A DNA stretch of 64,000 nucleotides from the NCBI RefSeq assembly GCF_017377795.1, contig NZ_JAFRDR010000001.1, positions 248,001 through 312,000 on the forward strand, read 5' to 3'. The DNA is from Williamsia soli. Lineage in GTDB: Bacteria; Actinomycetota; Actinomycetes; Mycobacteriales; Mycobacteriaceae. Positions 1 through 64,000 of this stretch are shown piece after piece. Position numbers and translations under genes: made by a program. Below the pieces are notes generated by a model that was given only the letters and a program-made list of their open reading frames with translations, was not told the DNA's origin and did no database searches. How positions within the stretch are numbered: the stretch's first letter is position 1; the number at the start of each line of letters is the position of its first letter.

Positions 1-826
1 TCACGAACGCGGGCACGCTGGAGTATCCGACGCGGTGCGCAACCTCGGTCACCGATTTCGTCTCGAGTAGGACGACGGCCGCGTCGAGCCGAGTTCTGGT
101 GCGCCACTGCGAATACGACACCCCGAACTCGCGGACGAAGTCGCGCTGCAGGGTCTTGGTACTGGTGTGCAGTCGGGCTGCCCACTCGTCGAGGCGAGTC
201 TGGTCGGCGGGGTCGTGCAGGAGCGTTCGGGCGATGGTCTGCGCGAAACCTGTGGCGCGCGACGATGACGGTATCCCGATGGGGTCACGGCCGACGAAAT
301 CGCGGTGGGTGGCGCCCAGACCCGCCATGATCGTGGCCCGAGCCGCCAGCGCCTTCGCCTCGTCCTGGCCAGGTCGAGCGATCTGCTCGATGAGCCTGCG
401 CGACTGCTGGTCCGCCGATACCGCCGCCACCCGCAACATACGCAGGCACTGCGGTACTTCGCGCAGACAGATGCGATAGATGATCTGCTTCCGCGACGTG
501 AAGACCTCGTGGGTGACGCCGCGGCGCACCCACAATGCCTCGGTGGCGCCGATGAACTCGGTTCTGTTGGCGTGACGCACAGACAACATGCCGTCGGGGG
601 TCCAGTACAGCTGGTGCACGAAGTCGCTGCGGGATTCGGGGATCTCGAGTGCGCCGCCGGACCCGTATTTGAGGATCAGGATTCCGGTGGGTGGACCGAG
701 GCCGTATCCGTACTCCTCGACCCAGAGCGGGTCGGCGCCTGCCCCGAAGCTGCCGGCAGGTCCGGACCTGTCGAAGTGTCCTCCGAGCGTCACAGAGTGT
801 CCTCCCGACGAAGCCGCTGTGGTCAT
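1..826 (-). CDS. AraC-family transcriptional regulator (3' part cut by window edge)
   Basis: The minus-strand frame is open from an ATG at 826 to the window edge, giving about 275 residues with no stop. The N-terminal part resembles an AraC-type sensing domain. The C-terminal part carries the AraC helix-turn-helix: a first helix around LDEWAARLHTSTKTLQRDF and a second around VTEVAHRVGYSSVPAF near base 1. Only the last few dozen residues are missing. It is divergent from a siderophore-binding lipoprotein and an IdeR-like box overlaps its start codon, so an iron- or siderophore-responsive regulator is likely. The family assignment is firm from the HTH; the iron role is inferred from the neighbours. 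Confidence 0.88.
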   Translation of the reverse strand, partial: MTTAASSGGHSVTLGGHFDRSGPAGSFGAGADPLWVEEYGYGLGPPTGILILKYGSGGALEIPESRSDFVHQLYWTPDGMLSVRHANRTEFIGATEALWVRRGVTHEVFTSRKQIIYRICLREVPQCLRMLRVAAVSADQQSRRLIEQIARPGQDEAKALAARATIMAGLGATHRDFVGRDPIGIPSSSRATGFAQTIARTLLHDPADQTRLDEWAARLHTSTKTLQRDFVREFGVSYSQWRTRTRLDAAVVLLETKSVTEVAHRVGYSSVPAFV

Positions 827-843
827 TGGTAAGGCTAGCCTCA
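825..843. promoter_or_regulatory. Candidate IdeR/DtxR iron box
   Basis: ATTGGTAAGGCTAGCCTCA matches the 19-bp DtxR/IdeR consensus, as I remember it, at about 14 of 19 positions. Its core AGGCTAGCCT (832-841) is a perfect palindrome. It lies between the divergent AraC-type gene (start at 826) and the siderophore-binding protein gene (start at 890), where an iron repressor could control both. Confidence 0.6.
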
Positions 844-889
844 GCTGGAAAGCTCGGCGCGTCGGGGCCCGCGTCGCGAGTCCACTCCT

Positions 890-1975
890 GTGAGAAAGAA
901 GTACATCTTGTTTGCACGTCATCTCGGGTTTCGTATGGCTGCTGCTGCCGCCACGCTGGGCCTTGCTCTGTCCGCCGTGGCCTGCGGCAGTGATTCCGAC
1001 AGCGGTTCGGCCGCCGAATCGACGACCAGCGAGACCCGGGTTTTCGCTGCCGACAACGGTGAGATCGAGATCCCGGTGGCGCCGCAGCGGATCGTCGCCA
1101 CCGGCTACGCGGTACCGCCCCTGATCGAGGCGGACGCACCGCTCGTCGGTATCTCCGAATGGAAGCGCGGGATCCCGCTGATGACGCCTGACGATCTGGC
1201 CGACTATGAGTCGACCCAGAAGATCGCAGGCGACACGTCGGCTGCCGACACCAACTACGAGGCCATCGCCGGCGTCAACCCGGACCTCATCATCATCGGG
1301 GTACCGCAACCGGCGATGGTCGACCTCGACCTGGGCGCTCTGGAGGCGATCGCACCCGTCGTCGCCATCGGACCGACCAACCCGGCAGCATGGCGGGAAC
1401 TGACCAAAAGACAACTCGATGCCGCGGGCAAGCTCGACGCCTACGAGTCGACCAAGAAGACCTACGACGAGAAAGCGGCTGGACTCGAGCAGAAGTACGC
1501 GGGAGTCCTCGGACCGCTGGAGTTCGGACACCTGGGTGCATACGGCGAATCGGCCGCAGGCAACTTTCAGCGGGAGTTCGGTGGATCGTGGGGCACCAAC
1601 ATCGCGCAGGACGTCGGAGTGAACTACTACGGCGAGGTCAAGGAGAAACTCGGCGGATCGCAGGACAGTTCGGAGTACCCGTCCATCGAGAGCATCCCGG
1701 AGAGCTTCGCCGACGCCGACGTGATCACGTACACCGTCGAAGCCGATGGATCGGTCGGACCCGAGGTCCGATATGTCCTGGACTCGCCCTTGTTCAAGAC
1801 CCTGCCCGCAGTCCAGGCAGGCAAGGTCTACGGCCTCAAGTACACCGAGGCCGCGACCTACACCTCGGCGCTGCAGACCCTCGACGCGATCGATGAGGCG
1901 CTGGCTCCGTTGCTGACCGGATCGGCCGGACCGAGTAGCTCGGCACCCACATCGTCGACCCCCAGCGGGTCGTGA
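890..1975 (+). CDS. Iron-siderophore ABC transporter substrate-binding lipoprotein
   Basis: 361 residues, GTG start; an internal ATG at 935 is an alternative. A signal peptide with hydrophobic stretch (about 16-30) ends in a lipobox around SAVAC, so it is predicted to be a lipoprotein outside the membrane. The body fits the FecB/TroA-type periplasmic binding fold (IPVAPQRIVATG near the N terminus, NPDLIIIG in the middle). A Ser/Thr/Pro-rich tail closes it. Its stop overlaps the start of the siderophore-interacting protein by 4 bases (GTGA), so the two are probably translationally coupled. No permease or ATPase for it lies in the window. Likely regulation is iron repression through the upstream box and the divergent AraC regulator. 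Confidence 0.88.
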   Translation: MRKKYILFARHLGFRMAAAAATLGLALSAVACGSDSDSGSAAESTTSETRVFAADNGEIEIPVAPQRIVATGYAVPPLIEADAPLVGISEWKRGIPLMTPDDLADYESTQKIAGDTSAADTNYEAIAGVNPDLIIIGVPQPAMVDLDLGALEAIAPVVAIGPTNPAAWRELTKRQLDAAGKLDAYESTKKTYDEKAAGLEQKYAGVLGPLEFGHLGAYGESAAGNFQREFGGSWGTNIAQDVGVNYYGEVKEKLGGSQDSSEYPSIESIPESFADADVITYTVEADGSVGPEVRYVLDSPLFKTLPAVQAGKVYGLKYTEAATYTSALQTLDAIDEALAPLLTGSAGPSSSAPTSSTPSGS

Positions 1976-2781
1976 AGATCACCCGAGACGATCCACGGAG
2001 CCGTGTCGCCACCCACCATCGGTCGGGTGACGGCACGGCTCGGATCGGTTATCCGATCGGGGTCTGCAATGTGGTGGTCAAGAGCCGGGAGGTGATCACT
2101 CCCCGCATGATCAGACTCACGCTTCAGGGCCCGGAACTGGCGGGCTTTCACACCTACCAGGCCGATGACCACGTAAAGATCGTCTTCCCGGACGCCGACG
2201 GCATCCTGCGGCCGCCCGTGCCCAACGACGCACAAGAACTCGACTGGCCACGCCCCTGGGGGCCCGCTCGCAAGTACACGATTCGGCGCTTCGATCCCGA
2301 GCTGCTCGAGATCGATCTCGACTTCGTCCTCCACGAGGGCGGTGTGGCGTCGACCTGGGCGGCGAACGCGGAACCGGGCGACATCGTGGTGATCGCCGGG
2401 CCGCCGGGGGCGCACGCCTTCGCGCACAACTTCGACCACTACATCTTTGCCATCGACGCCACAGCGCTACCCGCGGTGGCCCGGTGGCTCGATGAATCGA
2501 CGGTCGACGTGTCCGCCGATGTGATCATCGAGGTCTCACATGAGGAGGAGACCCGCTACCCGTTGGCCGATCGGGCCGGTGTCCGCGTTCAGTGGCTCGT
2601 CCGGCCCACCGACCGTTCGCTGCTGGTCGAGGCGGTCGACGCTCTTGACCTACCCGCCGGCCGGGTCTTCCACTTCGGCGCGGGTGAGGCCGACGACATC
2701 CGCCCGCTGCGCCGCCGCGGGACCGACCGGTTGATCATCGGGTACTGGAAGCGCGGTTCAGCCGACCACGACGGCGATTAG
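1972..2781 (+). CDS. Siderophore-interacting protein (FAD-dependent ferric-siderophore reductase)
   Basis: 269 residues, GTG start overlapping the previous stop. The N-terminal half is the FAD-binding barrel of the SIP/ViuB family, with the flavin-binding R-x-Y-T motif seen as RKYTIRRF at about residues 100-107 and FVLHEGGVASTWA after it. The C-terminal half is the NAD(P)H-binding domain. Members reduce ferric siderophores in the cytoplasm to release Fe(II). Co-transcription with the siderophore-binding protein supports this role. A short GC-rich dyad covers the stop codon and the start of the convergent gene (2776-2794) and may help terminate both. Confidence 0.9.
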   Translation: MKITRDDPRSRVATHHRSGDGTARIGYPIGVCNVVVKSREVITPRMIRLTLQGPELAGFHTYQADDHVKIVFPDADGILRPPVPNDAQELDWPRPWGPARKYTIRRFDPELLEIDLDFVLHEGGVASTWAANAEPGDIVVIAGPPGAHAFAHNFDHYIFAIDATALPAVARWLDESTVDVSADVIIEVSHEEETRYPLADRAGVRVQWLVRPTDRSLLVEAVDALDLPAGRVFHFGAGEADDIRPLRRRGTDRLIIGYWKRGSADHDGD

Positions 2782-2788
2782 CCCCGGG

Positions 2789-3808
2789 CTAGTCGGCGAC
2801 CTTCACCACGGCTTTGCCGAAGTTGCGGCCGGCGAGGAGTCCGCGGAAGGCGTCGAGGACGTTGTCGAGGCCGTCGGTGATGTCTTCGCGGTACTTCAGC
2901 GATCCGTCTGCAACCCAACCCGACGCCTCGTCGAGGAACTGTGGCATCTGCTCGCCTGCGAACTCGGTCTGGATGAAACCGCGGATGGTCAGGCTCTTGA
3001 CCAACACCGCATTCATGAGCTGGCCGGTGCGATCAGGTCCTTCCGGGAGCGACGTCAGGTTGTAGTTGGCCACCAGGCCGCACACGGGGATGCGGCCGTA
3101 GAGGTTCATCCGGCGGATGACCTGATCGAACACGTTGCCGCCGACGTTCTCGAAGTAGACGTCGATGCCGTCCGGTGTCGCGGCCTTGAGCTGCTCGGCG
3201 AAGTCGTCGGCACGGTGGTCGACCGCGGCGTCGAAGCCGAGTTCGTCGATGAGGTACTGCACCTTGTCGGGGCCACCCGCGATGCCGACAGCCCTGGCAC
3301 CCTTGATCTTCGCGATCTGTCCGACCGCTGAGCCCACAGGTCCGGCCGCGGCGGCGACCACGACAGTCTCGCCGGGCTGCGGAGTGCCGATGGTGAGCAG
3401 GCCGGAGTAGGCGGTGAATCCCGGCATCCCCAGCACACCGAGTGCTGTCGACGGCGGGTTGGTTGCTGGATCGAGCTTGCGGAGGTACCTGGCCTTCTCT
3501 ACCGAGTGCGTCTGCCAGCCGCCGTAGCCGAGGACGATATCGCCTTCGGAGAAGTCGTCGACCGTCGACTGCAGCACGCGCGAGACGGTGGCGCCGACCA
3601 TCGTGTCGTCGATCTCCACAGGAGGGGCATACGACTTGGCGGCGCTCATCCGACCACGCATGTAAGGGTCGAGGGAGAGGTACAACGTCTGCAACACCAC
3701 CTCGCCGGGTGTGGGTTCGGGTAATGCCACGTCCTCGAATCGGAAGTCCGAATCCTTCGGCTCTCCATGTGGTCGGGATGCGAGCACTACGCGGGTGGTG
3801 TTTGTCAT
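2789..3808 (-). CDS. NADP-dependent MDR-family oxidoreductase (alkenal/one reductase-like)
   Basis: 339 residues. An upstream in-frame ATG at 3820 exists, but the ATG at 3808 is chosen because AGGAG sits 4 bases before it. It belongs to the zinc-free medium-chain reductases related to leukotriene B4 12-hydroxydehydrogenase, CurA and YncB: LSLDPYMRGRMS near residue 50, the nucleotide-binding segment around VVVAAAAGPVGSAVGQ, and the C-terminal GRNFGKAVVKV. Such enzymes reduce activated double bonds of enals or enones with NADPH in the cytosol. The true substrate cannot be read from the sequence. It is convergent with the siderophore genes and probably monocistronic. Confidence 0.85.
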   Translation of the reverse strand: MTNTTRVVLASRPHGEPKDSDFRFEDVALPEPTPGEVVLQTLYLSLDPYMRGRMSAAKSYAPPVEIDDTMVGATVSRVLQSTVDDFSEGDIVLGYGGWQTHSVEKARYLRKLDPATNPPSTALGVLGMPGFTAYSGLLTIGTPQPGETVVVAAAAGPVGSAVGQIAKIKGARAVGIAGGPDKVQYLIDELGFDAAVDHRADDFAEQLKAATPDGIDVYFENVGGNVFDQVIRRMNLYGRIPVCGLVANYNLTSLPEGPDRTGQLMNAVLVKSLTIRGFIQTEFAGEQMPQFLDEASGWVADGSLKYREDITDGLDNVLDAFRGLLAGRNFGKAVVKVAD

Positions 3809-3939
3809 TCTTCTCCTCATCGAGACACTGATTACCCCAGCTGCAACGGTCCCGGCCCGGGCCGATGTTCCTCACCGTAGGCGAATGTGAGGTACCTCAA
3901 GTCGTTGTTCGGCGAACCGGTGGTCGATAGTGTGGGCCG

Positions 3940-5247
3940 ATGAGCAGCGACGCCTCCGAACCTTTTCAGTCTCCCGGTCGTGCCCGTCAGAACGAGATCT
4001 ACACCGCCGGGGTGTTCGGCCGAAAACCGAAGGTGCCGACAAACTTCGAGGCGCTGGAACGTGCTGCGCGACGCAGGATGTCGGCCAAGGCGTGGGCCTA
4101 TGTGGCCGGGGGTGCGGGCGACGGGGGGACGATGCGGGCAAACCGGACCGCGCTCGAGCGGTGGGCGATCGTTCCGCGGATGCTCCGGGACGTGTCCAAG
4201 CGCAGTCTCGCCACAGAACTGTTCGGACAGCATCTGCCTGCTCCCGTTCTGTTCTCCCCGGTGGGCGCGGGCGCACTTGCCTTTCCGGATGCAGACGTCC
4301 ACATAGGAAGAGCTGCAGCTCAACTCGGGGTCCCGTACATCTTCTCGAGTCAGGGCAGTGCGCCGATGGAGCGCACGGCAGCTGCGATGGACGAGGTCAC
4401 CCCCGGGGCGCCGCGCTGGTATCAGCTGTATTGGTCCACCGACGAGGACCTCGTCGACAGTTTTCTCGCACGGGCCGAAAAGTCCGGTGCTGCAGCCATA
4501 GTCGTCACGCTCGACACCACCATGCTCGGCTGGCGGCCCCAGGATCTGAATCTCGGCTCGCTGCCCTTCGCGCAGGGTCTCGGGATCGACCAGTACACCT
4601 CGGACGACAGATTCATCTCGATCGTTCGGGATCGGATCGCGGTGGCGCCACCTCGGGAGAGGCCGGCGATCACCATCGGCGCCATCAGATCTCTGATCTC
4701 GATGGCTCGCCACACCCCGGGAAGCGCTGTGCGCAATCTCGTTTCGCCGGTGCCGCGGGAATCGGTCCAGACGTTCCTCGAGATCTATTCCCGGCCGTCG
4801 CTGAACTGGACAGACATTGCCGGACTTCGCGAACGGACCTCGTTGCCGATCGTGCTGAAAGGAATCCTGCATCCCGACGACGCATTGCAGGCGGTGGACC
4901 ACGGTGTCGACGGCATCCTCGTCTCCAACCACGGAGGCAGGCAGGTCGACGGCTCGATCAGTTCCATCGACGCCCTCGTCGACGTCGCGAAGGCTGTAGA
5001 CGGGAGATCGAAGGTGCTGTTGGACTCCGGTATTCGTGGTGGTGCCGACGTCTTCAAGGCGCTTGCCCTCGGCGCTGACGCGGTATGCATCGGACGACCG
5101 CACATGTACGGATTGGCGCTCGACGGTGCGGATGGCGCGCGCGATGTCGTCGCCAACATCATTGCCGAACTCGACCTCACCCTCGGGCTGTCCGGGCACA
5201 CCAGTACGGCAGATCTCACGGCCGCTGCCCTGAAGAAGGCCACCTGA
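3940..5247 (+). CDS. FMN-dependent alpha-hydroxy-acid oxidase, lactate 2-monooxygenase-like
   Basis: 435 residues. It has the FMN-binding TIM barrel of the lactate oxidase / glycolate oxidase / lactate 2-monooxygenase family: YVAGGAGD near residue 55, TLDTTMLGWRP in the middle, the flavin-contacting lysine in VLKGILHPDDA, the catalytic histidine in SNHGGRQ, and the phosphate loop DSGIRGGADVFKAL...IGRP. Closest in style to mycobacterial lactate 2-monooxygenase, but about 40 residues longer, with an N-terminal extension and a longer loop before the active-site lysine. Expected reaction: oxidation of a 2-hydroxy acid such as L-lactate. It is divergent from the MDR gene; the gap of about 130 bases probably holds both promoters. 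Confidence 0.85.
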   Translation: MSSDASEPFQSPGRARQNEIYTAGVFGRKPKVPTNFEALERAARRRMSAKAWAYVAGGAGDGGTMRANRTALERWAIVPRMLRDVSKRSLATELFGQHLPAPVLFSPVGAGALAFPDADVHIGRAAAQLGVPYIFSSQGSAPMERTAAAMDEVTPGAPRWYQLYWSTDEDLVDSFLARAEKSGAAAIVVTLDTTMLGWRPQDLNLGSLPFAQGLGIDQYTSDDRFISIVRDRIAVAPPRERPAITIGAIRSLISMARHTPGSAVRNLVSPVPRESVQTFLEIYSRPSLNWTDIAGLRERTSLPIVLKGILHPDDALQAVDHGVDGILVSNHGGRQVDGSISSIDALVDVAKAVDGRSKVLLDSGIRGGADVFKALALGADAVCIGRPHMYGLALDGADGARDVVANIIAELDLTLGLSGHTSTADLTAAALKKAT

Positions 5248-5330
5248 CTACTATTGACGAAAGTCAGCAGGTACCGTGGAGTCAGCGCCCGGGATCGCCC
5301 GATCCCGGCCGCGGCTCGATGGGAGAAACA

Positions 5331-6038
5331 ATGGTCACGCTGAACAACGCCACCGTCCTGGTCACCGGCGCCAACGGTGGGCTCGGTACCGAGTTCGTCA
5401 CGCAGGCGCTCGCGCGCGGTGCCACCAAGGTCTATGCGGCGGCACGCAACCCTCGGGAGTGGGGCGACGACCGGATCGTGCCGATTCGCCTGGACGTCAC
5501 GGACGCCGCGTCGATCGCGGCCGCGGCGTCATCCGCCGCCGACGTCGACATCGTGATCAACAATGCAGGTCAGTCGACTGCCGGCCGGCTGATCGATCAG
5601 CCGGTCGGCGAACTGAAGGCATTGATGGACATCAACCTCTACGGGCCGATCGCGGTGACCAAGGCGTTCGCCCCGGTCCTCGCAGCGAACGGCGGGGGCG
5701 CTGTCATCAACGTCCACTCGGTGCTGAGTTGGATCGGTATCGGCAGCTCGTACAGCGTGTCCAAGGCTGCGTTGTGGATGGCGACCAACGTGCTGCGTCT
5801 CGAGCTGGCGCCGCAGGGGACCCAGGTCCTGGGCCTGCATCTCGGCTACACCGACACCCCGATGACCGCGGACGTCACGGCCGAGAAGAACGACCCCGCC
5901 GACGTCATCCGGGACGCCTACGATGGCCTCGAAGCCGGCCAGTTGGAGGTCCTCGCCGACGACGTCAGCATTCAGGTCAAAGCCGGTCTCGCTGCGCCTG
6001 TCGAGGCCCTGTACCCACAGTTCGCGCCGTCCCGATGA
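5331..6038 (+). CDS. SDR-family NAD(P)-dependent oxidoreductase
   Basis: 235 residues from the ATG at 5331, which follows GGAGA at a good distance; the frame remains open far upstream but without a better start. Short-chain dehydrogenase with the glycine-rich cofactor loop VTGANGGLG at about residues 10-18, NNAG near 75, and the catalytic Ser...Tyr-x-x-x-Lys seen as SYSVSK. The first residues after strand 2 (AAARN) suggest NADPH preference, which is an inference. Substrate unknown. It ends exactly at a large inverted repeat that probably terminates it and the convergent gene. Confidence 0.85.
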   Translation: MVTLNNATVLVTGANGGLGTEFVTQALARGATKVYAAARNPREWGDDRIVPIRLDVTDAASIAAAASSAADVDIVINNAGQSTAGRLIDQPVGELKALMDINLYGPIAVTKAFAPVLAANGGGAVINVHSVLSWIGIGSSYSVSKAALWMATNVLRLELAPQGTQVLGLHLGYTDTPMTADVTAEKNDPADVIRDAYDGLEAGQLEVLADDVSIQVKAGLAAPVEALYPQFAPSR

Positions 6039-6090
6039 TGGGTTGTTCTGGCGAACGCGACCTGGCGTTTTGTTCGCCAGAACGACCCAT
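6038..6090. terminator. Large inverted repeat, probable bidirectional terminator
   Basis: Arm 6038-6056 and arm 6072-6090 are reverse complements at 18 of 19 positions, separated by 15 bases, and the plus strand continues with TTTTC. It lies between two convergent genes. Part of the loop repeats arm sequence (CTGGCG), so this could also be a REP-like mobile palindrome used as terminator. Confidence 0.75.
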
Positions 6091-6099
6091 TTTCGGAAG

Positions 6100-7002
6100 T
6101 CAGGTGAGAGGCTTGCCGGCCTTGATGCGCCGTCTCGTGTCCCACAGGTAGGCGTTGAACGGGAATGCGCGCAACGGTGTCGGCAACCGCCCGACCACGT
6201 TGCGGGCGATTCGGTTGTGGAGGTCGAAGAGGCGCTGTTGCCGTGGGGTCCACGTCAGATTCATCTTCTCGCGGAACTCCGGGGGCAAGAAGCCCGTGGT
6301 GAGGAACAGGCCGAAGTCGCCGATCAGTAGCGACACCGGCTTCGGCAGGAACTCGAACCTCGCGATGCTGACGAGCAGGTCGCGGATGGTGTCGTCGATC
6401 TCCAGTCCGGACACGGTCGAATCCCAATACTGCTGGAAGTCGGCGCGCGTCGCGGGCCACATGTCTCGAGGCATCTGCAGGGTGGTGCCCATCAGCGCAC
6501 CCTGCTGGTAGGCCTCTTCGGTGACCGCGGCCGGATCGCCGAAGAGAACCTGCATGTCCTCCCAGCCCTTGTAGAGGCACGCTGCGACCCAGAGCTGCAG
6601 GGTCGGATCGAAGGCGCTGTACTCGACCGGACTCGACTCCGTCGACCGAACCTGCGCATGCGAATGCCCGACAGCGCGGCGGTAGGCCCTGCGGTCTTCC
6701 GGGGAGCCGTTGACGGCCACCGCCAGGTAGGCGAGCGTCGTGCGGCCCCGTTTGAGTGGGTGCTTGAACAGATTTCCGCTGTCGACCTTGCTCTCGGCGA
6801 CGCCGTAGCCAACAGCGGGGAGGGCGAGTTGCATGATCACGTTGGCAGCGCCGGCCAGGGCGGAGATGCCCGGCATCTCCAGGAGATCGCCACTCGCGCT
6901 GTCCGCCTGTTCGCGGGTCCACACCGGTGCTCGGTGGGTTGGGCGGGAAAGGGGCGAAGCCTCGGAGAGTGCGCTGCTGCCTTCAACGGTCCCAGACGTC
7001 AT
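6100..7002 (-). CDS. MpaB / DUF2236-family oxygenase
   Basis: 300 residues from the ATG at 7002, which is preceded by GGAAGG; a longer frame reaches 7053. DUF2236 proteins, including latex-clearing protein Lcp and fungal MpaB, are mostly helical haem proteins that oxidatively cleave C=C bonds. Visible family traits are HPLKRGRTTLAYL (basic residues and Thr of the active site), VGHSHAQV with the likely haem-ligand histidine, and AACLYKGWEDM. No signal peptide, so it should be cytoplasmic, unlike secreted Lcp. It is divergent from a TetR gene with a perfect TTCAATTGAA palindrome between them, pointing to local repression. Substrate unknown. Confidence 0.82.
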   Translation of the reverse strand: MTSGTVEGSSALSEASPLSRPTHRAPVWTREQADSASGDLLEMPGISALAGAANVIMQLALPAVGYGVAESKVDSGNLFKHPLKRGRTTLAYLAVAVNGSPEDRRAYRRAVGHSHAQVRSTESSPVEYSAFDPTLQLWVAACLYKGWEDMQVLFGDPAAVTEEAYQQGALMGTTLQMPRDMWPATRADFQQYWDSTVSGLEIDDTIRDLLVSIARFEFLPKPVSLLIGDFGLFLTTGFLPPEFREKMNLTWTPRQQRLFDLHNRIARNVVGRLPTPLRAFPFNAYLWDTRRRIKAGKPLT

Positions 7003-7048
7003 TGTCTGCCTTCCTGCCGAGAATATTGTGAGAACATGCGTTGTCGCT

Positions 7049-7058
7049 TTCAATTGAA
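7049..7058. promoter_or_regulatory. Palindromic operator candidate between MpaB-like and TetR genes
   Basis: TTCAATTGAA is a perfect 10-bp palindrome in the AT-richer divergent gap. A second CAATTG follows at 7079-7084. The place is right for autoregulation by the TetR gene and control of the MpaB-like gene. Confidence 0.4.
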
Positions 7059-7104
7059 GTCGCGTTTGCAGTGATTGTCAATTGCGGACACCGAAGGTGG
7101 AATG

Positions 7105-7746
7105 ATGGGTGTCATGCCTGACCCAATGCGCCCGTACGGCGGCGAAAACGGAGCTGACCGGGTGAAACGTCGCCGGGCGGCTCTGGTGGACGCGGCGCTG
7201 GACATCATGGGTTCACCTGACGGCGGTGCGATCAGCGTCCGAGGGGTGTGCCGGCAGGCCGGACTCACCGCGCGCTACTTCTACGAGAGTTTCACCGATG
7301 TCGACGACCTGGTCGGCACGACGTATGACGTCGTGGTCCTCGATATCGCCGAGTCGGCGCAGGCCGCGGTGGCCGCAGGTGGCAGTTCACCCAAGGACCA
7401 GATCCGCTCTGCCGTCGGCGCCATCGTGCGCCGGATCGACTCCGATCGGCGCCGCGGCAGGATCTTGTTCTCGCAGACCCTGCTCAGTGGCCGTCTCGCG
7501 TCCAAGCGCATGGATGCGGCAATGATGTTCGCCGCACTGACGGTGCAGACCTCGGGCACCCACTTCGAGGGAGCGGCGGTGCAGGGCGCGGCCCACTTCT
7601 ACGTAGGTGGTCTCGGGCAGGTTCTCAGCGCTTGGATCGACGGCCGAATCGATTGCAGCGACGATGAACTCATCGATCTGTGTGTGACGATGATGTACGG
7701 CGCGGTCGTCGAACTGCTCCCGCAGAATGTCACCGGGGTCGAGTGA
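7105..7746 (+). CDS. TetR/AcrR-family transcriptional regulator
   Basis: About 213 residues. Several starts are possible: TTG 7075, ATG 7102, 7105 and 7114. 7105 is chosen because AAGGTGG lies 4 bases upstream. The N-terminal helix-turn-helix reads ISVRGVCRQAGLTARYFYESF, a typical TetR DNA-binding pattern, followed by a helical ligand-binding domain. It is divergent from the MpaB-like oxygenase and probably its repressor. The 3' end overlaps the convergent MFS gene by 17 bases. Confidence 0.88.
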   Translation: MGVMPDPMRPYGGENGADRVKRRRAALVDAALDIMGSPDGGAISVRGVCRQAGLTARYFYESFTDVDDLVGTTYDVVVLDIAESAQAAVAAGGSSPKDQIRSAVGAIVRRIDSDRRRGRILFSQTLLSGRLASKRMDAAMMFAALTVQTSGTHFEGAAVQGAAHFYVGGLGQVLSAWIDGRIDCSDDELIDLCVTMMYGAVVELLPQNVTGVE

Positions 7747-8968
7747 CGCGGCCGTTCCATCGATCGATGCCGGCCCACAGCAGCAAACCTGCCACGGCCG
7801 AACCGACCCCTATGATGCACAACAGGTTCCACCCACCTGCGTCGTAGGCATACCCGGAGGCGACCGACCCCGCCACCGCACCTGCGAAATAGGTGACCAT
7901 GTAGGCGGTGGTCACACGACTGCGCGCATCCGGCGAGAGTGAGTAGATCGCGGACTGGTTCGACAGCTGCGAGGCCTGCACTCCGAAATCGAAGACGACC
8001 AGGCCGACGAGCAGTGCCGCGAGCGGCGTCCCGGGCCAGGCCAGCAACAACCATCCGGCAACGGTGATCACCCACGCGCCCGTGGTCGCCCCCCGTAGAT
8101 GTCCGCGGTCGGCCAGCTTTCCGAACATCGGTGCGGCGACCGCACCTGCGACACCAGCGAGGGCGAAGGCCCCGATCATCGCCTCGGAATAGGAGAAGCG
8201 TTCACCTCTGCTCCCCGAGAGGAGAAAAGCGATCGATGTCCACATCGCGCTGAAGCCGAACATCGTCAGAAAGCCCAGCGCCATCCGTTGCCGCAGCATC
8301 GCCTCGGTGGCGATCATCCGTCCGACCGAGGCGAGCAATGCCCCATACGCCTGGGGAGGGCGAGTCCGGTCCGCGGGCACGAGGAGGTAGACGACCACCG
8401 CCAGGATCGCCATCAGGGCTGCGCCGACGAACAGCACCGCCCGCCAGCCACCGACTTCCGCGATCGCCCCGCTGACGACCCGTGCCAGCAGGATGCCGAG
8501 CAGCAGACCGCTCATCACCACTCCGACCACACGTCCGCGGTCCGAGGGCAGGGCCAACGACGATGACCACGGTACTACGATCTGCGCGGTGGCCGCGGAG
8601 ACGCCGACCAGCAGCGAGGCGACGAACAGCGCGCCGAACCCCGGGGCGAGCCCGGACAGCAACAGCGACACCGCCGATGCTGCCATCATGCTGGGCGCCA
8701 ACACTTTTCGGTTCCACAAGTCTCCCAGTGGGACCAACAGCAGAAGGCCTATCGCGTATCCGAATTGCGCAGCGGTCACCACCAGCGCCGCGGTGGACGT
8801 GGAGACGGAGAAGTCGGTGCGGATCTCCTCGAGAACGGGTTGTAAGACGTACAGCGACGACACCGAGACGCCGCAGGTGAGAGCGAACAGCAGTACGAGC
8901 CGCCTGCTGATGCCGGTTGCGGTGGGCGGAGGAGGCGACCCGTCGGGACCGGGCGGGTCAAAAGGCAC
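7730..8968 (-). CDS. MFS transporter (DHA1-type, YnfM/sugar-efflux-like)
   Basis: 412 residues with about 12 predicted membrane helices in two halves. The N-terminal half has the loop 2-3 signature as VPLGDLWNRKVL, which corresponds to the MFS motif G-x-x-x-D-R. The C-terminal half repeats it as FGKLADRGHLRG. A proline-rich cytosolic N terminus precedes helix 1. Proton-coupled efflux of a small molecule is the expected role; the substrate cannot be inferred. It is divergent from the TetR gene at 9077, which may regulate it, and overlaps the 3' end of the convergent TetR gene. Confidence 0.87.
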   Translation of the reverse strand: MPFDPPGPDGSPPPPTATGISRRLVLLFALTCGVSVSSLYVLQPVLEEIRTDFSVSTSTAALVVTAAQFGYAIGLLLLVPLGDLWNRKVLAPSMMAASAVSLLLSGLAPGFGALFVASLLVGVSAATAQIVVPWSSSLALPSDRGRVVGVVMSGLLLGILLARVVSGAIAEVGGWRAVLFVGAALMAILAVVVYLLVPADRTRPPQAYGALLASVGRMIATEAMLRQRMALGFLTMFGFSAMWTSIAFLLSGSRGERFSYSEAMIGAFALAGVAGAVAAPMFGKLADRGHLRGATTGAWVITVAGWLLLAWPGTPLAALLVGLVVFDFGVQASQLSNQSAIYSLSPDARSRVTTAYMVTYFAGAVAGSVASGYAYDAGGWNLLCIIGVGSAVAGLLLWAGIDRWNGRVTRPR

Positions 8969-9076
8969 GGTTTCAGCCTGCCGGATCTGCGCCGCTCGAT
9001 CGAATCGGACAACTCGTCAACCGGGGGCGGGTGGTATTGCCCAGTGCGCCCGCGGTGGCACAGTAGGTTTACGGGT

Positions 9077-9721
9077 ATGGATACCGGAGCTCGGCCAGCG
9101 CCGCGTGAGTACGGCGAGGGGCTCTGGCGTCAGTATGGGGAAGAAGATCTGCCGGTCCCGCTGGCCGCGGCGCTCTCTGCGTTCGCCGAGCACGGCTATC
9201 ACGGCACGTCGGTCCGGGACATCGCCGCGCGAGCGGGGTTGAGCGTCCCGGGGCTCTATCACCACTACCCGTCGAAACAGTCGTTGTTGCAGGGGTTGCT
9301 AGAGCTGACGATGAGCGACCTGCTCGGACGTTCTCGTGCGGCCCTCGAGCAGGCGGGCAGTTCGCCCGTGGAGCGGTTCGACGCGGTGGTCGAATCGCTG
9401 CTGAGGTTTCACATGTACCGCAGGGCGCAGGCGTTCGTCGGGTCGACTGAGATCCGCAGTCTCGAGCCGGTGTTCAGGGTGGAGTACATCGCCACCCGCG
9501 ACGAGCAGCAGCGCATGGTCGACGCAATCGTGCAGGCGGGCGTCGACTCCGGCGATTTCCGCACCCCGCACCCCGTGGATGCGGGCCGTGCGGTGACAAC
9601 GATGTGCGTCGGGGTCTCCACCTGGTATCGACCCTCCGGCAGACTGGGTCCGGACGAACTGGTGTCGCGGTACCTGCTCATCGCGCGTCAGATGGTCGGA
9701 TACTTCTCCACTTCGTCCTAA
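9077..9721 (+). CDS. TetR-family regulator upstream of an acyl-CoA dehydrogenase operon
   Basis: 214 residues. DNA-binding region: AFAEHGYHGTSVRDIAARAGLSVPGLYHHYPSK (written here as the HTH at about residues 30-62). The C-terminal domain is of the type common in regulators of fatty-acid and sterol catabolism in mycolic-acid bacteria. It is followed after 108 bases by an acyl-CoA dehydrogenase operon whose promoter region contains a TetR-style 18-bp palindrome, so repression relieved by an acyl-CoA is a reasonable inference. It could equally act on the divergent MFS gene. Confidence 0.88.
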   Translation: MDTGARPAPREYGEGLWRQYGEEDLPVPLAAALSAFAEHGYHGTSVRDIAARAGLSVPGLYHHYPSKQSLLQGLLELTMSDLLGRSRAALEQAGSSPVERFDAVVESLLRFHMYRRAQAFVGSTEIRSLEPVFRVEYIATRDEQQRMVDAIVQAGVDSGDFRTPHPVDAGRAVTTMCVGVSTWYRPSGRLGPDELVSRYLLIARQMVGYFSTSS

Positions 9722-9770
9722 CCCACCGGGTTGACTGCCCGGGGGCGACCGTGACACTCTGTTACCCGAA

Positions 9771-9788
9771 ACCGAACGATCGCTCGGT
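9771..9788. promoter_or_regulatory. TetR-type operator candidate before acyl-CoA dehydrogenase operon
   Basis: ACCGAACGATCGCTCGGT is an 18-bp palindrome with one mismatched pair (arms 9771-9779 and 9780-9788). It lies 42 bases upstream of the acyl-CoA dehydrogenase start and just downstream of a TetR gene. Its CGA-rich form resembles operators of TetR regulators of acyl-CoA metabolism. Confidence 0.6.
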
Positions 9789-9829
9789 CGGGATAGCCCG
9801 GCTGGGCGACGTACACGAGGAGGTGCCCC

Positions 9830-11044
9830 ATGGCGATTGACCTTTCCTACGATCCAGTTGTCCAGGACGTGATCGACAAGACCAGCGACTTCGTTCGCGG
9901 TCACGTTCTGCCGATCGAAGAGAAGTTCGCCGGCGACATCGCCGCGGCGGGCGGTGACGAGCTGCGCCTCGAGCTCCGTGATCGTGCCCGCGACCTGGGA
10001 ATCCTGGCGCCGCACGCGCCAGTCGAATACGGCGGTCTCGGCTTCAACATGTCCGACCGGGCGCCGGTGTTCGAAGCGGCTGGATACTCCGTGTTCGGTC
10101 CGATCGCCCTGCACATCGGTGCTCCCGACGAGGGCAACGTGCACATGCTCGCCCACGTCGCCAGTACGGATCAGAAGGAGAAGTACCTGGCGCCGCTGGC
10201 GCGCGGCGACGTGCGCTCCGCGTTCGCTATGACCGAACCGGCACCCGGTGCAGGCTCCGATCCCGCAGCGCTGCGTACTGCGGCCGTCAAGGTCGACGGT
10301 GGCTGGAAGATCAACGGCGACAAATGGTTCATCACCGGTGCCGACGGCGCGGGGTTCTTCATCATCATGGCCCGCACCACCGGTGAGCCCGGTGATCGTG
10401 GGGGAGCGACGATGTTCCTCGCCCCGGCCGACACCCCGGGCATCACCGTCGGGCGGCACATCAACACCATCGACCGCGCAATGATCGGCGGACACTGCGA
10501 GGTCGCGTTCCGCGATGTCTTCGTTCCCGACGAGGACGTCCTCGGCGAGGTCGACGAAGGTTACCGCTACGCACAGGTGCGACTCGGACCCGCCCGCATG
10601 ACCCACGTGATGCGGTGGATGGGCAGTGCCAACCGAGCGCGCGACATCGCGCTCGACTACGTCGCCAGGCGAGAGGCATTCGGCGGCAGACTCGGTGACC
10701 TCGGCATGATCCAGCAGATGGTGGCCGACAACGAGATCGACTTGGCCGCTGCACGATCGCTGCTGGTCAAGGCGTGCTGGGAACTCGACCAGGGTGCGCA
10801 CGGTGGAGACGAGACCTCGATCGCCAAGACCTTTGCCGCGGAGGCGTTCTCGCGGGTGGTGGATCGATCGATCCAGATGTGCGGCGGTATGGGCGTTTCC
10901 GACGACCTGCCGTTGGCGCGGTTGCAGCGCGAACTGCGTCCCTTCCAGATCTACGATGGCCCCTCCGAGGTCCATCGCTGGGCTCTTGCCAAGCGCGCGG
11001 TCGGCAAGGCCAGGAAGGCCGCAGCTGCCGGTGGCAAGCCATGA
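9830..11044 (+). CDS. Acyl-CoA dehydrogenase (ACAD10/11-like)
   Basis: 404 residues, ATG after GAGGAGG. Full acyl-CoA dehydrogenase layout: helical N-terminal domain, central barrel with FAMTEPAPGAGSDPAAL (FAD and substrate contacts) and NGDKWFITGADGAGF, then the C-terminal helical domain with QMCGGMGVSDDLPL. At the position of the usual catalytic Glu (IYEG in medium-chain enzymes) it has Asp (IYDGPSEVHR), as do ACAD10/11 relatives. It is translationally coupled (ATGA) to an APH-like kinase gene. In human ACAD10/11 those two activities are one fused chain and process 4-hydroxy fatty acids, so a similar hydroxyacyl substrate is inferred here. Confidence 0.9.
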   Translation: MAIDLSYDPVVQDVIDKTSDFVRGHVLPIEEKFAGDIAAAGGDELRLELRDRARDLGILAPHAPVEYGGLGFNMSDRAPVFEAAGYSVFGPIALHIGAPDEGNVHMLAHVASTDQKEKYLAPLARGDVRSAFAMTEPAPGAGSDPAALRTAAVKVDGGWKINGDKWFITGADGAGFFIIMARTTGEPGDRGGATMFLAPADTPGITVGRHINTIDRAMIGGHCEVAFRDVFVPDEDVLGEVDEGYRYAQVRLGPARMTHVMRWMGSANRARDIALDYVARREAFGGRLGDLGMIQQMVADNEIDLAAARSLLVKACWELDQGAHGGDETSIAKTFAAEAFSRVVDRSIQMCGGMGVSDDLPLARLQRELRPFQIYDGPSEVHRWALAKRAVGKARKAAAAGGKP

Positions 11045-12066
11045 GCGAACTGCCCGGCATGAACACCGAGAAACTTCGTCGGTTCCTCGTCGACCGTGGT
11101 GTCGCCGTCACCGGCGAACTGGTCGTGGAGCTGATCAGTGGTGGTCGTTCGAACCTGACCTTCACTGCACACGATGACAACTCGCGATGGGTGGTTCGGC
11201 GTCCCCCGACCGGTGGTCTGACCCCGTCGGCACATGACATGAACCGGGAGTGGACGGTCACCAACGCGCTGCAGGGTACCGACGTGCCCGTCGCGGGAAC
11301 CGTGGCCTTCGACAAGGAGGGCGAGATCCTCGGCGCTCCTTTCACTGTCGTGGAGTTCGTGGACGGACTCGTGGTGCGCAGCGCCGACGAACTGGAGGCG
11401 CTGAGCGACGACGACGTCGACCGCAATCTCGACGGACTGGTGCAGGCGCTGGCGGATCTGCACGCGGTCGACTACCAGGCAGTGGGCCTCGGTGAGTTCG
11501 GACGGCCGGACGGATTCGTGGCCCGGCAGGTCAAGCTCTGGGCTCGGCAGTGGGAGCACGTGAAGACCCAGGAGCTCGACGATGTGGCCACACTGCATGC
11601 GGCATTGAGCGAATCCATCCCGGCGCGGTCGGAGAACTCGATCGTGCACGGCGACTTTCGTGTGGACAACACCATTCTCGCCGCCGATGATCCAGGTGTC
11701 GTGAAGGCCGTCGTCGACTGGGAGATGTCGACCCTCGGCGATCCGCTGACCGATGTCGCGCTGATGTGCACGTATCGGGAACCGATCTTCGACGAGATCC
11801 TTGGGATGAAGGCAGCGTGGACCAGTGCCCGTTACCCGTCGGGCGCCGACATCGCACAGCGGTACGCCACCGTGTCGGGCCGCGAATTGTCCGACTGGAA
11901 CTTCTATCTCGCGTTGGCCAACTTCAAACTCGGAGTGATCGGCGAAGGCATCACGCACAGGGCGCGGAGCGGGTCATCGGCGGGCGCCGGTGCAGAGCAG
12001 GCCGCAGCGGTGACCGGAGAATTCATGGCGGCCGGACTGCGCGCCATCAAGGGTGAGAACGGCTGA
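11041..12066 (+). CDS. Aminoglycoside-phosphotransferase-like kinase, ACAD10/11 partner
   Basis: 341 residues; the ATG overlaps the previous stop (ATGA). Kinase-like APH fold with the catalytic loop IVHGDFRVDNTIL and the metal-binding segment VVDWEMSTLGDP; the N-terminal nucleotide-binding lobe includes LISGGRSNLTF. Proteins of this group next to acyl-CoA dehydrogenases correspond to the N-terminal kinase domain of ACAD10/11, which phosphorylates the 4-hydroxy group of an acyl-CoA before elimination. Antibiotic resistance is not suggested by the context. Confidence 0.88.
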   Translation: MSELPGMNTEKLRRFLVDRGVAVTGELVVELISGGRSNLTFTAHDDNSRWVVRRPPTGGLTPSAHDMNREWTVTNALQGTDVPVAGTVAFDKEGEILGAPFTVVEFVDGLVVRSADELEALSDDDVDRNLDGLVQALADLHAVDYQAVGLGEFGRPDGFVARQVKLWARQWEHVKTQELDDVATLHAALSESIPARSENSIVHGDFRVDNTILAADDPGVVKAVVDWEMSTLGDPLTDVALMCTYREPIFDEILGMKAAWTSARYPSGADIAQRYATVSGRELSDWNFYLALANFKLGVIGEGITHRARSGSSAGAGAEQAAAVTGEFMAAGLRAIKGENG

Positions 12067-12069
12067 GCG

Positions 12070-12837
12070 ATGGGGGATATGGCAGTGGAGGTCAATGTGG
12101 TCGGCGAGCGCAAAGCGGCACTGGTGACGGGCGCGTCCCGGGGTATCGGAGCTGAGGTCGCGACTCGATATGCCGAGGCGGGTTGGGATCTGACGATCAG
12201 CGCCCGCAGCCGGGAGCCCCTGGAGCAGCTCGCACAGCGCCTCGGTGAGAAGTTCGGGGTGCGGGTCGCGGTCGCCGTCGCGGACATGGCCGACGCGGAG
12301 CAGTTGGAAGCCCTGGCCGCAGCGCATACCGAGGCGTTTGGTCGGCTGGACCTGCTGGTGCTCAATGCCGGCATGGGTCAGAAGGGGCCGATCGCGGAAT
12401 TGCCTGTGCGCAGATTCGACAAGCTCTATCACGTGAACGTGCGATCGGCGTACGTGCTCCTGCAGGCGTTGTTGCCGACGCTGCGCAGAACCGCTGAGCT
12501 GGCAGGTGCGGCGAAAGTCGTTGCCATCGCCTCGATCACCGGCGTCTACCCCGAACCCGAGCTGGCCGCATACGGCGCGACCAAGGCCGCGCTGATTTCG
12601 CTGTGCGAGACGTTCAATCTCGAGGAGTCGGACAACGGTGTCTCGGCGACGACGATCTCACCGGGTTACGTGAACACCGATCTGTCCGAGTGGACCAAGG
12701 ACAAGATTCCGGCGGAGGAGATGATCACCGTCGGCGACGTCGCCACGATGGTCGAAGCGGTGAGCCGGCTCTCCAGATACGCGGTGCTGCCAGGTGTGGT
12801 GCTGTCTCGTCCGGGAACCAACCTCGGCCGCGCCTGA
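12070..12837 (+). CDS. SDR-family oxidoreductase
   Basis: 255 residues, starting 3 bases after the kinase stop; an in-frame ATG lies 9 bases further. Classic short-chain dehydrogenase: [10 protein letters not shown] near residues 17-26, NAG in LNAGMGQ, catalytic Ser in IASITG and Tyr/Lys in YGATK. It closes the acyl-CoA dehydrogenase / kinase operon, where oxidation of a hydroxyacyl intermediate would fit. The end (VVLSRPGTNLGRA) departs from the standard SDR ending, but the length is normal. Confidence 0.85.
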   Translation: MGDMAVEVNVVGERKAALVTGASRGIGAEVATRYAEAGWDLTISARSREPLEQLAQRLGEKFGVRVAVAVADMADAEQLEALAAAHTEAFGRLDLLVLNAGMGQKGPIAELPVRRFDKLYHVNVRSAYVLLQALLPTLRRTAELAGAAKVVAIASITGVYPEPELAAYGATKAALISLCETFNLEESDNGVSATTISPGYVNTDLSEWTKDKIPAEEMITVGDVATMVEAVSRLSRYAVLPGVVLSRPGTNLGRA

Positions 12838-12884
12838 TCTTTGCGCGACGCGCATCTCGGACCGGTGGACGGGGCCGGGTCAGG

Positions 12885-14366
12885 TCAGCGGAGGGACTCG
12901 GCGGTCGCGACGATGTTCTTCGTCATGGCCGAGAACACGGCCTTGTGGGCGGGCAGATTGGCGAACCAGTACAGCCGCCCGACGATGCCGCGCGGATAGA
13001 ACACCGTTCGTTGTTCCAGGCGGCTGCCGGTGTCGGTCGCACTCACCCGCAGCTCGAGCCAGGCGGTACCGGGCATGACCATCTCGGAACGCAGACGCAG
13101 CAGCTGTCCGGACTCGACGGTCTCGACCCGCCACCAATCGAGCGCGTCGCCGGACTGCAGATGCCGCGGGTCTCGCCGACCCCGTGACGCCCCCGGACCC
13201 CCGAGCAGTCCGTCGGCCCAGGACCGGAGCTTCCACGCAGACGAGTATCCGTACCAACCGTTCTTGCCGCCGATGCTCTCGATGACCTTCCAGAGTGTGG
13301 CGGGATCCACGGAGGCTTCTGCAGTCGCCGAATCGGTGTAGGTCTCCTCGCCTGCCCACTGCGGATCGGAGGGGATCGGTTCTGACGGTGCGTATCCCGG
13401 TGAGGCATTCGACCACGCCGTCTCCACCTCGCCCCGTTCAATGCGGGCGAGTGCCAACTCGACGGACGTACGGTATCCGGTGAGTCCGTCAGGCGGCGGT
13501 TTGATGACGGAGTTGATGTCGTTTTCGGACGCGATGGCGTCGTGTTCGAGTGATTCGACCAGTGGCCTGGCCAGCCCGCCCGGAATGGGGGTGACGCTAC
13601 CCACCCAGAGACTGGCGAGAGTAGGTGTCAGCAAGGGCAATACGAGGATGCGCCGTCTGCTGAGGCCGGCCACCTCGGCGTAGATCTGCATCATGTCGCC
13701 GTACTCGAGGACGTCGGGACCGCCGATGTCCCAGGTCCGTGATTCTGGAACCGGAGCCGTTGCGGCCTCGATCAGATAATGCAGCACGTCGCGCACCGAG
13801 ATGGGCTGGATCTTGTTGTGCACCCATTTGGGGGTGGTCATCACGGGAAGTCGTTCCGTGAGGTGCCGGATCATTTCGAAGGATGCCGACCCGGAACCGA
13901 TCACGACACCGGCCTGCAGGACGATCGTCTCGATGCCCGACGACATCAGGATCTCGCCGACCTCGGTCCGCGAACTCAGATGCTGGGAGAGCTTCACGTC
14001 GGATGGGTGCAGGCCGCTGAGGTAGACGATCCGGGAGACGCCGGCCTTGCGCGCGGCCTTGACTACATTGAGCGCCGAACGTCGTTCCTCGGCGCCGAAG
14101 TCCTTGTTGCTGCCCATCGAATGCACCAGGTGGTAGACCACGTCGACGCCTGTGAAGGCGTCTTCCAGGGACGTCAGGTCGCCGAGGTCGCCTTTGATCA
14201 CCTTCGCGTCGTCGGCCCACGGCGCGCCTGCGAGCTTGTCGGGGGTCCGAGCCAGGACCCGGACGTCGTGACCACGTTCGATCAACCGCGGAGCGAGTCG
14301 GCCGCCGATGTATCCGGTGGCGCCGGTGACCAGTGCGCTGGGGGTCGGCGACGTGGGGGACTGCAT
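12885..14366 (-). CDS. NAD(P)-binding epimerase-like protein with DUF2867 domain
   Basis: 493 residues. The N-terminal half (about 1-300) is an atypical SDR/NmrA-like Rossmann domain: LVTGATGYIGGRLAPRL, then VVYHLVHSMG. The C-terminal part (about 340-493) is the DUF2867 domain, a START/SRPBCC-like fold, including GLLGGPG and RDPRHLQSGDALDWWRVE. This two-domain arrangement is common in actinobacteria and its function is not established. It lies downstream of the histidine phosphatase on the same strand with 155 bases between them that hold a tandem repeat. Confidence 0.83.
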   Translation of the reverse strand: MQSPTSPTPSALVTGATGYIGGRLAPRLIERGHDVRVLARTPDKLAGAPWADDAKVIKGDLGDLTSLEDAFTGVDVVYHLVHSMGSNKDFGAEERRSALNVVKAARKAGVSRIVYLSGLHPSDVKLSQHLSSRTEVGEILMSSGIETIVLQAGVVIGSGSASFEMIRHLTERLPVMTTPKWVHNKIQPISVRDVLHYLIEAATAPVPESRTWDIGGPDVLEYGDMMQIYAEVAGLSRRRILVLPLLTPTLASLWVGSVTPIPGGLARPLVESLEHDAIASENDINSVIKPPPDGLTGYRTSVELALARIERGEVETAWSNASPGYAPSEPIPSDPQWAGEETYTDSATAEASVDPATLWKVIESIGGKNGWYGYSSAWKLRSWADGLLGGPGASRGRRDPRHLQSGDALDWWRVETVESGQLLRLRSEMVMPGTAWLELRVSATDTGSRLEQRTVFYPRGIVGRLYWFANLPAHKAVFSAMTKNIVATAESLR

Positions 14367-14470
14367 GAGCGCTCCGATGGTTGAGGGCGTTGATTCGAGG
14401 CTACGTACCTGACAAGCCTGTACCCGAGAGCAGCGCTCTGCTAAACCGTGATTCGACGCCTGTTGCGGGC

Positions 14471-14529
14471 GCTTGGCTCATCTCCGCTTGGCTCATCGCC
14501 GCTTGGCTCACCTCCGCTTGCTCATCGCA
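14471..14529. repeat. Four tandem copies of a 15-base unit
   Basis: The unit GCTTGGCTCATCTCC occurs at 14471-14485, 14486-14500 and 14501-14515 with one or two changes per copy, and in a 14-base degenerate form at 14516-14529 that runs into the 3' end of the histidine phosphatase gene. The copy number probably varies between strains. Confidence 0.8.
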
Positions 14530-15217
14530 TCGTCATCATCAGACGTCGGCCGTCTTCGTCGTCGACATCGGCGTGCGCATGGTCGTTCACCGACATCACA
14601 TTGATCCCGGACTTGCCGACGATGAGTTTGGTGATGGAGGCATTGACCATGGTCCGCGAGACGCTGGGCCAGTTCTCGGGGCTGATGCCCCACAGGTGGG
14701 CGACGACTGCTCCGATGGTGCCGGCGGACGACGCCGCGATGGCCACCTGCCCGGGGCCGGCGTGCTCGGCGATTTCTGCCAGCGCCTGCAGCATCGAATC
14801 CCGGTAGTCGACGTACGAGCCGGGCCCGGTCGTCTGCACGTCAGCGACCCAGTTCAGCAATGAGGCGTCGAGTCTGCGCTGAAAACTGCGCTGCGCCTGC
14901 GCCGCCTCCTCCGATGTCCCGGTCGGCGGCACGTCCGTGTGCGCGAGCCTGGTGAGGTCGTACTCGTTCCAGCCGGCGTTGACCACCGGGGCCGGGGCGC
15001 TCGACTCGGGAAATTGCCCGACGATCTCCTCGATCGTCTCCAGTTGGCGCGCAAGATTTCCCGACACGGTGAAGTCCACCTTAGGGATTCGCGCAGCCAA
15101 TTTCTGCCCGACGTTCCGGGCCTGCCGGCGGCCGAGATCGGTGAGACTGCCGTAGCCGTTCTCGTCGGTTCCGGCCTGGCCGTGGCGAACCAGATAGATG
15201 ACACCCATACCGCCCAT
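14522..15217 (-). CDS. Histidine phosphatase (phosphoglycerate mutase) family protein
   Basis: 231 residues from the ATG at 15217; a second ATG at 15208 is equally possible, and the long upstream extension to 15442 is rejected because it lacks family similarity. The N terminus shows the catalytic motif as YLVRHGQAG. The second catalytic histidine, normally in a S-H-G-G segment, is not seen: the matching place reads IAASSAGTIGAV. The protein may be a weak phosphatase, a binding protein, or use another residue. The 3' end runs into the tandem repeat. Confidence 0.8.
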   Translation of the reverse strand: MGGMGVIYLVRHGQAGTDENGYGSLTDLGRRQARNVGQKLAARIPKVDFTVSGNLARQLETIEEIVGQFPESSAPAPVVNAGWNEYDLTRLAHTDVPPTGTSEEAAQAQRSFQRRLDASLLNWVADVQTTGPGSYVDYRDSMLQALAEIAEHAGPGQVAIAASSAGTIGAVVAHLWGISPENWPSVSRTMVNASITKLIVGKSGINVMSVNDHAHADVDDEDGRRLMMTMR

Positions 15218-15349
15218 CTTGCCGGTAGCCGGACCGCTCGCGTCATCGAGGTTTGTCCCGGCCCCGCATGGTTGCCTCGATGTCGCCTGGTGTTCAGTCC
15301 GTCTCGGTACAACTGAGGACAACACACAGACAGTCGGGAGGTGGTTCGC

Positions 15350-15586
15350 ATGGACACACACGAAGGATCGAAGCTGGACGAGATGCTCGACTTCGAGTCG
15401 AAGTGGTACCGCCTGGGCGGCGGACCCTCCGAGGAGATCCACGACAGGTTCGGGATGTCTGATCGCACCTTCTTCAAGGAGTTGAACGACCTGATGTCCG
15501 ACGGTGCCCGGTTCGATGACATCGCACCCGATGAGCTGGCCGGCATGCGCGCGGTGATCCGCAGACGGTTATGGCTCGCGCGCTGA
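15350..15586 (+). CDS. DUF3263-family small protein
   Basis: 78 residues, ATG preceded by GGGAGG at 8 bases. The sequence (LDFESKWYRLGG, HDRFGMSDRTFFKELNDL) matches the DUF3263 family of actinobacteria, which looks like a compact helix-turn-helix fold of unknown function. It is divergent from the histidine phosphatase and followed by a luciferase-like oxidoreductase 36 bases later, possibly co-transcribed. Confidence 0.8.
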   Translation: MDTHEGSKLDEMLDFESKWYRLGGGPSEEIHDRFGMSDRTFFKELNDLMSDGARFDDIAPDELAGMRAVIRRRLWLAR

Positions 15587-15622
15587 CCGGCGAACCCCGG
15601 TTTCACGATTAGGCTGACCCTC

Positions 15623-16483
15623 ATGGAGGCAAGGCGGGACTTCCGGTTCGGGGTCAACCTGTTGGGTCGCGGCAGTGCGGGCGAGTTCTTCGAGCAGGTC
15701 AGACATGCAGAGCGCTGCGGAGTAGACGTCGTCCTGCTCCCCGATCATCTGGAGCTGGGTGCGCCTTTCCCGATGCTGGCTGCAGCTGCAGCAGCAGCGC
15801 CGACCGTCAGGGTCGGCAACTTCGTCCTCAACGCCGGGTTCTACCGTCCGGTGTTGCTGGCGCGCGACATCGCGAGCGTCGATCAGCTCACCGGAGGCCG
15901 GTTCGAGATCGGGCTCGGCGCCGGGTACGTGGAGGCGGAGTTCGAGGCCGTGGGCCTGCCCTTCGAGAGCCCTGGGCGACGGGTCGAGCATCTGAAGGAC
16001 ACCGTGCTGCAGCTCAAGGACCTGCTGTCGGATCCCGGTTTCGTGCCGCCGACAATTCAGTCGCCGCCACCGATCATGATCGCGGGAACGGGGAACAAGG
16101 TGCTGACCTTGGCCGCACAGCACGCCGACATCGTCGCCCTGGCAGTCCTCGCCGACGACGAGGCGCTCGCCGAACGCGTCGACTTCCTCCGGAAGCAGGC
16201 GGGCGACCGGTTTGATGCGCTGGAGATCAACCTGATCATCGCGGACCTTGCGATCGATCGGGAACCGGACCTCGAGATCCTGCGCAGTCACCGGCCCGAC
16301 GCCTCGGACAGTGAACTGCTGCGGCTGCCCAATGCCCTGCACGGCACCCACGATGAGGTGGTGGCGCGTATCCGGGAGCTCCGTGACACCTTCGGCGTCA
16401 CCTACCTCACGCCGATCGAGCCGTCGGCCGCCGACCTCGATGCCTATGGCCGGGTGATCGGCGAACTGCGAAGCCGGACCTGA
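15623..16483 (+). CDS. Luciferase-like (LLM) F420-dependent oxidoreductase
   Basis: 286 residues. TIM-barrel LLM protein with N-terminal FRFGVNLLG, the segment SVDQLTGGRFEIGLGAGY typical of F420-dependent members, and PPIMIAGTGNKVL. It resembles the mycobacterial subgroup defined around MSMEG_2516. F420 rather than FMN as cofactor is inferred from this subgroup; the substrate is unknown. Confidence 0.85.
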   Translation: MEARRDFRFGVNLLGRGSAGEFFEQVRHAERCGVDVVLLPDHLELGAPFPMLAAAAAAAPTVRVGNFVLNAGFYRPVLLARDIASVDQLTGGRFEIGLGAGYVEAEFEAVGLPFESPGRRVEHLKDTVLQLKDLLSDPGFVPPTIQSPPPIMIAGTGNKVLTLAAQHADIVALAVLADDEALAERVDFLRKQAGDRFDALEINLIIADLAIDREPDLEILRSHRPDASDSELLRLPNALHGTHDEVVARIRELRDTFGVTYLTPIEPSAADLDAYGRVIGELRSRT

Positions 16484-16523
16484 GCGCGGCGTTCGCCAGA
16501 CCCGGGCAAGGGGCATCACTACG

Positions 16524-19283
16524 ATGGGTCCAGGCCACTACCCGAGACCAGATCGACAACCGACCGGATTGGAAAAAGCCCTGATCACCGACGTGACGGA
16601 ACCGAACGCCCAGATCGTCCGCCGAGGCCGCACGACCCTCGAGGACGTTCACCAGATGTTGCGGGACGGATCCTGCTCGGTGCTCTCGCTGGACATCTTC
16701 GACACCATCTTGTGGCGGCGGGTCCCGCGGCCGACCGATCTGTTCGTGTTGCTCGGTGAGCGGCTCCGTCGCGAGGGTGCGTTACCCGACTGGATCGAAC
16801 CCCACGCGTTCCGAACGATGCGGATCACCGCCGAGACCGAGTCGAGGGAACGTCGCGGCAAACTCGGTCCTGAGGTGTCGATCTACGACATCTGGCGCGA
16901 GATGCCCGCCGAGATCCTGCTCCGCGACGACATCGAGTACTACGTCGAGGCCGAGGTCGCCGAAGAGCGCCGGATCCTCGTTCCGGACTTCGACATCGCC
17001 GAGTTGGTGAACACTGCGCACGCTCACTCGGTGCCGATCGTCGTGGTGTCCGACACGTACTTCTTGCAAGAACATCTCGATCGATTCCTGGACCGGCCGC
17101 ATCTGGAGCCGCTCAAGTCCGCGCGATTCTTTCGTTCCCACGAGCACGGGGTCGACAAGGCGCACGGATTGTGGAAGGTCGTGCTCAAAGGTCTCGGAGT
17201 GCGGCCCGGCCAGATCGTCCACATCGGTGACAACAAGCGGCCCGATGTCACCGCGCCCGGCAAGCTGGGCGTGCGCACCGTGCACTTCACGCGGATCACC
17301 GACGACTACGAAGCGATTTTGCGTCGCGAGGGCGCGCCGCTGGAGCCCTTCGGGGTGAGCGCGCCGCACCTCGACGCGACCGAGGGTGACTTCGGGATCA
17401 CGAGTCTGCGAGCGAAGCTGATCGAGAACGCGAACCTCGACGCCGTCGCGCCCGACGTGGCGTGCTCCTGGAGGTACGGCGCGGCTGTTCTCGGCCCGGT
17501 ACTGACAGGTTTCGCCGACTGGGCGGCCCATCGCGCGGCGGAACGTGGCACGAAGGTGCTGTGGTGTCCGATGCGCGAAGGGGAGATGCTGGCAGACCTC
17601 ATCAACAACGCTGCCCGCAGCGCAGGCCTGGATGTGGTTGCGAAACCGATCTGGCTGTCCCGGCACCTGACCTCTGTCGCCGCGTTGGGGGTTCTGGACC
17701 AGGACAGCATTCACACGTTCATGCGCCGCCGACACGGCATGACCATCGGCGGCTTGCTGGCGATCCTGCAGCTGCGCCCAGGAGACGTCCCGGCCCTGGC
17801 CGACCGACTCGGGGTGGTTCTCGACAACGGCATCATCGCCGACGACGTCGCGGCGGCGCTGGTGGAGACGCCGCATCTGCGCAATCGGATCGCGACGACC
17901 GCGACCGCGACGCGCGAACGTCTGCTCGCGCACCTGCGTACTGCCGGCGCCCTCGACAGCGACGACCTGACGATCGTGGACCTCGGGTGGGGCGCGACCA
18001 TCCAGAGCCAGCTCGGGGTCGCCCTCGGCCTTGCCGGGGTGCCGATCAAGCCCGCCGGGTTGTACCTTGCCACGGACAAGCGCAGCACGAAGGTGATGTT
18101 GCGGGGTCTGCGGGTCGAGGGCTACCTCGGTTCGGCAGGAGAACCCGTCGGAGTCGTCGGAGCCGTCACCCGGAGCCCGGAGATACTGGAGCAGGGTGTG
18201 AGCAGCCTGTGCGGATCGCTGCTCGACTTCACCCCCGAGGGGGATCCGATCCTGGCGCCGATCGCGGGTTCGGCCGAACAGAACCACGCACGGCGAGCGC
18301 TGCACCAGGGTGTGCACGCGTTCCAGGACGAATGGCTTCGCTATGCGGGCGACTCCGACCTGTGGCCGGCGTTCAACGGTGGCGAGGTGCCGCTGCTGGG
18401 CAACATCGTGGCCTCGTCCATCACCGCCCCGACCCCTGACGAAGCCGCCGTGTTCGGCGCCTGGGAACACGAAGACAATTTCGGCTCCGACCTCGTCAGT
18501 CACGTGATCCCGGTCAAGTTGCTACCGGCGGTCCGCTACATGTCGCCCGGCGACCTCGACGACCTCGGGATGCGCGACGCCTTCTGGCCCCAGGTGCTGG
18601 CCGCAGCCGACCCGCGCCTCGCTTCGGCCGCCGATGCTGTGCGCACGGGTGCTCTGCCGGCATCGGTGTTCGAACCCGATGAGCCGCAGAGCGAAACGGT
18701 CTTGCGCTTCCGGACCGGCGACGGGAAATGGCACGATGGTCCCAAGGTGCCCCTGCGGATCAACCGGAACGGACTGTCGTTCGCGCGCTTGAACTTCGAG
18801 GCCTTCGACGCGACGGACGTGTCGCTCGCCATCCCCGGTCGACCCGCGCTGGTACGTCTCGACTGGATCGAGGCGACGGTGACCGCCGGCGGGCACCGGC
18901 ACCCGACTCCGCTGCGCTGGGAGCAGCCCCAGGACTTCGCAGGACTCGTGTACGCCGAATCAGCCTGGCTCGGCGGTAATCTCGTCGAATTCCATGCACC
19001 GCATTCGGCGCTGTGGCTGTCGCTCGTCGATCGTGCCGGCGCACCGGTGAGTTCGGCTCAGATCACCATCGCGTTCGCGGTGCTGCCGCAGTCGTTGTCG
19101 GGACTCTCCCACCGGGCGCCCGCGGCACCTAGACTCACGAGACTGACTGCGCGGGCCAAGGCCGAGTATCGGTCGGGGGGCCCACTGGCTCTGGCGGCCG
19201 GTGTGGCGCGCATCGTCGGACGGGCCGGTGCCCCGGTGGCTCCTCCGGACGACGATGAGAAGAAAGACAGAGATGAAGACTGA
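16524..19283 (+). CDS. Large HAD-superfamily protein (919 aa), likely glycan or envelope related
   Basis: A HAD phosphatase domain occupies about residues 50-270: motif I LSLDIFDTILWRR, motif II VVVSDTYF, and motif IV HIGDNKRPDVTAPG. The remaining 650 residues include GLRVEGYLGSAGEP and DLTIVDLGWGATIQSQLG but match no family I can name. Similar HAD proteins occur in polysaccharide and teichoic-acid-type clusters, often next to glycosyltransferases, as here. No signal peptide or clear membrane segment. The start is uncertain (ATG 16524 has only GGGG upstream; a GTG at 16593 is possible). The 3' end overlaps the methyltransferase gene by 11 bases, so they are one transcript. Confidence 0.75.
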   Translation: MGPGHYPRPDRQPTGLEKALITDVTEPNAQIVRRGRTTLEDVHQMLRDGSCSVLSLDIFDTILWRRVPRPTDLFVLLGERLRREGALPDWIEPHAFRTMRITAETESRERRGKLGPEVSIYDIWREMPAEILLRDDIEYYVEAEVAEERRILVPDFDIAELVNTAHAHSVPIVVVSDTYFLQEHLDRFLDRPHLEPLKSARFFRSHEHGVDKAHGLWKVVLKGLGVRPGQIVHIGDNKRPDVTAPGKLGVRTVHFTRITDDYEAILRREGAPLEPFGVSAPHLDATEGDFGITSLRAKLIENANLDAVAPDVACSWRYGAAVLGPVLTGFADWAAHRAAERGTKVLWCPMREGEMLADLINNAARSAGLDVVAKPIWLSRHLTSVAALGVLDQDSIHTFMRRRHGMTIGGLLAILQLRPGDVPALADRLGVVLDNGIIADDVAAALVETPHLRNRIATTATATRERLLAHLRTAGALDSDDLTIVDLGWGATIQSQLGVALGLAGVPIKPAGLYLATDKRSTKVMLRGLRVEGYLGSAGEPVGVVGAVTRSPEILEQGVSSLCGSLLDFTPEGDPILAPIAGSAEQNHARRALHQGVHAFQDEWLRYAGDSDLWPAFNGGEVPLLGNIVASSITAPTPDEAAVFGAWEHEDNFGSDLVSHVIPVKLLPAVRYMSPGDLDDLGMRDAFWPQVLAAADPRLASAADAVRTGALPASVFEPDEPQSETVLRFRTGDGKWHDGPKVPLRINRNGLSFARLNFEAFDATDVSLAIPGRPALVRLDWIEATVTAGGHRHPTPLRWEQPQDFAGLVYAESAWLGGNLVEFHAPHSALWLSLVDRAGAPVSSAQITIAFAVLPQSLSGLSHRAPAAPRLTRLTARAKAEYRSGGPLALAAGVARIVGRAGAPVAPPDDDEKKDRDED

Positions 19284-20331
19284 GTTCGGGGATCGGAACG
19301 ACCCGCATGTGCAAGCGCGCGCCGCTCGGCAGGCGCCGTTGCTCCTGCACTCCCTGACGTTGTTCTCCGAGGTGATCGGACGGATCTTTGCCGCGGCCGG
19401 GCCGCGGACCGTGGTCGAGGTCGGGGTCGAGTCGGGTGGCGCGAGTTCGATCTACCTCGACCACGGAGCCGATGCGGTCTACTGCGTCGAGCCGGTTCCG
19501 ACCGATGAGATGCGCACGACCCTGGGGGACAAACCCGATTTGCATCTGGTCGAAGGGTTCTCGCCGGCTGTTCTGGCCGAGATCCCGCTCGGCGACGTCT
19601 ATGTCGTCGATGGCGACCACAATTACGTCACCGTGCGCGGCGAGCTCGATTGGATCCTGGCTAACGCCCCCGATGCTGTGGTGATCCTGCACGACCTGCT
19701 GTGGCCGTGGGGTCGGCGGGATCTGTACTACAACGCCGCAGGACTCGACCCGGCAGATGTCCATGACCACGGCGCCGAGGGTCCGACCGTCTGGCACGAC
19801 GACGTCACCGCTGCCGGGTTCGTCGGCCTCGGACAGTTCACCGCCGCGGTGGACGCCGGCGGGGAACGCAACGGGGTGCTGACGGCGATCGAGGACGCCC
19901 TCGGGGCCCATCCGGCGGGTGGGCACGAGTTGGCTTTGGTGCCCGCCGTTTTCGGTCTCGGGGTGATCTACCCGACCACCGATGTGGACAAGGCGGAAAG
20001 AATTCGCGCGGCGCTCGAACCGTACGACGGATCGCCGTTGCTGGCGGCGATGGAGAACAATCGGATCGCGCTGTATACGAGGGTGCTCGCCATGCAGTAC
20101 GAGATGGCCGCAGGTGCGATCGATCGCGATGATCTGGCGTATCGGGTGGGACAGCTGAGCGCCGAGCTGCAGCAGCAACGTGACGAGACGGACCGGCTCA
20201 TCCGATCCCACCAGCATGAACTCGAAGCCCTACGGGCGAACCCGCCGATCTCGATCCGGAACGTGGGTGGCCGGGCAGTGCGTAAGGCCGGCCGCACAGT
20301 GCGGGGCCTACGCGGCAGGGTCCGGCGGTAG
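19273..20331 (+). CDS. Class I SAM-dependent methyltransferase with coiled-coil tail
   Basis: 352 residues; ATG at 19273 inside the end of the HAD gene. The SAM-binding motif I is TVVEVGVESGGASSIYL, followed by the acidic residue in CVEPVP and VYVVDGDHNY, a pattern of the Methyltransf_24 group found in glycan and cephalosporin-hydroxylase-like proteins. The last 70 residues are heptad-like (LSAELQQQRDETDRLI) and end in an Arg-rich basic tail that could bind membrane or nucleic acid. It may methylate a sugar of an envelope polymer; this is inference from the HAD and GlfT2 neighbours. Confidence 0.78.
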   Translation: MKTEFGDRNDPHVQARAARQAPLLLHSLTLFSEVIGRIFAAAGPRTVVEVGVESGGASSIYLDHGADAVYCVEPVPTDEMRTTLGDKPDLHLVEGFSPAVLAEIPLGDVYVVDGDHNYVTVRGELDWILANAPDAVVILHDLLWPWGRRDLYYNAAGLDPADVHDHGAEGPTVWHDDVTAAGFVGLGQFTAAVDAGGERNGVLTAIEDALGAHPAGGHELALVPAVFGLGVIYPTTDVDKAERIRAALEPYDGSPLLAAMENNRIALYTRVLAMQYEMAAGAIDRDDLAYRVGQLSAELQQQRDETDRLIRSHQHELEALRANPPISIRNVGGRAVRKAGRTVRGLRGRVRR

Positions 20332-20334
20332 GTC

Positions 20335-22191
20335 TCATTCGGTGGTGAACAGGCGCTGCCAGTTCACCGGGCTGGTCAGCGCAGGCAGCGCGGCCCGATA
20401 GGCCTCCTGTACGTTTGCGGCGTCCGCGCGGAAGAACTTGCGTACCTTGAGGTTTCGTGCCCCGAGTGTGCGGGCGGCGCCGGTGTCGCGGGTGCGCAGT
20501 CGCACGCCGTTGCCGGATGCGTCGGCCACCACCACCTGATCGAACAGGGAAACATGCCACCAGTGGGCATCCGTCGGGGGAATGGCCACACACCCTCGCA
20601 CCACCCGCCCGGTGAGCTGAGTTGCCGCACGTTTGGCGAGCACCACGTCGAAACGATCCTTGGCGGGTTCGAATCCGGCGGGATGTACGGGCAACTCACG
20701 GTAATTCACCCCGGGGACGTCGGCCTCGTGATGCATCACCGTCTCACCGAACGCGGCGCGTTCGCGGCGGATGTCCACCAGCGCCTTCCGGCCACCGTCG
20801 GCGAGGACGCCAGGTCCGGCGAGGAAATCCTCGATACCCCGAATCATCGTGTACGCCAACCCATATTGCATCGCCACGATGTACTGCGAGATCTCACGGA
20901 ACATGCGGGTACTCAACGACTTGACGTCGAGGTCGCTGTGCAGCGCCGCGGTGATCAGTGAATTCCGGATGCTGAAGTACATCGTCCAGTCGTCGTTGTC
21001 CTTACGGGAGAAGTCCATGTGCCACACCGCAGCTCCCGGCAAGGTGACGGTCTGGACGCCGGTGGTCTCGGCGGCCCGGATGCCGTATTCGATGTCGTCC
21101 CACTGGAAGAACATCGGAAGGGGCAGCCCGAGTGTCGAGATGACCTCCGCCGGTAGCAGGCACGTCCACCACCCGTTGTAGCCGGCGTCGGCCGGCCGGT
21201 CCTGGCGCTGGGTCAGCATGTCCGCGTCGTGCAACGCGTTTTTCGCCCACCGGCCGGCCCTGAGCGTGTGCAGGTCCGCGTACTCCGCGCCGACGTGCAG
21301 CCGCGTCGGATTCATCAGGTAGAGCATCTGGGCTCCGACGATTGTCGGATGAGGGGTCACACCTGCGAAAGCGGCCAGGCGCAACGGGGTCTCGGGTTCG
21401 CAGCGGATGTCGTCATCCATCAGGATGAGATCGAGATCCTCCTCGTGCGCGATGGCCTCGGATATGCCGCGGGTGAAGCCGCCCGCGCCGCCGAGATTGG
21501 GCTGCCGGATGTATGTGAGGCGCTCGCCGAGAGCGGCGGACGTCTGATCGAAGCCGGGTTGCTCGCAGACCAGATCGTCGCCCTGATCGACGACGTACAC
21601 CGCGGTCAGGCGCTCGCGCGTCGATTGATCCGACGCCAGCGCCGTCAGGGTGGCGACACAGTCGGCGGGTCGATTGAAGGTGCAGATCGCCACCGCCGCG
21701 GCCCGGACCCGATGCGGAGCCATCGTCGACCACACCCCTTCATCGATGGTGAGGTCACCGTCATCGGCGATGAAACTCACCCATACCGAACCGCCGCCGG
21801 AGTACCTGTCGAGGGGCACCGTGCACGTCGCCGCGCCGGCGCCCGCCAACTCCAGCCGCGACACGACGTGGACCTGTCCGTCGCCGTCGCAGCCGTGAAC
21901 GACCGCATGGGCACGGCCGGCGGTTGCGAAGTCGAATGCCAGGTCGACGCTCGTAACCGTCGTCCACCGCTGGAAGTAGGCGGCGGGCACGCGTCCGAAG
22001 TAGGTGTCGGTGTCGACGGTGGCCCCGTGGCGGGCATGCACCGCGGTCCGGGTGCGATCGCCGCCTCCGTCGATGGTGGCGTAGAGGTCGGCGTCGGTGT
22101 CCGGCGTCGGTCCGGCGAAGAGCACACGCTGCAACACCAGCGGTGTGTGACCTGGGCAGAGCTGCGCAGCGGTCTCGGCGCGATCGTTCAT
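20335..22191 (-). CDS. GlfT2-like galactofuranosyltransferase
   Basis: 618 residues, close to the 637 of mycobacterial GlfT2. Order: N-terminal beta-barrel (1-150), GT-A domain with AVAICTFNRPADC at about 168, the metal-binding acidic triad in LILMDDDIRCEP, the acceptor/base region FFQWDDIEYGIRAAE and AVWHMDFSRKDNDDW, and a C-terminal helical region. GlfT2 polymerises the galactan of arabinogalactan from UDP-galactofuranose at the inner membrane face. In relatives the main glfT2 sits in the arabinogalactan locus; this copy lies by HAD and methyltransferase genes, so it is probably a paralogue making another galactofuran. Convergent with the methyltransferase, 3 bases apart. Confidence 0.85.
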   Translation of the reverse strand: MNDRAETAAQLCPGHTPLVLQRVLFAGPTPDTDADLYATIDGGGDRTRTAVHARHGATVDTDTYFGRVPAAYFQRWTTVTSVDLAFDFATAGRAHAVVHGCDGDGQVHVVSRLELAGAGAATCTVPLDRYSGGGSVWVSFIADDGDLTIDEGVWSTMAPHRVRAAAVAICTFNRPADCVATLTALASDQSTRERLTAVYVVDQGDDLVCEQPGFDQTSAALGERLTYIRQPNLGGAGGFTRGISEAIAHEEDLDLILMDDDIRCEPETPLRLAAFAGVTPHPTIVGAQMLYLMNPTRLHVGAEYADLHTLRAGRWAKNALHDADMLTQRQDRPADAGYNGWWTCLLPAEVISTLGLPLPMFFQWDDIEYGIRAAETTGVQTVTLPGAAVWHMDFSRKDNDDWTMYFSIRNSLITAALHSDLDVKSLSTRMFREISQYIVAMQYGLAYTMIRGIEDFLAGPGVLADGGRKALVDIRRERAAFGETVMHHEADVPGVNYRELPVHPAGFEPAKDRFDVVLAKRAATQLTGRVVRGCVAIPPTDAHWWHVSLFDQVVVADASGNGVRLRTRDTGAARTLGARNLKVRKFFRADAANVQEAYRAALPALTSPVNWQRLFTTE

Positions 22192-22244
22192 ACCGCCATC
22201 CTGCTACAGGTCGACCAGCGCCGACGCCGGGTGGGTGCGGAGTG

Positions 22245-23906
22245 TCAGCGCTCGAGCCAGTGCGTCGCGCTCAGTGGCCGGGCGGCGGCGACCGCTTCGT
22301 GATCGCACGCGAACCCGACCGTCCATCGACCACCCTCGAGTTCGACGGCACCGAGGGTCATCGGGGTCGGCAGCGCGGTGAGGAAATCCCCGAGAGCGGC
22401 GGGCGACAGTGTCCACAGCTCACCCCTGATCGAGGTCCCGGCAGCGGTGTCGCGGACCAGCCCCGGTTTCGCGGGTTCGGTGTCGAGTGCGACCAGCCGA
22501 TAGGCCGCAGCTGTCGCGGCGTTCCCGTTCCACCGGGCGCCGCGGTCGGTCAGCTGGTGCATCAGCGGTTGTCCCCGCAAGTGCGCACCGACGACGAACA
22601 CCTCGGTGGTCGCGGCCCCCGCGAGCTCGGGCCAGGAGGGTCCTTCGGCAGCCGCCACGGTGCCGATCCGGCCGGCGATGTCGAGTGCGATGGCGTCGTC
22701 GTGGTCGCGACAGACCACAGTCACCCCGAATTGGGCCGCGCTGCCGTCGGTATCGTCGACGATCCCGGCCGGGACAGCCACAGCGCAGAGGTCGAAGAGA
22801 TTGCAGAAGTTGGTGTACGTCCCCATTGCCGCGTTGACGCCGATCGGGTCGGCGGCGACCTGATCGAGGGTCGGGTGCATCGGTGCGGTGGGGACGAGCA
22901 GGGCGTCGGCGTCACCGAGCGCGGCCAATGCACGCATTCGGAGTTGCTCCACCCGCCGACGGTCGGCAAGCAATTCGACCGCGCTGAAGCGATCGGCCGC
23001 ACCGATGATTGCTGCCACGGTCGGGTCGAGAACGGTGGATTCTGTTGCAGCCGAGATGAACTCGCCGACCGCCTCGAACCGTTCGGCGACGAGCGCGCCC
23101 TCGTAGAGAAGCTTGGCCGCGGCCAGGAAGTCGGAGATGTCGATCCGCTTGATCCGGACGCCCGCGGATTCAGCCTGCTCGATGGCGGCTTCGAACGCGT
23201 CCTGCCACCGCTCGTCCAGGGCGGGTAACTGGGCGGGGACGGCGACCACCGGACTGTCCGGAGCGGCGAACTTCACCGCGGTGCCCCAGTTCTCGGCGCC
23301 GGCCATCGATCCCATCGCGCGGTTGGCGAGGTCGAGATCGCGGGCGAGGATGGTGACGCAGTCGTAGCTCGCGCACGCCGGGACCACACCGGCCGTACTG
23401 ACCACACCCAACGTGGGTTTGATGCCCACGATGCCCTGCAGCCCGGCGGGTACCCGCCCGGACCCGGCGGTGTCGGTGCCGATGGCGATGTCGGCGAACC
23501 CCAGTGCGACAGCGACCGCAGAACCCGAACTCGAACCACCGGAGATGCGCTCGGGCCGTCGCGAATCACGCACTGCGCCGTACGGGCTGCGGGTGCCGAC
23601 GAGCCCGGTTGCGAACTGGTCGAGGTTGGTCTTGCCGATCACCACCGCACCTGCCGAACGCAGGGCTGCCACTGCGGCGGCGTCTCGCTCGGGTACGTAG
23701 GCGAAGCCGGGGCAAGCAGCCGTCGTCGGCAGCCCCGCGACGTCGACGTTGTCCTTGACCGCCAGCACCACACCGGCCAGGGCGCCTCCGGCGGCCACCG
23801 AGGCCGCGTGCTCCCGCTCGACGTCTGTCCGCTCGCGCAAGGTGATGAACACCTCGGGTCGATCGGCCGCGTCGATGAGGTCGTAGATGTCAGCAATCCG
23901 GCTCAT
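22245..23906 (-). CDS. atzF: Allophanate hydrolase
   Basis: 553 residues. The start at 23906 overlaps the stop of the preceding gene (ATGA). N-terminal amidase-signature domain with Lys of the triad in AVKDNVDV (about 51), the GGSSSGSA segment near 124-130, and the likely nucleophile in GTDTAGSGR (about 149). The C-terminal domain (about 430-553), including VGAHLRGQPLMHQL, is the one special to allophanate hydrolases, which distinguishes it from plain amidases. It splits allophanate to 2 ammonia and 2 CO2. It is the last gene of the operon that starts with the permease at 29034. Confidence 0.9.
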   Translation of the reverse strand: MSRIADIYDLIDAADRPEVFITLRERTDVEREHAASVAAGGALAGVVLAVKDNVDVAGLPTTAACPGFAYVPERDAAAVAALRSAGAVVIGKTNLDQFATGLVGTRSPYGAVRDSRRPERISGGSSSGSAVAVALGFADIAIGTDTAGSGRVPAGLQGIVGIKPTLGVVSTAGVVPACASYDCVTILARDLDLANRAMGSMAGAENWGTAVKFAAPDSPVVAVPAQLPALDERWQDAFEAAIEQAESAGVRIKRIDISDFLAAAKLLYEGALVAERFEAVGEFISAATESTVLDPTVAAIIGAADRFSAVELLADRRRVEQLRMRALAALGDADALLVPTAPMHPTLDQVAADPIGVNAAMGTYTNFCNLFDLCAVAVPAGIVDDTDGSAAQFGVTVVCRDHDDAIALDIAGRIGTVAAAEGPSWPELAGAATTEVFVVGAHLRGQPLMHQLTDRGARWNGNAATAAAYRLVALDTEPAKPGLVRDTAAGTSIRGELWTLSPAALGDFLTALPTPMTLGAVELEGGRWTVGFACDHEAVAAARPLSATHWLER

Positions 23907-25906
23907 GCCACTTTTCCTGTCTTGGTGGCGAACTCGCCACCATCGGACCAACGTTGCCGTTCGATTGCCCTGGCGGCCTCCATCGCGGAGCGATCTGCGG
24001 TGATGGCGCCGGCATTGTCGTCGAGGAACCGCTGGTGTTCGGCGAGCGAGAACGTGCCGTCGCTGATCTCCACTGTGCCACGCCCCGCGGCCATGTCGGC
24101 TCGTAGGTCGAGGAGTTCATCGGCGCTGACCGGGTACCAGCTGATCTTGTCGAAGAAGCGGAGCAGCCAGGGATGTTCGGGTTCGAACCCGGCGGCCCGA
24201 AGTGGATGCCGGTGGTTCCAGACCTGGGTGGTACGTCCGACGAACTGGTAACCGCCCGGACCCTCCATCCCATAGATGCACATGTACGCACCTCCGATGC
24301 CGACCGCGTTCTCCGGTGTCCAGGTGCGGGCGGGGTTGTACTTGGTGGTGATCAGTCGATGACGTGGGTCGAGCGGGACGGCCACGGGCGCACCGAGATA
24401 CACGTCACCGAGACCGAGCACGAGGTATTCGGCGTCGTAGACGATCCGGTGCACGTCGTCAACCGAGTCGAGGCCGTTCATCCGGCGGATGAACTCGATG
24501 TTCCAGGGACACCAGGGCGCATCCGAGCGGACGCCGAGCATGTATCGCTCGATCGCCTCGCGGGTGGCCGGATCGTCCCAGGACAGCGGTAGATGCACAG
24601 TTCGACTCGGTACGACCAGCTCTGAGGCCGACGGCAGCTGGGCTTCGCATTCGGTCAGCCACGCGAGCAGCGTCGACTGTCGCATCACGGTGGGGTCGAC
24701 CTTGACCTGCAGGGACCGGATGCCGGGGGTGAGGGTGATCAGGCCGGGCGGGCGTTCGGCGTCGATTCGTTCGGCAAGCGCATGAACCCTGGCGCGCAGC
24801 GCCAGATCCAGGCTCATGTCGCCGTACTCGACGAGGATGTTGTCGTCGCCGCTGCGACGGTAGGTCACCTTGGTGGTGCCGTCGGCCGTCGTCGATCCAC
24901 CCAGGACCCCGTCGTCGAGGTCGGTGCCTGCGGAGATGACGGTGCTGAACCCGGCCCGCCGGTGCGCGCCGAAGCTCGCAACGCTGGCGACCTCGGCCGC
25001 GCGGACCGGGACGAACTGCACCGTGTCCCCGGGCTTGAGCTGTCCGAGCTTCCAACGCTCCGCGGTGGTGACGGTCACCGGGCACACGAATCCTCCGAGA
25101 CTCGGACCGTCCGGCCCGAGCAGGATGGGGGTGTCGCCGGTGAAGTCCAGTGCACCAACCGAATACGCGGTGTCGTGGATGTTCGATGGGTGCAGGCCCG
25201 CCTCGCCGCCGTCGTTGCGTGCCCATCGTGGCTGCGGCCCCACGAGTCGAACTCCGGTGCGGTCGGAGTTGAAATGTACCTCGTAGGGGGTGTTGTAGAG
25301 ATCGTCGATGTCCTCGGGCGTGAAGAATTCGGGGGCGCTGTGCGGCCCGACGGTCACGGCGAGGTGCCAATTGTTGGTCAGTGCGGGCTTCTCGTCGCCG
25401 AGGATGCGGCGGGCCACTCCGGCCGGAACTGCCGAAGCGGTCGCAAGGGTGTCACCGTCGGTCAGGGCGCGACCGTCTTTGCCTCCGAACTTACCGAGAG
25501 TGAACGTCGATCGGCTCTCGAGATAGAGCTCGGCGTCGACGCCCCCTGCAACGGCGACGTAGACGCGCATCCCGACGACGCCGACCGCGCCGATGTCGAG
25601 GATCTCTCCGGCTTTGAGGGTGATCGGAACCCATTGCGGCACAGACTTACCGGAGACGGTCAGTGAGACGGGCGCGCCGGTGACCGCGACGACGGTGTCG
25701 GCGTCGAACTGCAGTTGCGGACCCACCAGGGTGCACTCCAGACCGGGTGCACCTTCGGCGTTGCCGACCGCGATGTTCGCCAGCCGGAACGACAGGTCGT
25801 CCATCGGCCCTGACGGCGGGACGCCGACGTGCCAGTAACGGATGCGACCGGGCCAATCCTGGATGGTGGTCTGCGGGCCCGCCCGCAGGATCGAGATCAT
25901 GGACAT
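23903..25906 (-). CDS. Stand-alone carboxyltransferase half of a urea/guanidine carboxylase
   Basis: 667 residues. The first part (about 1-310) is the AHS2/KipA domain, beginning with TTIQDWPGRIRYWHVG and PPSGPMDDLSFRLAN; the second (about 335-560) is AHS1/KipI, with DDNILVEYGDMSLDL and VYLGAPVAVPLDPRHRL. This equals the central carboxyltransferase of bacterial urea or guanidine carboxylases, normally about 1200 residues. The N-terminal biotin carboxylase and the C-terminal biotin carrier with its MKM motif are absent, and the preceding gene ends 6 bases before this one, so they are not lost by frameshift nearby. It may work with a carboxylase subunit from elsewhere, or act like the biotin-free PxpBC/KipIA oxoprolinases. 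Confidence 0.85.
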   Translation of the reverse strand: MSMISILRAGPQTTIQDWPGRIRYWHVGVPPSGPMDDLSFRLANIAVGNAEGAPGLECTLVGPQLQFDADTVVAVTGAPVSLTVSGKSVPQWVPITLKAGEILDIGAVGVVGMRVYVAVAGGVDAELYLESRSTFTLGKFGGKDGRALTDGDTLATASAVPAGVARRILGDEKPALTNNWHLAVTVGPHSAPEFFTPEDIDDLYNTPYEVHFNSDRTGVRLVGPQPRWARNDGGEAGLHPSNIHDTAYSVGALDFTGDTPILLGPDGPSLGGFVCPVTVTTAERWKLGQLKPGDTVQFVPVRAAEVASVASFGAHRRAGFSTVISAGTDLDDGVLGGSTTADGTTKVTYRRSGDDNILVEYGDMSLDLALRARVHALAERIDAERPPGLITLTPGIRSLQVKVDPTVMRQSTLLAWLTECEAQLPSASELVVPSRTVHLPLSWDDPATREAIERYMLGVRSDAPWCPWNIEFIRRMNGLDSVDDVHRIVYDAEYLVLGLGDVYLGAPVAVPLDPRHRLITTKYNPARTWTPENAVGIGGAYMCIYGMEGPGGYQFVGRTTQVWNHRHPLRAAGFEPEHPWLLRFFDKISWYPVSADELLDLRADMAAGRGTVEISDGTFSLAEHQRFLDDNAGAITADRSAMEAARAIERQRWSDGGEFATKTGKVA

Positions 25907-25911
25907 GGTGA

Positions 25912-26580
25912 TCAGGCCTCGCTCACGCCGGGCCGGGTCACGATGACCCGTACCGCGGTGGGGTCGAAACCGTTGCAGGGGTTGTTGATCTGCGGGCAGT
26001 TGGAGATGAGGACCAGCGTGTCCACCTCGGCTCGCAGCGCCAGGCGTTTGCCGGGTGCGGACAGTCCGTCGACGATGCCGAGGGAACCGTCAGCGTCGAC
26101 GGGCACGTTCATGAAGAAGTTGACGTTTCCGACCATGTCGGCCTTGCCCAGGCCGTGCGGGACGCCGCCGATGAGGAAGTTCTCCACACACGCGTGCTGG
26201 TGTTTGGTGTGGTGGCCGTACCGCAGCGTGTTCGACTCCTGTGAGCACGCACCACCGAGAGTGTCGTGGTTGCCCACCTCGTCGGCCACGATCGTCATCA
26301 GCGGGGACGAATCCTGATCCCGGATCACCGATCCGGTGGTCAGGAATATGTTGCCCTGGGCGGCGATGGTCGCCTGTGCCGAATAGCGGATCGAGTGATC
26401 GCGGCCGCCGAAGAACAGGGTGTCGACGGCCTGGTTGCCGTACAGATCGACGATCGTGAGGACGTCTCCGGCCGCGACGACGCCGGACCACGGGGCACGC
26501 TCACCGATCTCGTGGTCTCCGATCACCTCACCGGCCACCAGTGCCAGTTCTACGGCCGAAGCGGTTGTAGCCGTGCTCAT
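25912..26580 (-). CDS. DUF1989 protein UAAP2 (carboxyguanidine deiminase subunit)
   Basis: 222 residues; ATG at 26580 overlaps the previous stop (ATGA). A DUF1989 protein of the 'urea amidolyase-associated 2' type: APWSGVV near 30, VDLYGNQAVDTLFF, the probable metal-site segment TLGGACSQESN and HACVENFLIGG, and SNCPQINNPCNGFDP at the end. The pair of DUF1989 proteins beside carboxylase and allophanate hydrolase was shown in other bacteria to form carboxyguanidine deiminase (CgdAB), converting carboxyguanidine to allophanate plus ammonia. The genetic context here supports the same step. Confidence 0.88.
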   Translation of the reverse strand: MSTATTASAVELALVAGEVIGDHEIGERAPWSGVVAAGDVLTIVDLYGNQAVDTLFFGGRDHSIRYSAQATIAAQGNIFLTTGSVIRDQDSSPLMTIVADEVGNHDTLGGACSQESNTLRYGHHTKHQHACVENFLIGGVPHGLGKADMVGNVNFFMNVPVDADGSLGIVDGLSAPGKRLALRAEVDTLVLISNCPQINNPCNGFDPTAVRVIVTRPGVSEA

Positions 26581-27434
26581 CACGCATTCCTCTCGAAGTG
26601 TGCTGCGGCCCAGACATCCTCAGAGTTGAGGGCCGCACGCTGATATTCCGGGTCGGTGTCGGGTAGATCGGCGAGCAGGGTCTCGAGATCGCCGGGTGCC
26701 CGCCACGCGAGGACCTCCACCGGACCCACATCGAACCCGGGCGAGGGGTCCAGCGGATGCGCGGTGTTGACGATCGCGACCGTGCACGGCAGATGGAGCA
26801 ACAGGTCCACGTGCTTGTCCAACCCCGCCGAACCCTTCGAGGTCAGGGACCCGTCGGACTCGACCACGACGCCGTGGAAGAACGACAGCGACGGAGCGAC
26901 ATCGGTGGCGCGCAGGCCGTGTTTCGCGGCGGCGAGCAGGAACAGCTCCCGGCCGGCAGGTGTCTGCGAGTAGACCTCACCAGCACCGTATTTCGCGGTG
27001 TTGCCGGCCAGCGTGCTGGTGCCGCAGAGCGCGTCGTGATGGCCGGAGTCATCGTCGACGATGGTGGCCAGGACCCGACCTTGATCGCTGAGCAGGGGAT
27101 GGCCGGCGCCGAGGTATGCCTGCCAGGGAACCTTCACGGTGTCGGCGACATTGAGCCGTTCCCACGGTGCGTCCGCGCGCCAGAGCAGCACGTTGGCGCA
27201 GCCGGTCCCGGCGATATCGCGAAGCCGGAGCCTGGTGCCGCGGGCGAGCACCTTGCTCGTGTAACGCCCACCGGGCACCGTCTCGGCCCACGTCATGTCC
27301 TGCGCGACAACACCGTCGGGCACGTGCGGCCAGGCCGACGCCGGTACGACGGGCATTGTGTCGGTGATGGTGGCGGCTTGGGCTCGAGCGTGCTCACGGG
27401 CTCCTGCGGTGGTTCCGGTGGACGTCATCGTCAT
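26580..27434 (-). CDS. DUF1989 protein UAAP1 (carboxyguanidine deiminase subunit)
   Basis: 284 residues. DUF1989 protein of the 'urea amidolyase-associated 1' type: WAETVPGGRYTSKVLARG near 50, LRLRDIAGTGCANVLLW, and NTAHPLDPSPGF near the end. Expected to pair with the following protein as carboxyguanidine deiminase in the cytosol. The long N terminus rich in Thr and Ala is probably flexible. It is followed by UAAP2 with a 1-base-type overlap (ATGA) and preceded by the permease with 31 bases between them. Confidence 0.87.
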   Translation of the reverse strand: MTMTSTGTTAGAREHARAQAATITDTMPVVPASAWPHVPDGVVAQDMTWAETVPGGRYTSKVLARGTRLRLRDIAGTGCANVLLWRADAPWERLNVADTVKVPWQAYLGAGHPLLSDQGRVLATIVDDDSGHHDALCGTSTLAGNTAKYGAGEVYSQTPAGRELFLLAAAKHGLRATDVAPSLSFFHGVVVESDGSLTSKGSAGLDKHVDLLLHLPCTVAIVNTAHPLDPSPGFDVGPVEVLAWRAPGDLETLLADLPDTDPEYQRAALNSEDVWAAAHFERNA

Positions 27435-27465
27435 GTCCGGGTTGTCCTTTCGAAATCGGGGGTGG

Positions 27466-29034
27466 CTATTTGTCGTCTGCTGCCGGCGTGAACACCTTCA
27501 CGGGCATCGGGTGCTTCTTGCCGTGCGGGAAGCAAGCGATGCCGACGAGGATCGACGCCACGATGCAGATCGGGCCTGCCCACTTGAGGATGGGCATCTC
27601 GCCGGCGGGGTCGAAGATCTCCGCGCGTGGCCAGGCCAGGTTGACCACCATCAGCAGTCCGTACACAACCGCCAGGATGTTGAGCGGGATCCCGAAGCGG
27701 CCCAGAGTGAACAGCTTCTTGCCTTCGGCGTCCACAGCGCTGGTGGTGTTGCCGGGCCACCCCTTGAGCCGGCGCCAGAGCATCGGGCCGGTGACCGAGA
27801 GGTACGCGAGATAGATCAGGATGATGCAGACACTGGCGAGGGTCGCGAAGATCGCCGAGTTGCCGATGTTGACGACGAGGACGGCGATGCACAGCACACC
27901 GATCAGCACCGACGGTGCGATGGGGGTTCCGGTCCGCGCGTTCACGTGGCTCAGGAGTTTCGACGCCGGCAGCCGGTTGTCGCGGGCCATCGAGAACATC
28001 AGTCGTGAGCACGCGGTCTGAATCGCCAGGGTGCAGATGAAGATGGCGACGACCACGTCGCACAGCAGCACCTTGCCCCAGAAGGAACCGAGAACCGAGT
28101 CGAGGACGTAGGGCAGGCCCCCGACGGCCAGTTCCTCACCCAGGCTGGGTGCGGCCATGAGCGCGCCGAGCAGCATCAATCCGCCACCGATTGCCGAAAC
28201 GGTCAGTGCCAGGCGGATCGTGCGCGGTGCGACCCGACGAGGGTTCTTCGTCTCCTCTGCGAGTTCACCCGCCGATCCGAAGCCGACCATCACGTAGGCC
28301 GCCATCAGCCCGGAGACGATGAAGGCCCAGACGTAACCGGGCTGCTGACCGGGCAAGCCGGTGTCGAACACGACGTCGGGTCCGCGCTCGGCGTGGGTGA
28401 ACAGCGCCAGGATCACCGCGGTGACACCGACGATCTCGCAGGTGACGCCGATGTTGTTGATCCGGCTCATCCAGTTGACGCCGATGCAGTTGATGAAGGT
28501 GGTGACGACCAGCAGGATCGATCCGAGCAGGACTGCGTTGGCGGCACCACTGGTGCTGGTCAACGCCGCGTCGTCGCCGATGATCTGGAAGCCCTCCCAG
28601 ATCGAGGGCATGACCACCTGAAGTGCGATCGCGGCTGCGGACGCGGTGACGATCTGGGCGAGCATCATGAACCAGCCACCGAACCAGCCGATGACCTCAC
28701 CGCCCATGCGCCGCGACCACTGGTAGATCGCACCGGAGATCGGATAGCGCGCGGCGATCTCGGCGAAACAGAGGGCGACCAGGAACTGGCCGACGTAGAC
28801 GATCGGCCAGGTCCAGAAGAACGCCGGACCGCCGAACGAAAAGCCGAGACCGAAGAGCTGGAAGATCGTGGTCAGGATGGAGACGAACGAGAAACCCGCC
28901 GCAAACGACGCGAAGGTTCCCAACGAGCGGTGGAGCTGCTGGGTGTAGCCGAACACGGAGAGATCGTCGGCGTCCGGAGTTGGTCCGGCGCCGCTGCTCA
29001 CTGGTGCGGTGGGGGGTTGCGCGGTTGCGGTCAT
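27466..29034 (-). CDS. APC-family permease of the guanidine/allophanate operon
   Basis: 522 residues from the ATG at 29034, which follows AGGAAG; an upstream start at 29061 is less likely. About 12 membrane helices. APC-type signatures: helix 1 with FASFAAGFSFVSI, and GFGSAGELAEETKNPRRVAPR between helices 6 and 7, the usual conserved cytosolic loop. Amino-acid/polyamine/organocation transporters of this type often accompany DUF1989 and urea carboxylase genes. Uptake of guanidine or a guanidino or ureido compound is inferred. It is the first gene of the operon; its promoter overlaps TetR-style operators. Confidence 0.87.
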   Translation of the reverse strand: MTATAQPPTAPVSSGAGPTPDADDLSVFGYTQQLHRSLGTFASFAAGFSFVSILTTIFQLFGLGFSFGGPAFFWTWPIVYVGQFLVALCFAEIAARYPISGAIYQWSRRMGGEVIGWFGGWFMMLAQIVTASAAAIALQVVMPSIWEGFQIIGDDAALTSTSGAANAVLLGSILLVVTTFINCIGVNWMSRINNIGVTCEIVGVTAVILALFTHAERGPDVVFDTGLPGQQPGYVWAFIVSGLMAAYVMVGFGSAGELAEETKNPRRVAPRTIRLALTVSAIGGGLMLLGALMAAPSLGEELAVGGLPYVLDSVLGSFWGKVLLCDVVVAIFICTLAIQTACSRLMFSMARDNRLPASKLLSHVNARTGTPIAPSVLIGVLCIAVLVVNIGNSAIFATLASVCIILIYLAYLSVTGPMLWRRLKGWPGNTTSAVDAEGKKLFTLGRFGIPLNILAVVYGLLMVVNLAWPRAEIFDPAGEMPILKWAGPICIVASILVGIACFPHGKKHPMPVKVFTPAADDK

Positions 29035-29070
29035 GGGAGGTCTTCCTGCTAAGGGGCCCATGAGCCCTGG

Positions 29071-29090
29071 TATCTGTCAGGTGATAGATA
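29071..29090. promoter_or_regulatory. TetR operator candidate 1 (permease operon)
   Basis: TATCTGTCAGGTGATAGATA has arms of 9 bases (29071-29079, 29082-29090) with 8 of 9 pairs. Its core CTGTCAGGTGATAG is repeated 32 bases away at 29106-29119 at 12 of 14 positions, which is three helical turns. Confidence 0.65.
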
Positions 29091-29105
29091 ACCGCGTAGC
29101 CATTT

Positions 29106-29119
29106 CTGTCGAGTGACAG
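29106..29119. promoter_or_regulatory. TetR operator candidate 2 (permease operon)
   Basis: CTGTCGAGTGACAG, arms of 5 perfectly paired bases, a second copy of the operator centred at 29081. It lies in the gap between the permease operon and the divergent TetR gene. Confidence 0.6.
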
Positions 29120-29123
29120 GTTT

Positions 29124-29160
29124 GTTTCCGGCGCGGAAACGCGTGAAACAAATATGTTTC
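29124..29160. promoter_or_regulatory. Pair of GTTTC-type palindromes upstream of TetR gene
   Basis: GTTTCCGGCGCGGAAAC (29124-29140, 6-base arms) is followed by GAAACAAATATGTTTC (29145-29160, 6-base arms). They share the GTTTC half-site but differ from the CTGTC operators, so they may bind a second regulator or form the TetR gene's own promoter region. Confidence 0.5.
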
Positions 29161-29192
29161 CGAGAACGCACTCGGTGCAGGTCAGGGGCTCA

Positions 29193-29867
29193 ATGACCGG
29201 CGCGGACGCCATCAACAGGGCGTCGATGACAGTAAGGTCAGTACCTGTGACTCATGTTGCGGCAGGCCCAGGACGCCCTCGATTGGTGGAGCAACGACGT
29301 CGTGGTGCCACTGCTCGCGAGGAGATCAGGGACGCCGCTGCGGAGCTGTTCACCACACGTGGCTACGCGGGTACGTCCACCAGGATGATCGCCGAGGCCG
29401 TGGGGATCCGGCAGGCGTCGCTCTATCACCACTTCAAGACGAAAGACGACATCCTCGAGTCCCTGCTCAAGGACACCGTCGTGCTGCCGCTCGAGAAGGC
29501 GCGCGAGGTTGCGGCAGCCGACGGTCCGACGCTTGCCAGGCTGCAGGAGTTGGCGGGCTTCGACGCCGGGCAGCTCGCCGCGGCGCGCTGGAATCTCGGC
29601 GCGCTCTATCTACTCCCCGAACTGCGCACGGAGCGATTCGCCGAGTTCCGTCAGGCGCGCACCGACCTGGCCCGCATCTATGCGCAGCTGGCCGGCGAGG
29701 TCCTCGGTGATCAGTCGGACCCGCGCAGGCACGTTCCGTTCCGGCTCGTGGAATCGGTGATCAGCATGCGCTCCGACGAGATGGTGGGCGCACTCGGCGC
29801 CGATTCTCTCGGCGACCTCGTCGGGGTACTCGTCGAGAGCATCGCGCTCGTCCTCACCCGGAGGTGA
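29193..29867 (+). CDS. TetR-family regulator of the guanidine/allophanate operon
   Basis: About 224 residues from ATG 29193. An ATG at 29154 lies inside a palindrome with no ribosome site, and a GTG at 29247 is also possible, so the start is uncertain. HTH: TSTRMIAEAVGIRQASLYHHF, at about residues 60-80. The rest is a helical ligand-binding domain. It is divergent from the permease gene and two copies of a palindrome lie between them, so it probably represses the operon until a pathway compound binds. No guanidine riboswitch was recognised in the leader. Confidence 0.87.
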   Translation: MTGADAINRASMTVRSVPVTHVAAGPGRPRLVEQRRRGATAREEIRDAAAELFTTRGYAGTSTRMIAEAVGIRQASLYHHFKTKDDILESLLKDTVVLPLEKAREVAAADGPTLARLQELAGFDAGQLAAARWNLGALYLLPELRTERFAEFRQARTDLARIYAQLAGEVLGDQSDPRRHVPFRLVESVISMRSDEMVGALGADSLGDLVGVLVESIALVLTRR

Positions 29868-29895
29868 CGAACTGAGTTTGTGACAAGCAGGCGAG

Positions 29896-30555
29896 TCAGG
29901 CCTTCCACTCGGCGGTGCGTTCCCCGGTGGCCTCGGCCAGAGCTTCCCTGAGCTTCGCTGCGGTGAAATCCTTGCCGTACGAGGGAGTTCCGGGCTGCTG
30001 GCGCCACGACTCGGCGATGGTGCCAGCGTCCACGGGGTCGAATCCGAGCTCGTCGACAAGGGCCGAGACGATCTTCTTTCCGTCCTCGTCGTCGCCCGCG
30101 ATGGGCAGGGCGATGCGGCCCTCGGTGCCGGCCTCGGTGCCCTTCTCAAGCAGGTGCTTCCAGTAGATCCCGTTGAAGACCTTGTAGACGGGTGCGTCGA
30201 GAAGCTCTGATACCCAGGCGCTTTCGGGAGTCCCGTCCTCGATGGCGGCAATCTTGCCGTCGCGCTGTTGCGGGTAGTAATTGTTGGTCTCGATCACCGG
30301 TGCACCGGGCTTGCGGGCCGACAGGATCCCCTTGGCCAGGTCCGGGGTGTTCTTCTGCGGAATGCTGACGATGACCAGGTCGGCATCCTCTGCGGCCTCT
30401 TTCGCCCAGACGGCCTGAGCGCCGGTTTCGGTGGCCAGGTCCGCGAGCGTCTGGGGATCGCGCGAATTGGCCACGCGCACTTCATGGCCCAATTGGGTCA
30501 GTCGACGCGTCAGTGTCCCGCCGATGAATCCTGCTCCGATGATTCCGATCTTCAC
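29896..30555 (-). CDS. NADPH-dependent F420 reductase-like protein
   Basis: 219 residues. N-terminal Rossmann fold with MKIGIIGAGFIGGTL and HEVRVANSRDP, where NSR after the second strand suits NADPH binding as in F420:NADP oxidoreductases. A second helical part follows. Members either pass hydride between F420H2 and NADP or have lost F420 binding; the sequence alone cannot decide. It is convergent with the TetR gene and upstream of nothing obvious. Confidence 0.82.
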   Translation of the reverse strand: MKIGIIGAGFIGGTLTRRLTQLGHEVRVANSRDPQTLADLATETGAQAVWAKEAAEDADLVIVSIPQKNTPDLAKGILSARKPGAPVIETNNYYPQQRDGKIAAIEDGTPESAWVSELLDAPVYKVFNGIYWKHLLEKGTEAGTEGRIALPIAGDDEDGKKIVSALVDELGFDPVDAGTIAESWRQQPGTPSYGKDFTAAKLREALAEATGERTAEWKA

Positions 30556-30643
30556 TCTGGTGACCCCTTACGTCGTGGAAAACACTCTGTTTCGGCCAAC
30601 TCGTGCGGCGGGGAGTTCATTCCCCGACCTCGGATGATCGAGG

Positions 30644-31315
30644 TCAGGGCAGCTCTTCGGGGCGGGCGTCGTGGACCAGCAAAGCGATCTGGACCCGGTT
30701 GTTGTACCCGAGCTTGTCGAGGATGTGGGAGATGTGGCTCTTGACCGTTGCCACCGAGACGAACAGTTCCTCGGCGATGGCAGAGTTGGAGCTGCCTTGG
30801 GCGACGGCAACCGCCACGCGCTGCTCACCCGGGGTGAGCTGATCGAACTGGGTGGCCGCCTTCGACTTCCGTTCACCGGGCTCGGTGAAGCGGACGATGA
30901 GTTTGCGGGTGATGGCCGGAGACAGGATCGGCTCGCCCGCCACGACCTTGCGCAACGCCGCGATGAGGTCGGCAGGCGGAGTGTCCTTGAGCAGAAAACC
31001 GCTCGCCCCGGCCTGCAGCGAGCGCAACACCAGATCGTCCGTGTCGAACGTGGTGAGCATGACCACATGCGGGGGATCGGGCAGGGCGCGAAGCATGTGC
31101 GTGGCGACGAGGCCGTTGACCTTGGGCATCCTGATGTCCATGAGGACCAGGTTGGCCCCGGTCTCGGCGACCTTCTCACGCACCGCCGAGCCATCGGACG
31201 CCTCACCCACGATGTCGATGTCAGGCTGGCCGGTCAGCATCGTGCGCAGCCCCGCGCGCACGAGCCACTCGTCGTCGACCAGTAGCAATCGGATATCTGC
31301 GGTCACCTCGGACAC
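30644..31315 (-). CDS. NarL/LuxR-type response regulator
   Basis: 223 residues, GTG start at 31315 that overlaps the kinase gene's end by 13 bases. Receiver domain 8-125 with acidic pocket VDDE (14-16), phosphoacceptor D60 in LMDIRMP, Thr in MLTTFD and Lys in FLLKDTPP. C-terminal LuxR HTH: LTPGEQRVAVAVAQG and ATVKSHISHILDKLG. It is the partner of the kinase encoded just upstream. The regulon is unknown; no target operator was identified. Confidence 0.93.
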   Translation of the reverse strand: MSEVTADIRLLLVDDEWLVRAGLRTMLTGQPDIDIVGEASDGSAVREKVAETGANLVLMDIRMPKVNGLVATHMLRALPDPPHVVMLTTFDTDDLVLRSLQAGASGFLLKDTPPADLIAALRKVVAGEPILSPAITRKLIVRFTEPGERKSKAATQFDQLTPGEQRVAVAVAQGSSNSAIAEELFVSVATVKSHISHILDKLGYNNRVQIALLVHDARPEELP

Positions 31316-32565
31316 TCGGTCTCCCAGGGCAGTCGCGCCGTCAACACGAAGTTTCGCTCCTTCACACCATGTTCCATCTCGCCGCCGGCGAGGGTGACAC
31401 GCTCTTGCAACCCGACCAGTCCCGAGCCGGTGCCCGGTATGGAGTTGTTCATGGCTGCGACAGGGTTGAGTGGCTGCCGGATGCAGATGGTCAGTCCTTG
31501 TCCCGGGGCGCCGCTGATGACCACGGTGATGGTCACCTCGCCCGCGTGCTTGCGCGCGTTGGTCAACCCCTCTTGCACGATTCGGTATGCAGCGCGACTG
31601 ATGACGCCGGGCACCTCGTCGAGGTCGTCGACTTCGATGGTGGCCCTGATCGGGCTGCCCGCGAGCTCTGTCTCGGCGAACAAGTCGTCGACGAATGCCA
31701 GTGTTCGCGTCGGGGAGGCGAGGTCGTCGGTCTCCTCCCGCAGCATGCCGATGACATCGCGCAGGTCGACGAGCATCTGGTGCACACCTGCCCGGATCAC
31801 CCCGGCGGCCCGGCGCACCTCGTCCTGAGAGGCGTCCTCGCGGAACTCGAGAGCACCGGCGTGCACCGACAACAGACTCATGCGATGGGCCAGCACATCG
31901 TGCATCTCGCGGGCCAGCCGTTCCCGTTCGGTGGCCCTGGCGGCAGCGATCCGCTCGCGCTGCTCCGATTCCACGTTGCGCGCCAGTTCGGCGAGCGAGA
32001 TCAGCAACTGGCGGCGATTGCGAACCATCGTTCCCCAGCCGACGGCCACCGCCGTGATGAGGATCGAGTACAGCAGCACCGCGTACCAGATGTCGGTCTG
32101 GGCGTCGGGGTAGAGGAAATAGATCGACATCGACGCGCAGATGCCGAGCGCACCGACCGATATGGAGTAACGAAGGGGCTTGTGCACGGCCAGGGAGAAC
32201 AAGGAAAGAAGTGCGGCACCACCGATGAATGACGCGACGCCGGAGAGGAGGGTCAGGATCAGGGCGATCGCCAGCGGCCAGCGACGCCGCCAGATCAGGG
32301 CTCCGCAGCCCAGGACCCCCACGACGATGTCGGTTGCCAGCAGGGGACCCCAGTTGCCGAAACGCTCCCAGACGCCGACGGTGCCGATCGCCAGGGACAG
32401 GACGATCATCAGGACGTCGATGGTGACGTCGCGGTTCGTGCGCCTGCCGGTCAGTGGGTGGGGGTCGGCCTCGAGGGTCTCCCGCACGGCGCCGGGCATC
32501 CAGGCGCGACGCGCGGACAGAGTCTCCCAGCCCGACGGCGGGCTCGGCACACCTGCGGAACTCAT
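31303..32565 (-). CDS. Sensor histidine kinase (HisKA_3, DesK/LiaS-like)
   Basis: 420 residues from the ATG at 32565; the frame is open to 32682 without a better start. About four or five membrane helices between residues 45 and 180 form a sensor with little extracellular sequence. The phosphorylation site is H222 in REMHDVLAHRMS, followed by the N-box in RIVQEGLTNARKHA and the glycine-rich GTGSGLVGLQERV. Lack of a large outer domain suggests sensing of membrane or cell-wall stress. Confidence 0.9.
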   Translation of the reverse strand: MSSAGVPSPPSGWETLSARRAWMPGAVRETLEADPHPLTGRRTNRDVTIDVLMIVLSLAIGTVGVWERFGNWGPLLATDIVVGVLGCGALIWRRRWPLAIALILTLLSGVASFIGGAALLSLFSLAVHKPLRYSISVGALGICASMSIYFLYPDAQTDIWYAVLLYSILITAVAVGWGTMVRNRRQLLISLAELARNVESEQRERIAAARATERERLAREMHDVLAHRMSLLSVHAGALEFREDASQDEVRRAAGVIRAGVHQMLVDLRDVIGMLREETDDLASPTRTLAFVDDLFAETELAGSPIRATIEVDDLDEVPGVISRAAYRIVQEGLTNARKHAGEVTITVVISGAPGQGLTICIRQPLNPVAAMNNSIPGTGSGLVGLQERVTLAGGEMEHGVKERNFVLTARLPWETECPR

Positions 32566-32699
32566 ACCCCGATGGTCCGTGACAAGAGGGCGTCGGGCAT
32601 CAGGCGAAAGTGTGAACTCTGACGTTCGATTACTTTCGACGGCCACTGCGGTCTGAAAGGGTGACAACACACACAGCACCAAGAATTGGAGTTATAGCC

Positions 32700-33104
32700 A
32701 TGTCCCGCATGATGTTCCTGAACACCACCGCCTCCGACATCCCCGCCACGCGGACGTTCTTCGCCGAGCTGGGCTTCGAGTTCAACGAGACCTTCAGCGA
32801 CGAGAACACACTGTGCCTGATCATCAACAATCAGACCTTCGCGATGTTGATGACCCCGGCGCGTTTCCAGGACTTCATCACCGGCGGCATCACGGACACG
32901 AGCAAGGAGCGCGAGGTCCTGATCGCGGTGTCGGCGGAGTCCCGCGAGGAAGTCGACGCGATCGCAGACAAGGCGCTCGAGATCGGTGGGTCGGCGTGGC
33001 AGGACGCTCAGGACCACGGCTTCATGTACGGCCGGAGCTTCCGCGACCTCGACGGTCACGTCTGGGAGGTCACCTGGATGGATCAGTCGGCCATCGCAGG
33101 CTGA
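32700..33104 (+). CDS. VOC-family (glyoxalase-like) protein
   Basis: 134 residues from ATG 32700, preceded by GGAG. Single-chain VOC fold: MMFLNTTASDIPATRTFF at the N terminus and FRDLDGHVWEVTWMD at the C terminus, the latter with a typical metal-site glutamate. Likely a dimeric metal enzyme or resistance-type binding protein of unknown substrate. Its last 22 bases overlap the end of the convergent sigma-factor gene. Confidence 0.85.
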   Translation: MSRMMFLNTTASDIPATRTFFAELGFEFNETFSDENTLCLIINNQTFAMLMTPARFQDFITGGITDTSKEREVLIAVSAESREEVDAIADKALEIGGSAWQDAQDHGFMYGRSFRDLDGHVWEVTWMDQSAIAG

Positions 33105-34117
33105 TCCGACTCGCCGGAGGCCGGCAAACTCGCGGTCGCGGGCAACCCGAACCGTGCGAAGTCGGCCTCCATGGTGTCAGAGAAGAACGCCACGACATGG
33201 GCCACGCCGTCTCCCGTGATGTCGAGGACCTGCAGCTGGAACGGCCGGTGCACCCCGTCGGGGTCGCGCATGTACAGACCGAACGCCGGCTGCCCGTTTG
33301 CTGTGGCCGGGAGCAGCAGCATGTCGTCGGCCTTCTCCGCCGGACAGTTGCCGCGGATGAGGCGTCCGATGGTCTCGGCGCCCTGGTACCAACCGGTGAA
33401 CGGCGGCATCTCCCAGATTGCCTTGTCGGTGAAGAGCTGCACGATCGCGTCGATGTCGTACGACTGAAACGCCTCCACCCACTTGTTCAGCAACTCTTTC
33501 TGGGCAGCGTCTTGCGGCTCCGACACCGTATCGCGTTCGGGAGCAATCTCTTTGAGCTGTGCCCGCGCACGCTGCAGCAGGCTGTTGACGGTGGCGGTGG
33601 TCAGGCCGAGGGTGTCGGCGACCTCGTTTGCTCGCCACTGCAACACATCTCGGAGGATGAGCACGGCGCGCTGGCGCTCGGGCAGATGTTGCAGGGCGGC
33701 GATGAACGCGAGGCGGATGGATTCACGGGATCCGACGATCGTCGCCGGGTCGGACGTCTCGGCGAGTGACTCGTCGGAGTCGGCGAACGGCTCGAGCCAC
33801 GGGACCTCGTGGTCTTGCAGGAGCGGTGCCTCGGGATCGTAGGAATCGCCGCCGAGGCCCGAGGGCAGCGGGCGACGCTGTTTGGACCCCAGCGCCGTCA
33901 GACAGGTGTTGGTCGCGATCTTGTACAGCCAGGTGCGGACCGAGGCGCGGCCGTCGAAACGTGAGTATCCGCGCCACGCGCGGATGTAGGTCTCCTGCAG
34001 CAGGTCTTCGGCATCGTGATGCGAGCCCATCATTCGGTAGCAGTGGGCCAGCAGTTCTCGACGGTACGGTTCGGTCACTTCCAGGAAGTCAGGATCGGCC
34101 GTTGCCTCGACAGTCAT
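33083..34117 (-). CDS. ECF sigma factor with SnoaL-like C-terminal domain (SigG-type)
   Basis: 344 residues from the ATG at 34117; an extra 10 codons upstream are possible. Sigma region 2 is seen as ELLAHCYRMMGSHHDAEDLLQ and region 4 as LPERQRAVLILRDVLQWRANEVADTLG. From about residue 205 a SnoaL-like domain follows (WVEAFQSYDIDAIVQLFTD), as in mycobacterial SigG and the sigma-70 group with fused NTF2-like domains, where the extra domain modulates activity in place of a classical anti-sigma factor. No anti-sigma gene is adjacent, which agrees with that model. Confidence 0.9.
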   Translation of the reverse strand: MTVEATADPDFLEVTEPYRRELLAHCYRMMGSHHDAEDLLQETYIRAWRGYSRFDGRASVRTWLYKIATNTCLTALGSKQRRPLPSGLGGDSYDPEAPLLQDHEVPWLEPFADSDESLAETSDPATIVGSRESIRLAFIAALQHLPERQRAVLILRDVLQWRANEVADTLGLTTATVNSLLQRARAQLKEIAPERDTVSEPQDAAQKELLNKWVEAFQSYDIDAIVQLFTDKAIWEMPPFTGWYQGAETIGRLIRGNCPAEKADDMLLLPATANGQPAFGLYMRDPDGVHRPFQLQVLDITGDGVAHVVAFFSDTMEADFARFGLPATASLPASGESDQPAMAD

Positions 34118-34343
34118 GGGGGACAGATTACGCCGGGGGTCGGACAACAGCGAGAGAAAATGTGGATGGGGGACTCAGCTCGTCCAGAATCCCTCCTGCA
34201 CGGCTGCGGCTTCGGGAGATCAACCGGACCATGCACAATCGAGGGGTGCTGACCTGCAGCGAAGGAGTACGACGGCGCGACGCAGGAATGGGACGTCAGC
34301 GAGTTCGGTCATCGCCTCATTTTGTCGTGATACAGGTTGAGGT

Positions 34344-35162
34344 GTGATTCGAGTCGGTACCTCGGGGTGGGTGTACCCGCCGTGGCGCAAGACCTTCTAT
34401 CCGGAGGGTCTCGCGCAGCGACGTGAGTTGGAGTTCCTCTCGCGAACTCTCAACTCGGTGGAGCTCAACGGGTCGTTCTATGCGCTGCAGAAACCGGCGA
34501 GCTACCTCAAGTGGGCCGAGCAGACGCCCGACGACTTCGTGTTCTCGGTGAAGGGGCCACGGTTCATCACCCACATGAAACGACTGGTCGGCGTCGAGGA
34601 GCCCCTCGCGACGTTCCTCGCCTCCGGTGTTCTCGCCCTCGGTCCGAAACTCGGCCCCATCCTGTGGCAGCTCCCGCCGAACCTGCCGTTCGACGCCGCC
34701 GCGCTGACGGACTTCGCGGAGATGCTCCCCCGGACGACTGCTGCGGCGGCGACCATGTCCGAGGGTCACAGCGACCACATCGCGGGACGGTCTTGGACGA
34801 CCACCGACGCAGATCGCCCGCTGCGGCATGCCCTCGAGGTCCGCCACCCGAGCTTCAAGGACTCGCAACTGCCAGAGTTGCTGCGAGAGATGGGTATTGC
34901 GCTGGTCCTCGCTGACTCGGCGGGCAAGTTCCCGGTCATCGACGAGGTGACCGCGGACTTCTTCTATGCGCGATTGCACGGCGACCAGGAGCTCTACACC
35001 AGCGGTTACACAGACGAGGCGCTCGACGCCTGGGCGGTCAGACTTCGTGAACGCGCGGACGGAGGCGACGTGTACGTCTACTTCGACAACGACGCGAAGG
35101 TCCGAGCGCCCTACGATGCGCGAGGACTGCTCGATCGACTCGATCCCGGCGGGCTCGGGTAG
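34344..35162 (+). CDS. DUF72-domain protein
   Basis: 272 residues, GTG start. DUF72 TIM-barrel protein: MIRVGTSGWVYPPWRKTFYP, TLNSVELNGSFYALQKP, FVFSVKGPRFITHMKRL and the terminal YVYFDNDAKVRAPYDA. Function of the family is unknown; the fold suggests a nuclease- or isomerase-like activity. About 225 bases separate it from the divergent sigma gene; in that gap no further gene or strong signal was recognised. Confidence 0.9.
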   Translation: MIRVGTSGWVYPPWRKTFYPEGLAQRRELEFLSRTLNSVELNGSFYALQKPASYLKWAEQTPDDFVFSVKGPRFITHMKRLVGVEEPLATFLASGVLALGPKLGPILWQLPPNLPFDAAALTDFAEMLPRTTAAAATMSEGHSDHIAGRSWTTTDADRPLRHALEVRHPSFKDSQLPELLREMGIALVLADSAGKFPVIDEVTADFFYARLHGDQELYTSGYTDEALDAWAVRLRERADGGDVYVYFDNDAKVRAPYDARGLLDRLDPGGLG

Positions 35163-35220
35163 CGTTGTTGCCTAGCGCTCAACCAGTGACGGCGCCCACC
35201 GGACGACTGGGGTGCCATCG

Positions 35221-36195
35221 ATGATCGAGCGTTTGGACAAGCTGCAGCGCAAGCACCCTGTCCTCGGATTCGGTATCGCCGTGATCTACAAGTACGCCGA
35301 CGATCAGGGCGGCTATCTCGCGGTCCTGATGACGTATTACGCGTTTCTCGCCATGTTCCCGTTGCTGCTCCTGCTGACCACCGGCGTCGGCATCGTGCTG
35401 GACGGCAATCCCGGGTTACAGGAACGGGTACTGAACTCGACGCTGAGTCAGTTCCCGGTCATCGGCGATCAACTCGGCCAACCACAGGAGCTGAGCGGCG
35501 GGATCTGGGGTGTGGTCATCGGCGTCGTCGGCGCTCTGTACGGCGCCTCCGGCGTAGGTCAGGCCGCGCAGAACGCGATGAACACGGTTTGGGCGGTGCC
35601 GCGTAACAAGCGCCCCAATCCGATCTTCTCCCGGCTGCGAAGCCTGCTCCTGCTGACGGTCCTCGCCCTCGCCCTGGTCGGGACCACCGTGCTGTCGACG
35701 TACGGCAGCCTCTGGGGACTCTTGGGCCCCTGGGACACCTGGGCAATCGCAATCACGGCGGTGGTCGTCAACTCTGCGGTCTTCATGGTCGCGTACAAAC
35801 TCAGCACCACCAACACGGTGAGCTACCGCGACGTCCTGCCCGGGGCCATCGTGATGGCGATCCTGTGGCAGTTGCTCCAGACCTTCGGAACTTTTTACGT
35901 GACGCAGGTCGTGAAGAACGCCAGCACCACCAACAGTGTTTTCGCGGTGGTTCTCGGTCTGCTCGCGTACTTCTACCTGGCGGCGGCCGCAGTGGTCCTC
36001 ACCGCTGAGATCAATGCCGTCCGGGTACATCGGCTCTACCCACGCGCGCTGCTGACGCCGTTCACAGACGAGGTCGAACTGACACAGGGCGACCGCACGG
36101 CCTACACCCGGCAGGCGAAGGCTCAGCGCGCAAAGGGATTCGAGCAGGTCACGGTCACTTTCGAGAAGGCGAAGAAACCCGACGACCCGAGCTAG
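35221..36195 (+). CDS. YihY/BrkB-family membrane protein
   Basis: 324 residues from ATG 35221; a GTG 9 bases earlier (35212) is an alternative. Six membrane helices are visible, with MTYYAFLAMFPLLLLLT in the first and the conserved GALYGASGVGQAAQNAMNTVW after the second. The C terminus is charged and cytosolic. The family is often annotated as ribonuclease BN by historical mistake; it is an integral membrane protein of uncertain, possibly transport, function. Confidence 0.88.
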   Translation: MIERLDKLQRKHPVLGFGIAVIYKYADDQGGYLAVLMTYYAFLAMFPLLLLLTTGVGIVLDGNPGLQERVLNSTLSQFPVIGDQLGQPQELSGGIWGVVIGVVGALYGASGVGQAAQNAMNTVWAVPRNKRPNPIFSRLRSLLLLTVLALALVGTTVLSTYGSLWGLLGPWDTWAIAITAVVVNSAVFMVAYKLSTTNTVSYRDVLPGAIVMAILWQLLQTFGTFYVTQVVKNASTTNSVFAVVLGLLAYFYLAAAAVVLTAEINAVRVHRLYPRALLTPFTDEVELTQGDRTAYTRQAKAQRAKGFEQVTVTFEKAKKPDDPS

Positions 36196-36394
36196 CGCGA
36201 GCAAAGATCGGACGCCGGACCCAAGGGTGGTGCTACCGCAGTACGTTTTCTACGCACTACTAAATAGCCCGCGTAAGAAAGGTCGGAACTCATCCGGCAC
36301 CTATCCGATCCCTGCGTTCACCGGTTGCGGAAACCTGGTAGGCCCAGTGCTGAACTCGCTGGTTTCGGATCCGTTCTCTGTTGGTGGAGCTTCC
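36196..36394. other. Convergent intergenic gap without recognised gene
   Basis: 199 bases between the 3' ends of the BrkB-like gene and the SfnB-like gene. It contains an AT-richer patch (36238-36275) unlike its surroundings. I see no convincing gene, riboswitch or perfect hairpin; it may be a remnant or hold terminators. Confidence 0.4.
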
Positions 36395-37618
36395 TCAGAT
36401 GACGCCGTGCGTGGGCGGCGCCGACTTGTGAAGCAGAGCGCGACCGATGTGCTGGTACTTCCACCGCACCGGATCGTGCAGGGTGTGGGTGCGCGCGTTC
36501 CGCCAGAAATGATCGAGTCCGAGATCTACTCCCGCACTTCGGGTTCCCGACACCTCGAACAGTGCCGAGGCGACGTCGTTGGCCGCGCGGTCGGCGACGA
36601 TCTTGGCGGTGGCCACGGCGATCGAGGCCGCGGCCGCAGCTTGTGCCGCACCGCGCGCCGGGGTGTCGAACGTGGCATCAACCGCAGTTCCCGCGGCGGT
36701 CAGGGTCGCTTCGGCGGTGGTCACCACGACCGCGAGTTCCCCGAAGCGCTGGATCAGCAGCGGGTCGTCGATGGCCCTGTCGACGCCTGCCTCGAACCAT
36801 GCACGGCTCTTGGTGCGCGCGAAATCCACTGCGGCAGAAAGGGCTCCGCGGGCAATACCTGCATCGATCGCGACATGCAGCAGCTGTGCGAAAGCGCCGT
36901 ACCCGCTCGGTGCACCCACGGCTTTGGCTCTGGCAACCAGTTGATCGCCGCGTACCGACACACCCTCGAAGGTGATCGTGCCACTGCCGGTGGTGCGCTG
37001 CCCGATGCCATTCCAGTCGTCGACGATGCGGACGCCGGCTGCATCCGCGGGGATGAACGCGACGTATTCGCCGTCGGGCAGGCCGGTTTTGCCTTCCGGA
37101 TCGTCCAGTCGCGTCAACACTGCGAGCGTGTGTGCGTACAGTGAGCCCGTGCAGTAGAACTTCGAACCGTCCAGTCGCAGGCCGCCACCGTAGGGGCGGA
37201 TGGTGGTCGCGATGTCGGCGACGGTCTTGCCGCCTCGCTCGGACTGCGCATTGGCAATTCGACTGCCGCCCAGCACATCTTCGAAGAGCTCGCGCTGTTG
37301 GGGTGGCTCGGCGGCCAGCCGGAGCAGATTCAGGTACACAAAATGGCTGTGCGGGATCTGCGCGATGTTGGGGTCGGCGGTGGCCAGGATCCGCACGACC
37401 TCGGCGACCACACTCGGAGCCAGATCGGCACCGCCGAACCGGGCAGGCACCGTGATCGCCAGCAGCCCGCTGGCCGAGAGCTGGTCGATCTCCTTGTACG
37501 GGAGCTTGCGATCGCGATCACGTGCCGCGGCCCCGGTGGCGAAGTGCTGCGCGAGGTCGCGGGCGACCGACAGAGCCTGCTCCGCGGAGTCGATACGTGC
37601 TGCGATCGCAGTGCTCAC
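36395..37618 (-). CDS. SfnB/MsuC-like flavin-dependent oxidase of sulfur acquisition
   Basis: 407 residues. Acyl-CoA dehydrogenase-fold protein of the SfnB / MsuC / DszC group: QLSASGLLAITVPARFGG, IAQIPHSHFVYLNLL, DGSKFYCTGSLYA, and GIGQRTTGSGTITFEGVSV. These members use reduced flavin to oxygenate small sulfur compounds rather than dehydrogenate acyl-CoAs. With SfnG and SsuD/MsuD upstream, the expected step is methanesulfinate to methanesulfonate (MsuC role). It overlaps sfnG by 4 bases and is the last gene of the operon. Confidence 0.85.
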   Translation of the reverse strand: MSTAIAARIDSAEQALSVARDLAQHFATGAAARDRDRKLPYKEIDQLSASGLLAITVPARFGGADLAPSVVAEVVRILATADPNIAQIPHSHFVYLNLLRLAAEPPQQRELFEDVLGGSRIANAQSERGGKTVADIATTIRPYGGGLRLDGSKFYCTGSLYAHTLAVLTRLDDPEGKTGLPDGEYVAFIPADAAGVRIVDDWNGIGQRTTGSGTITFEGVSVRGDQLVARAKAVGAPSGYGAFAQLLHVAIDAGIARGALSAAVDFARTKSRAWFEAGVDRAIDDPLLIQRFGELAVVVTTAEATLTAAGTAVDATFDTPARGAAQAAAAASIAVATAKIVADRAANDVASALFEVSGTRSAGVDLGLDHFWRNARTHTLHDPVRWKYQHIGRALLHKSAPPTHGVI

Positions 37619-38733
37619 GGTGCCCCGACGCCGGCTGCGGTTTCTGCAGCCTCCAATTCGCGAACCAACGGCAGAACTTTGGCGCCGAAGTACTCGATCT
37701 CTTCCTGAAAGTGCAGGAACCCGCCGAGGATGAGGTCGACGCCGAGGCGTTTGTAGGCGACGATGCGTTCGGCGATCTGCTCAGGGGTACCGATCAGCTG
37801 GGTCTTGAAACCGTCGTTGTACTGGACGAGATCTTCGAACTTCGAGTCTGCCCACATACCCTTGCCGTCGGACGTGGATGCGCCGGCCTGCTTGACGGAA
37901 TCCCGGAAGCCCTCCACCGCCGGGCGGTTCGCCTTCTCGATGATCTCCCGGAGGGTGTCGCGGGCCTCGGCCTCGGTGTCGCGGGCGATGATGAAACCGT
38001 TCAGGCCGAACTTGACCTCACGATTGTGTGCCCGAGCCACCGCCCGCAGGTCGTCGACCTGCTCGGTGACCCCGTCGAAGTCCTTGCCGTTGGAGAAGTA
38101 CCAGTCCGAGAACCGGCCACCGTTGTTGCGAGCGGCCGTCGAATTGCCACCCTGGAAGATCTCCGGATTGGGGCGTTCAGGGGTGTTCAGCGGCTTGGGC
38201 TTGAGGGTGAAGTCGCGGATCCGATAGAAGTCGCCGGCGAACTCGACGTTGTCCTCGGTCCAGATCTTCCGGATCACGTCGATGAACTCTGCACTCCGAC
38301 GGTACCTTTCGTCGTGCTCGAGCCACGGCTCTCCGAGTGCCTTGAATTCGCCGGAGAACCAGCCCGACACCACGTTGATCGCGAACCGTCCGTTCGAGAG
38401 ATGGTCTGCCGTGGCGCCGAACTTGGCGAGTACCGCCGGATGCCAGAGCCCCGGATGGATTGCGGCGATGACCTTCAGCTTCTCGGTCGCGCCGAGCAGG
38501 GCCAGACTGAACGACGTCGACTCGTGCTGGAACTCTGCTCCGTAGGACGCCATGTACCGCACCTGGGAGAGCGCGTATTCGAAGCCGACCTTCTCCGCGG
38601 TCTGGGCCAGTTTCTTGTTGTACTCGAAGTCCCAGCTGGTCCGCTGCTCGATTTCGCTGGTCACCAGCCCGCCGCTGACGTTGGGTACCCAGTAGGCGAA
38701 CTTGATCTCGTCTGAGATTTTTTCAGTGGTCAT
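37615..38733 (-). CDS. sfnG: FMNH2-dependent dimethylsulfone monooxygenase
   Basis: 372 residues. Luciferase-like flavin monooxygenase matching SfnG: FAYWVPNVSGGLVTSEIEQ, SQVRYMASYGAEFQHES, ATADHLSNGRFAINVVSGWF and GGNSTAARNNGGRFSDWYFS. SfnG oxidises dimethylsulfone to methanesulfinate and formaldehyde with FMNH2 from a separate reductase; no such reductase lies in the window. It sits between ssuD (27 bases upstream) and the SfnB/MsuC-like gene (4-base overlap). Confidence 0.9.
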   Translation of the reverse strand: MTTEKISDEIKFAYWVPNVSGGLVTSEIEQRTSWDFEYNKKLAQTAEKVGFEYALSQVRYMASYGAEFQHESTSFSLALLGATEKLKVIAAIHPGLWHPAVLAKFGATADHLSNGRFAINVVSGWFSGEFKALGEPWLEHDERYRRSAEFIDVIRKIWTEDNVEFAGDFYRIRDFTLKPKPLNTPERPNPEIFQGGNSTAARNNGGRFSDWYFSNGKDFDGVTEQVDDLRAVARAHNREVKFGLNGFIIARDTEAEARDTLREIIEKANRPAVEGFRDSVKQAGASTSDGKGMWADSKFEDLVQYNDGFKTQLIGTPEQIAERIVAYKRLGVDLILGGFLHFQEEIEYFGAKVLPLVRELEAAETAAGVGAP

Positions 38734-38760
38734 GTTTGAGCTCCTGAGGTTCGGCGCTGA

Positions 38761-39939
38761 TCAAGAAGCGCTGGCGGGTTTGAGCGAAGGCAGGAAGGCG
38801 CCGCGAACGGGCTCGGCGGCCCGGTCGTCGGCGTTGAGGAGTCCACGCTGGATCAGTTTTGGCCGCACTCCCTCCCCGAAGTGATAGGCCTCCTCGACGT
38901 GTGGGTAACCGGACAGGATGAAGTGGTCGAGGCCGAGCTCGGCGTACTCCGCAATCCGATCGGCGACCTCGTCGTGTGATCCGACGAGCGCTGTCCCTGC
39001 GCCACCGCGGACCAATCCGACCCCCGTCCACAGGTTCGGATAGATCTCCAGCGACCGGGCATCGGTGTCGGCGCTGAAAGCGCTGCCACCGCCGTGCAAC
39101 TCGCGCATCCGTCGTTGTCCCTCGGACTCCGACTTGGCCAGGTTCTGCTGAGCGTTTGCCACCAACTGCGGGTCCAGGGCCCCGATGAGCCTGTCGGCTT
39201 CGGCCCATGCCTGCTCGGAAGTGTCGCGCGAGATGACGTGCAGCCGGATGCCGTACGTCAGGTCACGTCCCTCGACGGCTGCCAGACCACGGATCCAGTT
39301 CAGCTTCTCGGCGACGGCGTCGGGCTTTTCACCCCATGTCAGATAGGTGTCGGCGTACTTCGAAGCAACGGTGCCGGCTGCGGGCGATGAGCCACCGAAG
39401 AACACGGGAGGCAGCGGATCCGGCTTACGAGCCAGTTGGGCACCCTCGACGCGCAGATGGCGGCCCACGAAGTCGACGGGATCTTCCCGGGTCCAGAGCT
39501 GCCGGATGATGTCGAGGAACTCGCCACAGCGCTCGTATCGCGCTTCCTTGGACAAGAAGTCGCCGAAGGCCCGTTGCTCGGAGGATTCGCCACCGGTGAC
39601 CACGTTGAGGAGCAAGCGGCCTTTCGACTGCCACTGATACGTCGAGGCCATCTGCGCCGCGAGCGTCGGGCTGGTCAGTCCCGGGCGCAGCGCCACCAAG
39701 AACTTCAGGGTGTCGGTTGTCTCGAGAAGCATCGCGGTCGAGAGCCAGGCGTCTTCGCACCAGAGCCCGGTTGGGGTGAGGACGGCCTCGAAGCCGTTCA
39801 CCTCGGCGGCCCCGGCCAGCTGGTTCAGATAACGCAGGTCAGCGGGGCGATCACCGGACATGTTCGATCCGTGACCACCAGCCATCAGATTCCGTGAATC
39901 GCCGTACGTCGGCAGGAACCAGTGGAAATGCAGTGACAC
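38761..39939 (-). CDS. ssuD: FMNH2-dependent alkanesulfonate/methanesulfonate monooxygenase
   Basis: 392 residues, GTG start. SsuD/MsuD-type enzyme: FHWFLPTYGDSRNLMAGGHG, SKGRLLLNVVTGGESSEQRAFGD, DFVGRHLRVEGA and HFILSGYPHVEEAYHFGEGV, the last typical of the sulfonate monooxygenases. Releases sulfite and an aldehyde from an alkanesulfonate. Together with SfnG and the MsuC-like protein it forms a full route from dimethylsulfone to sulfite, so methanesulfonate may be its main substrate. First gene of the operon, divergent from a ROK regulator. Confidence 0.9.
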   Translation of the reverse strand: MSLHFHWFLPTYGDSRNLMAGGHGSNMSGDRPADLRYLNQLAGAAEVNGFEAVLTPTGLWCEDAWLSTAMLLETTDTLKFLVALRPGLTSPTLAAQMASTYQWQSKGRLLLNVVTGGESSEQRAFGDFLSKEARYERCGEFLDIIRQLWTREDPVDFVGRHLRVEGAQLARKPDPLPPVFFGGSSPAAGTVASKYADTYLTWGEKPDAVAEKLNWIRGLAAVEGRDLTYGIRLHVISRDTSEQAWAEADRLIGALDPQLVANAQQNLAKSESEGQRRMRELHGGGSAFSADTDARSLEIYPNLWTGVGLVRGGAGTALVGSHDEVADRIAEYAELGLDHFILSGYPHVEEAYHFGEGVRPKLIQRGLLNADDRAAEPVRGAFLPSLKPASAS

Positions 39940-40194
39940 AGGCGAGCCTTTCGGTTGAATGCAGAGTTGAACCCAGTGTGGGCGGCTCCCGCGCCGGGTT
40001 CCCAGGGTTCAGATCGCTGTGATTCCAAGTCGACTGTGGGATCTGCGTGGCGACTATTCTCGCCGGTGAACGCCTCTGTGACGTGCGTTCAGTTCAGCCG
40101 GTCCGATCGATGTCCGCGTTGCACAGAATCTGCAAGCGCTGCTACCTTGACGCTTATGACGAGCACAGGCCACTACATCCCGGAGGTCACCTAC
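39940..40194. promoter_or_regulatory. Divergent control region of ssuD operon and ROK regulator
   Basis: Contains, for the ssuD side, a long-range inverted repeat TGAACCC (39968-39974) / GGGTTCA (40005-40011) that could fold in the ssuD leader. For the regulator side it contains TTGCAC (40119-40124) and TACCTT (40143-40148) with an 18-base spacer, a plausible sigma-A promoter. No gene other than the leader ORF was found in the 411 bases between ssuD and the regulator. Confidence 0.5.
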
Positions 40195-40257
40195 ATGACC
40201 ACCGCTCTGGGGTGTCGTCTGCCGTTTGCTCGCGTTCTCTGTTGTCGAATGTCCTGA
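40195..40257 (+). CDS. Cysteine-rich leader peptide (20 aa), probable attenuator
   Basis: ATG at 40195 is preceded by GGAGG at 8 bases, the best ribosome site of the region. Product MTTALGCRLPFARVLCCRMS contains a Cys-Cys pair near the end and a further Cys. A candidate promoter lies at 40119-40148, and a GC hairpin (40261-40284) begins 3 bases after the stop. The regulator gene starts 94 bases later. Such short ORFs with Cys runs act as cysteine-sensing leaders upstream of sulfur genes in mycobacteria. An in-frame ATG at 40157 could give 33 residues but has no ribosome site. Confidence 0.75.
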   Translation: MTTALGCRLPFARVLCCRMS

Positions 40258-40260
40258 TCC

Positions 40261-40284
40261 GAATCCGCCGCACTCGCGGCATTC
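40261..40284 (+). promoter_or_regulatory. Hairpin directly after the Cys leader ORF
   Basis: GAAT-cc-GCCGC-actc-GCGGC-ATTC: a 5-bp GC stem with a 4-base loop, extended by a 4-bp outer stem across a 2-base bulge. CGGCA of its 3' arm (40277-40281) can also pair with TGCCG inside the leader ORF (40220-40224), which would allow alternative folding depending on ribosome position. No U-run follows, so a Rho-type or translational mechanism is more likely than intrinsic termination. Confidence 0.5.
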
Positions 40285-40350
40285 CGTTCTGACATCCCCC
40301 GCTCGGCCACTGCTGTGGTTCTGGGCGCGACAAACCCACGAGGACTCTCG

Positions 40351-41697
40351 ATGACTGCCACACTTGATCACCGCATAGCCACCACCACCCGCCCGTCTGT
40401 GACACGCCCGACCGGTTCCCGCGTCGCCGCGCCCGCTCGTCCTCCTCGTCCGCTGGGAATCCCCAGCCCGAACAAGGCACCGGTGAAATTGGGCAGCGCC
40501 CGCGCTGGGATTCACATCGCCACCCCGCAACTGCACCTGTCGACCAAGCCGGCGGCAGTGGTGTTGCGGGCCGCACGCCTGCACGGCCCGGTGTTCCGCG
40601 ACGCGGCGTCCGGCGCCTCGGGCCTGAGCATCTCCACCGTGAACCGGCAGGTCAGCGCCCTCCTGAAGGTCGGCCTGCTGCGTGAGCGCGCCGACCTCGC
40701 GCCTGCCGGTGCCATCGGTCGGCCGCGGCTGCCCTTCGAGCTGAACACGGCCGAGTTCTTGACGGTCGGCATCCATATCGGCCTCAAGGTCACCTCCATC
40801 ACCACTCATGACCTCTTTCACCGCGTGGTCGGTGCCATCCAGATCCCGACCCCGATCGCCGACAGCCCCGAGCAGACGCTGACGGCCATCGGGCTGAGCG
40901 CAAAGCGTTTTCTGTCGCGGTGGCAGAACAAGAAGGTGCTGTGGGCCGGGGTCGCACTGGCCGGACGGGTCGACAAGGCCGGACGGGTCAGCCATTCCCG
41001 ACTCGGATGGCAGTCCGCACCGGTCGGCGAGGTGCTCGCGTCGGTGATCGGGCTGCCGATCTCCGTGGCGTCGCACGTCGAGGCGATGGCTGCAGCCGAG
41101 CTGCTGCTGAACCCGCAGGCCGAACTATTGGTTGATCCGGGTCAAGAGGGCGGCAGCTTCGTCTACTTCTACGCTCGCGAGACCGTCGGCATCGCCTTCA
41201 CGGTCGGCGGTAGCGTCTACACCCCGACCGCCGGCCCCCCGGAGATCGGGCACTTCCCGGTCGGACGCACCGAACTCCTCGACCCGCACGGCACCGGTCG
41301 GCTCGAGCCGACCGTCAGCGACACCGGCATCGTCGACGCCGCCATCGCTGCGGGTCTGACGATCGAATCAGTGGAAGACGTGCACCAGTTGGCTGCGGAG
41401 GGCAACGAGATCTCCCGAGCCATCCTCGACGAGCGCGCACGGCTGCTCGGCAAGGCAGTCGGCCTGATTGCAGACATCTTCAACCCCGACCACGTGGTCC
41501 TCGGTGGGCAGGCGTTCACAGACGCCCCCTCGACCCTGCCGATCGTCGCGCAGGCCGTCCGCGAGACCTCGGTCGCCGATCGCCGGGACGTCCGGGTGTC
41601 ACGCTCGGGTGCAACGGTGCAGCAGCAAGCCGCAGGTGCGGTTTCCCTCGACGCGATCTACAGCGATCCGGTAGAGGCTCTGGCCAGAACTGCCTAG
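40351..41697 (+). CDS. ROK-family transcriptional regulator (SsuR-like)
   Basis: 448 residues from ATG 40351 with GAGGA 6 bases upstream; a GTG at 40315 is less likely. A low-complexity Arg/Pro/Ala N terminus of about 60 residues precedes the winged helix (ASGLSISTVNRQVSALLKVGLL). The ROK domain follows, with GVALAGRVDKAGRV and GPPEIGHFPVGRT, but the usual ROK zinc cysteine cluster is not obvious. In Corynebacterium glutamicum the ROK protein SsuR activates sulfonate-use genes under sulfur limitation; position divergent to ssuD-sfnG supports the same role. Confidence 0.85.
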   Translation: MTATLDHRIATTTRPSVTRPTGSRVAAPARPPRPLGIPSPNKAPVKLGSARAGIHIATPQLHLSTKPAAVVLRAARLHGPVFRDAASGASGLSISTVNRQVSALLKVGLLRERADLAPAGAIGRPRLPFELNTAEFLTVGIHIGLKVTSITTHDLFHRVVGAIQIPTPIADSPEQTLTAIGLSAKRFLSRWQNKKVLWAGVALAGRVDKAGRVSHSRLGWQSAPVGEVLASVIGLPISVASHVEAMAAAELLLNPQAELLVDPGQEGGSFVYFYARETVGIAFTVGGSVYTPTAGPPEIGHFPVGRTELLDPHGTGRLEPTVSDTGIVDAAIAAGLTIESVEDVHQLAAEGNEISRAILDERARLLGKAVGLIADIFNPDHVVLGGQAFTDAPSTLPIVAQAVRETSVADRRDVRVSRSGATVQQQAAGAVSLDAIYSDPVEALARTA

Positions 41698-41745
41698 CGA
41701 GACGCTTTCCGGAGGGTCGGCCGCGCGTGTTCTGGACAGACGAGG

Positions 41746-41817
41746 AGCGAGCGGAGCGATGCGACGAGGAAGGAAGAACTCGCGCCTGATGGCCGCCCCG
41801 ACAAGCGAGCGGAGCGA
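41746..41817. repeat. Two copies of AGCGAGCGGAGCGA
   Basis: Identical 14-base copies at 41746-41759 and 41804-41817, 58 bases apart, in the gap between the convergent ROK and ABC permease genes. The second copy lies in the loop of the terminator hairpin. Sequences of this form are scattered in genomes of related actinobacteria. Confidence 0.7.
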
Positions 41818-41827
41818 GCCATCAGGC
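41784..41827. terminator. Bidirectional terminator hairpin
   Basis: GCCTGATGGC (41784-41793) pairs perfectly with GCCATCAGGC (41818-41827) across a 24-base loop. It lies between the convergent ROK regulator and ABC permease genes, with no U-run. Confidence 0.65.
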
Positions 41828-41833
41828 ACAGCC

Positions 41834-42688
41834 CTAGTCGGTGGTGCGCTTGTGGTACGCGCGCAATGCGAACGGCGCGAATATCAGGGTCAACGCGATC
41901 GACCAGAGCACCGTCGAGAGTTCCGGATTCTGCAGGGGCCAGGGAGCGTTGGCGGGCGCCGCCGGTCCGTTGCCCCACAGTTCACGCATCGACTGGACGA
42001 GCGACGAGATCGGATTCCACTCCGCGATCGTGCGCAGCCAACTCGGCATCGGCTCTGTCGGGACGAATGCGTTGGACAGGAACGTAATCGGGAACAGCAG
42101 GGTGAACATCACGCCGTTCACGGCTTCCGGTGAGCGCATCACCGATCCGATGAGAATGCCGAACCAGATCATGGCGAAACCGAACAGCAGCACCAGGGCG
42201 AAGGCGAGAGCTGCTTTCGCGAATCCTTCGTGGATCCGCCAGCCGATCAGCAGACCGGTCAGCGCCATCACGACGATGCCGATAGAAGAGTGGATCAGCG
42301 CTGCCACGGATCGTCCGACGAGTACTGACGACCGTGCCATCGGCAGTGACCGGAAGCGGTCGATGATGCCCTTGTCCAGATCGTTGGTCAGACCGAGGGC
42401 GACGATGAACGCCGAGAAGGCGATGGTCTGACCCATGATTCCGGGGAGCAGCCACTCTTTGTAATCGAACCCGTCGCCGGGGCTGATCGACGCACCGAAG
42501 ACGTACGCGAACAGCAGCACGAACATGATCGGCTGCACCGTCACGTCCGAGAGCATCTCGGGTTGCCGTTTGGTGTGAATGAGGTTGCGCCGCACCATGA
42601 CCAGCGACTCGCGCACTATGTCTGGTTTGCCTATCGCCGATCGCGGGGTTGCTTTCGTCGTTCCGGCGTTGCTGGCGGTGGTGGTCAT
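41834..42688 (-). CDS. ABC-2 type permease (DrrB-like)
   Basis: 284 residues; ATG at 42688 is coupled to the ATPase stop as TGATG. A cytosolic N terminus is followed by six membrane helices; GIIDRFRSLPMARSSVLVGR between helices 2 and 3 is the typical ABC-2 coupling region, and NAFVPTEPMPSWLRTIAEWNP precedes the last helix. It forms an exporter with the preceding ATPase. DrrAB systems export drugs or lipids; the cargo is unknown. Confidence 0.9.
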   Translation of the reverse strand: MTTTASNAGTTKATPRSAIGKPDIVRESLVMVRRNLIHTKRQPEMLSDVTVQPIMFVLLFAYVFGASISPGDGFDYKEWLLPGIMGQTIAFSAFIVALGLTNDLDKGIIDRFRSLPMARSSVLVGRSVAALIHSSIGIVVMALTGLLIGWRIHEGFAKAALAFALVLLFGFAMIWFGILIGSVMRSPEAVNGVMFTLLFPITFLSNAFVPTEPMPSWLRTIAEWNPISSLVQSMRELWGNGPAAPANAPWPLQNPELSTVLWSIALTLIFAPFALRAYHKRTTD

Positions 42689-43737
42689 CACTTGTTCTCC
42701 TCGGCGTCGGCGTCGGCGTCTTCAGCTCGGTGTCCGGTGAGGGAGAGGAAGACGTCGTCAAGGCTTGGGCGGGTGAGTCCGATGTCGTCGACGGCGATCT
42801 CGCTGCGTTCGAAGATCCCGGCGATCTTGGTGAGGTCGCCGATTCCGTCAGCACTTGCGGTCAATTGCCGCTGCGACTCGTCGACGAAGACCTCCCCGCT
42901 GTTCTCCCGCAGGAGCCGGGTCGCCTCGGGCAGGTCCTCGGCAGCGGAGACCGTCAGCACCAGGCTGGCCTTGCCCGCCTGTTCCTTGAGCTGCAGCGGG
43001 GTACCGGCCGCGATGATCTTGCCCTTGTCGATGACAACGATGTCGTCGGCGAGTTGGTCGGCCTCTTCGAGATACTGGGTGGTCAGCAGCAGGGTGGTGC
43101 CATGGTTGACGAGTGACTTCAGCACATCCCAGAGTTCCTGCCGGCTTCTCGGGTCGAGACCTGTCGTCGGTTCATCGAGAAACAGCACCGGTGGTGAGGC
43201 CAGCAGGCTGACGGCGAGATCGAGCCGGCGACGCATGCCGCCCGAGTAGGTCTTGACCACTCGGTCAGCGGCGTCGGTGAGCGAGAACTGCTCAAGCAGT
43301 CGGTCACCTGCGGCGCGGACCTCCTTGCGGGGCAACCCGTAGAGGCTGCCGATCATCCAGAGGTTCTCACGCCCGGTCAGCAACTCGTCGACGGTGGCAG
43401 CCTGTCCGGTCAGGCCCATGCTGCTGCGGACCAGGTCTGGATTCTCTGTCACGTCGTACCCCGCGATACGGGCCGTACCCGAGGTGGGCAGGCTCAGCGT
43501 GGTCATCATCCGGACGATGGTGGTCTTGCCCGCGCCGTTCGGTCCGAGCAGTCCCAGCACCGAGCCGGGCGGGACGTGGAAACTCACTCCGTCGACGGCA
43601 CGGACGCCGTCGAACTCTTTGACCAGGTCGATGGCCTCGATGGCGTATTCGGTGGTGACTGCTGTGGAAGTCATGGGGCTCACCGTAGCGACCGAGTCGG
43701 ACATCGGGCCAGCAGTTTTCTTGCTGAGCGTTGACAC
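42688..43737 (-). CDS. ABC transporter ATPase (DrrA-like)
   Basis: 349 residues, GTG start with AGGAG upstream. Walker A GPNGAGKTT, signature YSGGMRRRLDLA, Walker B LFLDEPTTGLD, and the DrrA-type C-terminal extension (about 245-349) with DIGLTRPSLDDVFLSLTGHRAED. The last residues are an acidic run (EDADADAEENK), which is longer than usual. Drives the permease encoded next; the pair is probably a two-gene operon. Confidence 0.93.
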   Translation of the reverse strand: MSTLSKKTAGPMSDSVATVSPMTSTAVTTEYAIEAIDLVKEFDGVRAVDGVSFHVPPGSVLGLLGPNGAGKTTIVRMMTTLSLPTSGTARIAGYDVTENPDLVRSSMGLTGQAATVDELLTGRENLWMIGSLYGLPRKEVRAAGDRLLEQFSLTDAADRVVKTYSGGMRRRLDLAVSLLASPPVLFLDEPTTGLDPRSRQELWDVLKSLVNHGTTLLLTTQYLEEADQLADDIVVIDKGKIIAAGTPLQLKEQAGKASLVLTVSAAEDLPEATRLLRENSGEVFVDESQRQLTASADGIGDLTKIAGIFERSEIAVDDIGLTRPSLDDVFLSLTGHRAEDADADAEENK

Positions 43738-43924
43738 GTTGTTCTCCTAGTTGCTCGTCGAGTCAGATCGCAACGGATCTGTCGTGGAAATATCGTCGGG
43801 TGTTCATCTCGAGATCGGTTCTGTCATCCTCCGAGTTGAAGCGAACTTGAAGTCAAGAGCTGTGGCGGGTCCACTCGGTGTTCATCGTCCCGGGCATCGA
43901 AAACCCGACGGGGCGGATTCGGGA

Positions 43925-44740
43925 TCAGGGCACCTGTTGCAGTTTGATCTGTGCGCCCCACGGATCACTGATGGTCGCGAGTCGCCCATACGGGGTGTCC
44001 ATCGGGGCGGCGACGACGGTGCCGCCGAGTTCCTCGACGCGTGCGGCCGTGGCATCGGCATCGACGACGCCGATGTAGATGGACCAGTGCGAGGGCACAT
44101 CGGCAGGTAAGAAGCCGCGCCCGTCCATGATGCCGGCGTATCCCTCGCCCGGCTCGGCCTCGGGCAGACTCAACTGGGCGTAACGGAACTCGTCGGTGTC
44201 GCTGAGGGTGATGGTCTGTCGCCCGGTGACCGCCGGGTAGAACTCGACCGCCTTCGCGAAGTCGGTGCTCAGCAGCTCGAAGTAGCAGGGTGCATTGGCC
44301 TCCATGTAGAGCTGAAAGCCCTTGTGCTCACGAGGTTCCCAGAGTCCGAAGACTGCGCCGTGGCCGTTGCGGCCACCGTTCGACGCCGGGTCGCTGCCCG
44401 GATCCATCACGATGGCCATCGTCCCCTGACTGGGAATCTCCATCGGTTCGACGAAGACGCTGCCACCTGAGGTCGAGACCTCTTTGACGGTGGCCTCGAT
44501 GTTTGGTGTCTGGAAGTACGTGCACCAGAAATCGGGCATGTCGGGGCTTTGCTTCGGTCCGAGGCCGGCAACGAGTTTGCCCTGGTAGGTGAACTGCGAG
44601 TAGCCGCCCATCTGCTCGTCCGGTTCGGTCCGGTTCCACCCGAACAGGTCGCCGTAGAACGTGGCGGCGCGATCCGGCTCGGTGCTGGAGAGATCGATCC
44701 AGATGGCGACACCGTCCGGATGTGAGTCGATGGCTGGCAT
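43925..44740 (-). CDS. Two-domain VOC-family protein
   Basis: 271 residues made of two tandem VOC repeats: the first (about 10-125) with IWIDLSSTEPDRAATFYGDLFGW, the second (about 140-271) with CYFELLSTDFAKAVEFY and ATISDPWGAQIKLQQ. Such duplicated glyoxalase-like proteins form a pseudo-dimer with one or two metal sites. Substrate unknown. It is divergent from the MerR/TOBE gene. Confidence 0.87.
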   Translation of the reverse strand: MPAIDSHPDGVAIWIDLSSTEPDRAATFYGDLFGWNRTEPDEQMGGYSQFTYQGKLVAGLGPKQSPDMPDFWCTYFQTPNIEATVKEVSTSGGSVFVEPMEIPSQGTMAIVMDPGSDPASNGGRNGHGAVFGLWEPREHKGFQLYMEANAPCYFELLSTDFAKAVEFYPAVTGRQTITLSDTDEFRYAQLSLPEAEPGEGYAGIMDGRGFLPADVPSHWSIYIGVVDADATAARVEELGGTVVAAPMDTPYGRLATISDPWGAQIKLQQVP

Positions 44741-44815
44741 GGCGGGCTCCTAGTGTGGTTCGAAGGTCGTCACAGGCATAGACCGGGCCCGGTGCCGGAA
44801 CTCATCGCCAAGAGG

Positions 44816-44844
44816 TTGTCGCGGCTACAACTCCGCACGTGCGG
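44816..44844. promoter_or_regulatory. Two palindromes between VOC and MerR/TOBE genes
   Basis: GTTGTCGCGGCTACAAC (44816-44832, 5-base arms) is followed directly by CCGCACGTGCGG (44833-44844), a perfect 12-bp palindrome. Possible operators for the divergent genes, including the molybdenum operon; the regulator is unknown. Confidence 0.4.
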
Positions 44845-44898
44845 ACTATTGGGCTTGACACAGGCGCACTGGCGGTCGAACCTCAGAAGGTGAGTGAA

Positions 44899-45294
44899 GT
44901 GCGAATTCGGCAGGCGGCCGAACTCCTGGGGATCAGCGATGACACTGTTCGCCGGTTGATCGCGGGGGATCAGCTGCGTTCATACACCGATGACAGCGGC
45001 AGACAGGTCGTCGACGGGGCAGATCTGGCGCGTCTGGCCAGCGAGCGCGCGCCAGCGCTCTCGAGCGCCGACGCGCCGGTCGTGCGGTCGGCCCGTAACC
45101 GGTTCGTCGGACTCGTCACCGAGGTGAGGTCGGATCCGGTGATGAGCCAGGTGACCATGCAGTGCGGACCCTTCGAGGTCACATCCCTCATGAGCACCGA
45201 CGCCGTTCGCGAGCTCGACCTGCGCCCGGGGTCGGTGGCCACGGCCGTCATCAAGGCGACCAACGTGATCGTGGAAACGAGGCCCGTCGAGTGA
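44899..45294 (+). CDS. MerR-HTH plus TOBE molybdenum-pterin binding protein
   Basis: 131 residues from GTG 44899, with AGAAGG at 8 bases; GTG starts at 44890 and 44839 are possible. The N-terminal MerR-like helix-turn-helix reads RIRQAAELLGISDDTVRRLIAG. The C-terminal TOBE/Mop domain (about 65-131, RNRFVGLVTEVRSDPVMSQV) binds molybdate. The combination is a molybdate-sensing regulator or storage protein typical of modABC loci in actinobacteria. Its stop overlaps the modA start (GTGA), so it is the first gene of the molybdate operon. Confidence 0.85.
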   Translation: MRIRQAAELLGISDDTVRRLIAGDQLRSYTDDSGRQVVDGADLARLASERAPALSSADAPVVRSARNRFVGLVTEVRSDPVMSQVTMQCGPFEVTSLMSTDAVRELDLRPGSVATAVIKATNVIVETRPVE

Positions 45295-46055
45295 GGTCGA
45301 GAAGTCTGGCCGCACTCGCCCTCCTCGTGGCGGTGGCCCTGTTACCGGTGGGGTGTTCGTCGAGCGCGCCGGGTTCGAATACGGAGAAGGTCACGCTCAC
45401 GGTGAACGCAGCGGCATCGCTCAAGAAGAGCTTCACGGCACTCGCCGAGCAGTTCTCGGCCGACAACCCCGACATCGAGGTCGAGTTCAACTTCGACGGT
45501 TCGCAGGCGCTGGTCACCCAGATCGACCAGGGCGCGAACGTCGACGTGCTGGCCACCGCCGACGAGAAGAACATGCGCAAGCTCGGGGACAAGATCACCG
45601 ATCCCCGGATCTTCGCGACCAATGTCCTGACGATCGTCACCCAGCCGGGCAATCCCGAGAACATCCAGGGTCTCGCTGATCTCACGAATTCCGATGTGAC
45701 CACGGTGATCTGCGCGGTCGACGTGCCGTGTGGCAGCGCGACCGCCGAGGTCGAGAAGGACGCCGGTGTCGACATCAAGCCGGTCAGTGAGGAAACGGCG
45801 GTGACCGGTGTGCTCACCAAGGTGCAGACGAAACAGGCCGACGCCGGTCTCGTGTACGTCACCGATGCCGCCGGTGCCGGCGACACCGTCACCTCCGTGT
45901 CCGATCCCGCCTTTGCTGCGGTCGTCAACAAGTATCCGATCGGCGTCGTCGCGGCGACCAAGAACAAAGAAGCCGCACAACAGTTCGTCGACATGGTGCT
46001 CGGCACGAAGGGCAGTTCGCTGCTCGAGTCGCAGGGCTTTGGTCCGGCGACTTGA
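45291..46055 (+). CDS. modA: Molybdate ABC transporter substrate-binding lipoprotein
   Basis: 254 residues, GTG start. Signal peptide with lipobox around PVGC, then a type-2 periplasmic binding fold of the ModA family: [19 protein letters not shown] near the N terminus, [26 protein letters not shown] in the middle, and a tail [11 protein letters not shown]. Binds molybdate outside the membrane and delivers it to ModB. Overlaps both neighbours by 4 bases. Confidence 0.92.
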
Positions 46056-46858
46056 GCAACGACGGATCCGCACTGAAGGCGGTACCGGCCTGGCTATACC
46101 TGCCGGCCGCGATCGGAGTGGCGCTCGTGATGCTGCCGCCGATCGCACTGGCGGCGAACACCCCGTGGGATGACTTCTGGGGCAACATCACCTCGGAATC
46201 ATCGCTGGATGCACTGAAGCTGAGCGTACGGACCGCGGCGGTCAGCACGGTGCTGTGCATCGTGCTCGGGGTGCCGATGGCGATGGTGTTCGCCCGACGA
46301 ATCGGTATGCCGGTCCGCGTGCTTCGGTCGGTGGTGCTCCTGCCGCTCGTCCTCCCTCCGGTGGTGGGCGGAATCGGACTGCTCTATGCCTTCGGCAAAT
46401 TCGGTCTGGTCGGCGAGCCGTTGTCGGCGATCGGGATCGACATCGCTTTCTCGACAACCGCGGTGATCCTGGCCCAGACTTTTGTGGCACTGCCATTTCT
46501 GGTGATCAGCCTCGAAGGTGCACTCCGCAGTGTCGGAAGCCGTTACGAACAGGTGGCGGCGACCCTTGGTGCGTCCCCGACGCGAACGCTATGGAAAGTG
46601 ACCATGCCACTGGTGTTTCCCGCTCTGCTGTCCGGCATGGTGTTGGCTTTCGCACGAGCCCTCGGTGAGTTCGGGGCGACGATCACCTTTGCCGGCAACC
46701 TGCAAGGCGTCACCCAGACCGCGCCGCTTGCGATCTACGTGGAGTCGATCAGCGAGCCCGAACAGGCTCTGCCGCTGTCGATCGTATTGGTTGCCGTGGC
46801 GTTGCTGGTGGTGATCGCGGTGCATGTGCGCGACTCCAAGCGGGCGGTGGTCCTGTGA
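46052..46858 (+). CDS. modB: Molybdate ABC transporter permease
   Basis: 268 residues, TTG start that overlaps the modA stop (TTGA). Six membrane helices. The EAA loop reads [24 protein letters not shown] and is followed by [17 protein letters not shown], typical of ModB. Works with ModA and ModC in uptake of molybdate for molybdenum cofactor enzymes. Confidence 0.93.
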
Positions 46859-47916
46859 CCGGGGACCTCGTCGCCGAACTGGCCAGCGAAGTGCCGTTCC
46901 TCGACCTGAGCATTCAGATCCCGGCCGGGCAGACCGTTGCGATCCTGGGGCCGAACGGTGCGGGCAAGAGCACGCTGATGAACATGCTGGCCGGACTGCT
47001 CCGGCCCGACTCCGGCTCGGTGACGGTCGGGGCGCGCGAACTCGTCGGCGCGAAAACATTTGTGCCGCCACATAAACGCGGGGTTGCACTGCTCTCGCAA
47101 CAGGGCATGCTGTTCCCGCATCTGACCGTGGCGCAGAACGTGGCCTTCGCCCCGGCCGCCGCGCGCATGCCGCGCGCCGAGGTGCGCTCCCGGACGAAAC
47201 GATGGCTGGACGCGGTCGATGCGACCGATCTGGCCGACCGCAGACCCGCCCAGCTGTCCGGCGGGCAATCGCAGCGGGTCGCACTGGCCCGGGCGCTGGC
47301 CGCAGACCCCGATCTGCTGCTTCTCGACGAACCCTTCAGCGCGCTGGATGTGGATGTGGTGCACAGGATCCGTTCGATGCTCCGGGGCATCCTGCAGGAT
47401 CGCGCCCGGACCACCCTGCTGGTGACCCACGACGTCGCCGACGCGGTGACCCTGGCCGATTCGGCGATCATTCTCGGTGACGGCAAAATCGTGGCGCAGG
47501 GGCCGGTGCGGGAATTGCTCGCCAGTCCGGTCAATCAGTTCGCGGCGCGGTTGGCCGGACTGAACCTGATCGGTGGTCGCTGGTCGGGCGGGGTCGTGGA
47601 GACCGGTAGGTTCGCCCTCGCGGGGATGGTCGATGAGACGGTGGCCGCGGGTACATCCGCGATGGCCGCATTCTCCCCACGGGCGGTGGCCGTATACCGG
47701 AAACCGCCATCGGGGAGTCCGCGGAATGTCGTCAAAGCCCTTGTGACGCAAGTAGTGCCACAAGGAGATCTGGCGCGGGTCGACTGCTTGGTCGACGGTG
47801 GTGTGGTCACCGCGGCGATCACCTGGGCTGCAGTGAGCGAACTAGGGCTGGTCGCCGACGACGAGGTGTTTCTGGTGATCAAGGCGACCGAGGTGACGGT
47901 GTACGCAGCGAGATAA
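46855..47916 (+). CDS. modC: Molybdate ABC transporter ATPase
   Basis: 353 residues, GTG start overlapping modB. Walker [10 protein letters not shown], signature [15 protein letters not shown], Walker [14 protein letters not shown]-loop VTHD, and a C-terminal TOBE domain (about 285-353) with [17 protein letters not shown]. The N terminus is shorter than in many ModC proteins. Last gene of the mop-modABC operon. Confidence 0.92.
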
Positions 47917-48074
47917 GCGGTCCGCCGTAGCACATCGCACCTGCAGCACCACGGAAGCGGTGCCCATCCGTGATCTGCGATTGTCAAAACCCGACACCAT
48001 AACCCGACTTCCCGTGTAAACCGCTTTAGCAGGTGGTTCGGTGATCACACCGCTCTGATCCGAGGGGACGTGTC

Positions 48075-49043
48075 ATGGCAGGTACTTCGATGCGACGTGC
48101 GATATCGCTGGGCGCGACCGTGGTCCTCACGTCGGCGGTCGTGGCCGTGGGCGCGGGAGGCGCGAACGCCGTACCTTCGGGCTCCCATGTCTACACCTTC
48201 ACAGGTCACAGCGAGTACCTCTGTGTTCCAGACGAAGTGACAGCGCTGTCCATCGAGGCGGTGGGCGGTGCGGGCGGCAATTTCGGCTCGACCGGCGACG
48301 GTGGCCTCGGCGCACGGGTCACCGCCACTGTCGCGGTGACGGCCGGAACCGAAGTGGTGGTCACAGTCGGACAATGGGGGCATGGACACGGCGGGTACGG
48401 CGACGGGCACGGCGGTCGCCACGGACTGAGCCCCGGTGACGGACTGGGTTTCTCCGGTGCCGGCGGTGGTGGATCCAGCGCGGTCAAGTCGACCGACCAT
48501 CTGTGTGGAGACCACTCGGCGGAAGACTCCAGTTACCTGGTGGTCGCAGGCGGTGGAGGCGGAGCAGGCGGAGACAGCGACCCGGCCGCCAATGACGGCG
48601 GCGATGGCGGCAATGCGGGCAAGCAAGGATCGGACGGAACCGATGGCGTGCCGGACCCGAGCTCGGGAATTTACGGTGGCGAAAAAGGTTGCGGCGGCCG
48701 CCAAGCACCCGATACGGCATGCAACAACTCGCGGCACGGCGGCGACGGCACCGACATCCAGAAAGACATGGACGGTGGCGGTGCGGGAGGCGGTGGCGGT
48801 GGCGGCTACAACGGAGGCGGCAAAGGTCACGGCGCGCATCTACCGTTCAACACCACAGGGGGCGGGGGCGGAGGCGGAGGAGCGTCATACGTCAAGGCAG
48901 GCAGCACTGATCCACGTTTCGGGAACTATCACAACCACAAATCAAATGGTTTCGTCGTCATCCGCTGGGGTGAGGACGGCGAAGATCCGGGCGGCGGGCT
49001 GAGTTCAGACGACCCGCTGTCAGGGCTGTTCGGGAGCAGCTAG
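48075..49043 (+). CDS. Secreted glycine-rich protein (ALK/LTK glycine-rich-domain-like)
   Basis: 322 residues, ATG with GAGGGG upstream. A signal peptide (about 1-32) with cleavage near GANA|VP predicts secretion. The mature part begins VYTFTGHSEYLCVP, passes through LSIEAVGGAGG and several poly-Gly runs of up to 8, and ends ASYVKAG...FVVIRWGED. This order resembles the glycine-rich domain known from ALK/LTK receptors and bacterial cell-surface proteins. Four cysteines could form two disulfides. No cell-wall anchor is visible. It stands alone between modC and the catabolic island; role unknown. Confidence 0.8.
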   Translation: MAGTSMRRAISLGATVVLTSAVVAVGAGGANAVPSGSHVYTFTGHSEYLCVPDEVTALSIEAVGGAGGNFGSTGDGGLGARVTATVAVTAGTEVVVTVGQWGHGHGGYGDGHGGRHGLSPGDGLGFSGAGGGGSSAVKSTDHLCGDHSAEDSSYLVVAGGGGGAGGDSDPAANDGGDGGNAGKQGSDGTDGVPDPSSGIYGGEKGCGGRQAPDTACNNSRHGGDGTDIQKDMDGGGAGGGGGGGYNGGGKGHGAHLPFNTTGGGGGGGGASYVKAGSTDPRFGNYHNHKSNGFVVIRWGEDGEDPGGGLSSDDPLSGLFGSS

Positions 49044-49068
49044 GGCCGGGGTCGCCGGCGTCGCTGAC

Positions 49069-49125
49069 GTGATTGACATCACGCTTCCGTGTACCTATCG
49101 TGACTGAAGTGACATCAGTTCAGTT
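49069..49125 (+). promoter_or_regulatory. Promoter/operator module A of the catabolic island
   Basis: GTGATTGACATCAC (49069-49082, 5-base arms) contains the -35 TTGACA (49073-49078); a 17-base spacer leads to -10 TATCGT (49096-49101). Downstream lies ACTGAA...TTCAGT (49103-49124, 6-base arms). TGACATCAGTTCAGTT (49110-49125) occurs unchanged in module B. Confidence 0.7.
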
Positions 49126-49154
49126 ACCTGCCAGGGCACAGGAAGGTCGATGAC

Positions 49155-50489
49155 GTGCCCGAACGTTCTTACGACCTGCTGGTGATCGGAGCCGGGATGG
49201 CCGGTCTGACCGCGGCGGCGAGAGCTGCCACCGAGGGGAGGTCCGTGTGCGTCGTGGAGGTCGCTGCAGAGGTGGGTGGATCAGCGAGATTCGCCGGATA
49301 CGCCTGGACCGCGCCAGACCGCGCTGTCATGGCGCAACACAATCCGAAGGGCGACCCGATCTTGCGAGATGCTTTGGTGGACGGGTTCGCAGGAGGCATC
49401 GGCTGGATTCGCTCGGTGGGCGTCGATGTTGCTGAGCCGCAATCGATCCTGAGCTTCGGGCAAGGACACAAGTTCGACACCAACCACTATGTCGACACGT
49501 GCAAGCGGGTCGTGCTCGACAGCGGCGGGCGGCTCCTGCTGAACACCCAGACCGAGTCGTTGCTGACCCAGGCCGGCGATGTGCTCGGGGCTCGGGTGAC
49601 CGGGGAAGTCGGCACGGTCGACATCCGGGCGGTGAGCACACTTCTTGCGACCGGGGGATTCCAGGGCAACAGTGACCTTCTGGCTCGGTATGTTCACTCC
49701 GACGCCGGAGCAATGCAAGTGCGGTCGAACCTGAACAGTGTCGGCGCCGGCCTTCGGCTCGCGCAGCATGCCGGTGCCGCGGCCGGCGTAGACGACGCGG
49801 GGTTCTACGGGCACCTCATACCCGCCGGTGTCGCGTTCGCGGACTCCGGCGACTTCGTCGATCTGTCGCTGTATTACAGCGAACACGCCTTGCTGTTCAA
49901 CACCGCCGGCCACCGCTTCGTCGACGAGACGTTGGGCGACCACCTCACCACGATGGCGCTTCTCGACCAGCCGGAGAGTCGCGGCCTGCTGATTGCCGAT
50001 GAGCGCGTCCATCGCGACTGGATGCTCGCCTCGTACGTAGAAGGGGCGGTCGCCGTCGACAAGTTCGCCTTGGCGGACAAACGGGGTGGCCGGGTAGGTG
50101 TGGCCGAGGACTTGTCGGAGTTCGAGTACTTACCCGACGACTGGGGCTACGACGGCCCGGCCATTGCCGAGCAGATCGCAGACTTCAACAGGCGGGCCGG
50201 CGGGCAGGCCGAAGTGATACCGGGCCGAGCGCTCGACCGGCAGCCACTCGACGAGCCGCCCTATTACCTGATCGAGGCGGCTCCGGCGATCACCTTCCCC
50301 TTTTACGGGGTGCGGATCGATGCGCAGGCTCGGGTGCTCGACTCGGATGGCGTGCCGATCAAAGGCTTGCTGGCAGCGGGTTCAGACACAGGCGGGCTGT
50401 GGAATCGCGCCTACGCCGGTGGTCTCGCGACCGCGTTGGTGTTCGGGCTGGCGGCCGCCGAGACTGCTCTGGCGGCGTCACGATCCTGA
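49155..50489 (+). CDS. FAD-dependent oxidoreductase (fumarate reductase / ketosteroid dehydrogenase type)
   Basis: 444 residues, GTG start with AGGAAGG 8 bases upstream. N-terminal FAD-binding motif LLVIGAGMAGLTAAARAA, the GGSARFAG segment, LLATGGFQGN in the middle, and GLLAAGSDTGGLWNRAYAGG at the end as in fumarate-reductase-type flavoproteins including 3-ketosteroid dehydrogenases. Probably introduces or removes a double bond beside a ketone in a cyclic substrate; this is inference. It has its own promoter module and is followed by a second copy of that module. Confidence 0.85.
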   Translation: MPERSYDLLVIGAGMAGLTAAARAATEGRSVCVVEVAAEVGGSARFAGYAWTAPDRAVMAQHNPKGDPILRDALVDGFAGGIGWIRSVGVDVAEPQSILSFGQGHKFDTNHYVDTCKRVVLDSGGRLLLNTQTESLLTQAGDVLGARVTGEVGTVDIRAVSTLLATGGFQGNSDLLARYVHSDAGAMQVRSNLNSVGAGLRLAQHAGAAAGVDDAGFYGHLIPAGVAFADSGDFVDLSLYYSEHALLFNTAGHRFVDETLGDHLTTMALLDQPESRGLLIADERVHRDWMLASYVEGAVAVDKFALADKRGGRVGVAEDLSEFEYLPDDWGYDGPAIAEQIADFNRRAGGQAEVIPGRALDRQPLDEPPYYLIEAAPAITFPFYGVRIDAQARVLDSDGVPIKGLLAAGSDTGGLWNRAYAGGLATALVFGLAAAETALAASRS

Positions 50490-50563
50490 CTCGACCGTGC
50501 ATATGAGCTGTTCAGTGCGCTGTACTAAATTGAAATGGATTCAGTTCAAATTAGTGTCCTCTC

Positions 50564-50619
50564 GTGATTGACATCACAACCGAACCCGATTAAGTTTCAA
50601 ACTGACATCAGTTCAGTTT
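50564..50619 (+). promoter_or_regulatory. Promoter/operator module B of the catabolic island
   Basis: GTGATTGACATCAC (50564-50577) gives -35 TTGACA (50568-50573), 17-base spacer, -10 TAAGTT (50591-50596). AAACTGA...TCAGTTT (50599-50619) has 7-base arms. The 14-base and 16-base blocks are identical to module A. A related TTGAA...TTCAA element lies upstream at 50530-50549. Confidence 0.7.
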
Positions 50620-50634
50620 GGCGAAAGGCGAGAC

Positions 50635-51327
50635 ATGTCCTACCTCTTGGTACACGGCGCCGGTATGGGTGCGACGTGCTGGGATCGCCTTGCGCCGCTG
50701 CTGAACGAACAGACCGTGGCCGTCGACCTGCCGGGCCGGGGTACGCGTGCCGGGCAGGATCTCCGCACGGTGACGCTGGACGATTGTGCAGCCGCGATCA
50801 TCGACGACGTCCGCGCCGCGGACATGCATGACATCACCGTCGTCGCCCACTCGTTCGCCGGCGTCTCCGTGCCGAGGGTCCTCCTCGAGTTGGCCGACCG
50901 GATCAGGCACGTCGTCTTCTTGTCGGCGGTGGTTCCGCCGGAGGGGACGCGGGTCATCGACGGGATCGATCCCGGGGTACGTGAGGCGGTGGAGCAGTCA
51001 ATCGTTGGTGGTCTCTATCGACAGGACCCCGCCGCCGTTCCCGCGATGCTCTGCAACGACATGACGGAGGAGCAAACGAAGTGGACGCTCGGTCATTTGG
51101 TCGACGACGCGGCAGCGCTGCTCTCCGAGCCCGTAGACCTCTCCGGCCTCGAGGCGGCTGTGCCGCGAACCTACATTCGGCTCTCCCAGGACGCCTGCTA
51201 CACCCCAGACCTGCAAGCCAGGGCGGCGGCGTTGGTGGGAGGAGAAACACTGCACCTCGACTCGGGCCACATGGCGATGATCTCGATGCCGGAGACGCTC
51301 GCGAAGACGCTGGATCACATCAGCTGA
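50635..51327 (+). CDS. Alpha/beta hydrolase (small esterase type)
   Basis: 230 residues. Oxyanion region YLLVHGAGMGATCWDRL, nucleophile Ser in VVAHSFAGV, and the catalytic His in DSGHMAMISMPE. Length and motifs fit the small esterase/lactonase group that includes plant methyl-ester hydrolases and bacterial homologues. It probably opens an ester or lactone of the compound handled by the island. First gene of an operon running to 56954. Confidence 0.87.
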   Translation: MSYLLVHGAGMGATCWDRLAPLLNEQTVAVDLPGRGTRAGQDLRTVTLDDCAAAIIDDVRAADMHDITVVAHSFAGVSVPRVLLELADRIRHVVFLSAVVPPEGTRVIDGIDPGVREAVEQSIVGGLYRQDPAAVPAMLCNDMTEEQTKWTLGHLVDDAAALLSEPVDLSGLEAAVPRTYIRLSQDACYTPDLQARAAALVGGETLHLDSGHMAMISMPETLAKTLDHIS

Positions 51328-51409
51328 CCGCCGGTTTCACCGGTTTCACCGTTCGACCTCTAATCGACGAGAACCTCACCCGGGGTTCGGGACAGAAAGT
51401 TCAAGCACA

Positions 51410-52447
51410 ATGAGATCACTCACGAAAGCGATTGCAGCAGTAGCGATCGCCGCCTCAACCTTCGGCCTGGCGGCCTGCGGCGGCAGCTCTTCCTCCTCCG
51501 GTCCGGTGGAGGGCAGCTGGGACGACGTCGTCGCCGCGGCGAACAAGGAGGGCAGCGTGATGCTGTACTCCAGCCAGAAGCCGGCGAACCTGGAAGCGCT
51601 GAAGGCGGCCTTCAACGCCAAATATCCGGACATATCAATGGATTTCGTCCGCGGCACCGACGCCGAGATCAATCCGCGGATCGAGACCGAGAACAAGACC
51701 GGCAAAGGCATCGCGGACGTTCACATGCTGACTGACGCCGGGTGGATCCAGAACGCGGCCGACTCCGGTGCGTACTCCGCCGACCTGCTCGGCCCCGCGC
51801 TGGAAGCGCCGGCCTACGAACCGGACAAGAGTGTCATCAACGATCGGTTCTTCCTCACCAGCGCGGCCGTGTTCGCGCTCGGCTGGAACACCAATGCCGT
51901 TCCCGGAGGCCTGACCACGCCGCAAGACATCTTGAATCCCGCGTACAAAGGCAAGATCGGCATCGTCAATCCGACCGGGATCGCCTCCTACGTCGATCTG
52001 TATCGGTACTACGCCAAGACATACGGTGAGGACTACTGGGAGAAGTTGGCAGCGCTCGAACCCCGTGTCTACCCCAGCGCCCTCGGTGTGGCGCAGGCGT
52101 TGACGTCGGGCGAAGTAGTTGTCTCCCCGTCGGTGCAACCGCTCGTCACCGAGGTCGACGCAGGTGCACCCGTGAACTGGAAGCTTCCGCCCACTCCGTG
52201 GGGCACGCCGTGGTACAGCCAGGTCGTCGGAGTTGCTCCGCATCCCAACGCCGCACAGGTTCTTGCCGACTTCATGGCCACCGCCGAGGGACAGACGGCA
52301 CTGAATACGGGTTATGCCGCTGCCCTGCCTGACATCCCGGGTGCGGTCGCACGAGCCCAAGACATCGCGTCCCCTGATGTCGCCGAGCTGACTCCCGAGA
52401 AGGTCGAGCAGTACTCCGAACAATGGCAGAAGCTCTTCCAGGGCTGA
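51410..52447 (+). CDS. ABC transporter substrate-binding lipoprotein (Fe/phosphonate/polyamine type)
   Basis: 345 residues. Signal peptide and lipobox around LAACGGS; Ser-rich linker. Type-2 binding protein of the class used by FbpABC-like and 2-aminoethylphosphonate-like importers: SVMLYSSQKPANLEALKAAF and YAAALPDIPGAV. Despite the usual 'iron' label, its place in a catabolic operon argues for an organic anion as ligand. Works with the ATPase at 53276 and the double permease at 54439. Confidence 0.88.
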   Translation: MRSLTKAIAAVAIAASTFGLAACGGSSSSSGPVEGSWDDVVAAANKEGSVMLYSSQKPANLEALKAAFNAKYPDISMDFVRGTDAEINPRIETENKTGKGIADVHMLTDAGWIQNAADSGAYSADLLGPALEAPAYEPDKSVINDRFFLTSAAVFALGWNTNAVPGGLTTPQDILNPAYKGKIGIVNPTGIASYVDLYRYYAKTYGEDYWEKLAALEPRVYPSALGVAQALTSGEVVVSPSVQPLVTEVDAGAPVNWKLPPTPWGTPWYSQVVGVAPHPNAAQVLADFMATAEGQTALNTGYAAALPDIPGAVARAQDIASPDVAELTPEKVEQYSEQWQKLFQG

Positions 52448-52494
52448 TAGAACACCGCCAACAGGCCCCCGATCCTGACATGCGAAAGGACGCC

Positions 52495-53274
52495 ATGAAC
52501 ACCACATCGCCACAGTTCTCCGGAACTGACGTGCTGATCACCGGTGCGTCGAAAGGGATCGGGGGCGCCTGTGCACGGGAGTTCTCGCGCCGAGGCGCGA
52601 CTGTCTGGCTGACCGACGTCGACGATGTGGCAGGGTGTGCCCTCGCAGACGAACTGGGCCAAGGCGCCCGCTATCGTCACCTTGACGTCACATCGGAATC
52701 AGACTGGATCACAGTTGTTTCCGAGATAGCGCAGCGCGGGTCCCTCAACGTTCTGGTCAACAGTGCCGGCGCCGCAATCAAGGCGCCGTTGGTGCAGACC
52801 TCACTCGATCAGTTTCGCGCGATGATCGACCTGAATCTGACCGGCACCTTTCTCGGGATCAGAGCCGCGGCCGGTGCGATGTCGGCGGGCGGTTCCATCA
52901 TCAACCTCGCTTCGTTACGGGGAGTATTGGCCACCGCAGAGCTCGGCGCCTACGGTGCGTCGAAGTTCGGCGTCCGCGCACTGACCAAGGTCGCAGCTCT
53001 CGAGCTCGCGGATCGCGGGATCCGGGTCAATGCAGTCTGCCCGGGCAGTATCGACACCGCGATCACAGCCTCGGCCGACTTCGCCGCCGACGACGTCGAG
53101 GCGTACGTGAGAAGCATCCCGATGCAGCGACGCGGTACGCCGGCCGAAGTCGCGAAGGTGATTCTTTTCCTGGCCGGCGACGACAGCAGCTACGTCACCG
53201 GCACCGACATGCTCGTGGACGGCGGTACCGCCGCCGGCGTCCGCACACCTAAGAAATCAACGCAGAAGGTATGA
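52495..53274 (+). CDS. SDR-family oxidoreductase within the importer operon
   Basis: 259 residues from ATG 52495 after GAAAGGA. LITGASKGIGGACAREF, NSAG, catalytic Ser in LASLRG and Tyr/Lys in YGASKFG; ends DMLVDGGTAAG. An acidic residue after strand 2 (LTDVDD) suggests NAD(H). It is inserted between the binding-protein gene and the ATPase gene, which links import and oxidation of the same compound. Confidence 0.87.
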   Translation: MNTTSPQFSGTDVLITGASKGIGGACAREFSRRGATVWLTDVDDVAGCALADELGQGARYRHLDVTSESDWITVVSEIAQRGSLNVLVNSAGAAIKAPLVQTSLDQFRAMIDLNLTGTFLGIRAAAGAMSAGGSIINLASLRGVLATAELGAYGASKFGVRALTKVAALELADRGIRVNAVCPGSIDTAITASADFAADDVEAYVRSIPMQRRGTPAEVAKVILFLAGDDSSYVTGTDMLVDGGTAAGVRTPKKSTQKV

Positions 53275-53275
53275 G

Positions 53276-54439
53276 ATGACCTCAGAATTCAGAGTTTCCG
53301 GTCTGACGAAGACCTATGGATCGAACGTGGTCGTCGACCAACTCGACCTGACGATCGAGGAGGGCGAGTTCTTGGTCCTGCTCGGCCCCAGCGGCTGCGG
53401 CAAGACCACGACGCTACGGTGCCTTGCGGGTCTGGAGACACCGCAGGACGGCACGATCGCCTTCAAGGACCGGATCATGTTCGACAGTGGAGAGCACGTC
53501 AATGTTCCGGCACACAAGCGGAACATCGGCATGGTGTTCCAGTCCTATGCGCTCTGGCCGCATATGACGGTACGCAAGAACATCCAGTACCCGCTGAAGG
53601 TCCGGAAGATGAAGCAGGCCATCGCCGACGGCGCGGTCGAGGCAGCGGCCGGGATGGTCGATTGCGGAAAACTGCTCGACCGGTTCCCATCACAGCTCAG
53701 CGGTGGACAACAGCAACGGGTCGCGGTGGCGCGTGGACTGGTCGCACAACCTGATCTGGTGCTGTTCGACGAGCCCCTGAGCAACCTCGACGCACGACTC
53801 CGTGATCAGGTGCGGTCGCAGATCCATCAGCTGCATCAGAACCTAGGATTCACAGCAGTTTTCGTCACGCATGATCAGGCCGAGGCGTTCGCGCTCGGCG
53901 ATCGGTTGGCGATCATGAAGTCCGGCAAGATCGAACAATACGACGCCCCCGAGCACGTCTTCGAGAATCCGGTCTCCGAGTACGTCGCGGCTTTCATCGG
54001 AATGGGAAACCGACTCGAGCTACGGCGTGGCCACGACGGCTGGATCACCTCTGCTAACGACCCGATCGATCTGCGGCACTCGGTGGTCCGCGGTCTGGCC
54101 GACGAAGGTACGTCGGCCGTTGCGCGCTTCCGCCCGGACGACCTGCTCCTGCATCAATCGATGGCCGAGGTGCCCGCCGGTAACGTCGCCCTGCATGCCG
54201 AATTGGTGACCTATGAATACGGCGGCCGGCATTTTGATGTCACAGTCAAGAGCGGCAGCGAAGAGTTGACTCTGCGCGCTGCGGCGTCCGAACACAGTGC
54301 GGCCCTGCGGAAGAGCAAACCAGGTGCACCGATGGTGGTCAGCTTCTCCCCATCGGCTCTTCGGGTGTTCGCCGGCGACGATGCAGACCGCTTGGCGGCA
54401 GCAGAGCTGGCGCCGAACCGTGCCAAGGAGACGGTCTGA
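53276..54439 (+). CDS. ABC importer ATPase (FbpC/PotA type)
   Basis: 387 residues, ATG one base after the SDR stop. Walker A GPSGCGKTT, signature LSGGQQQRVAVARGL, Walker B LVLFDEPLSNLD, H-loop FVTHDQAEAFALGDR, and a TOBE_2 region near the C terminus. Energises the importer with the lipoprotein and the permease; its stop overlaps the permease start by one base (TGATG). Confidence 0.93.
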   Translation: MTSEFRVSGLTKTYGSNVVVDQLDLTIEEGEFLVLLGPSGCGKTTTLRCLAGLETPQDGTIAFKDRIMFDSGEHVNVPAHKRNIGMVFQSYALWPHMTVRKNIQYPLKVRKMKQAIADGAVEAAAGMVDCGKLLDRFPSQLSGGQQQRVAVARGLVAQPDLVLFDEPLSNLDARLRDQVRSQIHQLHQNLGFTAVFVTHDQAEAFALGDRLAIMKSGKIEQYDAPEHVFENPVSEYVAAFIGMGNRLELRRGHDGWITSANDPIDLRHSVVRGLADEGTSAVARFRPDDLLLHQSMAEVPAGNVALHAELVTYEYGGRHFDVTVKSGSEELTLRAAASEHSAALRKSKPGAPMVVSFSPSALRVFAGDDADRLAAAELAPNRAKETV

Positions 54440-56166
54440 TGGCGACGCTCACCGCAGAACCCGAATCACCACCCTCGGCGTCTTCCGGGCGGCCGTCACG
54501 CGCGGTGATACCTGCACACTGGCGGAGCCGCATCTGGTACGGGGCGCTGATGGCGATACTCGCCTATCTTGTTCTCCTGCCGATGATACGACTGCAGCTC
54601 CTGGCGTTCGAGAACGGTGGACAGGGGTATCGCACCACATATGGTCGCTTCGACATCGCCGAGACGATCTGGACCACCATCGCCTTGGCACTGGGGTCCC
54701 TCGTCATTGCCCTGGTGCTCGGCACGCTCCTGGCCTTCGCCGCGAGCAGGCTGCCGGCGAAACTGGGATTCCTGCGGATCATCCCCATTCTTCCCATCGT
54801 CATGCCTGCGGTCGCAAACATCGTGGGCTGGGCGTTCCTGCTGTCGCCCGGACCGGGCTACCTGAACGTCCTTCTCCGAAAGCTGCCCTGGTGGAGTGGA
54901 TCCGATACCGGGCCGATCGACGTCTACACCGTGCCGTGGATCATCATCCTCACCGGCTTCGGGCTCACCTCGTTTGTCTACCTCTTCGTCAGCTCAGGGA
55001 TGCAGAACATCAGTTCTGAGCATTTGGAGGCCGCCCAGGTCAGCGGATCGTCGACGGTCGGTGTGTTCTTCAAGGTGGTACTGCCACTGCTTCGCCCGTC
55101 GTTGATCTACGGCGGTGGCATCGCGTTTCTGCTCGGACTGGGACAGTTCACCGGACCGTTGTTGCTGGGTCAGAACAGTGGTGTGAAGGTCTTGACCACC
55201 GAGATGTACCGCCGGGTGTCGGAATCGCCATCCGACTTTGCGGCCGCCGCCGCGGCCGGCTCACCGCTGGTGATCTTCGGCATCGCGCTGGTGCTGATCC
55301 AGAAACTGATGCTGGGCAACCAGACCCGCTTCGTGACCCACGGCGGCAAGGCGTTCGCGCCGCCGACCGGCAAGGGCACCTGGGCGACGGTCACCATCTC
55401 GCTGTTCGCGCTCTTCGCACTGGTGATACCGCTCGTCGGTTTGATCATCGTCTCGTTGACCCCGTATTGGTCCGGGTCGCTGTCGTGGGGTCTGTTCACC
55501 CTCGACAACTTTCGTGAGCTGTTCCGCACAGATGCGATCGTCGAATCCGTTGTCACGAGCGTCGTCACCTCGCTGGGTGCGGTCGTCATCGTCGTGCCCA
55601 TCGGATATGTGATGGCAAATCTTTTGGTCCGGGGTCGGCGCTTCAAGATCTTGGCGTTGATCGGCGATCTGATGACCGCGCTGCCCCTGGGCATTCCGGC
55701 AGTGATCTTCGGTGTCGGGTTCCTGCTGACCTACACCGAGCCGCCCTTCATTCTCTACGGCACCCGGACGGTGATCATCCTGGTCTACATCGTGCTGATG
55801 CTGCCGTTCGCGACCCGTATGCAGATGACCGCGATGCTGTCGCTCGGTAACACATACACCGAAGCATCGGCTACGAGCGGTGCCTCGCCATTCGTGACCA
55901 ACATCCGAATCATGTTGCCGCTCATGCGACCAACGATTCTCAGCGCGGTGGCACTGATGTTCATCCTGCTCACCCACGAGTTCGCGGCGTCACTTCTGGT
56001 GCGCGCGTCCACCACCCAGGTCATGGGCACCCTGCTGTTCGACATGTGGCAGAACGGAACGTATCCGTTGGTGGCGGCGATGGCGCTGCTGATGACCGCG
56101 GTGACCACCGGTGGTGTGGCGATCGCCATGCTGATCGGCGGCCGAAACGTGCTCAGCAAGCTGTGA
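54439..56166 (+). CDS. ABC importer permease, two fused transmembrane domains (FbpB type)
   Basis: 575 residues, about 12 membrane helices. Two EAA-type loops are visible, one near residue 195 (SSEHLEAAQVSGSSTVGVFFKVVLP) and one near 470 (TYTEASATSGASPFVTNIRIMLP); the pair shows the fused architecture of ferric-iron and thiamine-type importers. It forms the whole membrane channel by itself. Confidence 0.9.
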   Translation: MATLTAEPESPPSASSGRPSRAVIPAHWRSRIWYGALMAILAYLVLLPMIRLQLLAFENGGQGYRTTYGRFDIAETIWTTIALALGSLVIALVLGTLLAFAASRLPAKLGFLRIIPILPIVMPAVANIVGWAFLLSPGPGYLNVLLRKLPWWSGSDTGPIDVYTVPWIIILTGFGLTSFVYLFVSSGMQNISSEHLEAAQVSGSSTVGVFFKVVLPLLRPSLIYGGGIAFLLGLGQFTGPLLLGQNSGVKVLTTEMYRRVSESPSDFAAAAAAGSPLVIFGIALVLIQKLMLGNQTRFVTHGGKAFAPPTGKGTWATVTISLFALFALVIPLVGLIIVSLTPYWSGSLSWGLFTLDNFRELFRTDAIVESVVTSVVTSLGAVVIVVPIGYVMANLLVRGRRFKILALIGDLMTALPLGIPAVIFGVGFLLTYTEPPFILYGTRTVIILVYIVLMLPFATRMQMTAMLSLGNTYTEASATSGASPFVTNIRIMLPLMRPTILSAVALMFILLTHEFAASLLVRASTTQVMGTLLFDMWQNGTYPLVAAMALLMTAVTTGGVAIAMLIGGRNVLSKL

Positions 56167-56189
56167 CATTCGGAAAGGTATACGGCGCA

Positions 56190-56954
56190 ATGAATGATGG
56201 TCGATCGCGGCTACAGGACAAGGTGGTGCTGGTCACCGGTGCGACCGGGGGAATCGGTGTCGAGATAGTCAGGCGGCTGGCCTCGGAGGGCGCAGTCGTG
56301 GTGGCAACAGATCTCGACTCCGAACGGTGCGGGACGCTGATCGCGGGACTCGACGAACCGGATCGGCACCAGGCTCTCGGTCTGGACATCGCGTCGGAAC
56401 CGCAATGGTCCGAGGTCGTCTCCACGGTGTCGGACCGCTTTTCACGACTCGACGCGGTGATCAACAACGGTGCCATCGGCAGTCTGGGATCGGTGGTCGA
56501 CGAAGACCTGGATCGCTACAACCGCGTCATCGAGGTCAGCCAGACAGGCACCTGGCTCGGAATGAAACACGCGGGAGCCTTGGTGGAGCGGTCCGGGGGC
56601 GGATCGATCGTCAACATCTGCTCGATTCTCGGCACCGTCGGCGGGTTGGGGAACAGCTTTGCGTACGCGGCCGCCAAGGGCGCCGTTCGGACGATGACGA
56701 AGAACGCGGCCCTGTACTGGGCCACAAAGGGCGTGCGGGTCAACTCGATACATCCCGGGTTCATCGAAACGCAGCAGCTGCTCGATCGCTATGAGGGCAC
56801 CGAGCGCCATCAGGCAATGCTGGCGAACACACCGATGGGTCGACTGGGCAAGGCCGCCGAGGTGGCGGCTGCCGTGGCATTTCTGGCCGGTGACGACGCC
56901 ACGTTCATCACCGGCAGTGAGTTGAACGTCGACGGGGGATGGACCGCTGCTTGA
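56190..56954 (+). CDS. SDR-family oxidoreductase
   Basis: 254 residues from ATG 56190 with GGAAAGG upstream. LVTGATGGIGVEIVRRL, INNGAIG, catalytic Tyr/Lys in YAAAKGAVR, and the ending SELNVDGGWTAA. Acidic residue after strand 2 (ATDLDS) suggests NAD(H). Last gene of the plus-strand operon; convergent with the MBL gene 35 bases away. Confidence 0.87.
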   Translation: MNDGRSRLQDKVVLVTGATGGIGVEIVRRLASEGAVVVATDLDSERCGTLIAGLDEPDRHQALGLDIASEPQWSEVVSTVSDRFSRLDAVINNGAIGSLGSVVDEDLDRYNRVIEVSQTGTWLGMKHAGALVERSGGGSIVNICSILGTVGGLGNSFAYAAAKGAVRTMTKNAALYWATKGVRVNSIHPGFIETQQLLDRYEGTERHQAMLANTPMGRLGKAAEVAAAVAFLAGDDATFITGSELNVDGGWTAA

Positions 56955-56989
56955 GCGGGTTCATCGCCGCAGGATCGGGGTGGATGTCG

Positions 56990-58006
56990 TCATCGCACTG
57001 TGAAGACGTCCACCCCGTCCTGGTTTTCGACCAGGAGCTTCCCGCGGTGAGCGAGTACATCGAGGTGTGCCAACGTTTCACAGGTGGCGACCATCTGATT
57101 GAAGTTGTCGAGAGTGTCGAACGGTCGCTCGCGGCGGGTCCAGGTGAGTGCTCGCGCAACAGAGAGTCCGGTACCGGAGTCCAGCCGTTCCACGGCGGCC
57201 ATGGTTGCAGCAAAACGCCTCTGGTGATGGGCGAGCAGTTCGCGGACGCGCGCGTGGACTCCTGAGCCTGTGTCCCCGTGGGACGGCAGCATGATCCGGT
57301 CGCGGTCGTCGAGCATCAGGTGCAGCGATCGCAGGTACTTGTCCAGCGGAAGGTCCCAGTCCCCGAGTTCGAACCCGATGGACGGGGTGATCGTCGGCAG
57401 CACATGGTCGCCCGTGTAGGTCGCGCCGCGATCCAGGTCATGGAACACCATGTGTCCCTTGGTGTGCCCGGGCGTATGGATTGCGACCAGGTTGTGACCG
57501 GGCAGGACCAGGGGACCCTCCGACAACCAGCTGTCCGGCCGCTCCCAGTCGGCCGCGACGAATGGCTCACCGACGGAGTCCTTGTACGCTTGCTCCGCTA
57601 TCAGAGGCGCACCGGCTCGGTTCAGTTCGCGCAGTGAGCTCTCGGGTACGTTGCTGCCCAGTCTGGCGATGGCGTCGATGCCGACGACCTCGGCGCTGCC
57701 GAGATGGATCCGGCATCCGTGTCTGCGACGCAGTTCGACGGCGAACGTGTAGTGATCGCGATGCACGTGGGTCACGTAGATGTCGTGGATCTCGTCTGCG
57801 TTCCGTCCGATCCGGGCCAGGGCGGCGGTGATCTCCGTGTAGGTGGTCTCGCGATGCCATCCGCCATCGATGAGTGCGAGACCGGAGTCGGTCTCGAGGA
57901 CGTAGACGTTGATCGCTCGAAGGCCGTCCCCGGGCATCTGGAGAGGAATCCGATGGACACCGTCGGCGACAGGGAAGCAACCGGGGTCGGACCAGGTGAT
58001 CGTCAT
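56990..58006 (-). CDS. MBL-fold metallo-hydrolase
   Basis: 338 residues; ATG at 58006 overlaps the EthD stop (ATGA). Metallo-beta-lactamase fold with metal site THVHRDHYTFA (H-x-H-x-D-H), later ligands in IHTPGHTKGHM and TGDHVLPT, and a C-terminal helical part. Hydrolyses an ester, lactone or thioester; in this operon a CoA thioester or lactone of the pathway is a fair guess. Confidence 0.88.
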   Translation of the reverse strand: MTITWSDPGCFPVADGVHRIPLQMPGDGLRAINVYVLETDSGLALIDGGWHRETTYTEITAALARIGRNADEIHDIYVTHVHRDHYTFAVELRRRHGCRIHLGSAEVVGIDAIARLGSNVPESSLRELNRAGAPLIAEQAYKDSVGEPFVAADWERPDSWLSEGPLVLPGHNLVAIHTPGHTKGHMVFHDLDRGATYTGDHVLPTITPSIGFELGDWDLPLDKYLRSLHLMLDDRDRIMLPSHGDTGSGVHARVRELLAHHQRRFAATMAAVERLDSGTGLSVARALTWTRRERPFDTLDNFNQMVATCETLAHLDVLAHRGKLLVENQDGVDVFTVR

Positions 58007-58332
58007 GGGTTGGTGAGCGGAACCATCGTCTGCTCGCTTCCGTACCAGATCATGCGCCGCCCACCCATGTCGCCGACATTGGAGACCGCCTCTTTCCATT
58101 CAGGGCTCGCCAGAGCGGCTTTGAGCGCGTCGGGAGACTCGAAGCTCAGTACCGACAGTCCATCCCAGCCGGCCGACTTGTCGTCGAAGGTCTCCTGGAG
58201 GTCGGTGTGCTGCCAGCGCAGGAGTCCTGGGAGCTTGTAGGTGGGTTCGGCGTGCTCCCCGCGCCACCAGTCGATGAACTGCTCGTGGGTCCAGGCGCTC
58301 GGCTTCGTGCCGAGAACGATCAGGTTGTACAT
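58003..58332 (-). CDS. EthD-domain protein
   Basis: 109 residues from ATG 58332, with AGGAGA 5 bases before it; a much longer open frame upstream is ignored because this start is so well placed. EthD/dimeric alpha-beta barrel: YNLIVLGTKP, FIDWWRGEHA and MGGRRMIWYGSEQ. EthD-like proteins accompany oxygenase and degradation operons, with unclear catalytic or binding roles. Its promoter region contains an element shared with the TetR promoter. Confidence 0.82.
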   Translation of the reverse strand: MYNLIVLGTKPSAWTHEQFIDWWRGEHAEPTYKLPGLLRWQHTDLQETFDDKSAGWDGLSVLSFESPDALKAALASPEWKEAVSNVGDMGGRRMIWYGSEQTMVPLTNP

Positions 58333-58343
58333 CTGTTCTCCTA

Positions 58344-58364
58344 ACTGAATTTGGGTCGATTTAG
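58344..58364. promoter_or_regulatory. Operator candidate upstream of EthD-MBL genes
   Basis: ACTGAATTTGGGTCGATTTAG. CTGAATTTGGGTCGATTTA matches the element at 59082-59100 at 15 of 19 positions, with the same orientation. It sits just upstream of the EthD ribosome site. Confidence 0.55.
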
Positions 58365-58403
58365 GGGTGCCGCGAAAGCCAAGTGAATGCGTCCGATGCC
58401 GAA

Positions 58404-59027
58404 TTAGGGCCGTACAATCCTCAAGGCTGCGTTGGTCACCGTGACGTTGATGTCGTCGAGGGTCAGCTTCCCCTCCGGCCGATACCAGCGCCACACGCTG
58501 ATGATGAGGGGTAGGACGAGTCGCCCCAGCATGCGTGGGTCGTCGTCGATGAAGGCGCCGCTCTTGATCCCGGAGGCGATGAGGGCGGTCCACTTCACCT
58601 CGATCTCCTGGACGAGTTCGCGGCAGCGGATCCGCTCGGCTTCTTCCTTCTCGGATTGCCGGGGTGTCGCCAGCAAGTCCATGTGGTTCTGAAGGATTCG
58701 GCGCTGAAGGGCGTCGGTGGGGGAGGCCTCCAACGCCGCCGTGATCGCGGCGCGTAGCGCTTCTTCGGGATCGGACTGTGAGGCCGTCGCCGCGTCGAAT
58801 CGCTCGACGGAATCGGCCAATTCGAGACGCATGATGGTCAGAAGGCAATGCGCCTTCGATTCGAAGTAGTGGTACAGCGCGGTCTGGCCGATGCCGACCT
58901 CGTCGGCGATCGACGCCCATTTGGTGTGTTCGTAGCCGACCTTGCCGAACTGGTCGATGGCGGCAGAGAGAATGCGAGTTCGCTTGGAGCGCGGGCTCTC
59001 GCGCTTCACAGTGGCATCAACCGTCAT
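58404..59027 (-). CDS. TetR-family regulator of the catabolic island
   Basis: 207 residues. HTH: TKWASIADEVGIGQTALYHYF near residues 38-58; the C-terminal domain contains RILQNHMDLL and ISVWRWYRPEGKL, a pattern of KstR2-like and fatty-acid regulators. It lies between the EthD/MBL genes and the ligase operon; similar elements occur before EthD, before itself and, in part, in modules A and B, so it may control the whole island with an acyl-CoA as inducer. Confidence 0.88.
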   Translation of the reverse strand: MTVDATVKRESPRSKRTRILSAAIDQFGKVGYEHTKWASIADEVGIGQTALYHYFESKAHCLLTIMRLELADSVERFDAATASQSDPEEALRAAITAALEASPTDALQRRILQNHMDLLATPRQSEKEEAERIRCRELVQEIEVKWTALIASGIKSGAFIDDDPRMLGRLVLPLIISVWRWYRPEGKLTLDDINVTVTNAALRIVRP

Positions 59028-59067
59028 CGTGTCCCCCGGATATCGTCATGTACATCGATCACCCACG

Positions 59068-60582
59068 CTACCGCGTTTGAGCTGAACTCGGGTCGACTTG
59101 TGCCACCAGCCGGGATGCCAGCCCCACAGCGTCTGGCCGGGACAGCTTACCGACCCGATTCTGTGGCAGATCCTCCACCGTGAACAAGTACTCAGGCCAC
59201 TTGAATTTGGGGAAATCTGACTTCGCCAGCTGTTCGGTGACGTCGTGGAGGGCCAACTGCGGACCCCCGGTGACCACGAGTGCCGCTGCCCGTTCCCCGA
59301 GCAGATCATCGGGTACGGGCACCACACAGACCTGTACCACCTGAGGGATCGAAGCGATCGCCGCTTCGAGCTCGTTGATGTCGATGTTGCGGCCACCGCG
59401 GATGATGATCTGCTTCTGCCGGCCCATCACCCGGATCGACCCGTCGGTGGCAACCTCGACGAGGTCACCGGTCGGCAAGAATCCGTCTGCGGTCAGTTCC
59501 GGTGGTGTCGGGGTGCCGCCGCGGGCGTATCCCACGAACAGTGACGGACCCTTGACCTGAGCGTCGCCGATCTCGTCGGCAGGCACCGGGACACCGACCC
59601 CGTCGACCGCACGAACGATGGTCCCGGGGAAGGGCCGACCGTCTCGGCCGAGCCGGATCGCCGGCGGATCATCGAGTTGCGGGGTCGTGTGGCCCAGACA
59701 CTCGGACATTCCGAAAACGCGCAAAAAGGTGGTTCCGAGGTGGGTTTCGGCTTGGCGGAGTGTCCGTTCGTTCATCGGGCCACCGCCGATCGTCATCGCT
59801 CGCATCGACGAGAGCGTGCCCTCGGCGCCTTCGACCACCGACAGCTGCAGCGCCATGGTCGGAACGAGCATCGTCCACGCGACGCGTTCACGAGCCATCA
59901 CCTCCAGCGCGACGGCCGGTGACCACTTGCCGACCGAGACCATCGTCCCGCCCAGGTAGGCGGGAAAGTACATGCCGAAGCAGAACGCGGCCACCGAGGA
60001 CAGTGGGACAAAGGCCCCGATCGGTTCTCCGGGCTGCAGGCCGACCGTGTCGATGGTGCTCTGGCAGGCGTAGCGGATCGCTTCCTCGGACTGCACAACA
60101 CATTTGGGACGCCCTGTCGATCCGGAGGTCATCGCGATTGCGGTGCCACCGTTCCATCGTTCGACGTCTCGGAAGCTACTGCGGGCGCGGAGTCGATTCG
60201 TCTCGAAGGTGTCGTGGACTATCGGGAACGCGGTGTCCGAGACCGCCCAGTGGGCCATCGATGTCGGCTCGGCGACAACGAGGTCCGGATCGATGTCGTC
60301 GATCGCCAGCTCGAACTCGGACTCGGCGGCATGTGGGCTGAAGACAGCGACCACGCCACCGCGAAGGCCGACGGCAAGTGCGGCTGCGACTGTGTGCCAG
60401 GTGTTGTCGGCCTGGATCAGGACCGTGGGAGCGCCCGCGTCGATACTCGCGATCCGGTCCGCCAACGACTGCGCCGCGGACACGACCTTGCCGATGCTGT
60501 GGTGCCCGAGATCGTCGATGACGGCGATCGAATCGGGCGCCGACGCGGCTCGTGCGAGCATCTCCTGGGCGAGAATCTTCAC
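59068..60582 (-). CDS. Class I adenylate-forming acid-CoA ligase
   Basis: 504 residues. AMP-binding motifs: IAMTSGSTGRPKCVV (P-loop), VFGMSECLGHT, FLPTGDLVEVATDGSIRVMGRQKQIIIRGG (split here as A7 PTGDLV and A8 GRQKQIII), and the catalytic Lys in NRVGKLSR. Similar to cyclohexanecarboxylate or dihydroxybenzoate-type ligases. Activates a carboxylic acid to its CoA ester. The start overlaps the ADH stop (ATGA). The last codons contain the operator at 59082-59100. Confidence 0.88.
   Translation of the reverse strand: MKILAQEMLARAASAPDSIAVIDDLGHHSIGKVVSAAQSLADRIASIDAGAPTVLIQADNTWHTVAAALAVGLRGGVVAVFSPHAAESEFELAIDDIDPDLVVAEPTSMAHWAVSDTAFPIVHDTFETNRLRARSSFRDVERWNGGTAIAMTSGSTGRPKCVVQSEEAIRYACQSTIDTVGLQPGEPIGAFVPLSSVAAFCFGMYFPAYLGGTMVSVGKWSPAVALEVMARERVAWTMLVPTMALQLSVVEGAEGTLSSMRAMTIGGGPMNERTLRQAETHLGTTFLRVFGMSECLGHTTPQLDDPPAIRLGRDGRPFPGTIVRAVDGVGVPVPADEIGDAQVKGPSLFVGYARGGTPTPPELTADGFLPTGDLVEVATDGSIRVMGRQKQIIIRGGRNIDINELEAAIASIPQVVQVCVVPVPDDLLGERAAALVVTGGPQLALHDVTEQLAKSDFPKFKWPEYLFTVEDLPQNRVGKLSRPDAVGLASRLVAQVDPSSAQTR
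59082..59100. promoter_or_regulatory. Operator candidate upstream of the TetR gene
   Basis: CTGAACTCGGGTCGACTTG, 15 of 19 positions identical to the element at 58345-58363. It lies in the 3' end of the ligase gene, 55-75 bases upstream of the TetR start, and fits autoregulation. Confidence 0.5.
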
Positions 60583-61664
60583 TGCGCTGTCTCTTTCTCG
60601 ATGCGTTGGTGTTGGGGAGTCGACGGGGTGATCACTGCGCGCCCGGCGATCGAGCCGGTGCGCAGCAGCCGGTATACGTCGGCGGCCTCACTCAAAGGGT
60701 AGGTCGCGGTTTCGGCGTGGAGGCGGCCCCGGGTCGCCAGGTCGACGACGGCTTCGAGGTCGGCTCTGGTTCCCCAGAATGGTGCGTTCACCTGCCAGCC
60801 GTTGACCAGCCCGACGTCTTTGCCGATGGTGAGCCTGCCGCCGCCACTGCCGACCATCACCATTCGGCCACCGGGTGCGAGCAGGCGCGCGGCCGGTCCG
60901 ACGGTGGTCGGTGCGCCGGCGAAGTCGAATACGAGATCGGCACCGCCCAGGGCGCGGATGGCGGATGTCGCATCGTCGAGGGTGGGATGGGAGCTGAGTG
61001 CGCCCAGTGTCAGCGCAAGATCCAGAGACTCGGCCCGGGTGTCCACCGCAACGATCCGCGTGACACCCAGCTCACGAAGGATCTGAAGCGCCAAGTGGCC
61101 GAGCCCCCCGATACCGACCACCACCGCGACGGTGTGCTCGTCGACCAGGTCGGCATTGGTCCGGATCGCATGGCAGGCGGTCAATCCGGCGTCCGCGAGT
61201 GGTGCTGCCTCGGCGTGGCTGAGCGAACCTATCGGCACCAGGACGTCGGCTGAGGGGACGAGCATGAACTCGGCGAGCCCGCCGGGATGGCCGAGGCCGT
61301 TCCCGATCCGCGCGAGCCGGCCATCGGCATGTGGAGCCAGCCGCAGGCAGTAGTTCTCGCGGCCACGAAGACAGTTGCGACACCGCCTACACGACCAGAT
61401 GCCGTGGACAACAGCTGATTCGCCGACCCACGCCTCGTCGGCCGAACTGCCCACCGCCACCACTGTCCCCGCGACCTCGTGGCCGAGGGTGAGGGGAAGC
61501 GTGTAGTCGAATCGGCCGGCGCCGGCGTCCATGACGTGGAGATCCGAGCGGCACAGGCCGACGGCACCGACCTCGAGGAGAAGCTCATCACCCGTGGGTT
61601 CCGGCGTCGGAACCTCTCGCAACTGTGGAGATTCGCCCCACGCGGTGAGCTGTACCGCCAACAT
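60579..61664 (-). CDS. Zinc-dependent alcohol dehydrogenase (MDR)
   Basis: 361 residues from ATG 61664, coupled as TGATG to the previous gene; a start 15 bases upstream is possible. Catalytic zinc ligands in LCRSDLHVMD and LGHEVAGTV, structural zinc cysteines in CRRCRNCLRGRENYC, cofactor motif GIGGLGHLALQ. Oxidises a secondary or primary alcohol of the pathway to ketone or aldehyde. Confidence 0.9.
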   Translation of the reverse strand: MLAVQLTAWGESPQLREVPTPEPTGDELLLEVGAVGLCRSDLHVMDAGAGRFDYTLPLTLGHEVAGTVVAVGSSADEAWVGESAVVHGIWSCRRCRNCLRGRENYCLRLAPHADGRLARIGNGLGHPGGLAEFMLVPSADVLVPIGSLSHAEAAPLADAGLTACHAIRTNADLVDEHTVAVVVGIGGLGHLALQILRELGVTRIVAVDTRAESLDLALTLGALSSHPTLDDATSAIRALGGADLVFDFAGAPTTVGPAARLLAPGGRMVMVGSGGGRLTIGKDVGLVNGWQVNAPFWGTRADLEAVVDLATRGRLHAETATYPLSEAADVYRLLRTGSIAGRAVITPSTPQHQRIEKETAQ

Positions 61665-62452
61665 CAGCGGGCGGTCCATCCGCCGTCGACGACAAGGGTC
61701 TGGCCGGTCATGTACGACGACGCGTCGGACGCGAGAAACAGGACAGCGCCATTGATCTCGCCGTCGACGCCGCCGCGGCCCAGCATGGTGTTACGACGCA
61801 CCCAGCCGGCGGACTTCTCGTTCTCGAACAAACCATCGGTCATCTCGGTATCAAACCACCCTGGAACGACCGCATTGACTCGGATCCCACGGCGTCCCCA
61901 TTGGCCGGCGAGTTCGCGCGTGAGGCCCAGCGTGCCTGCCTTCGAGGCCGCGTAGCTGGCGCCCCCGATCGGCGCCGTGGACACCAGTCCGATCACCGAG
62001 GAGATGTTGATGAAGGACGCACTGCCGCCCTCGGGCAATTGTGTTGCGGCATAGGTAGCCAGATGGAACCCCGCCACCAGGTTGAGCTCCAGGATGGAGT
62101 TGAAGCCGTCGACGGTCTCGTCCTCGGCGAAGGGGGGACCGGGACGGCCGGCGTTGTTGACCAGGATGTCGAGGCGCCCGAAGTCGCGTCGCGCGCGGTC
62201 GACAAGTTCTTTCCGGTCGGCATCCACCGTGACGTCGCACCGAATCGGGACGATGCGGGGGTCGGTTGCGGCCAGTTCTTCGAGTCGCTCGAGTCGCCGG
62301 GCGGCGGCGTACACAGTGGCACCCGCTGCCGCGAGGATCCGGGCGAATCCGAGGCCGAGGCCCGAGGATGCACCCGTGACAACGGCGACCCGACCGCTGA
62401 GATCGAACAGCTCTGCGGGCGTCGGTACCGCGACGGATGTGTTGTCTGTCAA
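61664..62452 (-). CDS. SDR-family oxidoreductase
   Basis: 262 residues. VVTGASSGLGLGFARIL, NNAGRPG, catalytic Ser in INISSVIG, YAASKAG, and the ending TGQTLVVDGGWTAR. AAARRLERL after strand 2 suggests NADP(H). Part of a minus-strand operon from the acyl-CoA dehydrogenase to the ligase; probably a beta-oxidation-like or cyclic alcohol step. Confidence 0.88.
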   Translation of the reverse strand: MTDNTSVAVPTPAELFDLSGRVAVVTGASSGLGLGFARILAAAGATVYAAARRLERLEELAATDPRIVPIRCDVTVDADRKELVDRARRDFGRLDILVNNAGRPGPPFAEDETVDGFNSILELNLVAGFHLATYAATQLPEGGSASFINISSVIGLVSTAPIGGASYAASKAGTLGLTRELAGQWGRRGIRVNAVVPGWFDTEMTDGLFENEKSAGWVRRNTMLGRGGVDGEINGAVLFLASDASSYMTGQTLVVDGGWTAR

Positions 62453-62468
62453 TGTCTTCCCCTCGTCC

Positions 62469-63227
62469 TCAGTAGACCGCGGTCCGGCCGCCGTCGACCG
62501 GGATGACGGCGCCGGTGGTGTATCCCGCGGCGTCGCCCGCGAGATGTGTCACGAGGCCGGCGATCTCGTCGGGATTGCCCAGACGCCCGGCCGGCAGGCG
62601 GTCGACGATCTTGCCGACGAACTCATCGTCCCAGTTCTCGGCCATGTCGGTGGCGAATCCGCCTGGCATGATGCAGTTCACGCGAACGGTCGGACCGTAC
62701 TCTTGCGCATAGGCCATCGTCAGGGCGTTGAGTCCGTTCTTGGCCGCGGCGTACATCGCCTCGGGCGGACTCGGTCGTACCGCTCCGATGCTGGAGATGT
62801 TGATGATGGAACCGCCGCCGGCGGCCACCATACGTGCACCGGCGACTGCCATCAGCCGGAACGGCCCTTTGAGGTTGACCTCGATGGTCTTGTCCCACAG
62901 AGACTCTGTCACCGAGACCAGATTCTCGGCGAGCGGAGCGATTCCAGCGTTGTTCACGACGATGTCGAGGCTGCCGTACGTGGCGATGATCTCGTCGACG
63001 GCAGGTTCGATCGACTCCCATTTGCCGACGTGCAGTGCGAACGGGTGAGCGCTGCCGGGTCCGGAATCGCCGAGGCTCCGGACAGCTTCCTCGCAGGCGT
63101 CGAGTTTGCGGCTCGAGACGATCACGGTGGCGCCGGCATCGCGTAGCCCTCGGGCGATCGCCAGTCCGAGTCCTCGGCTGGCGCCGGTGACCAGTGCGAC
63201 CTTGCCATCCAAATACGCTGTGCTCAT
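62469..63227 (-). CDS. SDR-family oxidoreductase
   Basis: 252 residues; ATG overlaps the previous stop (ATGA). [40 protein letters not shown], and [11 protein letters not shown] at the end. SSRK after strand 2 indicates NADP(H) preference. Coupled to the acyl-CoA dehydrogenase upstream, so a hydroxyacyl-CoA dehydrogenase-like step is plausible. Confidence 0.88.
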
Positions 63228-64000
63228 TTGTATTTCTTCAATTCCAGACGGGCGATCGTACGCAGGTGCACTTCATTGGGGCCATCCGCGATCTGAAGCG
63301 CGCGGGTGATGGCGTGTAGGCGGGCGAGGATCGTGTCGTCGCTGACCCCGGCGGCTCCGAAGGTCTGCACGGCGCGGTTGACCACGTTGTGCGCGACCTC
63401 CATGGCCGATACTTTGATGGCCGCGACCTCGGAGCGCGCCGACGCATTGCCCTTGGTGTCCATCAACCAGGACGACTTCAGGACGAGGAGACGGATCTGA
63501 TCGATCTCGATGCGGCTCCGGGCGATCCACTCCCGGACCACTCCCTGGCTTGCCAGCGGTCCGCCGAACGCAACGCGGTCGATCGAGCGGCGGCACATCA
63601 TCTCGAGTGCGCGCTCGGCCATGCCGATGGCGCGCATGGCGTAGTGCATGCGGCCGGGGCCGAGTCGTCCCTGCGCGATGGCGAATCCGTCGCCCTCGGC
63701 GCCGAGCATGTTCGTCGCGGGCACCCGTACGTCGGTGAACTGGACTTCGCCGTGTCCAAGACGGTCTTTGAAGCCGAACATCGGCAGATCGCGAAGGACC
63801 TCGACGCCGGGAGCGTCTGCGGGTACAAGGATCATGCTCTGCTGCCGGTAGGTCGGGCCTTCGGGGTCTGATTTGCCCATGAAGATGATGAGCTTGCAGT
63901 CCGGGTCCAGGACGCCGGAGGTGTACCACTTGCGGCCGTTGAGAACGTAGTCATCCCCGTCGCGCAGGATGGTCGAGGTGATGTTGGTGGCATCCGAACT
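63224..64000 (-). CDS. Acyl-CoA dehydrogenase (5' part cut by window edge)
   Basis: The frame is open to base 64000; about 258 C-terminal residues are visible. [35 protein letters not shown] and the C-terminal region [16 protein letters not shown] mark the family. At the usual catalytic-Glu position it has Asp (IADGPNEVH), as in ACAD10/11 relatives. It is the upstream gene of the island's minus-strand operon as far as can be seen; the promoter lies outside the window. Confidence 0.88.

Follow-up and report, generated by a model that had tools for sequence, protein, structure and literature searches.

A conserved guanidine carboxylase operon variant with a short carboxyltransferase, apparently evolved more than once, in Williamsia soli and related bacteria

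Introduction

How can an operon of the guanidine pathway operate when its carboxylase has neither a biotin carboxylase (BC) domain nor a biotin carrier (BCCP) domain? The pathway has been described with a biotin-containing, ATP-dependent carboxylase (PMC11410670). The 64-kb stretch of the Williamsia soli genome analyzed here (the window) contains an operon in which only the carboxyltransferase (CT) part of that enzyme is present. That guanidine use belongs to the nitrogen cycle has been recognised only recently. The operon is a real and conserved variant of the guanidine carboxylase type, and it has apparently evolved repeatedly.

Results and Discussion

Gene content of the operon

The five genes lie on the minus strand in the order permease, UAAP1, UAAP2, CT and allophanate hydrolase, and every product except the CT passes its NCBIfam cut-off. 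The permease (27466..29061) is of the APC family and matches permeases of urea-carboxylase systems (TIGR03428, 860 bits against a cut-off of 740); a later ATG is possible as its start. The two adjacent DUF1989 proteins are identified as UAAP1 (26580..27434; TIGR03425, 281 bits against 206) and UAAP2 (25912..26583; TIGR03424, 313 bits against 285), and are predicted subunits of a carboxyguanidine deiminase. The CT gene (23903..25906) encodes 667 residues. The allophanate hydrolase (22245..23906, 553 residues) scores 614.7 bits against the TIGR02713 cut-off of 511 and contains both the amidase and AH_C domains (PF01425, PF21986). Its ATG at 23906 overlaps the CT stop codon, while a longer, TTG-started reading frame reaches 23951. 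Only 5 bases separate the UAAP2 stop (25912) from the CT start (25906), and with the overlap on the other side there is therefore no space for a BC gene between these genes.

A predicted TetR-type regulator is encoded divergently on the plus strand (29154..29867; its true start may be later). AmtR is its closest solved structure (5e57; phmmer E-value 8.7e-56, residues 47-211 matched). Inverted-repeat elements were recognised by eye in the divergent promoter region (29062..29153, assigned to neither strand), and are also present in two other Williamsia. A search of the promoter DNA for the AmtR box, CTAT-N6-ATAG, returned 0 matches.

The short carboxyltransferase

Pfam identifies only CT_A_B (residues 27-300) and CT_C_D (residues 348-566) in the CT. 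Against TIGR02712 the protein covers profile positions 448-1115 of 1201, with the BC and BCCP ends missing, and its 975.5 bits fall below the urea carboxylase equivalog cut-off of 1303.85. It is far under the cut-off of the PxpC profile NF045499 (131.5 bits against 500), and likewise far from that of PxpB. Residues 5-650 align with the K. lactis urea carboxylase; the AlphaFold model is poor, with a mean pLDDT of 57.6. A search of all six frames of the 64-kb window for a biotinylation-type motif was empty. The earlier note had described a guanidine/allophanate operon in this order, tightly abutting genes, and a 667-residue carboxylase reduced to its carboxyltransferase part without a carboxylase or biotin motif, and our results agree with it on each of these points.

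Asp at K. lactis position 1330 separates guanidine carboxylases from urea carboxylases, which have Asn, and Asp1584 is conserved (PMC11410670); the Asp versus Asn distinction is also made in PMC12186494. Lys1605 is most likely the general base of the K. lactis CT (PMC5770610). The equivalent residues of the window CT are Asp254 (codon 25145..25147, minus strand, as for the other codons), Asp501 (24404..24406) and Lys522 (24341..24343). The guanidine-type Asp pair and the general base are thus present, and the Asn of urea carboxylases is not. Because this signature is kept, the window CT most likely transfers a carboxyl group to guanidine. Guanidine carboxylation is likely for the whole clade of short forms to which this CT belongs (clade A, below).

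Distribution and selection

We drew 101 genomes from the genus, family and order of the window. The short clade A form occurs in 35 of them, across 19 genus codes of the family and including all nine Williamsia; 31 of the 35 were read as sequence (the window among them) and 4 were judged by open-frame length. Two genomes were not classed, one being partly N (G052) and one in pieces (G039). The trait is patchy, as other genomes of the family are without a urea carboxylase (UC)-type CT, and seven that were read have a full-length Asp-type enzyme (L086-L091, L093). These seven would fit a loss of BC and BCCP within the mycolic-acid family. None of the eight drawn genomes in which a full-length Asp-type enzyme was read (L086-L093) has the short form, as expected if one replaced the other. 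The short Asp-type and a full-length Asn-type enzyme occur together in five genomes (G017, G029, G030, G046 and G057, the short form of G046 being judged by frame length).

Among the best 80 loci in named genomes, 76 are short and 4, from Sinomonas and Pseudarthrobacter, are full-length. By their record titles the short loci belong to Williamsia, Gordonia, Mycolicibacterium/Mycobacterium, Tsukamurella, Rhodococcus, Rhodococcoides, Prescottella, Antrihabitans, Jongsikchunia and one Kitasatospora, the last title being probably a mislabel. Loci present in both the G set and the named set were counted once in the totals of 96, 97 and 98, but duplicates remain in those of 107 and 115. One short form with changed catalytic sites and no operon (L260) was excluded from the clades described below, and kept among the 115 loci used for motif searches.

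The earlier note had asked whether the short form keeps its neighbors in related genomes, and it does. Apart from the window there are 97 distinct clade A loci, and in the examined flanks all of them have UAAP1 and UAAP2, 90 a permease, 79 a TetR match and 77 an allophanate hydrolase. The note had also considered a deletion confined to this strain, which the presence of the short form in all nine drawn Williamsia and in so many genera contradicts, and a degenerate protein. The CT is under purifying selection. Compared with four Williamsia, it gave dN/dS values of 0.043, 0.035, 0.093 and 0.120; two of these comparisons place it lowest of the five operon genes, and two place it mid-range. A decayed gene, in an operon that is inactive or bypasses the CT step, is therefore very unlikely. 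The loss of two catalytic domains would fit decay, as would the 20 of 97 distinct clade A loci with no allophanate hydrolase seen in the examined flank, although some of those flanks stop at contig edges. Against it stand the dN/dS values, the single clade spanning many genera, and a M. smegmatis operon of the same content that nitrogen starvation switches on, with GlnR and AmtR as its regulators (PMC4222082, PMC3662644).

Phylogeny of the short forms

A tree of 55 CTs groups 40 short rows together (SH-aLRT 98), and their clade is nested within the full-length Asp-type enzymes. A second short lineage is found mostly in other actinobacterial families and consists of clades B and C. Clade B has Met at 254; its members are L193-L195, which come from two further families of the order, and L085, from a genome of the window's family, where it lies on a contig of 6.6 kb. 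Clade C (L261 and L262, from outside the class) has Ile at 254. Both clades have the same operon. A 52-row tree recovers clade A as one clade (100/98) and B plus C as another (99/95). Constraining all short forms to a single clade cost 38.2 log units (AU p 0.0092), in a test made after inspection of the tree and on a tree with long branches (K. lactis, L265). This is good, not final, evidence for two losses of BC and BCCP. The short form is widespread in the family and apparently has two or more origins, points that the earlier note had not seen. Among 396 genomes spread over the actinobacteria, with three candidates scored per genome, at least 16 match the clade B CT at E <= 1e-60. Judged by frame length or by reading the sequence, ten of these 16 carry a short form: 7 from the window's family, 2 of clade C, and the degenerate L260. 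Clade A keeps 265 of the 308 positions that are invariant in full-length Asp-type enzymes, and urea-type full-length enzymes keep 241 of 308.

Substrate residues and site 215

Asp is found at the K. lactis 1330 position in 106 of 107 short rows, duplicates included, the exception being L085 of clade B; Asp1584 and Lys1605 are present in all 107. The guanidine Asp at 254 is kept in the window and throughout clade A. UAAP1 and UAAP2 stand in the examined flanks of every locus whose CT has Asp at site 254, site 215 or both, 117 of 117 (97 from clade A, 4 from B, 2 from C and 14 with a full-length Asp-type enzyme), and all seven full-length actinobacterial loci of urea type (Asn at both sites) are without UAAP genes in theirs.

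A different substrate or reaction, with the CT acting as an ATP-dependent hydrolase or activator of another guanidino or N-carboxy compound usable by the deiminase, appears improbable. The homology of the CT to PxpB/PxpC and the Met or Ile of clades B and C at specificity site 254 are consistent with it. So is an Rfam search of the 64-kb window, in which no family scored at or above its gathering threshold, the guanidine riboswitches among them. It fits poorly with the retention of the guanidine Asp in clade A, of both deiminase genes and of the carboxylase-system permease, and with an operon that has no PxpA in a genome with a separate pxpABC. The earlier note had offered a hydrolase of PxpBC type, with a substrate other than guanidine, as one of two options. 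That option is weakened for the window by the Asp pair, the adjacent deiminase genes and the pxpABC genes elsewhere, and less so for clades B and C, which are without Asp254.

Comparison of short and full-length forms also singled out site 215 (Asp215 of the window CT, codon 25262..25264). All 104 distinct operon-borne short forms have Asp here (98/98 in clade A, window included; 4/4 in B; 2/2 in C). The 22 full-length enzymes, K. lactis included, have Ala in 13 (all with Asp254), Asn in 8 (all with Asn254) and Asp in one (L265, with Asp254). The residue is convergent; the change to Asp takes 3 steps on the tree. On one reading of these patterns, Asp215 would take part in binding the guanidinium ion and may stand in for Asp254 in clades B and C; on another, it may be part of a changed mechanism. 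Met476 and His565 are also specific to clade A, and are not common to all of B and C.

The second reading of Asp215 leads to a biotin-independent route, which we regard as possible but doubtful. Short forms with Asp215 would carboxylate guanidine from bicarbonate or CO2, perhaps with ATP, the reaction being pulled by the deiminase and hydrolase. Tentatively, then, the same operon would have shed BC and BCCP at least twice in actinobacteria, each time with Asp215, and guanidine would be carboxylated or activated without carboxybiotin. The repeated loss with no replacement gene nearby points in this direction, as does the restriction of Asp215 to short forms and 1 of 22 full-length enzymes, and for the related PxpB/PxpC a phosphorylation that uses ATP is assumed (PMC13274462). 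The route is opposed by L265, in which Asp215 is compatible with a fused BC, and by the retained carboxyl-transfer residues of clade A. We also know of no precedent for donor-free carboxylation in the urea/guanidine carboxylase family. If true, biotin would be dispensable for at least one enzyme of this family.

Search for a carboxybiotin donor

The genome examined comprises 6.07 Mb in 25 contigs. CT_A_B matches occur at three places: the window CT, an ordinary pxpABC locus (contig C25), and a weak match on contig C22 whose matched stretch is interrupted by two stops. Neither this search nor one for UC-type BC found a full-length urea/guanidine-type carboxylase in the genome, a finding that the earlier note had named as one that would overturn its reading. 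There are eight BC-domain places and fourteen biotin/lipoyl-domain places. Four of the BCs are of pyruvate-carboxylase size and four are BC-BCCP proteins, of which three adjoin acyl-CoA-type CT genes. None appears to be of UC type: no match reaches E <= 1e-150, and the highest identity to a UC BC domain is 50%.

Nor was a dedicated donor found with the short form in the other genomes searched. No biotinylation motif was found in open reading frames of at least 60 residues at 115 short-form loci, duplicates and L260 included; the motif was found at 25 of 27 control loci (full-length, split or PxpBC), the exceptions being the PxpBC loci L196 and L197. No BC or BCCP reading frame was found in the examined flanks of the short loci (about 6-9 kb, shorter at contig ends). 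UC-type BC (E <= 1e-150) is present in 18 of the 101 genomes, five of them among the 35 with clade A, and each time on the reading frame, or the piece of contig, that encodes a fused enzyme; no stand-alone UC-type BC that might act in trans was seen among these genomes. The co-inherited lone biotin carboxylase or carrier gene suggested by the earlier note was thus not found, either near the 115 short loci or as a stand-alone UC-type BC in the 101 genomes.

For the general biotin proteins, the labels AccA1, AccA3 and pyruvate carboxylase were assigned from similarity and gene context. BCs were identified in seven of the 39 short-form genomes of the draw (35 clade A, 4 clade B), in G049 (AccA3 type) and in the window genome. 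G025, G050 and G023 have AccA3, C1 and AccA1 types; G044 has pyruvate carboxylase, AccA3 and AccA1; G087 has AccA3 and the C1 type; and G063 has AccA3, pyruvate carboxylase and one lone BC. G015 has pyruvate carboxylase and AccA1, with no AccA3 seen in the sequence examined. The gene that adjoins accA3 in its sister genome G044 is also without a close match in G015 (best 41%), so an assembly gap or missing stretch is possible. AccA3 is thus the one BC-BCCP type found in 8 of the 9 short-form genomes checked, and pyruvate carboxylase and AccA1 are each absent from some.

Three further candidates from the window's genome were rejected. The BC on contig C7, the nearest to UC BC at 50%, adjoins an acyl-CoA-type CT gene, and its linker was matched in only 4 of 101 genomes, one weakly. 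The BC on contig C1 also adjoins such a gene, and its linker matches 61 of 101 genomes, mostly weakly, so it lacks specificity. A lone biotin carrier on contig C19, beside what is presumably a PdtaS-like kinase gene, is not a general feature, as no such small open frame was among the G015 and G044 matches.

We infer that the operon would be a nitrogen-scavenging guanidine pathway. The permease would import guanidine, the short CT would convert it to carboxyguanidine, UAAP1/UAAP2 would deiminate this to allophanate, and allophanate hydrolase would yield ammonia and CO2. The CT would be a guanidine-type carboxyltransferase whose fused BC and BCCP were lost within the mycolic-acid family, and a BC-BCCP protein from another locus, most likely AccA3, would supply its carboxybiotin. 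Of the two options in the earlier note we favor this one, a biotin carboxylase in trans that is perhaps shared with an acyl-CoA carboxylase. Supply of carboxybiotin in trans has, in our judgment, about an even chance of being correct, and we hold the explanation as a whole, guanidine pathway and AccA3 included, to be evenly poised. AccA3 is the prime suspect, unproven, as donor to the short CT. Mycobacterial AccA3 is the alpha subunit common to three acyl-CoA carboxylases (PMC11001197), and it has been connected with AccD4 and AccD5 in pull-downs (PMC4347857).

Some points count against this model. Nearly all of these bacteria probably have AccA3, and finding it is therefore weak evidence. To our knowledge, no BC-BCCP protein serves CTs of two unrelated folds. 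Finally, Asp215 in every operon-borne short form is unexplained by a mere change of donor, which leaves room for the biotin-independent route. If supply in trans is correct, central lipid metabolism would lend activated CO2, through AccA3, to nitrogen scavenging in mycolic-acid bacteria.

Comparison with known systems

A CT-only guanidine or urea carboxylase was not described in the literature searched, which covered few subscription papers, and one may be in print. Separate N- and C-half CT homologues without known function, rather than a fused short form, have been noted (PMC3199775, section 8). The window operon shares with Asp-type guanidine carboxylase systems (TIGR02712 family) the CT domains, Asp254, Asp501 and Lys522, and UAAP1/UAAP2, permease and hydrolase in one operon. 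It differs in the absence of BC and BCCP and in Asp215, where 13 of 14 full-length Asp-type enzymes have Ala. The urea carboxylase/urea amidolyase of K. lactis (3va7, 5i8i) is homologous over CT residues 5-650, but the short form has Asp, not Asn, at both 254 and 215, has no BC or BCCP, and is adjacent to deiminase genes. The 5-oxoprolinase subunits PxpB and PxpC are homologous to CT_A_B and CT_C_D and are likewise without biotin parts; the window CT, in contrast, fuses both halves in one chain with no PxpA alongside, and pxpABC lies elsewhere (contig C25).

Split clusters of BC, BCCP, CT_A_B and CT_C_D genes, with a PxpA-like gene, occur in three genomes of the same order (L190-L192), one of which (G037) also carries a short CT elsewhere. 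As in the window, their UC-like CT is not fused to BC or BCCP, but these clusters have their own BC and BCCP genes, and the CT halves are separate genes. The existence of such clusters counts in favor of the in-trans model.

By its published description, M. smegmatis msmeg_2184-2189 has the same content (permease, urf1, urf2, "urea carboxylase" and amidase) and a link to AmtR (PMC4222082), and Mycolicibacterium loci including those of septicum, peregrinum, porcinum, brisbanense and wolinskyi are short. It differs in that amtR sits elsewhere, and the portions of the papers' account drawn on here name neither missing domains nor guanidine. Nitrogen starvation induces this operon through GlnR, and AmtR represses it (PMC4222082, PMC3662644, PMC4617892), and its enzyme functions have been called highly speculative (PMC4222082). 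The "urea" label of this operon type fits badly, because M. smegmatis is reported not to grow on urea (PMC4222082, section 9). Our comparison suggests guanidine rather than urea as the substrate of the AmtR/GlnR operon of the M. smegmatis type.

Clade A operons and their promoters

Allophanate hydrolase was not seen in the examined flank of 20 of the 97 distinct loci of clade A, the main clade of short carboxyltransferases, some of these flanks stopping at contig edges. All 20 loci (L071, L073, L075, L076, L078, L082, L083, L150, L152-L156, L158, L161, L163-L165, L183 and L264) encode UAAP1, UAAP2 and the carboxyltransferase, and the 12 that are named all belong to Rhodococcus, Rhodococcoides or Prescottella. 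Locus L114 carries a Williamsia-like operon (87% carboxyltransferase identity) under the record title Kitasatospora arboriphila, and the record is therefore probably mislabelled or contaminated.

The region around the divergent promoter between the permease and AmtR-like TetR genes (29062-29160) contains the inverted repeats CTGTCACTCGACAG and GGAAACATATTTGTTTC. Both are candidate regulator sites, and by eye are mostly preserved in the promoters of two further Williamsia (L113 and L115).

Other carboxyltransferase and carboxylase loci

The 714-residue short carboxyltransferase L260 (8801-10945, genome G200, 2.4 Mb) has altered catalytic sites, with Ala at 215 and 254, Glu at 501 and Arg at 522. 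Guanidine genes are absent around it, and its neighbours resemble ribosomal-protein and RNA polymerase genes. We read L260 as a carboxyltransferase either repurposed or in decay.

The Williamsia soli genome also encodes four pyruvate-carboxylase-like proteins of 1127-1169 residues, on contigs C19, C24, C8 and C11 (L096, L098, L099 and L101); compared by eye, those of C24 and C8 look near-identical over long stretches.

Loci L190-L192 carry a cluster that encodes a PxpA-like protein, a lone biotin carboxylase, a lone biotin carrier with EVMKT/EVMKM, CT_A_B and CT_C_D. This is a split, biotin-type relative of 5-oxoprolinase.
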